Shown here: positions 1 to 52,567 of the stretch, in pieces
Numbering within the stretch: position 1 is the stretch's first letter
Layout: each line of letters starts with the position of its first letter
Assembly: GCA_020629795.1 (NCBI GenBank)
Contig: JAHDCR010000005.1
Span: forward strand, 1 to 52,567
Direction: 5' to 3'
Origin: Candidatus Altimarinota bacterium
GTDB taxonomy: Bacteria > Patescibacteriota > Gracilibacteria > BD1-5 > UBA6164
DNA: 52,567 nucleotides
Position numbers and translations under genes: made by a program
Notes under the pieces: model-generated
Database searches by the model: none
What the model was told of the DNA's origin: nothing
The model's input: only the letters and a program-made list of their open reading frames with translations

Positions 1-18
1 TATCTAAAATTTTTGATA

Positions 19-54
19 GTACAAAAAGAGCGTTTCAAAACACTCTTTTTGTAC
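19..54 (-). terminator. Stem-loop terminator downstream of the YgjP-like gene
   Basis: A 12-bp perfect inverted repeat (GTACAAAAAGAG / CTCTTTTTGTAC) around a 12-nt loop. It lies about 50 nt past the stop of the minus-strand metallopeptidase gene. It has A and T tracts in both arms and could work in either direction. Nothing else is supported in positions 1-104. Confidence 0.5.
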
Positions 55-104
55 AGATATTGTGAACAAGTTTTTGACAATACTTGTTAAATCATTGTGA
101 GAAA

Positions 105-680
105 CTAAAGTGTATATTTCCACCCTTCGTTTTTCAAGTGATTCTCATAGATTTTATAGCTTGGCATAATACTAAAGACCTCTTTCCAAAACTTGGTTGA
201 GTGATTCATTTGTCTAAGGTGACAGAGTTCATGGATGATGACGTAATCAATACACTCTACAGGTGACATAACGAGCCTATAGGAAAAATTAAGAGTTTTC
301 TTACTACTACAGCTTCCCCAGCGAGTAGCAGCTGAAGTAATTCTAATTCATGCATGAGTAAATCAGTATTTTTGAGCGAGCTCATTGCATCTTGGGATGA
401 TATATTTTTTTGCTTCCTGTTTAAAATATTGTTCTAGATCAGAAATAGTTTCCAGATTTTGTAACTCTCTTCAGAGTAGATATTTCTTTTTATTTTTTAT
501 TCTTTGAGTTATTTTTTGAAAGTTTTTATCAATCCAAGCTGAGTTTTTTAACAAAAAATTATCTATTTGTCCAGACAACATAAACTTAGGAGCTCTCACT
601 TGAAGTACTCCCTGTGTATCAAAACTCATAGAGATAGATTTTCTCCATGATTTTGTAATCTGTATTTCTGGTATTTGCAT
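105..680 (-). CDS. YgjP-type (DUF45) zinc metallopeptidase-like protein
   Basis: A 191-residue protein of the YgjP/DUF45 (WLM-like) metallopeptidase family, whose members are cytoplasmic and have poorly defined substrates. The zinc motif HELCH is at about residues 150-154, followed by NHSTKFW, the usual family context for a third ligand. The family motif TRWGSCSS is also visible, with KT following. I chose the ATG at 680 because GGAAAGAGG sits about 7 nt upstream, one of the few clear Shine-Dalgarno sequences in the window; an in-frame TTG at 704 would add 8 residues. One TGA (471-473) must be read as Gly, otherwise the protein stops at residue 69 and loses the active site. It is the last gene of a minus-strand series with MGMT, M48 and YbjQ genes. 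Confidence 0.85.
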
Positions 681-775
681 ATTGTAGCCTCTTTCCTTTT
701 CCAAAGGAAAGAATTCAAGTTAGGATTGGAAATAATATACAACATTTACTCTAAGACTCGAATCCTTCACCCCCT

Positions 776-1066
776 TTAAATAATAAACTTCTTCTCTATT
801 TTGCCATCTATAATCTCTATACCATCAGCTTTGAGTCTCTCTACCTTTCAGTGAATACCATGTACTCAGCTATAACCTCAGAGCTTTCAGCTGTGAGCTA
901 TGACTTTGTAACAGGGATAGACTTCTGGCTGCAAATTGTATTTCATTGTCATCGAAATCTTGCGTGGATGTACTCCAAACTCATCTGCGAGAGTCTTGTA
1001 GGTCATCACTTTTCACTTTGGAATGGTGAGTAGATGCTCGAGTATTTGCTGTTTTATTTCTGTCAT
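776..1066 (-). CDS. MGMT/alkyltransferase-like DNA-binding protein
   Basis: A 96-residue protein matching the C-terminal domain of O6-alkylguanine-DNA alkyltransferase. Family motifs in order are IPKGKV (15-20), TYKTLA (22-27), an arginine in HPRKI (the usual Arg-finger region), PCYKV (51-55), then GKLGGYSGVHGIHGK and a terminal ADGIEI. The acceptor cysteine is present (Cys52), so this is not a Trp/Ala ATL protein. The canonical PCHRV is PCYKV here, so the His of the catalytic relay is Tyr. Five TGA codons are read as Gly, three of them in the conserved Gly-rich segment. Under the standard code no ORF of useful length exists. It starts 5 nt after the M48 stop, so it is probably cotranscribed. 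Repair versus damage recognition cannot be settled from sequence. Confidence 0.85.
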
Positions 1067-1071
1067 AAGTA

Positions 1072-1821
1072 TTATAAAGATATAGGAGTACACTCTCACT
1101 GCTCATATCACATTTTATCGGCATATGATATTGCTCTTTGTATACGGATATCAGTCATAGGATGGGTAGAAAATACTTCCAGAATATTATCTCCTAGAGT
1201 ATTTTTTTTAGAAAAGAAATCCAAAGCGCATCATACGTGCCCGTTGAGCTCATAAGTAAAATCAAGCGCATATCTATCAGCGTGAGTTTCACCAAGTTTA
1301 GAATAGTTATTTGAAAGAAGTCCTGTAAATAGAGTAGAGCCATAATCTCAACCAAATATACTGAGTATCACAGCTAAGGGCATATCACTTACCAGTCATT
1401 TAAGGACATCTCTGTTTTCTATATGTCCTAGCTCATGACCGACAATAAAATCTAGCTCCTGAATATAAGATATCCCGTCAAGGAGTTCCTGAGTAATATA
1501 TACTTGGCCTCACAGATCAGCAAAGGCATTTTCCATGCCGTCCATATCTGCTAAAAGCACAGTATACTCACTACTCGAGTACCTCTCTGCAAAAGGTTCT
1601 GGAAGATCACTCAGCTCAAAAGCTCCTCATAATGGAGTGAGCCACTTTTTTTCATCCTCAACACTCACAAAGTATACTACAATATGACTGAGTGATATAA
1701 AAAAAATATAGAGTCATAAAATAATAAATACAAAAAATCATACATACCTGAGAAATAATTGACTATCACTTTCACTCGATACGTTATAATTTTTAGTAGG
1801 TATTTTATTTTCTATTTTCAT
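1072..1821 (-). CDS. M48 family membrane zinc metallopeptidase
   Basis: A 249-residue M48-type protease. An N-terminal hydrophobic segment (about residues 26-50) anchors it in the membrane. The zinc motif HELGH is at about 129-133 and the third ligand Glu178 lies in GETHADRYAL, a standard M48 arrangement; a late STHPMTDIRIQRA matches the HPpxxxRI segment typical of HtpX/BepA-type enzymes. It has one main N-terminal membrane segment rather than the four of HtpX. The ATG at 1821 overlaps the end of the upstream YbjQ-like gene, suggesting translational coupling. Several TGA codons are read as Gly. The likely role is turnover of membrane or extracytoplasmic proteins (inference). Confidence 0.88.
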
Positions 1822-2270
1822 GCTGAAACTACTTTTACACCGGTAGCATAGGCTATGGCCTCGACTGCACCAACTTGTTTTTTGGTTGATTTACTAATAC
1901 TCGAAGTCTCAAGTCTCAGGTTTGCAATGACATTACACCCAGACATTGCAGCTCTTTGCTTTACTTTAAGCACAGCTTCTCTTCTCGCTCTATCTACTAG
2001 CGACTCGTAAGCCTTCATTCGACCACCAAATAGATTCACAAAACTTGCCATAAGTTTTTTAAACGCGTCGATTGCCACAACAGTTCCTTCTACTATAAGG
2101 ATTCATTCACTTTGATCATTTTTAGCACGTTTTAAATCCTTATCTGAAATCACGATAATATTTTTGTATTTTTCCTCACGCTTCTGGATAGATGCGTAAT
2201 GTTTTTTTTCTGCTCTTTTTCAAAAATAAAGTCCAAGCAATATGATGATGAGAAATATGATAAAATCCAT
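1812..2270 (-). CDS. Membrane-anchored YbjQ (UPF0145)-like protein
   Basis: A 152-residue protein with one N-terminal transmembrane helix (residues 1-17, MDFIIFLIIILLGLYF) followed by a charged linker and a YbjQ/UPF0145-like domain. The domain is recognised by GRMKAYESLVDRARREA, then GCNVIANLRLETSS and a terminal AIAYATGVKV. The start is the ATG at 2270; an internal GTG at 2078 would drop the helix. The true stop is TAG at 1812-1814, two codons past a TGA that the standard code would take as the end. The 3' end overlaps the M48 start by 10 nt. YbjQ domains have been linked to heavy-metal or oligomeric functions, but the role is unknown. Confidence 0.8.
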
Positions 2271-2287
2271 TTTAAAGTATTTTTGAA

Positions 2288-2599
2288 TTAAACTTTGACT
2301 GCAGTTCCGTAAACATAGATTTCTGAGGCTCCAGCACTCACTGAAGAAGTCGAAAATCTAATATTTAAAACTGCATTTGCTCCCATTTCCTCTGCCTCTG
2401 CTATCATTCTCTGAATTGCTTCTTTTCGAGATTCATTCAGCAGCTCAGTGTACCCTTTGAGTTCTCCACCAAATATATTTTTGAGTCCAGCCATAAAATC
2501 TCGACCTACATTTTTAGCCCGTACTGTTGAGCCGTTTACTATACCAAAGTGTGTAGAAACCGTTTTACCTGGAACATAGTCCATATTAGAGAGTATCAT
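2288..2599 (-). CDS. YbjQ (UPF0145) family protein
   Basis: A soluble YbjQ-family protein of 103 residues from the start chosen here. The family pattern is nearly complete: MILSNMDYVPGK at the N-terminus, GIVNGSTVRAKNVGRDF, the conserved FGGELKGYTELLNESRKEA, then GANAVLNIRFSTSS and YVYGTAVKV. The ATG at 2599 gives the usual family N-terminus; an upstream in-frame GTG at 2650 would add 17 non-conserved residues. Neither has a good ribosome binding site. It is a paralogue of the next gene downstream (1812-2270), which carries an added membrane anchor. It is divergent from the YggS gene, so 2600-2661 should contain the start signals of one or both. Confidence 0.87.
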   Translation of the reverse strand: MILSNMDYVPGKTVSTHFGIVNGSTVRAKNVGRDFMAGLKNIFGGELKGYTELLNESRKEAIQRMIAEAEEMGANAVLNIRFSTSSVSAGASEIYVYGTAVKV

Positions 2600-2661
2600 C
2601 TTTCTATTTTTTAGAGAATTAATATACTTAGGAGTATAGAAATATTTCACAAAAATACAAT

Positions 2662-3276
2662 ATGCTCAACAATACTTTGTTTCAAAATGTTCAAAAAAGA
2701 TCTGTAAAAATTCTCATCGTAACTAAGTATTGGAATACAAATACAACTGCTGAAATATATAAACTCGCGCAGAAACAGTATCCTGAAATAATCTACGGAC
2801 TCGGAGAAAATAGGATAGAAAGTATTGTAGAAAAGCAGTTACCACGAAATCTAGTGCATTTTATAGGAAATATTCAATCTCAAAAAATTAGGCAAATAGT
2901 GCAGCGCTGCTGAGTAATTCACTCGCTTTGTAGTCTCAAGCATGCCAGTAAAATAGAAAATATCTGACTGCCTGTTTCTGCGTTTATACAAATCAATCTT
3001 GATGATCAAAAAGACATATGAATTTCTGAAAATAATCTCTGATATTTTCTACAAGCCTGCAGAGACTGTAAACACCTGAAAATCATCTGAATCTCTGGTA
3101 TGTGAGCTAGTGAGGTAAATGAGAAAGAAAAAAGAGATGAGTTCAGGAAACTTGTTTCCCTTCGGGATACCTATCTCCCAAATTGACTCATTTCAGCTGG
3201 AACCAGTCGAGATTACGAAATAGCTCTTGAAGAGTGAATTGATATAGTGAGAGTTGGAAAATATGTTGTAAAATAA
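2662..3276 (+). CDS. YggS/PLPBP family pyridoxal-phosphate homeostasis protein
   Basis: A 204-residue member of the YggS/PLPBP (alanine racemase N-terminal fold) family, which binds PLP and buffers vitamin B6 and amino-acid pools rather than acting as a classical enzyme. Markers: ILIVTKYW with the PLP lysine at about Lys22, GLGENRIES (cf. GENyvqE), HFIGNIQSQKIR (cf. HFIGxLQxNK), IQINLDDQKDIGI, the GISGMGA strip, and a C-terminal SAGTSRDYEIALEEGIDIVRVGK (cf. SMGMSxDxxxAixxGsTxvRvG). Family members are usually about 225-235 residues, so this is slightly short. TGA occurs repeatedly at family glycines such as GISGM, where the standard code would stop. Confidence 0.88.
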
Positions 3277-3303
3277 TTGATATACTTGAAAATATTTTCG
3301 ATA

Positions 3304-3333
3304 TTGACATTTTTATAATATTATTTATTTAAT
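3304..3333 (+). promoter_or_regulatory. Candidate sigma70-type promoter
   Basis: TTGACA at 3304-3309 is followed, after 18 nt, by TTTAAT at 3328-3333, about 25 nt before the start of the small exported protein gene. The surrounding sequence is extremely AT-rich, so the -10 assignment is uncertain; TATAAT at 3314 is too close to the -35 to be its partner. Confidence 0.4.
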
Positions 3334-3357
3334 ATATAAATATATAATATAAAAAAC

Positions 3358-3684
3358 ATGACTAAACAAATAATCTCTGCTTTATGTATTAAGACCTACT
3401 TTATGTATCTTCTAGTATCTCCTGTATCTGCAGACAATAGTTATATCCCTACAGAAATTAAGCAAAGAATAGAAAAGAGTTTTGACACTGTCGATAAAGA
3501 TATTGCTGGAAAAACAGAAATACAAAAAATCAAAAGATATAATTTTATAATTGTAAAATTACGAATTTTACAAGAAGAGAAAAAAAATCTCACTAGCACT
3601 GACAATGAAATACTCGATCTTGTAAAAAATACTGCAAACTCAAGAGTAGCCGTACTCAAAAAAAAATATGTAAGCTCAAACTAA
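3358..3684 (+). CDS. Small exported protein of unknown function
   Basis: A 108-residue protein with a signal-peptide-like N-terminus: Lys near the start, a hydrophobic stretch (IISALCIKTYFMYLLVSPV) and a VSA|DN-type cleavage site near residues 25-26. The mature part is short, Lys/Glu-rich and predicted mostly helical, with no cysteine and no family I recognise. It has a good TTGACA upstream element and ends directly in a strong terminator, so it appears to be a single-gene unit. It has no internal TGA, so it reads identically in either code. Confidence 0.6.
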   Translation: MTKQIISALCIKTYFMYLLVSPVSADNSYIPTEIKQRIEKSFDTVDKDIAGKTEIQKIKRYNFIIVKLRILQEEKKNLTSTDNEILDLVKNTANSRVAVLKKKYVSSN

Positions 3685-3726
3685 TTCAACAAAAAAAGAA
3701 GTCTAAGGCTTCTTTTTTTGTTGAAT
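3684..3726. terminator. Bidirectional terminator between convergent genes
   Basis: A near-perfect inverted repeat, ATTCAACAAAAAAAGAAG facing CTTCTTTTTTTGTTGAAT, with a small TCTAAGG-type loop. It follows the plus-strand exported-protein stop at once. The stop codon of the convergent minus-strand membrane protein (3703-3705) lies inside its loop. Confidence 0.8.
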
Positions 3727-4218
3727 GTAATTTATATTTTTCAAAAAGTATAACAAATCATTCACTACCAATACTCAGCAAATTATCAAAATCCACATAG
3801 ATGGACTAGTGAAGTATAAAATTCCACTGAATGCTAACTGCAATATAAAAGCTATATATATCAGTAGAGTCTTTCTAAAAATAAATACATTTCTATAAAA
3901 TATTCATAAGAACAATTTTAAAAGTATAATGTAAAATGAGCTCTGTAAATAAGCAGGTGCCTCACCTGAAAGATAAATAGAATCTAGCATTTGAGCTAGT
4001 GCTGCATATATAGATATTCCAAAAAATATAGCTAACACAACTAGATGTACTCTCTCATAAAATGTACTTCAGATAAGGGGTTTATATAAATCTAGAGCAT
4101 AATTTCTCTTAAGATAGGAAGAAATATATTCTTTTATATAAATATAGAGACTTACAGAGAAAATTAATAAAACACTTTGTATAAATAAATAGTATCAAGC
4201 TCAGAATATTACTAACAT
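3703..4218 (-). CDS. Integral membrane protein, unknown family
   Basis: A protein of about 171 residues with four or five hydrophobic segments, among them MLVIFGAGYYLFIQSVLLIFSV-like, LVVLAIFFGISIYAALA, an SFYIILLKLFLGIFY segment and SPSMWILIICGVLVV. I recognise no family. The start is uncertain: the ATG at 4218 is the first ATG in frame, but the hydrophobic frame stays open upstream into the end of the pyruvate kinase gene (stop at 4242-4244), so translation may begin slightly earlier from a non-ATG codon. Four TGA codons read as Gly. The reading ends inside the terminator loop at 3703. It is probably cotranscribed with pyruvate kinase. Confidence 0.65.
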
Positions 4219-4241
4219 AGCATAAAGTAATAAATAATATA

Positions 4242-5666
4242 CTAAGTAATTTCCATCAATTCTACTATTGGGATTTCTTTATCTCCTTTTTGGATATCAT
4301 TTACCAACATTATTTTATCCCCAACTGTGAGAACTCACTCTGACTTACATATATTTATAGCACTATAAATATTTTCTATAAATTTATCATCCCAGTCCTC
4401 AAGTAAATATGGATTTACTCCATAGAGCACATTCATATACGCTACTGATTGTAAATGCATAGTGAAAGCGTAGATGGATATATTTGGCCTAAAACTCGAT
4501 GCAAGCCTTGCAAGTTTTCCTGATTTAGTAAATATAAAGATCCCCTTTACTCAGAGCTCCTCCCCTGCGTAAATGGCTGATTTTATCAAAGCCTTTTTTT
4601 CAATATCTCTCTCAGTAAGTCATACCTGAGAAAAATCTCTATGTTGCACGTCGATATTAGCTTCTGCCTCTTGTACAGTCGCTGTCATCACATCAACTGA
4701 TTTGATTGGGTATTTTCAGGCTGCAGTCTCACCAGAAAGCATAATCGCGTCAGATCTTTGCATCACTGAGTTATATATATCACTCACCTCCGCTCTGGTT
4801 GGAAATGGGTTTTCTATCATAGACTCAAGCAGGTGAGTTGCAATAATCGTAAACTTTCCAGCAGCTAAGGTCTCTTCTACCATAGCAGCTTGATACGTAG
4901 GAAGTTTTTCAATCGGAACTTCGATACCTAAATCTCCTCTAGCTACCATAATCCCGTCACTTGCCTCTATTATTTCAGAGAGATTATCTATTCCCTCTTG
5001 GTTTTCTATTTTTGAAATTATTTTTATTTTTTCTCCTCAAAGCTCTTTGAGGTAGGCTCTCAGCTCATCTACATTTGCTTTACTTCTCACAAAACTCATA
5101 GCGATGAAATCCATAGATTCATCCACTGCAAATTTCACATCCTCTCGGTCTTTATCTGTAATACCTGGCATTTTAAGTCTCACTCAAGGGAGATTTACAT
5201 GTCTACGAGACCCTATAATTGCTCCATTTTGAGCTTCTACTTTCAAGAAATCACTTTCTATTTCCAGTACTTTTACTTGAAATAATCCAGAATCTACATC
5301 TATTATTTGATCTACGAATGCATCTTCTCATAAATGTGGATAATCACAAAAGAGAGCTGAACCATCTTCTACAAATAACTCTGCTTTGGTATAAAATTTA
5401 AATACATCTCCTGTTTTATATTCCTGCTTAGTTTGTAAATCTCAGGTTCTTATTTCCGGTCATTTTGTATCAAGAAGCATAGAGAGAGCTGCTCTCCCAT
5501 TTCTATTATTCTTTCTCATTATTTCCAGAGTCTCTCTCACAACGTCATATCGAGCATGTGAAAAATTAAAGCGAATAACATTTACTCCCGCATCATAGAG
5601 TGCTAAGAGATCTTTTTCTCCACTAAGTGCTGGGCCATGTGTTGCTATAATTTTAGTTTTTTTCAT
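4242..5666 (-). CDS. pyk: Pyruvate kinase
   Basis: A 474-residue pyruvate kinase (PEP + ADP to pyruvate + ATP), of normal length. Visible signatures: [13 protein letters not shown] and [10 protein letters not shown] at the N-terminus; LDTKGPEIRTG, whose first Gly is a [17 protein letters not shown]; the active-site segment [14 protein letters not shown] with the catalytic Lys; [14 protein letters not shown]; the TRAEVSDI segment; and [15 protein letters not shown], again with a TGA-encoded Gly. The C-terminal domain is present, ending in [10 protein letters not shown]. Under the standard code it falls into several fragments. It is a downstream glycolysis enzyme and the only central-carbon enzyme in the window. 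Upstream lies a small membrane protein gene, 26 nt away. Confidence 0.96.
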
Positions 5667-5692
5667 AGGACAATATTAAAAGGTAAATTTTC

Positions 5693-5959
5693 TTATCTTC
5701 GACGAACTGAGAGGTATAACAACCAGAAAACAAAAGCAAAAAACAAGCCAAATGGAAGCGTAACAAGAGTAACCCAAGTAAGAACAAAAATACTATACAC
5801 CACTTCTCATAAAGCACACTGCGGAACTATCGCTTTGGTGATAAATCAGCATTCTCAAAATAGAGCTATAATATTAGCTACAATTACTCACAATAGTGGA
5901 AAAACAGAAAAGAAAAGTGAAAACACGATTCACATCTTATAGACATTTTTTAGTTTCAT
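5693..5959 (-). CDS. Small two-helix membrane protein
   Basis: An 88-residue protein with two hydrophobic segments: about residues 9-36 (GIVFSLFFSVFPLLGVIVANIIA) and 54-83 (VVYSIFVLTWVTLVTLPFGLFF and onward), ending in the basic tail LSVRRR. Four TGA codons read as Gly, so it is invisible under the standard code, where only an antisense plus-strand ORF appears. Two Cys (in GECGF and PQCAL) lie in the loop between the helices. I recognise no family. It lies between the DUF2130 gene and pyruvate kinase on the same strand. Confidence 0.6.
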
Positions 5960-5985
5960 ATATGCTTAGAGATTTGTAAATATTT

Positions 5986-7284
5986 CTATAATAATGTATT
6001 AGTATTTTGCTCTTCGAATACCTTTGCTACACTAGGACTATCTTTTGTAAGACGTTTTATCGAGAGGTCACTGGCCTTATTATTTGCGAGTCTGAGGTTG
6101 TTATCTGATTTTAGGAGATTATCTTTTACTTTGTTGAGGTGATCGATGGTCTTGTCTATTTCATCTATGGCAATAGAAAATTGTTTTGATGCAAGCATAT
6201 AGTTTTTTCCAAATGCTTCTTTAAAGTCGTTCATATTAGACTCAAAGTTTGAAACATCTATATTCTGGTTATTGAGTCTGTGAATCTCATTTTTGAGTGC
6301 TTGAGATTTAGTATTTGCCTGTCTTAGAAATCCTATAATAGTGATAAAATGCTGCGGCCTGATAGCATACATGAGCTTATAATCATGTACTGTTACGATA
6401 TCATCATAATATTCATTATCTTTTTCAAGTAAGCTCACTAAAACAGCATATTCACAGTTTTTTTCGTTTCTATCTTTATCAAGTTTTTTAAAAAAATCAC
6501 TGTTTTTTTTCTTTGTTGCTGTAGTCTCCATTTCATTTTTCATCTCAAACATGATTGAGAGGATTTCATTTCCCTCACTATCCATTTCTCTATAAATATA
6601 GTCTCCTTTCGTACCTCATTGAGAAATATTATTGTCTTTGGAAAACTCAGCATTTGGAAATGCTATAGCTCGAATTCGATTAAATTCATTTTCACAGTGG
6701 AGCTCAAGAGACTCTCCCACCATTTTTGTGCTCATTTTAGTTTTCATCTCTTTATAGTGCACTAGAGCTGTCTCACTCGCTTTGAGTTGGTCTTTGAGTC
6801 TTTCTTCACTGAGCTCTTTATCAGTCTTAATTTTATTGAGTTCAGATTCTTTTTCTTTGAGCTCTTTTTGGAACTGTTCTTCGATTTTTTGCCGTTCTTT
6901 AAGGATTTTCAATTCTGCCTCTCGTTCTGATTTATCTGCAATATTTTTCAGCTCTGAATTGAGTTGAAGTATTGCATTTTCTTTTTTACTGAGTTCTTCT
7001 TTTGCTTTTTCTGCGAGCTCTTTTTCTTTTATTTCTAATTTTAATTTATTTTCACTCTCAATCCTCTCAAGCTCTTTTTTATTTTCACGCTCGATAATTT
7101 CAGTCTGTTCTTTGAGTTTTGCATTGAACTGATCCATTTTTATAGATTTTACCACGTTTTGAATCGTAGAAGTATCTATATCTAAATCATGAAGAGATGT
7201 GAGATCAATAATATCTCACTGATTAGCTGCTTCGAGCAGTACTAAAGTATTTTCGTCTTTGATAGATACTTTAATTTTTTTCAT
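5986..7284 (-). CDS. DUF2130 family coiled-coil protein
   Basis: A 432-residue protein of the DUF2130 family. The N-terminal 45 residues (KVSIKDENTLVLLEAANQ) precede a long charged coiled coil, about residues 50-190, rich in Lys/Glu heptads. The C-terminal domain carries family-typical segments KMVGESLELHCENEFNRIR, GTKGDYIYRE, IMFEMKNE, FFKKLDKDRNEKNCEYAVLVS and YAIRPQHFITIIGFLR. The arrangement resembles RmuC-like or nuclease-like proteins (a coiled coil before a restriction-fold-like domain with E/D-x-K motifs), but the function is unproven. The junction of its two halves is one TGA at about 6613. Its ATG directly follows the T-tract of a terminator-like hairpin and has no Shine-Dalgarno sequence. 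Confidence 0.85.
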
Positions 7285-7314
7285 AAAAAAAGAGTTCAAA
7301 TAATATTGAACTCT
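7285..7314 (-). terminator. Hairpin plus T-run abutting the DUF2130 start codon
   Basis: The 9-bp stem AGAGTTCAA / TTGAACTCT (7291-7314), with a 6-nt loop, is followed on the minus strand by six T (7290-7285) and then directly by the ATG at 7284. It has the form of an intrinsic terminator for the upstream membrane-protein gene. Confidence 0.7.
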
Positions 7315-7345
7315 AGTATAGTGATTTCCTGCAGGCTGGAAAGAA

Positions 7346-7711
7346 TTATTTTCTAGAAAATAATCATTTCTTTACAGGTTTTACTATAAGGTATGGTCCT
7401 CGAATAACAAAATACATAGCTGCAAAATGATATGCAATCAGGAAAAATATTCCAATAAACATGCTATAATTACAAACTTGGAGATAGAGAGCTGAAATTA
7501 CAACAATGAGAAATGCTGGACTCATCCACATAATCCCTGAAAACACCTGCATAAAAATACTATCCCGCATGACTTCAGCATTTACAAAATCATACTCCAT
7601 TTCTTTTCCCGTTTTTGCGTCTATATAGTGTCTATTACTAGAAAATCTTTTAAAATTTATAGCTTTATAGATTGACCAATAATCTGGAAGCTCTGTTTTT
7701 TTATCTGACAT
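7346..7711 (-). CDS. Two-helix membrane protein, unknown
   Basis: A 121-residue protein with a soluble N-terminal part (about 55 residues, including DYWSIYKAINFKRFSSNRHY and DAKTGKEMEYDFVNAE) followed by two membrane helices at about 60-80 and 85-108 and a short basic tail. The TGA at 7364-7366 is Gly, so the protein ends five codons later (KKGLFSRK). I recognise no family. A hairpin terminator lies just downstream. Confidence 0.65.
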
Positions 7712-7796
7712 ATACCTAAATTAAAAATAATATAATCTAGTATCTCATACTCTGTGTAAGATTGCCAATAATATCACTTGACCAAGTCAGTAAAAG

Positions 7797-9443
7797 CTAG
7801 ATAACTACGTCAACAACGCGTATCATTATTCCCCTCTTTCCTTGCCAATTATCCTCAGCCAGTTCACAAACTATATTACATCTCCCAGCTCACTTAATAT
7901 CCTCATAGTATTCTCACATACCAAAAGCAAATACTTTAAAGCCATATCGAGACTCAAACTTGAGGTGATCTCTTCATTTTCAGAGAAATTTCACTCATTC
8001 TATTTCAAAGTTTTCAATCAAAAACTTTGGTACAGGGTTTCACATACCAAAAGGTCTAAACTGTTGTACACTATCCAGGAGCTTAAAGCCAATCTCATCA
8101 AGCTTAATACATTTATCTATTTTTATAATCCTCTTGTGCTCACTAAAATCCATAGCATTTAACTCTGAAAGTATTTTTTGCTTAAACTCTGGATATTTTT
8201 CTTTTGAAATACTAAATCCTGCTGCCTGTTTATGTCCTCAAAATGCGATAAGGTACTCTTTGTGTTTCTCCAGTAAATCAACTATAGAGTAAAATTCTGG
8301 TGCTCTACAGCTTGCTACAAGTTTATCTCATTCATCTATAAGTACTATCGATGGCCTAAAGTATTTTTCTGTGAGCCTACCTGCGACTATACCAATAATT
8401 CCGTGAGAAATATCTGGAGAATCATAGAGTATGATATTGTCTTTAGGGTTTATATTTTCAAGCGCGTATTCCACAAACTCAGCAGTTTTGGATTTACGAA
8501 GTTCATTGAGTCACTCAATCTCTCTAATTGTATCCATAAGAGTATCACCATTATTGAGAATCAGATTTACAGCCTTGTAGGGAGTATCCATTCGTCCTGC
8601 TGCATTGAGTCTTGGACCAATATGAAAACCAAATATATCTCCGTCTAAATCTTCATTTATTCTATCCTCTACGAGGAATTTAAGTCCATTACTACGAGAA
8701 TATTTTATTTGGCTCAGTCACAATGATACGATGATTCTATTTTCTCATACCAGCTGCATACAGTCAGCAACCGTTCATAGAGCTGCTACATCTATACTCT
8801 CTCTTATGTAGTCATTTGCTATTTTTTCAGGAAAATATTCTCTTGCCAGCGCGCAAACTATTTTAAACGCAACTCCAGCTCCAGCAAGTCCTGTAAATGG
8901 ATAATCACAGTCAGGCCGAGCAGGATTTACAAAAGCAACAGCATCAAGTGGCATATCATCAGGAACACTGTGATGATCTGTGACGATGATATCGAGTCAC
9001 TTGTTTTTCGCATCAGTAACTATTTCTCTATCCCGAGAACCACAGTCTACTGTGATAAGTAAATCTACTCAGAGCTCCACAGCCTCATCAACAAACTTTG
9101 TCTTGAGACCATAGCCATCTTCTACTCTATGGGGCAATCTATAACTTACTAGGATTCATAGCTTTTTCAGCATATGTACCATCAGAGAGGTAGAAGTCAC
9201 ACCATCAACATCATAATCTCCAAAAATCATTACTTTTTCACCATTTTCTTTCGCTTTCTTGATTCTTTCGATGGCCTTATCCATATCCTTGAGTAAATAC
9301 GGATCATGCAGGTCAGCCATACCTGCGTTTAAAATTTCAGGATCATCAGAAAATCGACGCAACAAAACATCTCCCACCGGGATGTCTCTCGTAGTTTCAT
9401 CGAAGTATATTTCTTGACCTTTAAGTGATATTTTTGTATTCAT
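7797..9443 (-). CDS. recJ: Single-stranded-DNA-specific exonuclease RecJ
   Basis: A 548-residue RecJ, a DHH-superfamily 5'-3' ssDNA exonuclease used in recombination and repair. Motifs: GDYDVDGVTS (DYDVDG at 76-81), ITVDCGSRD, the DHH at 156-158 (VTDHHSVP), NPARPDCDYPF, and the DHHA1 domain with LIDEGDKLVASCRAPEF and AFGGHKQAAGFS. The C-terminal OB-fold region contains PFGMGNPVPKF. The length is normal for short RecJ proteins. The ATG at 9443 has AGGAG only 1 nt upstream, too close to be typical; an in-frame TTG at 9476 would add 11 residues. Many TGA-Gly codons occur, for example in FGGHKQAAG and PFGMGNP. Confidence 0.95.
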
Positions 9444-9490
9444 GCTCCTATTATGATGAATATTTTTTATTTTCAAAAACTAAAAATAAA

Positions 9491-9949
9491 TTATTTACAA
9501 TTGTATATTTGAGGATTTATATAGTCACATATATCTCATACTTGACCTCTCACGTCTCACCTAACATCTTTCAAGGTGTATACACTATCCTGTGAAACGA
9601 GTGTAAATTCTCGTACTTCCTGTGTCCCAAAAATATGTCAGTTTATTGGGCCTACAAATGATATCGGAATATATTGTTTTGGTCCATACTTTTGAGTACA
9701 TGTCATTTGCACCACGGATTGTGTAATCATCTTAATGGGATCTGAGTATGCTCAAGGCACAACTTCAGTTTCACAAGACTCTGGGACATATCAGTTCGGA
9801 ACTCGTTGAGTTAACTTAACATCATTCACCTCTAATATTTCAGAAACAACATATGCGTTATAAGTAGTAATATCAGTAATTTCAACAGATTCTTTATCGC
9901 AAGCAGATAAGCCGAGTGTTGCTAAGAAAGCTAGTGAGAATTTATTCAT
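9491..9949 (-). CDS. Lipoprotein of unknown function
   Basis: A 152-residue predicted lipoprotein: MNKFSLAFLATLGLSAC, with the lipobox Cys at about residue 17, followed by an acidic mature region. Besides the lipobox Cys there are four further cysteines (SCET, MTCTQ, DICDY and the C-terminal NCK), which would allow two disulfides. I recognise no family. Four or more TGA codons read as Gly. It lies just downstream (minus strand) of the tRNA-Arg region, which is divergent. Confidence 0.65.
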
Positions 9950-10117
9950 ATTTATATCTTATTAATAAGACTATGGACGTATCATAATAATGAAAAATAA
10001 AAATAATGCAAGTAGTGTCAAAATCTGAAATTAAACTTTACTTTTTAACAGTTTACATATACTATCGTGGCACTAATGCCGTCTTTTCTTAGTCTCATGA
10101 AGGTTTAAGATAAAAAT

Positions 10118-10193
10118 GCAGTCATAGCTCAGTTGGAAGAGCGCGGGCCTGCGAAGCTCGAGGTCACAGGTTCGAACCCTGTTGATTGCACCA
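10118..10193 (+). tRNA. tRNA-Arg (anticodon GCG)
   Basis: A 76-nt cloverleaf. Acceptor GCAGTCA pairs with TGATTGC; the D stem is GCTC/GAGC; the anticodon stem is CGGGC/GCTCG with loop CTGCGAA, so the anticodon is GCG (reads CGC/CGU). The T arm is ACAGG-TTCGAAC-CCTGT and the CCA end is encoded. GCG in place of the ACG (inosine) usual in bacteria is uncommon. Confidence 0.93.
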
Positions 10194-10289
10194 TAAGTTT
10201 CTCTTGCGATAAGCGAAAGCGAATCGGAAGGAAAGTTACATCTCAAAACAGAATGTTTTGAATAGTGTATAATAGTAACTTATATTGAT

Positions 10290-10366
10290 GCACCCATAGC
10301 TCAATTGGATAGAGTACCGGTCTTCGAAGCCGTTGGTTGCTGGTTCGACTCCAGCTGGGTGCACCA
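10290..10366 (+). tRNA. tRNA-Arg (anticodon TCG)
   Basis: A 77-nt cloverleaf. Acceptor GCACCCA pairs with TGGGTGC, and CCA is encoded. The anticodon loop CTTCGAA gives anticodon UCG (reads CGA and, by wobble, other CGN). The T arm is GCTGG-TTCGACT-CCAGC. The anticodon stem has a C/T mismatch at its top pair (27-43). It lies 96 nt after the other tRNA-Arg and is probably cotranscribed with it. Confidence 0.92.
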
Positions 10367-10380
10367 GTTTAAAGATTAAA

Positions 10381-10410
10381 AAACTTCTAGAAATTTCTAG
10401 AAGTTTTTTG
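10381..10410 (+). terminator. Terminator of the tRNA-Arg pair
   Basis: A 26-nt perfect palindrome centred on TCTAGAAATTTCTAGA and followed by a T-run, 14 nt after the second tRNA-Arg. Its core recurs in the hairpins at 10984 and 11116. Confidence 0.8.
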
Positions 10411-10470
10411 ACTATTACTTTTATGTGTATATAAATATATTTAATATATAGTTTTTGATAAATTTCTCCT

Positions 10471-10908
10471 ATGTCTTTACATCATATAGTACCAAAACAC
10501 CGAGGTGGGTATAAATGAAGAGATAAGAATGTTATACCATTAACAGAACATTTTCATTGAGCATTACATACTATGTTTTGAGATGCCTCTCCTACTCAAC
10601 AAATTCAAGAAATACTATTTTTTGATGCTCCTGAAGGACAGAAGTTTCTAGATTTAGCATTATATTTATGAAGGCTTCAAAAAAAAACTGCAACAAGAAT
10701 ATATAAACCAGGGATAGTGATACAACCTTCCTTACTTCATTTACCAATTAATTATCGATGTAAGAGTCCAAGTAAAATACTAAGAGCAAACTGAGTTTTA
10801 TTTTGAGAGATAAAGCACACAGAAGAAAAAATATGAGTTATTTTATCAATATGAAAAAAAAGTCTTCAACAGGAATTCTCCGAAATAGTAAAAGACTTAC
10901 TTCAATAA
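10471..10908 (+). CDS. HNH-endonuclease-like small protein
   Basis: A 145-residue protein starting MSLHHIVPKHRGG, followed by DKNVIPLTEHFHGALHTMFG. This His-His, Gly-Gly, Asn-x-x-x-Leu, His-x-x-x-His spacing matches the HNH/beta-beta-alpha-metal nuclease pattern often seen in phage and homing endonucleases, and it lies at the extreme N-terminus. The remainder, about 100 residues and rich in Lys/Ile, matches nothing I recognise. Several TGA codons read as Gly. There is no Shine-Dalgarno sequence upstream (TTCTCCT instead). It lies alone between two nearly identical hairpins just after the tRNA-Arg pair. Nuclease activity is inferred from the motif only. A second frame stays open past the stop to 10985, so a 3' frameshift is possible. 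Confidence 0.6.
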
Positions 10909-10983
10909 TAAAAATTCACACTTCATCCAATAACTCTAATAAATTATCTCAACTAATATCTCAGGCACACCAGTTTGCGAAAT

Positions 10984-11018
10984 AAAAAAATCTCTAGAAA
11001 TTCCTAGAGATTTTTTTT
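10984..11018 (+). terminator. Terminator of the HNH-like gene
   Basis: Stem AAATCTCTAGAAA / TTCCTAGAGATTT followed by eight T. It closely resembles the tRNA terminator at 10381 in sequence (shared TCTAGAAATT core). Confidence 0.75.
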
Positions 11019-11115
11019 GATGATAAGAGCTTATATTTTGATAGTATATTATTATTTTCTTAATAGTATTAAAATATAGATAATAATCCAACCTGATTGA
11101 CTTGACTCAATAAAT

Positions 11116-11146
11116 AACCCCTTCTAGAAATATCCAGAAGGGGTTT
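11116..11146. terminator. Stem-loop related to the two preceding hairpins
   Basis: Stem AACCCCTTCT / AGAAGGGGTT around AGAAATATCC. It is the third hairpin within 750 nt carrying the TCTAGAAAT core. It lies 14 nt past the minus-strand lipoprotein stop and could terminate that gene, although the T-run on that strand is weak. Confidence 0.5.
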
Positions 11147-11160
11147 ATATTTATAAGATT

Positions 11161-11631
11161 TTAGTCTATATTAGCACAACCTGTGTAGCTTAGAGCTCCT
11201 GCTGTAAAACTGCTGGAATAAGTATAGACAAGATCACTCATACCATCAGAGCAGCTACCGAGAACTAAATCTAGATTCATATCTGCCGATACCATATTCA
11301 CGGATGTGCCCGAATTAGTTATTGTAACACCTGTAAACGTTGTTGTAGCCATAGGGCCTGTGTCACTAGGCTCTCTGAGAATAAAGGTACTTCCTGAGGC
11401 AGAAAATCACCAAAACGGCTCTGTACCATTTCAGGTAAATGAAGTCGTAGATAGATCTAAACTCTCAGAATCTGTTTCCACATCTCCTTGCTGAGATTGG
11501 TCTCATTGCTCTTGCTGTGAATCTATAACTGTATCCTCTACGGTGAGCATATCAGTATTTTCCTGGCTTTCTTCTTGGCTACAAGAAAATAGTAGTGAGA
11601 TACATACTATAAGAAGTATTATTTTTTTCAT
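11161..11631 (-). CDS. Lipoprotein with a COG3650-like C-terminal segment
   Basis: A 156-residue predicted lipoprotein. The signal MKKIILLIVCISLLFSC puts the lipid-bearing Cys at about residue 17. A low-complexity Gln/Glu/Asp/Ser-rich linker (about 18-60) precedes a compact C-terminal domain. There the pattern CSDGMSDLVYTYSS...YTGCA resembles the CSDGMSDrxYp...GCA signature I know from COG3650-type envelope lipoproteins; this match is from memory and only moderate. The two Cys of that motif could form a disulfide. It lies alone between hairpins. Confidence 0.65.
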
Positions 11632-11696
11632 ATAAAAATATTATGAATTAATACTCTAAGTGTATAGAAAATTATAATAAATCAAATAGCTCAAAA

Positions 11697-11737
11697 AAAC
11701 TAAAAAAGATTCTTAGAGTAAGAATCTTTTTTAGTTT
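11697..11737 (-). terminator. Strong terminator after the LysM-CHAP gene
   Basis: A 19-bp perfect stem (AAACTAAAAAAGATTCTTA and its complement) with a GAG loop, 4 nt past the minus-strand stop at 11742. It contains A and T tracts in both arms. Confidence 0.85.
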
Positions 11738-11741
11738 GAAA

Positions 11742-12857
11742 TTAGTCTACATAGATATATCACTTGATAGTTCTATCATTGATAGGTACTTTACGAGTAG
11801 TTACCTCTCAAAGTGCTCTATAGTTCATATCTGAAACGATAATATGTGTTGATGTCATATCTATTACGATACCAACGTGACCATAATATGGATTATATCC
11901 TCTTCATTCAAATTGAACGATTGCACCAACTCACGGAGTAGTTCCTGTAGCATGTCATTTAGCAGCTGCATTTCTCATCCATTGGTTTGCGTTTCATCTC
12001 CAGTTTACATTTTTATACGAAGCAACATACCAAGTACAGTTTCCCCACACACCTGAGTATGGTTGTCTCCATACGAGATTATATTGACCTGAAGTATTTA
12101 CATACTCACTCTGAGCTTTAGCAGCAAAGCTGTAACCAGAGTTATTACTTGTTGTAGTAGAGGTCGTAGCAGCATATGTTTTTTTAGGAACAACTACTGG
12201 TTTAGGTACTTCTTTCTTAGCTCAAGGAATTATAATAGTATCCCCTATTTTTAGATCATTTGCACTGAGAAGCAGGTTTTGACGCATGATATCTTCACTA
12301 TCAATATCGTATTTTTGAGCAAGACCTCCTACAGTTTCACCAGAAACTACAGTGTGTATCAAACCTGAAACAGGTGGAACTTTTATTATATCTCCAGGTT
12401 GTATCACATGGCTTGATGCAAAATCATTAGCCCAATAAATAGAATCTCGAGTAATATTAAATTTACCAGCTATCAGAGCTACACTATCACCACCTTTTAC
12501 TTCATATTCGATGATTTCTTTTGTTGCAGAAACATCTCTATTATCTTCATCGAGTGCTGCATTTACAAAGAGATATGAGTCTTTTGATTGTATAAAAACA
12601 TCACCATCTCACAGTGTAGTTTCCTGCGAAAAATATGATGAAATAATGGTAGACTCATCAATATCTCCTCTATAAAACTCTGTATCAGAGTTTACAAAGC
12701 TTGCAAACGAAGGATAAATCGGAAGCATAAATAGAGCAATAATAGAAACTGCTGTAAGTCATGTCTTTCCTGTCTTTTTAGTACCAGCATATAGATTGTG
12801 CTGTAATACTCTTGAGTGTCGCTCAATACGAGCTCTTAAATTAATTTTGGATCCCAA
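11742..12857 (-). CDS. LysM-CHAP peptidoglycan hydrolase
   Basis: A 371-residue envelope protein that probably cleaves peptidoglycan. Order: basic N-terminus (RARIERHSRVLQHN), a membrane or signal segment at about 36-52 (LTAVSIIALFMLPIYP), two LysM repeats (about 125-212; IEYEVKGGDSVALIAGKF and IHTVVSGETVGGLAQKYDI), a Ser/Thr linker, and a C-terminal CHAP domain. The CHAP catalytic Cys274 is in NCTWYVA and His327 in YYGHVGIVI. No ATG gives the full frame: I use the TTG at 12857, because a TAA at 12867-12869 separates it from an ATG at 12896 that has a strong AGGAGA site. TGA-Gly codons occur in the CHAP and LysM domains. Confidence 0.85.
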
Positions 12858-12866
12858 AACTTTATT

Positions 12867-12896
12867 TTAGAAATTATTCTTCACGAATCTCCTCAT
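12867..12896 (-). CDS. Possible leader peptide MRRFVKNNF upstream of LysM-CHAP
   Basis: A 9-codon ORF starting with ATG (12896-12894) and ending in TAA (12869-12867). It is preceded by TAGGAGAAAATA, one of the clearest Shine-Dalgarno sites in the window, and lies in the same frame as the LysM-CHAP gene, whose first usable start (TTG) is 12 nt after this stop. It may be a leader peptide for translational control, or the real N-terminus interrupted by a nonsense or sequencing change. Confidence 0.4.
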   Translation of the reverse strand: MRRFVKNNF

Positions 12897-12953
12897 TATT
12901 TTCTCCTAGTGTAAATCAGTTATCTTAATTTCTTCTTAAATACCACTTCTTAT

Positions 12954-12962
12954 ATTATACCA
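12954..12962 (-). promoter_or_regulatory. Extended -10 promoter element for the LysM-CHAP unit
   Basis: On the minus strand TGGTATAAT (an extended -10, TGnTATAAT) lies about 60 nt upstream of the leader ATG, directly after the T-tract of the L21 terminator. No clear -35 is visible because the terminator occupies that region. Confidence 0.45.
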
Positions 12963-12984
12963 AAAAACATCGCGAAAAGCGATA
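12963..12984 (-). terminator. Terminator of rplU
   Basis: The minus strand reads ATCGCTTTTCGCGAT followed by a T-run (GTTTTTTG), just past the L21 stop. The stem is short (5-6 bp), with a TTTTC loop. Confidence 0.65.
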
Positions 12985-13296
12985 TTATTTGATAGACGTT
13001 ACCTCTAATTGTGTTATATGTGCTCTAAAACCAGTATTTTTCATATACCTTTTTTTAGATTTCATCTTGAAAACTCTTACTTTATCACCTTTCTTTTGGT
13101 CGAGTACTTTAAATTCAACTTTAGAACCTTCTACAGTTGGAGTTCCTACTTTAGTTTCTTTTCCATCAAGATCTGAAACAAGTAGAGCTTCTACTGATAT
13201 TTTTTTACCAACTTCTGCATCTTGTTTTTTTACTTCGATGATATCACCTTTTTGAACCATGAATTGATTCCCTCCTAATTCTACTACTGCTAACAT
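12985..13296 (-). CDS. rplU: 50S ribosomal protein L21
   Basis: A 103-residue ribosomal protein L21 of normal length, starting MLAVVELGGNQFMVQKGD (cf. MYAVIxxGGKQyxVxxGD) and ending with KVRVFKMKSKKRYMKNTGFRAHIT, the rRNA-contacting basic segment. It binds 23S rRNA in the large subunit. The usual partner rpmA (L27) is not directly downstream; instead a terminator and an unrelated unit follow. It has no internal TGA, so its reading is the same in either code. No Shine-Dalgarno sequence precedes the ATG. Confidence 0.97.
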   Translation of the reverse strand: MLAVVELGGNQFMVQKGDIIEVKKQDAEVGKKISVEALLVSDLDGKETKVGTPTVEGSKVEFKVLDQKKGDKVRVFKMKSKKRYMKNTGFRAHITQLEVTSIK

Positions 13297-13427
13297 GAGC
13301 GTTATAATTATGTTGTAAATACAAATCTGTTTGCAAAAACAGAAAAAATAAATCCCTAATTTACTTATTTCTTATGTTTTTATTACGGCCTGCAAGCCAC
13401 AAATACTTGTATTGCTTAAATATTTAA

Positions 13428-13502
13428 TGGTTGGGATGGTAGGGATCGAACCTACGCATGGAGGAGTCAAAGTCCCCTGCCTTACCACTTGGCTACATCC
13501 CA
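13428..13502 (-). tRNA. tRNA-Gln (anticodon TTG)
   Basis: A 75-nt cloverleaf on the minus strand. Acceptor TGGGATG pairs with CATCCCA; the anticodon stem is GGGGA/TCCTC and the loop CTTTGAC gives anticodon UUG (CAA/CAG). The T arm is GTAGG-TTCGATC-CCTAC and CCA is encoded. A T at position 1 is typical of tRNA-Gln. Confidence 0.95.
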
Positions 13503-13617
13503 ATATTTTCAGGGCCCGCTTATTATATAAATAGGAGAAAAAAGTCAAAATTATTTTGCTGTTTTTTTTCTTTTCGCTATGCTATATCACGCAATAATTA
13601 AATAAATATATAACTTT

Positions 13618-14070
13618 ATGATGAAACTTTTAGGACTTATTATGAAACGTCCATCTGATTCTCAAATCAGAATAGCCAAAGTAGTTCTCGGGATTATGCT
13701 GATTCTTACAGGAATTGCTGCTTTTAATCTACAAAACTTAGTATTAGAAAATAGCATATTAGGGATTTCACTTACCCCATCAGCAAAAGAATATCTATCG
13801 TATATAATAATAGGAATAGGAGCTATACCTCTCGTACTATGAGGACTTGATATTAATATTCTTTCAAGAGGAAGAACAAGAATTCTTCAAATAACTTTCT
13901 GAATTCTCTTATTCATTATTTCTGGAGCATTCGTAGAAACTCCAACCCTATCTGTTGATATATTCTATTTCCTTCTAGGGCTTGTAGTATTTTTTGCTGG
14001 TGTTACCGGTAAAGCTATTACAAAAAAAGGACTAAAAACAGGGCAAAAAATCACAAAAATAAGAGTATAG
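13618..14070 (+). CDS. Four-helix membrane protein, unknown
   Basis: A 150-residue protein with four predicted membrane helices: about 20-39 (KVVLGIMLILTGIAAF), 60-79 (YIIIGIGAIPLVLGG), 92-108 (QITFGILLFIISGAF) and 115-132 (DIFYFLLGLVVFFAGVTG), ending in a Lys-rich tail. Two TGA-Gly codons, in PLVLGGLD and TFGIL, connect the pieces. I recognise no family; the spacing of four short helices resembles small SdpI- or DoxX-like membrane proteins, but I would not assign it. It is a single-gene unit with its own terminator. Confidence 0.6.
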
Positions 14071-14084
14071 ATACATCTTATAAT

Positions 14085-14120
14085 AAAAAACACACACATT
14101 CAAGGAGGTGTGTGTTTTTT
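14085..14120. terminator. Bidirectional terminator
   Basis: Stem AAAAAACACACAC / GTGTGTGTTTTTT around ATTCAAGGAG, between the convergent membrane-protein gene (stop 14070, plus) and the VF530 gene (stop 14119, minus), whose stop codon overlaps its edge. Confidence 0.85.
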
Positions 14121-14337
14121 ATTTCTTGGAAATATACTCTACATATAGGTCTTCTACTTTCTTCCTTGCCCAGGGAGTTTTTCTGAGAAATTTAAGACTA
14201 GATTTGATACTAGGATTGGAATGAAAGCAATTCATAGTAAGTCTCGTATCAAGTCAATCAAATCAATAGTAATCTACAAGTTCCTCTACAATATTTTTAA
14301 GTGAAATACCATGGAGTATTTCATGTTCTGTTTTCAT
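14119..14337 (-). CDS. VF530/DUF2132 family small DNA-binding protein
   Basis: A 72-residue protein with the complete VF530/DUF2132 pattern: [25 protein letters not shown], an internal NCF, then [25 protein letters not shown]. The family is annotated as DNA-binding from the Aliivibrio VF530 structure, but its biological role is not known. Two TGA-Gly codons in YYGFDGLD. It is the last gene of the minus-strand unit headed by hisS, 18 nt after the small exported protein. Confidence 0.85.
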
Positions 14338-14355
14338 ATTTTCTAATACATTAAG

Positions 14356-14694
14356 TTATTTCTTCATATACATATCTAAACACGCTAATAAGTTAGAACT
14401 AGTAGAAGTACAATAAGCAATGACTGCGTCTTCTATATCTTGCATTGGTATGTGTATATTCATTCATCATCACTGTGTATTTGCAGCAGTTCATAACGCA
14501 AGTAATCATGCTCAAACCACTACTTCTTCTCTCGTTAAATCTGGAATATGAATTTTATTTTCTAGCATTCCCTCAGCGGAGCTTGGATGAGATAAGGTCA
14601 TTCAAACACATAAAGCCATAGAAAAAATAACACCCTCAACAACTCAAGATATATCCTTTTGAGCGTTAGAAAGAGTGTTATTTATCTTTAGCAT
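14356..14694 (-). CDS. Small exported or membrane protein, unknown
   Basis: A 112-residue protein with one hydrophobic segment at about 17-36 (GVVEGVIFSMALCVGMTL) and a second, weaker one near 64-74 (VVGAGLLALG), then a Gly/Gln-rich turn (TAANTQGGGMNIHIP) and a C-terminal helix with two Cys. It starts 3 nt after the hisS stop and is surely cotranscribed. I recognise no family. Seven or so TGA-Gly codons make it undetectable under the standard code. Confidence 0.6.
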
Positions 14695-14697
14695 ATA

Positions 14698-16020
14698 TTA
14701 TTCTTCTATAACTTTAGGGGGTTCATTTTGTTGCAGATCTCGACTTGGTTCATAAAAATCAAGTTTATCTTTTCCTATTTTTTCAATAATATAATCAATA
14801 AGTTCTTCTTTTTTTACTTCTTCCTGAGTTCCTGCAGGGATATTTCTCACTTGGAAAATTCCATTTCGAGCCTCCATAACTCCAACTAATACTACGTAAG
14901 TAGATCATATTCTTTGAGCTTTAAGCATTTGTTCCTTAATTGATGGAGTTCAGAGTGATGCCATTGTATTAATTCATTTTGCTCTCGCTTCCAGAGAGAG
15001 TGGAAACACTACTCTCTTGGCTTCATCACCAAGTTGCACAAAATACAGGTCAATTTGATCTTTATTTTTTATAGAAATATGTCGAGCCTTTAAGTCATCG
15101 ATAATATGTCCTACATCGAGTGAAAATCATGCTGCTGGATAATCTTTAGGACTTCATATATTTTTTGCAAGTGTATCATATCTCCCTCATGATGCTACAA
15201 CTCTTCCATTTTCATCTATAAATTCCCAAACCGAATTAGTATAGTGACCTTCTGGAAAAAATAAGGTATGATCTTCGGTATAAGAGATTCAAAGATCATC
15301 GAGATACAACTTAAATGTTTCATGATGTTTTTTAGAATCTTTTTTTAAAAATTTTAAAATACTCGGAGCACTCTGCGCTAATATCTTATCATCCTCATTA
15401 TCAGAGTAGAATACAGCAAGTTTGTTATTTTTATAAGCCTCTGCAGTCTCTGGAGACATAATTCAGGTTTTGTTCGCGAAAAAACTTTCAAGCTCCTCAC
15501 CGAATTTATCCATTTCTTTCTGTGCTCAATATGAATTTATTCTAATTGTGATACCATCTCAAAGACCTATTTTACCCAGAGCTGTATAAATCATATAAAT
15601 GTTCTGCGCATCTATTATAGGATCACTCTCCCCTATAATTTCTCATCCAATAGTATACTGTTCTTTACGCTGACGAGCTTGTCGAAAACATCTCTCCATA
15701 TAGTAATAATAAACTGGTTGAAGCTCTTCAAATTTTTCATTTTCTACATATGCCCTCATAATACCAAGCGTCGCTGATGGTAAAAGTGCTACATCTACAT
15801 CATCTTTATTATGAAAATGATAGAGTCCATACATGTTTTGATTTTCAGGATACACTTTTCTTAAAAGTGAAGTCTCCTCTATAAGTGGGGTTGAAATACG
15901 ACGAAACCCATTTTTACGGAATTCATGACGAAATACTTTTTTTAGAAAGGTAAGATATTTATGATCCTCAGGAAAAATATCTCTCGTTCATTCTAATCTT
16001 TTTTCAATCGTATTCTCCAT
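14698..16020 (-). CDS. hisS: Histidyl-tRNA synthetase
   Basis: A 440-residue class II aminoacyl-tRNA synthetase that charges tRNA-His. Visible: the N-terminal TRDIFPEDHKYLTFLKKVFRHEFRKNGF; motif 2 region QPVYYYYMERCFRQARQRK followed by YTIGGEIIG (usual form R...E.p..GRyReF.Q...E..G); and motif 3-type VVASGGRYDTLAKNIG followed by AAGFSLDVGHI. The C-terminal anticodon-binding domain includes DLYFVQLGDEAK and the YVVLVGVMEARNG segment. It is somewhat divergent around motif 2 but of normal length. The junction at 15643 is a TGA in YTIGGEI. It heads an operon with the small exported protein and the VF530 gene. Confidence 0.93.
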
Positions 16021-16144
16021 AGTATATTATGTTATTTTTAAGTCTAAACCTTTACCTATTATATCATAAAGTATATACTTTTCAAAGTTGTTTTATTTTC
16101 TTTTTTTTGTAAGATAATTTTATTATTATTCATCTTACAAATAT

Positions 16145-16783
16145 ATGCTTTTAGAGTTAAATTCTCAGTTTTTTGATTATATGCAAGGTTTTTCAAATAT
16201 ACCTTATATAGGATATATTGCTGACCTACCTATATTCTTTCTTCCTACTTTTCTCGCTTGAATGTGGATATATTATACTTTTTTTCAAGAAAAAAATACG
16301 AATCTCTTAAGTAAGATTAAAGATAAATTTTCTTCAAATGAGACATTTTACACAGCTAAACGACTAGACCTTTTACACATATTTTATGCTTGTATTTTAG
16401 GACTTGTATTTTCTTACATTATAAAACTATTTGTAGATATAGATCGTCCAGACACATATTTAGAGCAGACTTGAAACCTCATTATGAGCACAATACCTGC
16501 TAAGAGTTTTCCATCTGATCATGCGACTGTGAGCTTTGCTTTTACTATTTCTCTCTTTTTTGCTGGTTTCAAAAAAGTGGGGTACATATTTTTGCCTTTT
16601 GTTATTATTATGAATATTTCAAGAATTATAGCATGAGTACACTGGCCACTTGATATACTAGCTGGAACTATAGTAGGTATTTCTGCAGCAATCATTACTT
16701 TCAAATATATTGTTCCACTGAAACTTGTAAAATCTGGTGATATATTGATAATAGGAATAATGAAAAAATTAAGACTTTATTAA
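16145..16783 (+). CDS. PAP2-family membrane phosphatase
   Basis: A 212-residue integral membrane protein of the PAP2 (phosphatidic acid phosphatase type 2) superfamily. The three catalytic motifs are present: KLFVDIDRPD (KxxxxxxRP), FPSDHAT (a PSDH variant of PSGH) and SRIIAGVHWPLDILAG (SRxxxxxHxxxD). About five membrane helices. It starts 13 nt before murG, with which it is likely cotranscribed. Bacterial members dephosphorylate undecaprenyl pyrophosphate or phosphatidylglycerol phosphate; the murG neighbour favours the undecaprenyl role (inference). Several TGA-Gly codons, including the Gly of AGVHWP. Confidence 0.9.
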
Positions 16784-16796
16784 TCTGAGAAACTCT

Positions 16797-17834
16797 ATGG
16801 AAAAATCGAAAAGAATTATTTTTACAGGAGGATGAACTGGTGGTCACGTAACTCCGATAGAAAGCCTCTATAACTATATCGAAGAGACCAGTCACAATCG
16901 GTATTTATGGCTGTGAGAAAGAGATTCACTAGAAGAATCTGCTGCTGCAAAACTTGGTATTGAATTCAAAGATATAGCAGCTTGAAAAATACGTAGATAT
17001 TGGGATGTAAGAAATTTCTACGAACCACTTAAAAATCTTACAGGAATTTTTGAATCACTCTACTATATATTTAAATTCAAGGGTGAAATAGTCTTCTCAA
17101 AATGATGATTTGTTTCAGTGCCAGCAGTCATTGCAGCATTTTTACTCAGAAAAAAAATCTATATACATGAGTCTGATGCTGTTATGTGACTTGCAAATAA
17201 AATCACCAGCAAATTTGCAAGCAAAGTATTTTACACTTTTCCAAATGAAAAATCAGGAAAACATATTCACAGCTGACCTATTGTAAATCCTGTTATGCTT
17301 GATAGTGTAAAATCGCTCTCAAAAACTGAAAATGAAAGACTTACTGTCCTCGTTATTGCGTGAAGCCAAGGATCACAAAAAATATTTGAGCAGCTTGTAA
17401 AAATGCTCCCAGATTGCTCTGATATTGATTTTCATGTTATCATGGGAACAAATAGTGATGCAAGCCTTAAAGCGCAACTGGGAAATTATGGAAACGTAAA
17501 AGTTTATGGATACATTTCTCAAAAAGAACTTTCAAAACTCTATGTTGTATCTGATATCGCAATTAGTAGAGGAAGCTCAACTCTTTGGGAACTCTTTTAT
17601 TTTGGGATTCACACCATCATCATTCCCCTCAAGGCTACGGGGTGAAATCATCAGTATCACAATGGGAAATACTTTGCTGAAAATTATGGAAGTGACCTGC
17701 TCGACGAAGATGAAAATCTCTCACTAGAAATATTCCGAAAACTTCAAAAATATAAGAATTTACGTAAAACAGGTCTGAACTTAGAATGATATCTCGATGG
17801 ACTTAATATGATCAAAGAAGAAATAGAAAAATAA
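16797..17834 (+). CDS. murG: UDP-N-acetylglucosamine:lipid I GlcNAc transferase MurG
   Basis: A 345-residue glycosyltransferase that adds GlcNAc to lipid I to make lipid II on the inner face of the membrane. N-domain: IIFTGGGTGGHVTP, in which Gly13 of the GGTGGH loop is TGA; then KGGFVSVPAVIAAF and IHESDAVMGLANKI (cf. HEQNaxpGxaNr). C-domain: VLVIAGSQGSQKIFEQ, the YISQKELSKLYVVSDIAISR segment, GSSTLWELFYFG, and PLKATGGNHQYHNGKYF (cf. P...a..dhQ..NA). Length is close to E. coli MurG. It follows the PAP2 gene and ends at a terminator. Confidence 0.96.
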
Positions 17835-17852
17835 GAAAATTAATTTTCTCCT

Positions 17853-17885
17853 AAAAAAGAGCTGCTCTGGCAAGCTCTTTTTTTT
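17853..17885 (+). terminator. Terminator after murG
   Basis: Stem AAAAAAGAGCT / AGCTCTTTTTTT with a GCTCTGGCA-type loop, 18 nt past the murG stop. Confidence 0.85.
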
Positions 17886-17944
17886 GCGCGTAGAAAAAAT
17901 ATGTATTACACTTACTTATATGCCTTATTTTTCATAACAAACAT

Positions 17945-19324
17945 ATGACGCAAAAAATCGAACAGTTTCTAGATAACCTGCAAAGTCAATCAAGCCTTGC
18001 AAAGTTATTACTCCCTATGCTAATACTCTTTGTAATTGTGATGGCAATAGTGTTTTTTCAAAATGGATACTCAAATGTAGTACTCGTAGTAGCAGCTATG
18101 CTCGCATTTTATCTTGCTGTTAATATAGGAGCCAATGATGTAGCAAATAATCTATGACCTGCGGTAGGAGCAAAAGCAATCACTATCGGTTGAGCAATCT
18201 TGCTTGCTTGAATATTTGAAGCTTCAGGTGCTATCATCGCTTGAGGAGACGTTGTAAATACTATTAAAGGATGAATCATAGACGGAAGTGCTATTCCGGA
18301 TAAAAGTGTTTTTATAGGAATAATGCTCGCAACACTTTTTGGTTCAGCAGTTTGGATAAATATTGCAACCTATACTAAATCTCCTGTCAGCGCAACTCAT
18401 AGTGTTATTGGGTGACTTATATGAGCTGCTATCATTGCGCTGGGATTTGATGTAATTCACTGGGATAAAATTGGGCAAATAGTAGCAAGTTGGGTTATCT
18501 CACCAGTACTTGGATGAGGTATTGCAGCTGCACTCCTATGGAGCATAGATTTCAATATTATGAAACGTGAAGATAGACATGCAGCAGCACAAAAATGGGT
18601 TCCTGTATATGTAGGTATAATGGCCTGAGCATTTTCAAGCTACCTGATTATGAAAGGTTTGAAACAAATAGTACATGTAGAAATGAGTGTTGCTTACGGA
18701 GTTGGTACTATTTTTGCACTTGCAACATATATTTTTGTTAAAAGACTGCTCATCAAATATTCTAGTCTGTTTAAAAATTCTAAAAAATCTATTAATAAAC
18801 TCTTTAATATCCCTCTTGTATTTTCAGCTGCACTCCTCTCATTTGCACATGGAGCAAATGATGTAGCAAATGCTATCTGACCTTTTGCAGCTATATATGA
18901 TACTGTAACTCTCTGAGATATTTCGGTATGAGATGTTGGAATTCCTATTTGGATTATGATCATCTGAGCACTCTGACTTGCTATAGGTTTAGGGATTTAT
19001 GGGAGTACACTTATTAAAACAGTAGGAAATGAAATAACAAAACTTAACCAAGTACGAGCTTATTGTGTTGCTCTCTCTGCTGCTATTACAGTTATCATTG
19101 CGAGTATGCTTGGTCTTCCTGTAAGTTCAACACATATAGCTATTGGATGAATATTTGGTATCTGACTCTACAGAGAAGCAGAAAAAAAACTTGCTGGAAA
19201 GAGCAAATCATATTTAGATAAATCTATGCTCAAGCAAATAATCCTTTCTTGGATTATAACACTCCCAGCATCAGCTCTTATTGCTGCTATAAGTTATACA
19301 AGTATAATATTTTTTGTAGGATAA
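17945..19324 (+). CDS. PiT-family inorganic phosphate transporter
   Basis: A 459-residue transporter of the PiT/PHO4 family (cation-coupled phosphate uptake). It has the family's duplicated signature: GANDVANNLGPAVGAKAI from about residue 62 and GANDVANAIGPFAA from about 303. It also has SATHSVIGGLIGAA and the parallel SSTHIAIGGIFGIG, the usual paired motifs of the two halves. About ten to eleven membrane helices. TGA encodes the Gly of both NxxGP motifs, strong proof of recoding. It is a single-gene unit between two terminators; a VTC-domain polyphosphate-polymerase-like gene lies 1.6 kb downstream on the same strand. Confidence 0.94.
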
Positions 19325-19346
19325 GATTAATAAGTAGTAATAAAAC

Positions 19347-19380
19347 AAAAGAGTCGAGAGTATCTCTCGGCTCTTTTTTT
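19347..19380 (+). terminator. Terminator after the PiT gene
   Basis: Stem GAGTCGAGAG / CTCTCGGCTC (one G-T pair) followed by eight T. Confidence 0.88.
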
Positions 19381-19442
19381 ACGTACTATTTTTTCTGTGT
19401 TACTATGTTTATAACTTATTATTTTTATATCAATATATATTT

Positions 19443-20705
19443 ATGAAGTTTTCAAAAATACTAAAAAGATTAGAAGTGCAAGTGATCATTGCTCTCGTTC
19501 TCGCTATAATTTCGTGAATATATCTCTGAGAACTCACTATGTCCATATCTTGGATTTGAGTTTTATTTATGAAACTTCTTAAAACATTTTTAGCTCCACT
19601 TTTATTTCTTTCTGTTTTAAGCGCGGTACTCTGACTGTGAGACATGAAAAAACTCTGAAGTATTTGAGGAAGAACAATCGCGTATTATATGCTCACTACT
19701 ACACTTGCTATAAGTACTTCATTAATACTGATGAATGCTTTTAAGCCTGGAAAGTGAGTAAGCTTTGATTTTGAAAACTTTGCACCTGATAAATTAGAAG
19801 CACTGAGTTTTTCTGGTTTTCTACTTTCTATTATTCCCGATAACATTGTACAATCATTTGTAGATCTCAATGCAATGCAAATAGTGACTATGGGTATAAT
19901 TCTTTGAGTTGCCCTAATTTCTTATGGGAAACGAGAAGAAATACTGCAACTAAAGACATTAACCGAAACGGTAAATAACTGAATCCTTACTTTTATTTCT
20001 TGGGTGATTAAACTCACTCCCCTATGAGTTTTTGCCATAGTATCATGAGTCGTAGCTCAAAGTTGAGTTGAAAGTATTATAAAACTTTTACCTTTTGCTG
20101 GAGTTTCACTCCTTGGTTTAGCAATTCATGCTATTATAACACTTCCTTGTATCTGATATTTTATCTGAAACTTTAATCCCAAAAAGTATTTCTTTAAAGT
20201 AAAAGAAGCAATACTCGTAGCATTTTCGACTTCATCTAGTAGCGCAACTATGTGAGTATCAATGAGAGTTGCAAAAGATAATGCAAAGCTTTCTGATGAA
20301 GTGGTATCATTTACCTTTCCAATTTGAACTACTATAAATATGGATGGAACCGCTCTATATCAAGCATGAGCTGCTCTATTTATTTCTCAAGTTGTTGGAA
20401 TTGACTTATCTTTTGCGCAGCAAATCACGATCGTGATCATGATAATATTAGCCTCTGTTGGAGCAGCTGGAATTCCTTGAGCTGGAATACTCATACTCAC
20501 TACAGTATTTCTCTCTATCGGACTTCCTGTCCAGGCAATAGGAATCATACTCGCAATTGATAGACTCTTAGATATGTTTAGAACCGCAGTAAACGTATGG
20601 TGAGATCTCCTTACAGCAAAAGTAATAGACACGTACTATACAAAACATCTTGATGATTGAGTAACCGATAAACTGAAACTCAAAGTCGTTACTAAAAAAT
20701 CATAA
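19443..20705 (+). CDS. SLC1/DAACS-family cation:amino-acid or dicarboxylate symporter
   Basis: A 420-residue transporter of the SLC1 (glutamate transporter, SDF) family. The hallmark motifs are in order: the Ser-rich re-entrant loop FSTSSSSATMGVSM (about 262-275), TINMDGTALYQAGAALF (NMDGT at about 299-303), ASVGAAGIPGAGI (second re-entrant loop) and a terminal IDRLLDMFRTAVNVWGD (cf. DrfldMxRTxxNVxGD). Eight membrane helices are expected. The Arg in MFRTAVNV and the Asp before it match acidic amino-acid or dicarboxylate binders, but substrate cannot be fixed. Many TGA-Gly codons. It is a single-gene unit. Confidence 0.93.
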
Positions 20706-20709
20706 AAGC

Positions 20710-20733
20710 CTCCCTAGTTAGGGAGATTTTTTT
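20710..20733 (+). terminator. Terminator after the SLC1-type gene
   Basis: Stem CTCCCTA / TAGGGAG with a GT loop, followed by a run of seven or more T, just past the stop at 20705. Confidence 0.85.
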
Positions 20734-20922
20734 CTGTTATGTAAAAATTTCCTAATTTCAATATATAATATTTTTGTCAATATAATATACACAAAATTAG
20801 CTCACATATTCTTCACAAAGTTTTTTTTCTATGGTATTATTTTTATATAGCAGGACAGGGGTTTCCAAAATAGAACTTCAAAATGCTCATAATACTTTAT
20901 ATGAAAAAATAAAAATACAATT

Positions 20923-21804
20923 ATGTGATCAGCACTCCTAAATAGACTCTCTGGATTCTCTACAATGAGCCTTACAGAATTAAATGCTACAGCCAGCTAT
21001 CTCAAAAGAATAGATAGAAAATTCCTGATGACGGAAAAGCAGTTTCTTGAAATACTTGGAGACCTCTCTGCAGATTTTAAAGCATTAGAAATAGATGGAA
21101 AAAGAGTTTTCCTCTATGATAATGTCTATATGGATACGGATGATTATCTCTTTTATAATCAACATCAAAATAAACTTGAAAGTAGAACTAAAGTTCGAAC
21201 GAGACATTATACAGATGCCTGAGATTTAGCATTTTTTGAATACAAACAAAAGGAAGACGGTGTAACGAAAAAGTTTAGATATCAATTCCCTGCCAGTGAA
21301 CATGGAACTATGACTAAATGAAAAAAGAGATTTTTTGACTGAGTTTTTCAAAGTATGTACAATGAAAAAACTCCAGATATTTCACCAGCAATGAGAACAA
21401 AATACAATAGGCTCACTCTCGTAAGTACTACTGGAGAAGAAAGGCTCACTATAGATTTCAATATTTCTGTAAAGGATTTAAGAAATGAAAAAGCAAAAAA
21501 TATTAAGCTCGAAAATCTTGTAATAATTGAAAGTAAATCTCTGAGTGATGATTGTAAAAGTCTAGGAATCATAGAGTCTCACGGAATTGATAGAGCTGGC
21601 TCATGCAGCAAATACTCATTATGAATCGTATACTCTGGACTTGCTGAAAAATGGTCAAAATTTCAAAAGACAATGGACAAGATAAAAGAAATTAGAATGG
21701 AACTATCTAAAAAACAGAGAAATGCTTCAACTAAAAAAGTAGAAAAAACCCTCAATAATCACTTTAAAAAGACTTCACTTAAGCAAGTAAATAAAACAGT
21801 ATAA
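20923..21804 (+). CDS. VTC-domain (polyphosphate polymerase-like) protein
   Basis: A 293-residue protein with a VTC/TTM (triphosphate tunnel) fold. Family segments: LKRIDRKFLMTEKQF (basic N-terminal patch), VYMDTDDYLFYNQHQNK (cf. YfDTpdl..Y..H..g), ESRTKVRTRHYTDAG (R.KvR.R.Y), FFEYKQKEDGVTKKFRY (lE.K.k...K.R), ERLTIDFNIS (RxTiD.ni) and LVIIESKS (viE.K). The alternating Arg/Lys/Glu strands line the tunnel that handles polyphosphate or NTP in characterised members. The ATG at 20923 adds 14 residues over the one at 20965 once TGA is read as Gly. It lacks the membrane segments of yeast Vtc4. Bacterial VTC proteins often sit beside cotH or DUF4956 genes, absent here. Confidence 0.85.
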
Positions 21805-21806
21805 AT

Positions 21807-21841
21807 AAAAAAACTCTCAGAATATATCTGAGAGTTTTTTT
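21807..21841. terminator. Bidirectional terminator
   Basis: Stem AAAAAAACTCTCAG / CTGAGAGTTTTTTT around AATATAT, between the VTC gene (stop 21804, plus) and the AI-2E family gene (stop 21840, minus). Confidence 0.88.
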
Positions 21842-22931
21842 ATTTATTTAAAAGCTTTTTCATCTTACTAATACTGAGTTTTGTCTTTCATCATTTTTTA
21901 GTAGATGTAAATTTAACAACTCATTTTTCTGACAACAAAACTGCTATAGGACGAGTATGCTCATTATGAGCAAAAACTATATTCATCATTACCATCATTG
22001 GTACTGCTAGTAGCATTCATACTGGTCACCAAATAGTTCCCCAAAAAATTAAAGAAATTAAAATTACCAGTGGAGAAAGATTAAGTTTATTCCCCATAAG
22101 TCTCGGTTCAATAACATTTCATATTATAATTTGTGCACCTGCCATAAGTATTAAAAATACTATCGTAATAGTCAGTGATTCAAATTGAATAAGAGAAAAC
22201 AGTACTGGAAAAGCCACAGCAATTATAGATCAAATACTAGGAATATAATTGAGTATAAAAATTATAAATGCCCAAAAAACTAAAAAATCTAATCCAAAGA
22301 AAAACATAATTACGAGACTGATAAGCGATACTGTAAGACTGGTAACTGTTTTAATTTTAAAGTATGACTTCATATCACTCTGAATCTGCTCTAATGCTCA
22401 AAACATTGGAGTTTTTTCTCCTCCTGCAATAATGGAAAGCTTAGTTCTAAAAGCCTTACTCTCCAATAATATAAAGAGAGTGAAAAATATAATCATTCCT
22501 GCATTTTTAACTATAGCAGTTATGAGTGAAGCCAAGTTGGTAAAAACACTGGTAAGAGTAAAATTTTCTAAAAGTTGTTGACTGACTAAACCACTATTTA
22601 TTCCATATTTATTTGCATAGATATCAAATATAACTATCAGTCTTTCTTGGTATCCAGGTGCTTCTCGTATAAGAAGTTTTACATTGGAATCTATAATCTC
22701 CCCTGTAAGATAAATAAATAGCGCTAAAATAAAAAGCGAAGTAAAAAGCGCTAAGTATTTTTGAACTCAAAAATGCCGAAAAAAGGTAGTAAGTGATATA
22801 ATAATAAAAGAAAGCAGCATTGCTACAACAAAAGGTATGATTATTGGAGAGCCTATATAGAGCACATACATAAAAAATCAAAATGCCAAAAAGCTCACAC
22901 AGAATGTCATTATAGTATTATTTTGTTTCAT
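21840..22931 (-). CDS. AI-2E family transporter-like membrane protein
   Basis: A 363-residue integral membrane protein of the AI-2E family (formerly PerM/UPF0118). About eight helices: two or three N-terminal ones ([19 protein letters not shown] and onward), a soluble insert (about 90-130), then the conserved C-terminal half with [18 protein letters not shown] and [10 protein letters not shown], followed by [20 protein letters not shown] and [14 protein letters not shown]. The EPrlmG-lnLsp motif is diagnostic. The family includes the putative AI-2 exporter TqsA and Na+/H+ antiporters; substrate is unknown. Residues 365-363 from the end are Lys-rich. It follows the SLH/PKD gene by about 20 nt. 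Confidence 0.9.
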
Positions 22932-22952
22932 ATTGTTTTTATAGTATTAGTT

Positions 22953-25514
22953 TTACTTAACTTGCCATATATTTCAGCGAGAATAAATTTCTCTTGCATC
23001 TGGAGAGGTTATGGCTGGAAATACTAAGTCACATCTGCGAACATCAGCAAGAAAGTCAATTGCGTTATCACAAGGGCAACTCGTGCAAACTGCATTTCCA
23101 TATATTCCTCATATTTCTGGAGTATAGAGGCATGTAGTCTCGGGGTCAAAATCTGGAAGACATACTCCAGCTCCACAGCTTAATGGATCACTGTCACTAC
23201 AAGAATATCATTCCTCACATCCACAAGTAGCACTGCATTGTCTTTCAAAAATGGGACATCAACTATTAGCACTATCACCTGATACTAATGGACAAAGATC
23301 ATCGCAATCTAATACTCCATCACCATCACTGTCTTGCTCACATGAGTCTCGATCTAACACCACAATTACAACGGTAGCAGTACCAGAGACTCAATTAATA
23401 TCTGTTACTGTAAGAATAACTTCATAACTCCCATCATTATCATATAAATGATCAATATCCTGAGAATATCACTCTTCTCCATCTCAAAAGCTCCATTCAT
23501 AAGTATAGGGTCAAGTTCATCAAGAAACTATTGCCTGAAAATCTACTTCTAAATCTTCAAATCATGAAATAGGATTTGCATCAATACTCACATTTAGTGC
23601 GTTTTCACTCGTGTCATACACTATATAGGTCATTTCTTCTGTTGCGCTTTGTCAGCAAGCATCAGTAACAGTGAGTTGGATATCCCAAACACCTATATTT
23701 ACAAAATCAAAATCATCAACATAGGCTGTTTGAAATGTATATCTTTCATTTGTACCACGTCTTGTAAATTCCCAATTATAGGTAAATCAAGCAGTGCTAC
23801 AGGTAGTTATTATTGTTTCATGGAAATCATAAATATCATCCCCATCTGTTTCTTGAGATTCAAATTCTATTTCATTACAGATATTATTCTGGTCACAATT
23901 AACCCTATCATCAACTGGATTTTCTGATATATCAAGTTCATCACAGCCATTTACAAGATTACAATCATCGTCATATACATCTATGTCTATATCTATATAA
24001 TCTTCGTATTCTCATGTTTCATCATCTATACTCGGAACTATATATGTAAGTGTTTCACTTCAGGTTTGACCACATCAATCAACTACATCGAGAATTATAA
24101 TCCATTCTCAAGGAGTTCATAAAAGTACATCATCTATGTATTCCCCATTATATCTATAAATATTTCCTGTATCACTATGAGTAAAGGTCCATCTATAGTT
24201 TATAACTCAAGAAACACAACTAGTTTCTACTTCTCACTCAAAATCAAAAATATCATCTTCATCACTATCTTCACTATAAAAATCAATCTCATTACAATCA
24301 CTTGTAATGTCACACTCGTCATCATAGATATTTATATCTACATCAATTTGATCTGAAGTGTCTGGAGTTTCAGTTGTATCTTCTGGAATAAAAATAGTTG
24401 AATAAATTTCGCTTGAATTCCCACAAGTATCACTCACCCGTAAAAACACTCTCCACTCTCAAGATGAGAGAAATGTATAATTATCGATGTATCGTCCATA
24501 CCTAATTTGTTGTTCTCAGGTATCTAGGTTTTGAAATCTCCAAATGTACCCTGTTGGATCATCAATTCAAGATTCGCAGGCTCCTTCTACTTTTGGCTGA
24601 AAATCATATGTATCCTCTGGATCATCTAGATTTGTGAGAGTACAGTCTCAGCTATTTTCTGGCTCACATGTTTTTTCCAAGATCAACATTTTTATTGCAA
24701 GCTCAGATCAATTTATTTCATTACAACTATTTGATTTTAAAGCAATATACGACATGCGTAAAAATTCTTCTTTCGTAATCTGTTTTTTAGGATTTACATT
24801 TCCATTAGTATCAAGCTCTAAAAGTTTTAATGTTTTTTCATTTCCTAGCGCATCAAATTCCGTGATTTCGTATTCTAAAGCTTTCTCTAAATACCCATAA
24901 AATGTATAAGGATTTCACTGCTCATCTGCTGGAGGAACATCATTTCAAAGTACCCGAGTAATGTTTCCATTTCTGATATTTTCAACTGTAAAAGAATTAT
25001 CATTAATGGTAAAAATACCTGAATTACGGAGCAATACTGCTACAGCTTCTTCTAAATTTATCGTATTTTGTGGACAAAATGGTCTTTCTCAAAAACTACT
25101 GGTTCAATCCTGACAAGACTCTCAAATATCGTATCAACGAACATAGTTTTGCTTATCTGCCTCAGCAACACAGTAAAAGTATGGGTTTGAATTGCTAATA
25201 TCAAAATATACATCCTGCGTAAAATATTCTTCAATAAAACTATACTCTGTGTGTGGTTGTATACATCTTTCACAAATTACCTCCATTGATATTCAAACAA
25301 ATTCATCCCTGTTAAGCAGCTCCTGAGGATTAAACTTACCACTAGCATCTGCAACGATAGTACCTCTATCATAGAGAGCCTGTAGCTCGTCACGATACTC
25401 ATAATTTGCATCAATATCTGAAAATACATTTTCCACTAAAACTGTGCTTGCAAAACTTGTGTTTACAAACAAGAAAAATGAAATGATAAAGAAAAATATT
25501 TTTTTCACGTACAT
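22953..25514 (-). CDS. SLH- and PKD-domain surface protein
   Basis: An 853-residue exported protein. A signal peptide (about 1-22, VKKIFFFIISFFLFVNTSFA) is followed by an SLH-like repeat (VFSDIDANYEYRDELQALYD, LLNRDEFV) and further SLH-like segments to about residue 260 (NVNPKKQITKEEFLRM). Then come three related Cys-containing domains of about 110 residues, each with a Cys-x-x-Gly or similar start, a YxWxF strand, an L(x)V(x)D(x)CG strand and an acidic Asp/Glu linker (D-I-N-I-Y-D-D-E-C). A PKD domain follows (YEWSFGDGEEGYSQD, HLYDNDGSYEVILTVTD). A thrombospondin-3-like Ca-binding strip (DSDGDGVLDCDDLCP) and a Cys-rich C-terminus end it. It is probably wall- or S-layer-attached. It starts 3 nt after the methyltransferase stop. 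Confidence 0.82.
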
Positions 25515-25517
25515 AGT

Positions 25518-25964
25518 TTATACAGTAGCATACATAACAATTCCAGCAGCAACAGAAACATTGAGTGATTCTTTGTTTCCTAACATAGGTATCATAACGA
25601 TTTCATCAGAAATATCTAGTATCTTGTTATCTACTCCCTTGACTTCGTTTCATAATACAAAACAAATATCCTCAGGAGTATTTTTAAATAAGTCTTTGTA
25701 ATCTATAGCCGTATCATCGAGTTCAATGCTATATATTTTAAATCATTTATTCTTTAATACTTTTAATATTTCTTCAGGATTTTTATAATATTCCCAATCT
25801 ATACTGTTTTCACTACTAAGAGCCGTTTTTGAAATTTCTCCCCTGGGTGGTGTTGGGCAAAATCACGTGAGGTATATTTTTTCAAAACCTGCTCCATCAC
25901 AGTTTCGAAATATTGCTCCGACGTTTTGCATACTTCTAATGCTATCTAGCAAGAGTACTTTCAT
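25518..25964 (-). CDS. SpoU/TrmH-family RNA 2'-O-methyltransferase
   Basis: A 148-residue SPOUT methyltransferase with the three SpoU motifs: NVGAIFRNCDGAGF (motif 1), ICFVLGNEVKGVD (motif 2) and MIPMLGNKESLNVSVAAGIVMYA (motif 3), forming the AdoMet-binding trefoil knot. It has no N-terminal RNA-binding extension, like TrmL or short TrmH proteins. The target (tRNA or rRNA) cannot be told. It is wedged between two surface-protein genes, 14 nt after the giant gene's terminator and 3 nt before the SLH/PKD gene. Confidence 0.9.
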
Positions 25965-25977
25965 ATCTGTACATAAA

Positions 25978-26013
25978 AAATAAAGCTTTGTAGTATACTA
26001 CAAAGCTTTATTT
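25978..26013 (-). terminator. 36-nt perfect palindrome terminator of the giant gene
   Basis: A fully self-complementary 36-nt sequence whose centre is GTAGTATACTAC, flanked by AAAGCTTT-type arms and followed on the minus strand by T6. It lies 21 nt past the giant gene's stop and 14 nt before the methyltransferase ATG. Confidence 0.85.
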
Positions 26014-26034
26014 GAAATTCAAGAGCTACATAGA

Positions 26035-29000
26035 TTATTTATAGAGCTGTACAAGATTGTCTACTAGCTCGATCATACTTGATCTTTGTACTCATGAATC
26101 AGGATAAAATCTTCCATTATCTCTACTTGAATCAAAGAGTCCAAGAGTCTCACCAGTAATAACATATTTTTCATGCCAAGAGGTTGTTATATCTGTGTAT
26201 CAGAGATTTACTGGGTTATTCACATCTATGAGTGAAAGTCTCATAAGTATTTTCACAGCTTCAGCTTTTGAAATAACATCATTTGGTCTAAATACTGAGT
26301 TTCCATTTTCATCAATATCTCCATTAATCATTCAAAGAGATTCAGCTTTTTTAATAACTTTTGCTTGCCATGATGATTTATCTATATCTGTATATGTGAG
26401 AGAATCTGTAGACTCATTTTGATATTCATAACAGTGAGAAATAAGTGCCACTTTGAGGAACTCAGTTCTTGTCATTTCATTTGATGGTCCAAAAGTTCCA
26501 TCCTCATATCCGTCTACAATTCCTATTTGAGCAAACTTGAGTATATTAGCTCTTTGAGCGCTGAGAGAAATATCAGAGAATACATCTTCAGCAAATTGAT
26601 ATAATGGATTTTGTATATTTCTAATAATATCACATGACGCAAAATCATTTTGCATAATATAATCCTCTCATTTTTCTGGAGTTATTTCTTCAACTTCTTG
26701 CTTTACTTCTTCATTTACATTCTCATTTTCATTAGGAATATTTTCTTCTACGCTTTCATTTGTATCTTGCTCATTTTCCTGAGCCGTATCCTCTGGATTA
26801 GAAGCATCAACAGTATATTCACATAATTCTGGTTTTGAGAATCAAGATTCCTCATAATTATTTGCCTCTGGATCTCGACATACATAGCTTCTTCAACCAG
26901 GAGTTCCAACTCAGCCACCTACAGGGTTTGATACACCAGGTCCTGATGGATCAATAATAGTTCCATTTACTACTCCATCCTCATCATTGCTGTCACCATC
27001 TGTAATATCATAACTCATCACGATTACTGACGAAGTTCAAACTGTCTCATTTCTATAGCTCACTATTGATGAAATATCTGTATAGATTTCAGTAAGTGAA
27101 TCGAATTTTTTATATACAAATGAGCTTGAATCAATACTTGAATCAAGATAAATTTGTATTTCTGCTGTTGATCCAGGTGTAGTACATTCTATTTCAAAAT
27201 CTAGGAGTCAGATTGGATACACAAAATCTTCGTCTTGAACTGACAAGTTTGATTCTGATAAAATATCAAAATTATTTACTCAACATGCTGCGTCTCAAAC
27301 TGCAAGTGACGTATAGGTAGAAGTAATAGGATTTATTCTTGTAGCTACATTTTTCTGAAGTGTATCTGGAGTCCCATCATTATTAAAGTCTCCATTGTTT
27401 GGGGCTGATGATTCTGTAGAGTCTGGAGTCCCATCTCCATCATCATCAGAGTCAAGATAGTTAGGGTTCATATCTCCATCGGTATCGAGATAGTCATTTC
27501 CATCGGAAGGATTTGTTCACTCTTCTATTTCTATTACATCAGGAACTCAATCTCCATCGGTATCAGAAGCGTTATCAACTACTCTCACTAGCCTTGTAAT
27601 TTGCGCTGCAATGTTTCCACTTGTGTCAGTATAGTCATATGTGAGGGTAAAACTCCCTGTTGAGCTTGTCGTAACTGGTCAACCAGCCGCAACAACATTT
27701 CACGTCCCATCATAATTATCACTAAATATAGCTCACGCATCACTATAACTATCTCCCACCTCTAATATGATTGAGTTGGAACCATTGAGAGTAATAGTTG
27801 GATTTGTCGTATCTACAATATTGATAGTTCTTGTAACCTGAGCTGCTTGATTTCCTGATGAATCAGTAAAGTTATAGCTAAGAGTATATTCTCATAGCGT
27901 ACTGGTATCAACTGCTCATACTCAAACTATTGAACCAGTTCCCTGCACATTATCAATAAATATAGCTCATAAATCTACATACGAAGATCCAACTTCTAGA
28001 TCAATCGCTTCACTACCATTTAAAGAAATTGTTGGTATAGCAGTATCTATGACTTCTACTGTACGTGATACAGGAGTTGCAATGTTTCATGATGAATCAG
28101 TATAATTGTATGTGAGAATAAAACTTCCTGTTGAGCTAGTGGTAACTGGTCAACCAGTTGCAACAAGGCTTCAAGTTCCATCAATAAAATCACTAAATTC
28201 TGCACCAGAATCGATGTAGTTATCACCTATTTCGAGGATTATTGAGCCACTTCAGATGAGAGCTATAACTGCTGATGTAGTATCTACAACATTCACCGTT
28301 CTTGTAATTTGTAGTGCAGCATTATTGTTAGCATCAGTATAATCATAGGTCAATGTCGTAGAACCAGTTGACGATGTATCTACCGTTCATACAGCAACTA
28401 TGCTTCAAGTCCCATCCAGATTATCTATAAATTCAGCTCACTCATCTACATAAAGAGCTCCTGCTTCAACTGTAACTGTACCACTTCCATTTAATAAAAT
28501 AGTAGGAATAGTGGTATCTACTATTCTGACAGTTCGAGTAATCTGATTAGCAGCATTATCAGATGAGTCAATATAATCATAGTAAAGAGTATATTCTCCA
28601 GGAGTGTTTATATTAACACTACCCGAAGCTATTATGTTTCATGAGCCATCTTCTATATCAGTATAAATTGCTCATAAATCGCTATACGGACTTCCAACTT
28701 CTTGCGTTATACTTCCAGAACCATTAAGTATAATTGTAGGAATGTTCCCAGCAATTACATTTACAGTTCTAGTGACTTGTATTGCTGTATTTCCACTGAT
28801 ATCAGAAACATTATAAGTTACGGTATAGGAATTAATTACTGAAGTATCTACCGGATTTACAACAACTATATTAGCGCTAATATCTCCATCTAAATTATCT
28901 CCTGCAGTTGCTCCTGGATCCGTATAAGTCGCATTTTTAAAAATCTCAATAGTACCACTTCCGTTTAGCGTAATAGTTGGAATCGTTGTATCCACAACAT

Positions 29001-32000
29001 TCACTATTCTCGTAACTTGCGTAGAAACATTTCATTCAACATCTGTATAGTCATAGCTCAATGTAAAACTTCCCGTTCATGATGTCGTAACTGGTCAACC
29101 AGTTGCAACTAAGCTTCCAGTACCATCTATAAAGTCACTAAATTCTGCTCCCAAATCTACATAGCTATCTCAGATTTCGAGATTAACCACCCCACTTCAA
29201 ACAAGACTTATAACTGCTGGAGTAGTATCTACAACATTCACTGTTCTTGTAACTTGAAGCGCTACATTTGAACTCGTATCTGTGTAGTCATAGGTCAATG
29301 TCGTAGAACCAGTTGACGATGTATCCACCGTTCATACTGCAGTGATACTTCATGTTCCATCTAGGTTATCTGCATATACAGCTCCGGCATCAATATAAGG
29401 GGCTCCTGCCTCAATCACTACTGTTCCACTTCCATTTAATGTAATAGTTGGAATCGTTGTATCCACAACATTCACTATTCTCGTAACTTGCGTAGAAACA
29501 TTTCATTCAACATCTGTATAGTCATAGCTCAATGTAAAACTTCCCGTTCATGATGTCGTAACTGGTCAACCAGTTGCAACTAAGCTTCCAGTACCATCTA
29601 TAAAGTCTGTAAACTCTGCTCAAAGATCACTGTAACTATCTCCTATCTCCAGAGTAATTGAACTTGCTCATACAAGTGAAATAATTGCAGGAGTTGTATC
29701 TACAACATTTACTGTTCTTGTAACTTGAGCTGCAGTATTTCATGAAGTATCTGTATAATCATAAGTAAGTTCAAAAACTCATACTGCATTTGAATTCACT
29801 ATTCAAACTCCGTTTACCGAACCTGTTCCATCATAATTATCTAAAAACTCAGCTCCAGTATCAATATATGATGTACCTGCTTCTACATCTACACTTCCTG
29901 CACCATTTAGGGAAATAACTGGAATAGTCGTATCCACTATATTTAGATTTCGAGTAACCTGGCTAGCTGAGTTCCCTGAACTATCAGTTACATCATAAGT
30001 TACAGTATAATTTCCAACAATGTTGGTATTAACTGTATTAGTTGTTGTAATACTCGATGTAAGGTCACCATCTTCATCATCTGAAGCAGTAGCTCATGCA
30101 TCAGAATATGATGAAAAAACTTCTTGTGTAATGGGAGTAGTTCATACGAGAGAAATGCTTGGGATATTACCAGCCACAACATTTATTGTTCTAGATACTT
30201 GCGTTGCAACATTGGCATTTGTATCAACAGCATCATAGCTAATAGTATATGACCCTACTGTATTTGTATCAATCGTTCATGAGCTTGTGACACTACATAA
30301 TGAATCATAGTTATCACTACACGTAGCTCCAGAATCACTGTAAGTAGCATTTTTTATTACCGTAATAGGTGAAGCTCAAGTTCGTACAATGACCGGAGGA
30401 GTTGTATCTACTACATTAACCGTCCTACTAATCTGGCTTGCTGAATTTCCTGCTACATCTGTGTAATCATAACTAATAGTATATGAGCCCAGTATTCATG
30501 TATTCACACTTCATGATCATACTACGGATCATGTACCCTCGATATTATCAGTATATGTAGCTCATAGGTCAGTAAATACTGAATTATATTCTACTGTTTG
30601 TGGACTCACTCATAATAAAGTAAGCGTAGGAGCTGTTGTATCTATAACATAATTTGATTCACTTTTTGATACGTTATTTCCTGCCGTATCTGTGGCTGAA
30701 ATAATTAAATCACCACTATCATCTATAGTTATCGTACAGTCAACTCTTGAAACATTTGTTTGACTACATGAAAATGATGATGTAGTAGCGGTACCTGTAC
30801 CACTAACAGTAACATTTCCCACTGAAATTGCATTATCATCAGTGATAGAAATAGTAGTATCTGTAATAGAAGCATTTTTAAGCTTAGTGGGAGCTGAAAT
30901 ACTGACTATTGGATCAACTATATCTATAATATATGATTGCGAATTACTTGCTTGAGCAACAATGAGATTATCTTCTGCAGATACTGTTACCGTTCATGAT
31001 GATGCAATATTAAGTATAGAACACACCACCGGTGTGGCATATGGGTCAGTCGTATCACCACCATTTCAAGTACAGGTTCACAGTGAAGCTCCAGTTGTAT
31101 TTGGAGTGAGAATTATATTAGTAATATCATTTCATGTTGGAGTAGATATGGTAACGGTAGAGTCTGTAATAGTAGTATTACTGAGAGTTGTTGGAGCATT
31201 AAATGTTATATTTGGAGGAAATCTCACAGTAGATTGAGAAGAGTTTCATGCTGAGTCATATACCGTTACGGTAACCACATGAAGACTCTCATCCGGATCT
31301 AAATCTAAAACTACAGGACTTGTAGCAGGATCTAGTGTAGTTGATAATCCAACTGTAACTGGAAGGCTATTATTAGTATTATACGTAACTGTATATCTAT
31401 CTACAGCAATATTATCGAGTGAAGAAAAACTAACATGAGGTCAATCTACACTATATGGAGCATCAGTATTCACAATAACATTAGGAATATTTGGAGCGAC
31501 ACTATCAATCACGTAGTTTGTCTCAGAAGCTGTTTGAGTATTTGACGAAGTATCACTCGCGCTAATTATAATATCACCTGAACTATCAATACTTATAGAA
31601 CAATTTACTTCTAAAGCACCACTTTGTGTACAGCTATAACTTGATATTGTAGCACTTCAAGATCCAGAAATAGCAACATTAGCTGCTAATACACCAATGT
31701 CATCTGTAACATTTATAGTTGTATCGGTAATAGAAGCATTATTGAGTTTTGTAGGAGCGGTAATAGTAATAACAGGAAGATTCTCATCCAAATCTCCTAT
31801 AGAAATACTAAAGTTTTCATCATATGTCGCTACTCCATCAGATACTCTGATACAGATGTTATAAGAAGATTTTGTTTCAAAGTCGTAAACTGCTCAGGCT
31901 TGAAGATTTGTCCCAGATATCTGAAAACTCGAATCATCTGTTCCAGGAGTACTACATGCAAGAGAAAATGTGAGAGTACTATTATCCTCTCCATCATCTG

Positions 32001-35000
32001 TTCAAGTAAGTTGCCCTATTATATCTCCTATAGAATTATTCTCATTAATAGTGCTCCCTGAAAGCGTAATATCTGCTGGAGCATTGTTAAGATTATTTAC
32101 AAATATCACTAATGCCTTTTGATATGTTCCTCATTTTCCATCATCTGTCATGACACGAACATTATAGCTGTTTTTTGTTTCATAATCTGCAACAAAATTT
32201 GCAATTAAGAGGGCCCCACTCAGACTAAAACTCGTATTATTATCAGAACCACTCCCACTCACAAGACTATATGTATGAGTATCTCATGTATTCGCGTCTG
32301 TAGTTGTTAGTCATCCTACGACATCTCCCGATGTTCCATTTTCATTCAGAGTACTTCATGAAAGTGTAATATTTGTTGGGATACTATTAAGTGTATTAAT
32401 AGCTCATGGGGTTGCACTACACTGATCTGACCAATCAGCTCAGGTATCTGTGTCTGTAAGATTTGTACGACAAATTGATGACTCAACTGCATTTAAATCC
32501 CAACCACCTGCACTATCTTCCCATGCTACAAAATCAATACTGTTTCACAAACTATCGTGTAGCTCTAAATAATCGTCTGGTGAGTTTTTTAAACCTAAGT
32601 AAGATGTTCCAGGTAGATCTAAATCTGGAGTCACACCTGGATAGAGATTTTGAAATTCTGTAGTATCGTTCACTATAAGGTAATATCATCCAGCAGGGAC
32701 AGTCACACCACTAAATGTATAAGAATTTGTACCAGTACCTGTTCCAACTTTTTCAGTTATGGTCCAATTATGTATCTTTACTCCAAATGCATTCGGATTA
32801 TGAATCTCAAACCATTCTGAATCATTTTCTACTCAAGCTGTATCATATTCAACTTCATTTATGAGTAGCTTCGCTGCAGCTACATTTACAGTTCTATTTA
32901 TTTGAGCCGCATCATTTCAACTACTATCAACAGAATTATAGTCAAAGGTATATACACCAACGGCTGTAAGGTCTAAATTCCCAGTACTAGTAACACCACA
33001 ACTTATATCATAGTTATCACTACAAGTAGCTCATGCATCTGTGTAACTATCTCCTTGAATAAGATTTATAGGACTTACACCATTTCTCGTAATTATCGGA
33101 GCTGTGGTATCTACAATATTTACAGTACGCGAAATTTGAGTTGCTGCATTATTAGAACTATCTGTAAAATCGTAGGTAAGAGTATATGATCATAGTGTAT
33201 TTATATCAACACTTCCTGAGGCAACTAAGCTTCCTGTACCATCTTCTGTATCTGAATACGATGCCCCAGCATCCATATAACTACTACCCACTTCTTGAGT
33301 TATTATTCCAGATCAGCTCAGAGTTATTACAGGAGTATTTCCAGCTACGACATTTACGGTACGTGAAATTTGAGTAGCTGCATTTCCAGATGCATCATCA
33401 ACATCATAAGTAACAGTATAGGAGTTGATGATAGATGTATTTACTGGATTTACAGTCACTATGTCAGCTGTAATATCTCAATCTAGGTTATCACTCGCAC
33501 TTGCTCAGGCATCTGCATATGTTGCATTTTTTGCAATGGTAATGCTACTAGATCATGAGAGAGCTAATACAGGTGGTGTTGTATCTACAACATTTACTAT
33601 TCTTGTAACTTGCGTCGCTGCATTCCCATTTGCATCTGTATAATCATAAGTCAGAGTAAAACTCCCGGTTCCTGCGGTAGTAACCGGTCATCCTGCTGCT
33701 ACAAGACTCCCTGTTCCATCATAATTATCTACCCAAGTAGCTCAAAGATCACTATAACTATCTCAAATTTCTAGAGTAATTGGGCTGGGTCAGGTTCTTG
33801 TAATCACTGGAGCTGTGGTATCTACTATATTTACGGTTCTACTTTCTTGAGTAGCTGGGTTTCCTGCTACATCTGTATAGTCATACGTAAGTATATATGA
33901 ACCCACTGTCGCGGTATCAACACTTCAAGATGCTAGTAAACTCCCTGTTCCATCTACATTATCACTCCAGGTAGCTCATGCGTCACTATAACTTCATCAT
34001 ACTTCTTGGGAAATAGTTCATGAGCCAGCAAGAGTAATTACTGGTGGAATTGTATCTGCTGCGGCAGTAACATTTACTGTTCTACTAACTTGCGAAGCTG
34101 CATTATCTGAACTATCAGTCACATCAAACTCAATAATATAGGTTCAAATAGTTGCAGTATCGACCGTTCAGCTGCTCGTGATGCTCCCTGAAATATCTCC
34201 ATCCTCAGTATCATTTGCCGTTGCTCAGGCATCTGTGTATGAACTTCACTGAGTTATATTTACTGTTCCACTTCCTACAAGATTTATGACTGGGATATCT
34301 CCAGTCACAACATTTACTGTTCTGATTACCTGCGTTGCTGTATTTCCTGCTGCATCACTCACATCGTAGGTTACAGTATATGCTCAAATCACTCCAGCAT
34401 TCACTGGATTAACGGTTATAATATTTGCTGTTATGTTTCCATCAGTGTTATCATTCGCAGTTGCTCCCGCATCCGAGTATGTTGCATTTTTAACTACACT
34501 CACCGGTGTAGATCCAGAGAGAGTAATAACCGGTGGAGTTGTATCTCCTCCAGCTACGACATTTACCGTTCGTGAAACTTGAGTTGCTGCATTTCCATTT
34601 GCATCTGTCGCGTTATATAAAAGTATATACTCTCCTACTATACTCGTATCAACTGTTCCACTAGGAACAACCGTACAACTAACATCATAATTATCACTAC
34701 AGGTCGCTCAAGCATCAGTATAAGTACTATTTTGAGCTACATTTATAGGAGTTGTTCCTGTAAGCGCTATAATTGGTATAGTCGTGTCTACTATATTTAC
34801 CGTTCTGGTAACCTGTGGAGCTGAATTTCCTGTCGCATCATCTACATCATAACTTACAGTATACGCTCAAACTACCGAGGTGTTAACTGGATTTACAACC
34901 ACAATACTTCCTGAAATATCACCATCCTCAGCATCAGATGCTGTAGCTCATGCATCTATATAACTCCCCCCAACTTCAAGAGTTATAGGAGTTGTTCCTG

Positions 35001-36894
35001 TTAGTGTGATAGTTGGAATTCATCATGTAACTACATTTACTGTTCTTGTAACTTGAGTTGCATTATTTCATGCAGCATCTACTGCGTCATAAGTCAAAGT
35101 ATATGTACCCAAAGTATTTATATCAACACTTCCAGATAGTGTAACGCTACAACTCGTATCATAGTTATCGCTACATGTTGCTCATACATCACTATACCCT
35201 GTTCATTTAATAACATTTATAGTTCCAGAACCACTCAGGGTGATAACTGGGGCAACTGAGTCTATCACATAGTTTTGAGTACTATTTCCAGACGTTACTC
35301 CGTCACTCACAGTAACATCGAGAGTAGATGTAGCTGAAATAACTCAACCAGAACAACTAATTGGAGGAACCTGTGTCCCTACGAATGAATATAATGTATT
35401 ACTTGGAACTTCCTCCCCTCAACAGGTAAAGTTAGTCGAGAGTGATCCATTTATCTGTATCGTTAAAATTGCTGTAGGCCCCTCAATACTAATTGTGGTA
35501 TCAGCTATCCCTGTATTTGAAAGAAGTGTTGGAGCTGTAATATTTACAACTGGGGGAAATGAAGCACTGGATTCAGTAAAATTTCCAGCTGTATCGTAGG
35601 CCCTTACTACAACTGTATGGGAAAGTGCAGGTGAAAGTGACGCACTGTGTGGACTTGTCTGAGTTGTAAAAGCTCCCCCATCAAAAGATATTTCATAATG
35701 GTCCACAGCTACATTATCACTCGCAGAAAATGAAACAATTGGATTATCTTTTCCTCACGATATATCTATATCAAGTGGGAAAGCTGAAGGAGCAGTTGTA
35801 TCTACTATATTTACTGTTCTACTCACTTGCGTCGCAATATTATCTGATGAATCAGTTACATCGTAACTAATCGTATAAGTACCTACTGTATTAGTGTCCA
35901 CACTTCCACTACTCACAATATTGAGAGAGATGTCACCATCTTCACTGTCAGTCGCAGTTGCTCACGCATCTGTATATGAACTTCCGACTTCTAGAGTGAT
36001 TGGTGTTGTTCATGAAAGTGAAATTACTGGAGCGTCTCAAGCTACAACATTTACAACTCGAGTTACCTGAGTTGCAGCATTTCCTGCTGCATCACTCACG
36101 TTATATGTCACGTTATATGTTCAAATAACTCCAGTATTCACTGGATTAACGGTTGTTATATTTGCTGTTAAATCTCCATCCTCTATATCACTCGCTGTTG
36201 CTCCTGCATCTACATATGTTGCATTTTTCACTATATTTACTGGGGTACTTCATACGAGAGATATAACTGGAGCATTTGTATCTGGAGTAGGAGTATGATG
36301 CACAGTCATAGTAACTCTGAATACATTTGCTTGGTGAGATCATCCACCTCAAGTAGAAATGAAGTTAATATAGATACCAAAGTTAGATGAAAGTATATCA
36401 TTTCCCGACCAAGTAGTCCCCCATAAGTCTGTACTACTCCCATATGATCGAAACGCTTTCGCGTTATTTGGAGTATTTGTCGCAACATTGGTTCACACTC
36501 ATACAAGTCAGTCCTTTGTGAGTTGGATAGCATTATCCGCAACTTTTGAGTTACTACTATATTCCACTTGTATTTCAATACCGTTAATAGTAGAGCTATT
36601 TGTGATTCATTGTGAAGCAAAATTAAAGTTGTTGAGCACCAGTGCATCAGTCACTTTACCATTCCCAGAAAAAAGTACTGAAGAAGAAGTTGTTGTTGTG
36701 TTTCCTTGAGCATTAGCAAGACTTCACCAAGCTGCTGCATTTGGACCAGGAGCATTTACTGCTCTCACTCCATAGGTTAAAGTAGTTGTGTTAGCATATG
36801 TTTGAGCAGGAATACTCAGGAATGGAATAAAGAACGAGAATATGTAAAAAACCAGCACAAATAAAGATATAAGCTTTTTGTATATTATTTGCAA
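26035..36894 (-). CDS. Giant SLH-anchored Ig-like repeat surface protein (3619 aa)
   Basis: One frame stays open for 10,860 nt. Order by residue: signal peptide 1-33 ([19 protein letters not shown]); an N-terminal beta-rich domain to about 200; a first block of DUF5011-type Ig-like repeats to about 1338 (consensus P-I-I-T-L-x-G, VGxxYxDxGA, DxxDG, VDTxxxGxYTLTYxxxD, [13 protein letters not shown]; about 78 residues each), interrupted near 370-550 by other Ig-like domains; a lamin-tail domain at about 1338-1498 ([17 protein letters not shown]); two cadherin-like domains to about 1700; more Ig-like domains to about 2085; a second DUF5011 block to about 3110; a Ca-binding DTDGDG strip; a choice-of-anchor-U-like domain; a [14 protein letters not shown] motif; an acidic linker; and three SLH repeats (3421-3618). 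I count about two dozen DUF5011 units. The start is TTG 36894; no ATG fits. Probable adhesin or S-layer-bound fibre. Confidence 0.85.
28970..29136. repeat. 167-bp identical repeat, copy A
   Basis: Within the giant gene. By eye it matches 29441-29607 over 167 nt with no difference, at an offset of 471 nt (157 codons, two Ig-like units). Neighbouring sequence is similar but not identical. Confidence 0.85.
29441..29607. repeat. 167-bp identical repeat, copy B
   Basis: Second copy of 28970-29136 inside the giant gene. Synonymous positions are also unchanged, which indicates recent duplication or gene conversion rather than conserved protein function alone. Confidence 0.85.
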
Positions 36895-37135
36895 GTAAAT
36901 ACTAATAAAATGATAAAATATTTATAGAAATAATATAATCAATAAATGTCTTATTAAAAGGAAAAAACATTGACACTTGTAATTATTATTATATAGGTTC
37001 TTAAGTTTTAATTAAATATCTTAAAATCAGTAATTAATACATAGTCAAACACATTTTTAGTAAGAATACTTTATTTGATTTATTTTTTCTCCTTTATAGA
37101 GTATACTAGTATTATAAATATTTCTTTTCTCCTCT
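36895..37135. other. Divergent intergenic region (giant gene / VirD4-like gene)
   Basis: 241 nt, very AT-rich, with no ORF. It must carry the start signals for the giant surface-protein gene (minus) and the VirD4-like gene (plus). A TTGACA occurs on the plus strand at 36970-36975, but no well-spaced -10 partner stands out among the many TATA-like strings. Confidence 0.5.
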
Positions 37136-39559
37136 ATGTATTACCTAATCGTGCTCATCATCCTTATCACTGTTTGATTATATATAGGTCTTTTTATACT
37201 CAAAAAACAAGCTAATTACAAACGTACGCTGAAAACTGTATTCCTGCGAGTTACTCTCCCTAAAAAAGAATCAGATCTAGATAGCAAAAAAGAAACTACT
37301 AAAGATTTTAAGGAAATGGTATCTCTCATGGAGCAACTTCTCTCTTCACTGAAATCTACTCACTCATCGAGACTCCTCAAAAAAATACTTGGTCAAGATA
37401 CTATGAGTTTTGAATACATAGCTCATGAAAGAGAAATATTATTTTATGTAACATGTGCCAGAGACTATAAAAAACTTCTTGAAAAACAAATAAATGGTTT
37501 CTATCCAGACGCTATAATAGAAGAAACAAAGGAAGTAAATATTTTTGAAAATAGAAAATCGTTTTCTACTACATATCTCAATACAGCAAAAAACTTTGCA
37601 TATCCAATCAAAACCTATCAAAAACTTGAATCCGATCCGATTAACAATATCACGAATGCTTTTTCCAAACTAGAGGAAGATCAATCAGCTGCTATACAAA
37701 TAGTTTTAAAGCCTATAGCAGATGATTGGCAATGAAAATCTACCAAGATTTCAAGTAAGATGATGCAAGCAAAGTCATCCCACTTTACACTCAATCCACT
37801 TAAAATAATTATCGCTTTATTTGGTATATTTCTTAACTCAGGAGATGAAGATAAAAGCTCTGCAGATAATAATTCTTCAGCGCTAACCCAAGAACGCGCT
37901 AAAACCGTGGATGAAAAAGACGATAAAACTGGGTATCAGGTTATTATAAGAATAATAACAACAGGAAACTCAAAAAATGATACCAATATGGAATTAACGA
38001 ATATAGTTTCGAGTTTTTCACAGTTTTCTTATCCAGGACTCAATAAATTTACACATACCCTCCATCACTTTGAAAATAAACTGATAAAAAACTATATTTA
38101 TCGGTATTTCACAAAGCCAATATGGCTTAAAAAAATGATACTTAACACGGAAGAATTAGCTTCATTATTTCATTTTCCTCATATTAGATATAACGAAACT
38201 CCTGAAATAAAATGGCAAAACTTTAAAGTCGTAAGGGCTCCAAACTCTATTGCGAAAGAGTGACTCTTGCTGTGAGAAAATATTCATAGATGAGTTAAAA
38301 AAGAAATAAGAATTAAATCGGAAGATAGATTTAGACATTTCTATATCATAGGTCAAACGGGTACCGGTAAATCCTCTACAATGCAGTCACTGGCAAGACA
38401 AGATTTCACAGCTTGAAACGGTCTCGCTATCATGGATCCTCACGGTGATCTTGTGAAAGACCTACTCCCATTTATACCACGAGAAAGAGCTGATGATGTA
38501 ATAGTATTTGATCCATCTGATGAACAAAGACCTATCGGATTAAACCTACTAGAAGCAAGGCCAGAAGAAAGAGATATGGTAGCCCAGGACGCGAATAATA
38601 TGATGATTAAGCTCTTTTGAAACGAAATTTTTGGTCCACGTCTTCAGGATTATTTTCTCAACTGATGTCTCACACTTATGGAATATCCACAGGGATGAGC
38701 TCTCACTGATATTATCAGACTCTTTACCGATGATGATTTCCAAAAAGATCACATTAGAAATGTAAAAAATCCTATAGTTAAAGCCTGGTGGGAAAAAACC
38801 TTTGCTAATATGTGAGATAGAGAAAAGAAAGAAATCATCCCCTACTTTGCAGCAAAATTTTCTGGTTTTATTACCAATAAGATGATGCGTAACATCATAG
38901 GACAAACCAAAAGTAGTTTCGATATTGCAGAGTGTATGCAGAGTAATAAAATCATACTTCTCAATCTCTCTAAAGGTCTTATCTGAGATCTCAACTCTCA
39001 GCTACTAGGTATGATTGTAGTTTCTAAAATACAGTCAGCTGCAATGCAAAGACAAAGAATATCAAAAGAAGAACGTAAAGATTTCTTTCTCTATATTGAT
39101 GAGTTTCAAAACTATGTAACTCCAAGTATTGAATCCATACTTTCTGAAGCTCGTAAGTATCGATTAGGACTTGTGCTTGCCCATCAATACTTAGGTCAAT
39201 TAGAGCAATCAAATGCGCTCACTAAATCATCACTTAATCTCAAACAGGCAATTTTTGGGAACGTCTGATCTGTCATGAGTTATAAAGTCTGACCAGAAGA
39301 TGGTGAGTTTATGGCTAAATATTTTCAGCCAACATTCTCTGATGCTGACCTTATTAATATGGATAAATTTAAATGAGTTATGAAGCTTGCAGTTGATAAC
39401 CAGCCAACAACTCCCTTCTCTATAATTCCTACAAATCCATACCTAGAATCAGGTGATCCAAAGATAGCAAAAGCACTCATAGAATTGTCTAGATTAAAGT
39501 ATGGACGAGACCAGGCATTTGTATCAAAAGAAATAGAATACAGAATCTGAATAATGTAG
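37136..39559 (+). CDS. VirD4/TraG-like membrane-anchored ATPase
   Basis: An 807-residue P-loop ATPase of the VirD4/TraG/TrwB coupling-protein (FtsK-HerA) class. One N-terminal helix (about 3-22), then a soluble domain of about 380 residues with a second hydrophobic stretch near 215-230 (LKIIIALFGIFLN). The motor domain has Walker A GQTGTGKSS at 406-414, NGLAIMDPHGDL, VIVFDPSDEQRPIGLNLLE, and Walker B FFLYIDEFQNY (about 650-660) followed by a SILSEARKYRLGLVLAHQYL sensor region. The C-terminal part has VMSYKVGPEDGEFM. In conjugation such proteins deliver DNA or proteins to a type IV channel. No VirB genes are visible here. Similar proteins are widespread in Patescibacteria, but their partners are unknown to me. 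Confidence 0.88.
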
Positions 39560-39678
39560 ACAATATAACTAATCTTGCAATAGAAACAAAATAATAATTA
39601 TAGACAGGTTCTAAGTTAAATAGTAGACATTAGGATGTGTAATAAATTAATGTCGATAATAAATACTAACATATCATA

Positions 39679-40413
39679 GTGGACAATCAAAACAATATCT
39701 TAGAAAAAGAAAATAAACGCTTAAAACACAAACTAGAAATTGCTCAAAAATGGATGCAATCTCAAGTTTCTTGAGCGAAAAATACTATTCAAAACAAGTG
39801 AGGTACACGTGATGGAATTGAGCAAAAAATTTATAAATTTTTCCCCGCAGAATCATTATCTAACTTTCCAAATAACGGAGTAGAAAATATTATTTCAGCT
39901 GAAATAATATTTGAGCATTTATTATCATGAGAAGATTTTGATGGAATATCTGTTATAATTTCTTACGGAAAAATACTCGACCAAATGGTAGAATTATATA
40001 TTACAAAATGACTGCGGAAATATATTTCAAAAAATAATACTTCTCCAAAATATGTAAACGATCCTTTGGAAAAATCTCTCAGATTAATTATAGAAAAAAA
40101 ATTTACATTCTCTCTTGGAAGACTCTATCAAAGTCTAGACATAATTTCAAAGTCAAAAGAACTAACTCCATACCTTTATGAATTTTCCAAATATATAAAG
40201 TCAAGAGCTTTTTTATGAGAGGTCTTGCTCAGTAAGTCTTTCTTACTACAATTAAAATGCGTCATTGATTCACATGCTCTTACAGATAAGAGGCATACTG
40301 GAACTCTCTCAAAAGCTGATACAATCTCAGCACGCAATGCAATAATTTGAGATTTTAAAAATAAAGAATGTATTCTTTATCTACTTAGTAGTTCACAAAA
40401 AACTGATATTTAA
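39679..40413 (+). CDS. Unknown helical protein downstream of the VirD4-like ATPase
   Basis: A 244-residue soluble protein, start GTG 39679 (MDNQNNILEKENKRLKHK). The N-terminal 30 residues look like a short coiled coil. Then a Gly-containing turn (SGAKNTIQNKGGTRDGIEQK) and a mostly alpha-helical body. A conserved-looking C-terminal segment HALTDKRHTGTLSKADTISARN precedes the end. The body could be compared with HEPN-type helical bundles, but I see no R-x4-6-H signature I trust. Eight or so TGA-Gly codons. It is 120 nt after the VirD4-like gene with no terminator between, so they may be cotranscribed. Confidence 0.6.
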
Positions 40414-40430
40414 AAATTAAAAGCTAATAT

Positions 40431-40874
40431 ATGAAACTTCTCCTACTTATCCCTGCTCTCGCATTCCTATTACTCTTACTTATAAATCTCAGTGTTTTCT
40501 CAGCATCTACAGACATCAATTTCTTTTGGCTTGCGAGTTTTCAACTCCCTGTTGCTGTATTTATTTCTTTATTTTTTATATGTTATATTGCTCTTATCTG
40601 GATTGGTTTCAATCTCAAAGGATCATTTTCAGATATGAAAAGTAAAAAGCTAGAAAAAGAAGTCTTTGACCTCAAAGCAAAACTCCTCTCTAAGCAATGA
40701 GATCTCATTCAAAATATCGAAAATAAATTTGATACAAAAATCAATGATTTAAAAACCGAGGCAGATAAAAAACTTGAACTCTATAAAAAAGAAAACGAAA
40801 AAGTAGTAACAAATATGCAATACGATTTTAAGACTATTGGTGATAAAATTGATAAACTCGCAAAGATTAAATAG
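40431..40874 (+). CDS. LapA-like two-helix membrane protein with coiled-coil tail
   Basis: A 147-residue protein with two N-terminal helices (about 1-24, LLLLIPALAFLLLLLINLSVF; and 34-61, ASFQLPVAVFISLFFICYIALIWIG), then a KSKKLEKEVFDLKAKLLS helix and a long charged coiled coil to the end. This is the LapA/DUF1049 layout: two helices joined by a short loop, then a cytoplasmic helix. LapA works in lipopolysaccharide assembly control in Gram-negatives, which is unlikely here; the domain is also widespread in other bacteria. One TGA-Gly (SKQGDL) joins the halves. It starts 17 nt after the preceding gene. Confidence 0.7.
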
Positions 40875-40901
40875 TTTTTGCTTTCTCATACATACTCGAT
40901 A

Positions 40902-40932
40902 AAATATCTGTAATAATTTACAGATATTTTTT
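40902..40932 (+). terminator. Hairpin plus T-run abutting the rsmI start codon
   Basis: A 12-bp perfect stem (AAATATCTGTAA and its complement) with a TAAT loop, followed by T and then directly by the rsmI ATG at 40933. It has terminator form for the LapA-like gene and leaves no room for a Shine-Dalgarno site for rsmI. Confidence 0.75.
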
Positions 40933-41595
40933 ATGCTTTACATCGTCCCTACTCCAATTTGAAACCTTGAAGACATTACTTACCGCGCTGTAAGAATTTT
41001 AAAGGAAGTTGATATCGTGGCTTGTGAAGACACACGAACGAGCGGAATTTTATTAAAACACTATGACATCGAGGCTACAAAAATATCGTATCACTCTCAT
41101 TCTGGAAAATATAAGTCTGATAAGATTATTTCTCTACTGAAAGAGTGAAAAGACATAGCTCTCATCTCTGATGCTGGAACTCCTGGTATTTCTGATCCAG
41201 GTTATGCGCTAATGCAAGACGTACTAGCAGAAAACTTAGAAGTCACTGCCCTGCCAGGACCAAGCGCAGTAATAACTGCTCTCTCTGCTTCTGGAATGAG
41301 TTCTCATCATTTTCTCTATCTATGATTTCTTCCTATTAAAAAATGAAGACAAACTCTTCTCACCAGGCTATCAGAAAATAAAACTGAGACCGTTGTTATA
41401 TATGAAAGTGTGCATCGAATTGAAAGAACCATCAGTGATTTAGAAAATTATTTTGGTCCAGATCATAAAATGGTCGTATGACGAGAACTTACAAAAAAAT
41501 TTGAAGAATATATTAGAGGTACTATCCTAGAAGTATCGACATATTTCAAAGAAAATCCCGGAAAAGTGAAATGAGAATTTGTAGTATTATTTTAA
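40933..41595 (+). CDS. rsmI: 16S rRNA (cytidine-1402-2'-O)-methyltransferase RsmI
   Basis: A 220-residue tetrapyrrole-methylase-fold enzyme that 2'-O-methylates C1402 of 16S rRNA in the decoding centre. Motifs: YIVPTPIGNLEDITYRAV (the Gly is TGA), ACEDTRTSGILLKHY, SYHSHSGKYKSDKII, ALISDAGTPGISDPGY, VTALPGPSAVITALSASGM, and YESVHRIERTISDL, then GRELTKKFEEYIRG. It lacks the C-terminal helical extension of E. coli RsmI (286 residues). It overlaps nothing and is followed 4 nt later by the DUF721-like gene. Confidence 0.95.
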
Positions 41596-41599
41596 AAAT

Positions 41600-41869
41600 A
41601 TGGATTTATGAAATGCGCTTAAAAGAGCGTGAAGAGATGATATAACTATAAGGTCTGTAATAGCAAATACGATTGTACAGCTCTACTCTAGAAAAGTAAC
41701 AATTACATCAGTACAGCTAAGTGGAAAAACTATATTAGTAAAAACATGAAACTCTCTGATTAATTCAGAATTACAGATGATACGATGAGATATAGAGCAG
41801 GAGTCTAAAAATAAACTATCTCATATGTGAATCTTTCTCAACAAAGACATAGTCATAAAATTTTTATAA
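41600..41869 (+). CDS. Small DUF721/DciA-like protein (tentative)
   Basis: An 89-residue protein. The layout (an N-terminal helix, then VTITSVQLSGKTILVKTGNSLINSELQMIRGDI with a beta-alpha pattern, and KNKLSHMGIFLNKDIVIKFL) resembles short DUF721/DciA-type domains, in which strands precede a helix with a conserved xxLxxxxxxI spacing. The match is weak. DciA helps load DnaB helicase in many bacteria. It is probably cotranscribed with rsmI. Five TGA-Gly codons. Confidence 0.5.
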
Positions 41870-41899
41870 AAAAGACGTATATAAATATACGTCTTTTTT
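41868..41899. terminator. Bidirectional terminator
   Basis: A 13-bp stem AAAAAAGACGTAT / ATACGTCTTTTTT with loop ATAAAT, overlapping the last bases of the preceding stop codon, between convergent genes ending at 41869 and 41915. Confidence 0.88.
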
Positions 41900-41914
41900 A
41901 TAGGGGAATACTGA

Positions 41915-42181
41915 CTATTTAATTTCTACTTTTGTAAATTTTAATTGATATTCAACACCATCTATAATAACTGTATTAAGTCATGAATTATGACTTATAG
42001 CTTCTCTGATATCTCATTTAAAATTATCAGCATTCACAGATGGTGACATACTTCCTACTGCAAAAATTAAACATGTAATCATAAGTACAATAAAAGTACT
42101 ACTGCTTACTGTTTCATCAAAAAATTTATAATAGTGCTGTATAGCAGATGTAATCATGGAGTTATTTTTTAGGTGTATCAT
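41915..42181 (-). CDS. Small single-helix exported or membrane protein
   Basis: An 88-residue protein from the ATG at 42181 (another ATG is at 42157). One hydrophobic segment (about 28-48, SSSTFIVLMITCLIFAVGSM) ends near a possible signal cleavage at VNA|DNF. The short mature part includes DIREAISHNSGLNTVIIDG and VEYQLKFTKVEIK, likely beta strands. I recognise no family. Two TGA-Gly codons. It is framed by two strong terminators, so it has its own promoter, not identified. Confidence 0.55.
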
Positions 42182-42212
42182 AGATAGTGTGCCATAATAA
42201 ATATTTCTTGTC

Positions 42213-42244
42213 AAAAAAAGAGAAGTTTTTACTTCTCTTTTTTT
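42213..42244. terminator. Terminator of the RND efflux operon side
   Basis: Stem AAAAAAAGAGAAGT / ACTTCTCTTTTTTT with loop TTTT. It lies upstream of the small membrane protein and about 30 nt past the RND gene's stop (minus strand). Confidence 0.85.
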
Positions 42245-42275
42245 GTTATATGCATCATAGATTTTATTATTATAC

Positions 42276-45200
42276 TTATCTCATTTTCTTTCTCAGATAA
42301 ATCGTGTAATAAAGTGCTGGAGTAACAAAAAGTGTCATAAGTGAACCGGCAAAAAGTCCAAATATCATAGTATATCAGAGTCATGCCCAGAATGCGTCTT
42401 GCAGTGCAAGTGGCCAAATACCAAAGAGCGTTGTAAGCGTAGTAACAATAATTGGCTGTAATCTAGATTTCCCTGCAGCTACTAAAGATTGAGTATAATC
42501 CTCTAATTTTAAAACTCTATCACCCGCATTTCTTACTAAACGATCTAGATTTCGATTCATTCTATCAACGAGTATTATAGCATCGTTTACTACCACTCAA
42601 GTAAGAGCTATAAATCATATACCAAAAGTCATAGAGTATGGATTTCATGTGAGGAAAAGTCCTATGTTAACTCAAAGCATTGCCAGCACTACAGAGTATA
42701 AAATTATAATAGGCTGAGAATATGAATTAAACTGAAATACCAGAATAGCAAATATTAAAAAGAGTGAAATCACAAATGACTGAACCGTTGAAATCAATAG
42801 ATCTGCATTTTCTTCATTCTCTCATCATGCAACATATGAGATACCTTCTGGATAATTATAATTCTCTGCAAAATCTATTAGTTTAGGTTGGATTTCTGTT
42901 CCTACGACTCATATTTCAAGATCTGAGTTAGCCGAAATTGTTATCTTTCCATCCTCTCTTCAAATTGATGATAAACCAGGAACAAATGCGTAAGTAGCAT
43001 AGTCTCAGATTCTCACATTTCAAATCTTTGTAGGAATAACCAAATTTATTATATCTGTAGGATTCAGAGTTTTCTCAAACTCATCTACACTGATAATAAT
43101 ATCATTATCTTCATACTCAGATTGGATAGAACCAGAAGTTACTCCAGAAGTATAAAATCTAATTTCTGATAATAAATCATCAGGAGTTAATCAAGCATAA
43201 CTTAGCTTATTTCTATCCAGTTCAAAAACAAATTGTCATGGATTTTCATTTGAAGAAACAGAAACATTTTTTGTACCAGGAATTGATTGTAAATATGACT
43301 TAAAGTCGTCAGCAACTACCTTGAGCGTGTCTATGTTATCCGATGAGTTTGCGATGAGCTTGATTCAAACTGGGGATCAAGCTGGTGGACCTCACTCTAC
43401 AGATTTAACTTCTACTAATAATCACTGTGACTCTAGTGAGGCAAATGAGTCTAAAATTTCTTCTTCTACTTCAAAAACAGTTTTCTGTCATTCTCTTTCT
43501 CTGAGTTTTGAGTCAGTGAGTTCAACATATACTGTAATAGCATTTCCACTGAGCGAAACATAGTATACCTTCATTTCCTCATATGCAGAAAGTACCTCTT
43601 CTATTTCATCTACATACGGAATAAGTGTTTCTTTCGTTGCACCATTTTTTCACTCGATAGATATATTTATAACTCCTTCATCTGAAGCTGGGAAAAGTGT
43701 AAATCAGATTTGAGGTGATAAAAATAGAAATGTAAGTATAAGTAGAATAAACGGTGAGATAATGCTTATGAGTCGGCTCTTACGAGAATGTAAAATTTTT
43801 GATAAAATTCAGTAATATTTATTTCATAAATATTCTAGCATTTTTTCTCGATAACTCATTTTTTCATCTCAAATTTTCTTTTTTCATTTTCTTTGAGATT
43901 CTAAAAACTCTAACTCTTCTTGTGAAAAAGAGGCCTCGTGTTGCAAGTCGGCATGATATGAAGTTTTCTTGCTTGCTAGTTTGAAAAATAAAGCTCAAGC
44001 AAGTGTAAGAGATAAAACAAGTGCTGCTAAAAGAGTTATAAATACCGTAATTGGTATATATGATAGGAATTTTCAAATAAGCCCTGGAAGAAATATCATT
44101 GGAAGAAAAGCAACCAATGTTGTAAAGGTTCAACTTATCAGTGGAGATTTCAAATCTTGCATTGCTAGGATTACAGCGTTTCTTCTCTCATATCCTAGTT
44201 TCTGTCTCTCAGAAGCTCATTCTATGATTACAATAATTGTATCAATCGCGATTCACAGAGTTAATACGAGAGAAAAATTCGTAAGAAAATTGAGAGTAAA
44301 TCACATTGCATTTAATACAATAAATGTGATAAAAAATGCGAGTGGTAAGAGAATAGAAGCAATTAAAGATTCTCGTATCCCCACAAAAACAAATATCGTA
44401 ATAAATACTAAAATCAAAGTTTGAATCGCAGTATTTCAAAGATTTTTATAATCTTCGATAATAATAGCTCATAAATCTTGAGAATACTTAACGTGTATAT
44501 TTTCAAAACCAGGCTGCGTATCTAAAAACTCTTCAAGAGCAATTTTAGAACTACGTGAAGCAGAAAATATATTTGCGCTACTCTCTTTGTTAAAAGATAA
44601 TGTGATATAGTTTTTACCAATGAGGTCATAACTTCATAGAGATCTTAAAACATCTTCATCATACTCTCTGGTTATACTAGCAACATCTCAAAGTCGTATT
44701 ACAGATGAACCGTTTCATCTAATAATAGTATTTTCTAAATCTCTAATATTATTAAATTCACCATCAAATCGAAAATCATAATTCAGTTCTCCTATCGTAT
44801 AGTTTCAAACTGGTGTATTTTTATTAAAACTACGAATAGTATTTGAGATTTGAGCCATACTCAAATCAAATAATTCTAGTTTTTCTTTAGAAACTAAGAC
44901 TTTGATGTCATAATCTCAAGCAGAAGATCAGCCCCCAGAAAATGGGTCAGCTCAAGCTCCTCATACTATAATCTCAGATATTCATGAAGTTCATTCTAAA
45001 GCGTTTCTAATTTCGTGAGTTTTTTGATTTAAAACAAAGTTTGTAAGAGGTTCATCACTATATATTAGTGCCTCAAACAATAATTCACTACTAATAGAAA
45101 TTTCTTGAACTATTGTGTCATCTGCATCACTAGGAAACGAAATAGTATCGACCTTATCTCTTATATCTGTCATAGTATCTCTCGTAGAAACACCATTTTC

Positions 45201-45500
45201 AAGCTCTACAACAACAGAGCTTAAACCTACAGACGATGTAGAAGTAATTTTACTGATTCCATCAATATCTTCTATTTTATCTTCGATTTTTTCCGTAATG
45301 AGGCTATCAATATCCTGAGGGTTTACTCATGAATATGGAGTCGTTATACTAATAATACCAAATTTGATATCTGGATTAGATTCTTTCGGTATTTGTATCA
45401 TTGCCATCAATCATGCAAACACGATCAAAGCTAGAAACAAAAACGATACCTTATAGTTATCTATCCAAAAAGTAAAAAATCATGTTTTGAGTTTTTCCAT
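42276..45500 (-). CDS. RND (AcrB/MMPL-type) efflux transporter
   Basis: A 1074-residue RND-superfamily pump, of normal AcrB-type length. First helix at about 15-33 (NYKVSFLFLALIVFAGLMAM), the first large extracytoplasmic loop, then the helix cluster (LGNTAIQTLILVFITIFVFVG; LGIAIDTIIVIIEGASERQK, the conserved TM4 Asp region; PLISGTFTTLVAFLPMIFLPGL). Second half: a loop with SVEGGPPAGSPVGIKL, then SFVISLFLIFAILVFQFNSY, TLFGIWPLALQDAFWAGLGY and a terminal SLMTLFVTPALYYTIY. The VVVNDAIILVDRMNR segment is the family's TM10 motif. TGA codes many glycines. It begins 1 nt after the adaptor's stop, so the two are translated together. It is driven by proton motive force; its substrate is not predictable. 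Confidence 0.93.
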
Positions 45501-45501
45501 A

Positions 45502-47436
45502 TTATTTTTCTACTATGTTAAATTTATTTTCGTCGTAATTTGAAACATCACTTGTAATAATATTTAAATCCTCGCATTGTAAGGCACATGATACAAGTTC
45601 TACATATTCTCAATATACTTCCCCCATTCTAATTCTCACTGGAGTGATAGTGCTTCATGAAAATATTTTCACAAGTCATATATCATCTCCTTGAGTATCT
45701 ATAATATTTATTGGTAAAAGTACTTTTGACGTTGAAATTGGTATTGTAACTGTAACTAAGTTTCAGATAATATTTACACCTGAATCAAATACGATTGTTG
45801 ATTTATAATTAAGATTTTCATCTGCTACTTCTGATATAGAATATATCTTTCAGGTGATTTCGTTTCATGCAAATGTCACAATCACTTCTTGTCAAAGTGA
45901 TACTAATTCTTTTTCAGATGAAGTGAATGATACCTGCACTTCTGGAGTTGAGTCACTCACTATATCAAAAAGATTATTTCAAGAATATACTTCTTGCCCA
46001 ACATCTATAAGCGATTCAGAAATGGTACCGTTTATAGGTGAAGTAATAACAAGTTTATTGTAGTCTTTCGCTGATTGAGAATATCCAACGTTAGCTTCGT
46101 TAATTGCATTTTCTAAACTTCTCAGTGTAATATCTTTATTTTTTATTGCATTATTTAAAGTATTTTCTGTGGATATAATTTGAGCTTCTAGATTACTTAT
46201 CGTATCTTCTATACTAATTTTCGTTCTTTCGAGTCATGTCTGAGCACTGAGCTCTGAACTTCATAATGTTTTAGCTTGGATTTCTCTATCTTTTTTTTGT
46301 AACTCTATAGATTTTAATATAGATTTTTGTGAGTCCTCATATGTATTGAGGAATGTTTTTACACTTGAACCAAACGAAATAAATGCACCATAAGTTCATT
46401 GTGACTGAGATTGAAATCAATTAATCTGAGCTAAATATCCATCTATCTGTTGCTCTGATAATTCTCCTACACTTGGAGTAGAATTAAATAATGTTTGTTC
46501 TAGAGACGCGAGTAAATCATCAGAAAGTTCATAATATCCGTTAATAAATTCAATTGTATCGAGTAGTTCTGCATTCGTTATACTTCATTGCTTTAATCGA
46601 GCATCAACATTAGAAAACTCTCATGACTCTCGAGCGTTTATTAATTGTCTTAAAAAAGTTTTAGATTTACTTTTCTGCTCTAAGTCTAAAGCTCCTAAAA
46701 ACTGCTCAAAGCGCTTATTTTCATTTCTATTTACCTCTGTGACTCACAGAATATTGTCAGTAAAATCAATAACATCATCTATGTAATTCGTTAAAGCATT
46801 GAAATCTTTTCGGAGATTTGCACTATATGAAGTAATTTGCTGCGCATCTGCCGCAACTTTAATTTCATAATCTAACTGCGCTTTTTCTATATTATTATCT
46901 AGCTGCTCAAGTCGTAACGCAGACTGAGAATCTAAATTATCTACATTTGAGTTTGTTACATTGTCTTCTGCTTGCAGTAAATTTTGTTCAGCATCTAATC
47001 TTGCTGCAGAAAGATTTCTTCTGAGCGTATCAAGTTGCTGCCTCGTATCAAAAATTTGTTTATCCAATGCTATCTCATTGGATTCATAGTTAATTTTAGC
47101 TCTCTGGATAGCAATATTAGATCGCTGAAGATTAATTCATAAGTTTCAAATATTATCCTCTAGACGAGCAATAACTTGACCAGCACTTACACTATCTCAA
47201 ACTTTTACGAGTACGCTACTCACTCTTCCATTTGTATTGGCTGTGAGGCTAATATCCTGACTTGAATTAACTTTTCCTACTTTTTCCAAATTACTAGAAC
47301 TAGCAAACTCGCTTCATAACATAGTTTCAACATAAAAATCTGCCTTTACTGTATCTCAGTCTGTTACTAACTCAGCGCTATTAGAACATGATACTAATAA
47401 ACTAGCTAGGATGATAAACGCTATTAACTGTTTCAT
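45502..47436 (-). CDS. Lipoprotein membrane-fusion (HlyD/AcrA-like) adaptor
   Basis: A 644-residue adaptor of an RND pump. The lipobox LASLLVSC puts the lipid-bearing Cys at about residue 17. Biotinyl-lipoyl half-motif ISLTANTNGRVSSVLVKVGDSVSAGQVIARLED lies at about 60-95 and the partner half KLVITSPINGTISESLIDVGQEVYSGNNLFDI at about 490-520. Between them is a very long helical insert (about 400 residues, many Gln/Asn/Leu heptads), far longer than the roughly 70-residue hairpin of AcrA. A beta-barrel and membrane-proximal domain ends the protein. It lies in an operon: regulator, adaptor, pump. Confidence 0.88.
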
Positions 47437-47446
47437 TTTTTAAATT

Positions 47447-47683
47447 TTATTTAATAATTTTTCATTTTGATTCACTCTGTATATATTTCATTAGTGCATC
47501 AATAGACTCGTTTGGAACTATACCAATAAGCTCATTATCTTTCACTATAAAGCTGACACTATCTCCTGGAGATATTCATGTGAGTTCTCTCGCTTCTTTT
47601 GGGATGACAACTTGTCCCTTTGATCATACATTTGTTGTTCAACAAAGCTTAAACACTGGTTTACAATCATTATTTTTTTGCAT
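47447..47683 (-). CDS. AbrB/MazE-type swapped-hairpin transcription factor
   Basis: A 78-residue DNA-binding protein of the SpoVT-AbrB/MazE fold: TTNVGSKGQVVIPKEARELTGISPGDSVSF followed by VKDNELIGIVPNES is the family pattern (x-v-t-s-K-G-Q-v-t-I-P-k-e-x-R-e-x-l-g-i-x-p-G-d). No toxin gene is adjacent, so an antitoxin role is unlikely. It lies 10 nt before the adaptor gene and probably autoregulates or controls the RND operon (inference). Three TGA-Gly codons in the first half. Confidence 0.88.
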
Positions 47684-47732
47684 AATATTAGTATGAAAAG
47701 TTATACTTGTGTGAAATTATATTCTTTTTTAC

Positions 47733-47767
47733 AAAAAAACAAGAGAAAATAGAATCTCTTGTTTTTT
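47733..47767. terminator. Terminator upstream of the AbrB-RND operon
   Basis: Stem AAAAAAACAAGAGA / TCTCTTGTTTTTT with loop AAATAGAA, 15 nt past the stop of the small membrane protein at 47783. It separates that unit from the AbrB-adaptor-pump operon. Confidence 0.88.
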
Positions 47768-47782
47768 AAGCTAGTTTTTATT

Positions 47783-48013
47783 TTACTCACTTGCTCAACT
47801 TCAACTTATTGAATCAGTCATATCTTCGTTTACATCAAGTGTAGAACCAGAAAGTGAATCAATGTACTCTTGCAGTTGTTCTTGAGTTATTTCAGTCTCA
47901 TTTCACGGTGATGATACTACTACTAACAATCACGTACCAACTACTCATAATACTATTGCAAACAGAGCAATAAATGCGACTATCTTTGCTGCCATGTTTT
48001 TACGTTTTTTCAT
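47783..48013 (-). CDS. Small single-helix membrane protein
   Basis: A 76-residue protein: basic N-terminus MKKRKNMAAK, one helix (about 11-34, IVAFIALFAIVLGVVGTGLLVV), then an acidic external tail (ITQEQLQEYIDSLSGSTLD, VNEDMTDSISGSGASE). Two TGA-Gly codons lie in the helix. I recognise no family. Its start is 5 nt after the stop of the 888-residue protein gene, so they are cotranscribed; a terminator follows. Confidence 0.65.
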
Positions 48014-48017
48014 ATTT

Positions 48018-50684
48018 TTATTTGAGATAACTATTTATTTCCTGGAGACCTATAGGAGATGACGCTATTTTTTTTGTTCCCTCGTATATCCCGGTAATTT
48101 CTGATTCTTGTAATATTATTGTAAAACTTTTTTCTCCAGAATCAAACTTGAAGCGTGTTTTTTTATTTGATGGAGTGTATTCTATCACAAGATTCAATCA
48201 TCTATTTCAAGCAGAAATAGTTTTATAAATATTTAAATACGTTTCGTAGTTTCTAAACATCTCTAACATAGACTCATCAAGGTCATCTATATATATATTT
48301 CATATCAATGAAATATGAGTTCCCCCAAATTCATACAATACCGAATTATTAGGTCATCTTCTGTCACTTTCAACGGTGATTCAAACATTTTTAAATGTAT
48401 GATCAGTACTATTAAGTATGTATTCAGACTTCAGTTTTCATGATACGCTATTGATAGTTTCTAGACCGAGATTATTTAGATTGTAGTCTATATTATTTAA
48501 ATAGATATCATAAGAGTTTCATTCTTGAACAAGAGATATGTCAGCATAATCTATATTTAAAAAATTACGGAGTCATACAAATTCTCATTTATCTCATAGT
48601 AGTATATCTCTTTTAAATACAATTTCTGCCTTAGATTCTTCCTGTTTATACTCTATTTCGTAGTTCACAATTTCTCTCTGTTGCTGCGTTAAGAAAGTAA
48701 GTATAAAAAATCTAGAAAAATCATACTGGGATTTTAATTCTTCTGATGCTGTTTCCATTTTTTCTTCCCAATCTTCTTCTATATTATCTAAAGTATATTG
48801 CGTTGATTGGAGTTCACCATCAATAGAAATATTTTTTAGCTTAGATAGAGAGTATGGATAGATTTCGAAATCAAATTTTCTCCCACCTATTATTAGATTT
48901 TCAATTTTATAATAAAGATTATCAATAACTGTTAAAGTATACGAGTCTTGAGATATTCATATAAATTGTTCTATATATTCTCTCCCTGATGCTTCACTGA
49001 TAACAAATTTTCCATTTGAGATAACATCCACATTGAGTATAGTATTTTTAGAAATATCATACTCATCTTTATAAGTTTCATAACTTCATATTGCAGCCAC
49101 ATACTCATCTATGTTCTTTTTAGCGCTAGTAATGTTTTCAATAATTTTTACATCCCGAGCAGATATACTATTTAAAAGTGACTTATTTGTTTCGTAAATG
49201 GTATACAATCCTTCAATATTATCTTGAAGCTGGCTCAGCCTCACTCATCATAGATTCTTATTAGTCTGCAGTAGTAATAAGTTATTACTATTTCTTTGTT
49301 CTTGAAAATATGTATTACGCAAAAATACATCAATTGATTCAAAAATCTGGGTAATACTATAAATTTGAGTAATTTTTTGATTTTTTTCTGTATATTGAGC
49401 TTCTTCAGAGATTGTAAAATACGTTGATAAAACCTCTAATGTTGATCCAATACTTGCGTCATCTATACTTCATGAAAGTAAATAAATGAGACGTTGTTCT
49501 AAAAAGTATAAAAAATAATCATATGCATCTTGTGAGTTTTCAACTTCTTGCATATATAAAGCAAAAGAATCAAAAAAACTCTTTGTTATCTGTTCAGATA
49601 CTCCACTATCTCACTGATTTGATGAAAATAGAGAAAAACTATAGAGTGGATACATCCAGTTTGATTGAGTAATACTCGGTTTTTCAAGCATTGAAAATAA
49701 TATTTTTGCAGATATATATTCATGTTCTTGCATTGAGTTTAAAGCAGAACTTATATCTCATCTGATAGAAGTTAGTTCTCTATATGAATCCTCATCTAAA
49801 CTTTTAAGCTTACTCTCGTCTTTTTTAATTTGAGTTAGGAGAGATTGATCTATTTTCTTTTCTTCTAAAAGACTAACATATCATTTAAGAAGCATATTTT
49901 TATAAAATACTTTTTTCTTTTCATCATTTACAAACAAATGTAAATATCTCTGAATATAGTTATGTCCTGATATTTCTGGTACAACACCATCTAATAAGGC
50001 AGTTAAATATGATGTTTTTTTACGATCCATCTCTGAGATATGTTTCATACCCTCTTGTAAGAAGCTTTCATCGTCAGAAAAATATATATTCAAACTAGTT
50101 TCTATGTTAGATGCTCATAGTGAGCTAAGATATCATAATTTATTTACTGTTGAAATTCTAAGCCTATCTGCATTATTTAGATTTTTTCATATTCATGTCC
50201 TAAACTCTAAATACATTCCTGGAGCTAAATAAATTGTTGTATATTCCTGCTTGCCATCGTCGCTAGTTAATATTACTTCAGCAGGAGTATTCTTTGCATA
50301 CACAAAGACTCTTCATTGTTTAGAAACTGTGTCAATATATAACTCTCCTATACCTTTTTGAGAAATTATGTATCCAGTTCCTGTAAAATTATGTAGTGTT
50401 CCTATGTTTCTATACGAACTCAGATATTTTCCCTCTTGATGCACTGATACATTGCCCACATCTAAATTTATATTTTGAGATATATCGTATGAAGCATAGA
50501 GAGATTCATATTTTGAGAGCTTATTATAATATAGGGCTCAAGAAGAGCTAAGATTGCTAGAGTGATCAATAGTTACAACTGGGACTGAGCTATATTGCTT
50601 TGTGATGAAAAACGTAGAAAAACTTATACTCACAAAAATAAGTGCGACTACAATTCAGAAAACGATGCGGAAAACCAAATTCAT
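48018..50684 (-). CDS. Large membrane-anchored extracytoplasmic protein, unknown
   Basis: An 888-residue protein: one N-terminal helix (about 3-27, VFRIVFGIVVALIFVSISFSTFFI), then a large extracytoplasmic region. Residues 60-150 have a FecR-like feel (LDVGNVSVHQEGKYL, LHNFTGTGYIISQKG, RVFVYAKNTPAEVILTSDDG, IYLAPGMYLEFRTG), a beta-strand ladder of the kind found in anti-sigma or Gracilibacteria surface proteins; I am not sure of this. The middle (about 190-520) is strongly alpha-helical; the C-terminal 350 residues are beta-rich, with repeated ISxDGELQ- and FKFDSGEKSFTI-like strands. No enzyme motif is seen. TGA-Gly codons occur throughout. Confidence 0.65.
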
Positions 50685-50781
50685 GGGAAACAGTAAACAT
50701 ATATATAATACATACTAGCATATATAAAAATATATTTCAAAAATGTACTTATTTTTATTCTTGCTAAATTTATGCAAACTA

Positions 50782-51825
50782 CTACAAATCAGAATTAAAT
50801 ACTTCTAGAAGTGTTGTAACAACATTCTGCTCTTGTAAAATAACACCTATTTCCCTATTTTCATCAAAACTGTAGGTTGAAAAGTTAATACTTCCAACAT
50901 AAGCGATACTATCATCTACCATGATAGATTTTGCGTGCAGCTTTCATGAATTTATCTTCCTGAGATTAATTCAATTTGAAATATACAGTTCTATAAGCTC
51001 TGGATTTTCTTTATAAAAAGTAGTATCAACTATTCATCTGATTTTAATTCCACTCGCAGCGAGTTCAAACAATACGTTTTGGAAATCTTCGTCTGCTAAG
51101 TATGGGAAATAAAAGTCTATCGATTTTTGAGCTCATCGAACTAAATTAGTTAGTTTTGATCTACTATAATCTGGAGAAAGTACTAAATTTTCATGATATA
51201 TACCTATATTTTTATGTCAAAAATCTCATAAAAACAGTGCTTCTAAAATCTCTAAAAACTCACTATCGAGAATTTTTATTAGAAAATCTCGATTATGTTT
51301 AAAAAGCGAATACGAAAAATTTCCAGTAGATACATAAGCTGTATCATCTATTATAAGCATCTTTGCATGATTCAGAGAGTAATTGAGAGGGTCTGACCAA
51401 GCCACATTTACTCCTGCTGAATCTAAATCGTTATAATGAGCATCATTCAGATATGGGGCTTTATAGGGATTGTTTTCAAGTAATACTTTTACTTCTACAC
51501 CTCTGCTGTGAGCTCTAATAATAGCATCCCTCATATCTCTCTCAGTAAAGATGTAAGCTTCGAGATATACTCTCTCTTGAGCGTTATCAATCTGAGAAAC
51601 TATATCATCCAAGAGTCATAAATCTGGAGTTACAAATAATTGTGTATCCTCAAGAGTAGAAATATTTTGCATATCAAAACTCTCTTTTTTCTCCGATATA
51701 CTTTCTTGATAGATTTTTTCTTGCTGCTGAGTATCTTGGTAGTCCCAAAACTCATCTCCATAAAAATATCAAAATCCTACAAAGAAAATGAAAATTACTA
51801 TTATTTGAAATACTTTCTGTTTCAT
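50782..51825 (-). CDS. Phospholipase D-like protein with two HKD motifs
   Basis: A 347-residue PLD-superfamily protein. An N-terminal hydrophobic segment (about 4-22, KVFQIIVIFIFFVGFGYFY) suggests export or anchoring. Two complete HxKxxxxD motifs: HAKMLIIDDTAYVSTGNFS with His153, and HAKSIMVDDSIAYVGSINFS with His297. The spacing and length fit cardiolipin synthase-like, phosphatidylserine synthase-like or secreted PLD/nuclease enzymes. It has AGGG about 7 nt upstream of the ATG. It lies between the ABC transporter gene and the 888-residue protein, all minus strand. Phospholipid remodelling and nuclease roles are both open. Confidence 0.85.
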
Positions 51826-51889
51826 GTTTTAATCCCTATTTTAAACCTCATACCATTTTCTCCTTATGCAAGGAGAAATGAAGCTACAA

Positions 51890-52567
51890 TTAAAATCCAC
51901 TCTGCAGATCTAGCATCTGCTTATAAAATCACTTCAGTTTTACCAGCTCTTTATGAGTTCATCTTTCTTTCACTTGCCCGTTTTCAATCACGATAATATC
52001 ATCAGCATGCTTTACTGTTTGTAATCTATGAGCTATTACTAATACCGTTCTATCTTTAAAAAGATTATGCATAGCCTGTGTAATTTTTTGTTCACTCAGG
52101 CTATCCAGAGCGCTCGTAGGTTCGTCTAGTATGATAATCTTTGGGTTTTTGAGGAATATCTTAGCAATAGCTAATCTCTGCTTTTGGCCTCAAGAAAGTT
52201 TTACTCATCTCTCTCCAATTTCGGTATCTAGTCAGTCTGGAAGATTATAGATAAATTCACAATGAGCTTGTTGTATAATATCATTAATCTCATCCTGGTT
52301 TATATCCTCAGTAACTGCATAGAGGAGATTTTCTCTCACGCTCCCATCGAAGACGCTCGGCTCTTGGGTTAAATATCAAATATCTTTATAGTATGATTTA
52401 AGAGAAACTTCTTGTAGGTTTTGCTCATCTACTAGTATATCTCCTGAGTCTTGACGAATGTATCATGCAATAAGTTTTACCAGAGTAGATTTCCCTCCTC
52501 CACTGGGTCATACCAGAGCTGTGACTTTTGAACCTGGTATCTCAAGTGATAACTTTTTAAATACTGG
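51890..52567 (-). CDS. ABC transporter ATP-binding domain (partial, cut by the window end)
   Basis: The last 225 residues of an ABC transporter, open at the window edge. Motifs in order: Walker [10 protein letters not shown], whose first Gly is TGA; the Q-loop [19 protein letters not shown]; signature [13 protein letters not shown]; Walker [14 protein letters not shown]-loop; and H-loop VIAHRLQTV. The spacing and the SVRENLLY segment are typical of the ABCB/MsbA-type exporter half, so a membrane domain is expected in the missing upstream (higher-coordinate) part. Substrate is unknown. It ends 65 nt before the PLD-like gene. Confidence 0.93.

Follow-up and report, generated by a model that had tools for sequence, protein, structure and literature searches.

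Why does a small HNH-like gene lie beside a pair of tRNA-Arg genes, among hairpins that resemble one another, in a Gracilibacterium, an ultra-small bacterium? The locus is part of a 52,567-nucleotide stretch of DNA (contig JAHDCR010000005.1; hereafter the window), and a first-pass annotation made from the letters alone had supposed that the gene could be a small mobile or homing element that duplicated the tRNA terminator on insertion. Here, we propose that the islet arose by insertion behind tRNA-Arg(tcg), at its 3' end, and is one case of a wider family habit of using tRNA 3' ends as insertion points, of which a 70-nt element behind the CCA of many tRNAs, presumably spread non-autonomously by an enzyme acting in trans, would be the clearest case. 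We put the probability of this reading as a whole at about 0.6.

The window genome (G000) was set against three comparison sets: 48 genomes of its family, 29 other genomes of the order, and 353 genomes of the class. The 47 other family genomes include seven of the same genus (68-97% complete), and many relatives are drafts, so that single absences are weak.

The islet behind tRNA-Arg(tcg)

The features of the locus are as follows.

10118-10193, + strand: tRNA-Arg(gcg) (ARAGORN; Rfam RF00005)
10194-10267, + strand: a copy of the tRNA-tail element, in the spacer of the tRNA-Arg pair (covariance model, sequence reading)
10194-10238, + strand: hairpin a of the tRNA-tail element (model match 10193-10238)
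about 10239-10267, + strand: hairpin b of the element, a variant outside the CATC...GATG pattern, its end read from the sequence
10290-10366, + strand: tRNA-Arg(tcg), behind which the HNH cassette lies (ARAGORN)
10362-10409, + strand: direct repeat copy 1, the tRNA 3' end CACCA followed by GTTT, trailer and terminator (repeat search, alignment)
10376-10411: hairpin 1, a two-way terminator whose counterpart is the single terminator of G006 (hairpin search, site comparison)
10471-10908, + strand: HNH-like gene, 145 aa with TGA as Gly (ORF by table 25; HNH assignment by family profile)
10968-11016, + strand: direct repeat copy 2, CACCAGTTT followed by trailer and terminator (repeat search, alignment)
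10984-11017: hairpin 2, the likely terminator of the HNH gene (hairpin search)
11116-11145: hairpin 3, a terminator facing the lipoprotein gene (hairpin search)
11161-11631, - strand: lipoprotein-like gene (named by reading; no Pfam match)
11742-12857, - strand: LysM-CHAP gene, the right-side syntenic anchor (Pfam)

The source bacterium reads TGA as glycine, and table 25 is needed to see the HNH-like gene, an intact frame of 145 aa (10471-10908) that starts MSLHHIVPKHRGG; under table 11 no such frame of at least 60 aa is listed. Its eight TGA codons supply 8 of its 12 glycines, which argues that the gene was acquired from, or has long resided in, a lineage with this code. The gene is also AT-richer (GC 0.301, GC3 0.14) than the eight window genes measured (0.32-0.397 and 0.20-0.29).

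The HNH-type start read by the first-pass annotation held up against the protein's relatives. Residues H4, H5, N20, H29 and H33 are invariant in all five family members aligned, an arrangement that corresponds at the sequence level to the His-His/Asn/His motif of the beta-beta-alpha metal fold and so points to the HNH superfamily. A profile of the five matches PDB HNH domains over about 28 positions (E=7e-4), and Pfam HNH_5 matches two of them (best E=7e-4), the window protein not being one of the two. Alone, the window protein matches no Pfam, NCBIfam or PADLOC family, reaches only E=0.35 against phrog_589, gives a single-sequence structure model with a pLDDT of 38, and returned nothing useful from viral contigs, phages or genome contigs. 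The first single-protein search gave weak matches (E 8e-4 to 0.5) in six genomes of family f2, five of which were confirmed by the profile (built from the window protein and four f2 matches, with five places, L010 and L013-L016, omitted); G056, G051:C10 and G058:C38 were unconfirmed.

At E<=1e-5 no match to the gene was found in the 47 other family genomes, the seven same-genus ones included, and there is a single marginal match above that threshold (G015, E=0.07). At the same threshold a relative is present in 7 of 27 genomes of family f2, and members occur sporadically across the class, in 19 of 353 genomes with the window genome counted. Among genomes that are in many cases drafts, so scattered a distribution looks like that of a gene passed around. 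In one case (G189, L217) the gene begins some 50 nt past a tRNA-Tyr of the same orientation, with no repeated tRNA end in the stretch examined. Another genome (G052; L094, L100) has two different HNH-like copies, 88 aa where complete, which are 91% identical over 128 nt and have similar upstream DNA; one is cut by the contig end.

What does the site look like in relatives? Only about 60 nt, holding a single terminator hairpin, separate tRNA-Arg(tcg) from the last CHAP codons in G006 and G007. The G006 terminator is a near-perfect palindrome that differs from hairpin 1 at 2 of 32 positions by reading. These near-empty sites would represent the gene-free allele that a homing gene leaves in close relatives, and the gene is clearly not fixed at this place, a point that the first-pass annotation had proposed to check. 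By reading of translations, G004 and G005 hold a lipoprotein-like gene, similar to that of the window and in the same spot, together with a membrane protein, and G003 has a methyltransferase-like gene; G002 has a 149-codon frame. No lipoprotein-like gene is present in G006 or G007. Since the cargo differs or is missing among relatives, the spot behind tRNA-Arg(tcg) is variable.

A sign of insertion comes from the DNA around the gene. The 9-mer CACCAGTTT, a copy of the tRNA-Arg end, precedes hairpin 2 at the same offset, within 1 nt, as it precedes hairpin 1, so the gene is enclosed by a direct repeat of tRNA end and terminator, an insertion signature. Of its three occurrences in 265 kb of strand, two are those before hairpins 1 and 2, and in a local alignment of the tRNA end-terminator unit the second copy reaches a score of 55, while no place outside the islet exceeds 38. 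The exact part of the second copy is 9 nt, before an AT-rich trailer, and being this short it could be chance, which we estimate at a few in 100,000 for an exact 9-mer in place. The cargoes of G002, G003, G004 and G005 have no such repeat: CACCA occurs on that strand once in the G004 cargo, not before a terminator, and in none of the other three. Two further points count against the insertion reading: hairpin 3 has the core but no tRNA end, and relatives of the HNH gene rarely have a tRNA nearby. Because the tRNA end itself is copied, the finding goes beyond the terminator duplication that had been guessed.

The resemblance among the hairpins is confirmed. The core TCTAGAAATWTC, which all three had been said to share, is present in hairpins 1 and 3; hairpin 2 carries CTAGAAATTCC only, so there the shared core is approximate. 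Among the 5995 pairs formed by 110 terminator-like hairpins in 132.6 kb of the window genome (the window and four 20-kb stretches), and by a similarity measure picked after the hairpins had been seen, hairpins 1 and 3 are the single best pair (18/20) and hairpins 1 and 2 are joint second (17/20, tied with one unrelated pair), while hairpins 2 and 3 are ordinarily alike (13/20). The exact 12-mer TCTAGAAATWTC has six genome matches against two for the pattern read backwards. Three of the six are inside the islet, in hairpin 1 (both strands) and hairpin 3, and no terminator-like hairpin bearing the core was found at the three places outside. The ranks and counts together indicate that the likeness exceeds the sampled background and that the core is not a genome-wide terminator sequence, a possibility that the first-pass annotation had raised against itself and that we reject.

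The presence/absence pattern and the repeat are observed directly; from them we infer that a cassette of about 600 bp with the HNH-like gene entered the spot behind tRNA-Arg(tcg), and that this single event also left the tRNA 3' end and terminator doubled, one copy on each side of the gene. The cassette would most likely have come in through recombination with a donor molecule that belonged to another TGA=Gly bacterium and had a similar tRNA end and terminator; neither a donor nor a second copy of the cassette was found. No integrase gene was recognised in the islet, where between 10366 and 11113 the HNH gene alone was recognised as a gene (the other listed ORF, of 60 aa at 10803-10985, overlaps it). 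The HNH protein is only a candidate for the mover of the cassette.

Could the gene instead be an ordinary accessory gene, brought by ordinary recombination, with the hairpins being unrelated two-way terminators that look alike because an AT-rich genome has few options? Relatives do fill this spot with other genes (G002, G003 and G004/G005), next to which terminator-like hairpins can be read, and HNH relatives are sporadic and as a rule not linked to tRNAs. However, two of the three hairpin pairs head the ranking of all 5995, and a copy of the tRNA end stands ahead of hairpin 2, which leaves this explanation unlikely. Self-driven homing, in which the HNH protein would cleave the palindromic terminator behind tRNA-Arg and donor repair would copy the gene in, is improbable enough to be given little weight: the motif residues are conserved, gene-free G006 has a similar near-perfect palindrome, and repeats flank the gene, but a tRNA is present in the examined stretch (mostly 1.5 kb each side) of only 3 of 20 family matches among the class genomes, the window's included, hairpin 3 shares the core and has no tRNA end, and the likely target lies on both sides of the gene, so that insertion would leave it intact. 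Of the original idea, then, duplication on insertion fits the repeat, and the HNH gene as its own mobile agent is unsupported. We judge the insertion behind the tRNA to be real and apparently confined to this lineage, with both the tRNA end and the terminator copied.

A dispersed element behind tRNA ends

A DNA search with the tRNA pair brought out places behind other tRNAs, with similarity limited to the spacer of the tRNA-Arg pair. This spacer (10194-10267) is a single copy of an element of about 70 nt, dispersed and made of two hairpins. Its form is TTAAGTTTCTCTTGCGATAA-(variable hairpin tip)-GAATCGGAAGGAAAGTTA, with a second hairpin CATC...GATG behind it in 28 of 40 copies. A covariance model places it at 40 or more positions in at least 17 of the 48 family genomes; these counts are lower bounds, since the filters were strict and only 80 (family search) or 17 (class search) out of several hundred initial candidates per genome went on to scoring. 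The family search gave 41 rows, one of which (G019:C14, + strand) is the reverse reading of a listed palindrome and was dropped. Outside the 40 are two family places from the class search (G001:C16, G034:C99) and the interior-variant copy behind tRNA-Ala of the window genome. At most six places were found per genome.

Among the candidates scored, the model found no element in the 29 other genomes of the order, and a second model found no clear one outside the family in the 353 class genomes. Four weak matches lie outside the order (E 9e-4 to 8e-3; two with a tRNA in the stretch examined), about what chance allows for so many genomes. The pattern TTAAGTTTCNCTTGCGAYRA recovered 16 stretches from genome contigs, 12 of them from Gracilibacteria, and, as an exact pattern, none from viral contigs. 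We rejected the stretches from Algibacter, Crocinitomix and Planctomycetales as elements outside Gracilibacteria: they have no ARAGORN tRNA and lack the second hairpin half, and were therefore taken as chance. Rfam has no match to 10194-10267 up to E=1, and on eight element loci up to E=5 only tRNA, rRNA and below-cut-off matches, some of them overlapping an element. A literature search found no report of such an element.

The link to tRNAs is close. None of the 40 places is farther than about 210 nt from a tRNA gene (39 by ARAGORN, one by reading of a contig-cut tRNA-Leu end), where roughly 1.4% would be expected to lie so close assuming 30 tRNAs in 1.1 Mb; of these places, 17 had served to train the model, which contains no more than one tRNA base. 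At 23 places the element shares the strand of the tRNA and begins -1 to +2 nt from its end, the other 17 not being flush with an intact tRNA end. The strand is that of the nearest tRNA at 38 places and opposite at two (G008:C7 by script, G007:C52 by reading). Flush copies occur behind tRNAs for Arg, Phe, Ala, Ser, Pro, Ile, Tyr, Leu, Gln and Asp.

Compensatory changes are present at 10 of 17 stem pairs in an alignment of 38 rows (two of the 40 copies are exact duplicates), in 49 cells compared with 14.7 in shuffles that ignore relatedness and at most 7 when slid; one of the counted pairs (columns 5/49) is unpaired in 29 of the 38 rows. Changes on both sides of the stem suggest that selection probably acts on the fold, either in RNA or in single-stranded DNA.

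Several observations point to movement. Presence is patchy and the occupied tRNAs differ between species. The window genome has three known copies among 26 tRNAs found, behind tRNA-Arg(gcg), tRNA-Phe and tRNA-Ala, and the last is missing at the same tRNA in seven relatives (G001-G005, G007, G008). Nesting is seen behind tRNA-Leu(caa), where a different tRNA-linked element encloses the copy in G070, G010 and, judged by its flank, G071; in G010, tRNA-Tyr is followed by two fused copies. A tRNA 5' fragment, broken off in the D loop, precedes the element in G007 and G023, and the same tRNA is found intact downstream. Separately, TTTAAGTTTCT and TTAAGTTTCT, directly behind the CCA of G002 tRNA-Ile (L142) and G003 tRNA-Pro (L145), resemble the first ten bases of the element's left end, with the rest missing.

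A rather unlikely alternative is that the element is a functional, non-mobile tail of tRNA precursors, a hairpin for processing or stability spread by selection and recombination. The RNA-type covariation, the shared strand and the limitation of clear matches to one family, among candidates scored, are all consistent with such a tail. Against it, few tRNAs of the window genome carry the element, different species have it on different tRNAs, copies are nested in another element, and none was found among the candidates scored in G002 and G005, both 97% complete. We return, then, to a non-autonomous mobile element. More specifically, and at somewhat less than even odds, the two-hairpin copies would form a mobile family that targets the junction behind CCA, moved by an enzyme possibly working through an RNA or single-strand intermediate and reading the tRNA end, with the HNH cassette and a second, 150-bp element sharing the route.

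Known systems and other tRNA-linked DNA

How does this compare with known mobile DNA? Like REP/REPIN sequences, which are moved by RAYT (Y1 HUH) transposases, the element is a short, imperfect, dispersed and non-autonomous palindrome with internal mismatches. Unlike them, it is tied to tRNA genes, with few places per genome, and GTAG, GGAG or CGTC is at the palindrome foot in 0 of 40 copies. Y1 transposase has no match in G000-G006 and a below-cut-off fragment in G007. Y1_Tnp exceeds the cut-off in 15 of the 48 family genomes, three of them with the element; of the 17 element genomes, 13 have no match, one is below the cut-off and three are over it (G008, G016, G019). With no tag and no Y1 match in the window genome, we reject REP/RAYT membership.

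Integrative elements that use tRNA attachment sites leave a second tRNA 3' end on the far flank of the inserted DNA, and the HNH cassette and the 150-bp elements likewise come with duplicated tRNA 3' ends. The inserts described here differ in having no recognised integrase gene in the islet and in being only ~70 to 600 bp long. The HNH gene is, by sequence, like free-standing HNH homing endonuclease genes in being small and present or absent at one site. Bacterial integrases usually use one tRNA as attachment site, and recognition of features common to tRNAs is known for some eukaryotic retrotransposons. An element lying flush behind ten tRNA types implies a mechanism that recognises what tRNAs share, and our literature search found no bacterial case of this. 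The tRNA-tail element is the more unusual object of the two. Rickettsia palindromic elements and CGTC repeats (PMC3733652) are palindromic and mobile-like and have no known dedicated transposase; the tRNA-tail element, for which no mover was found, is alike in all three respects, and differs in having no CGTC tag and in that most copies lie behind tRNA ends.

If the proposal is true, it would mean that genome change is still under way in reduced bacteria of the candidate phyla radiation, and the element would be a marker for finding its mover.

The second element, of about 150 bp, lies behind tRNA-Tyr, -His, -Leu(taa) and -Asn (L131, L133, L117, L115, L126; genomes G010, G028, G070 and G019). 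It ends in a copy of its own tRNA's 3' end from the T loop, exact over 17-21 nt in the four tested, and its left arm has an inverted copy of the T-loop sequence. The copy at tRNA-His of G010 is more diverged, and the site at tRNA-Tyr is occupied in G010 and empty in G071. Elsewhere in the window, a single open frame of 3619 codons on the - strand (26035-36894, TGA as Gly) contains many similar repeats and, by reading, resembles a giant surface protein.
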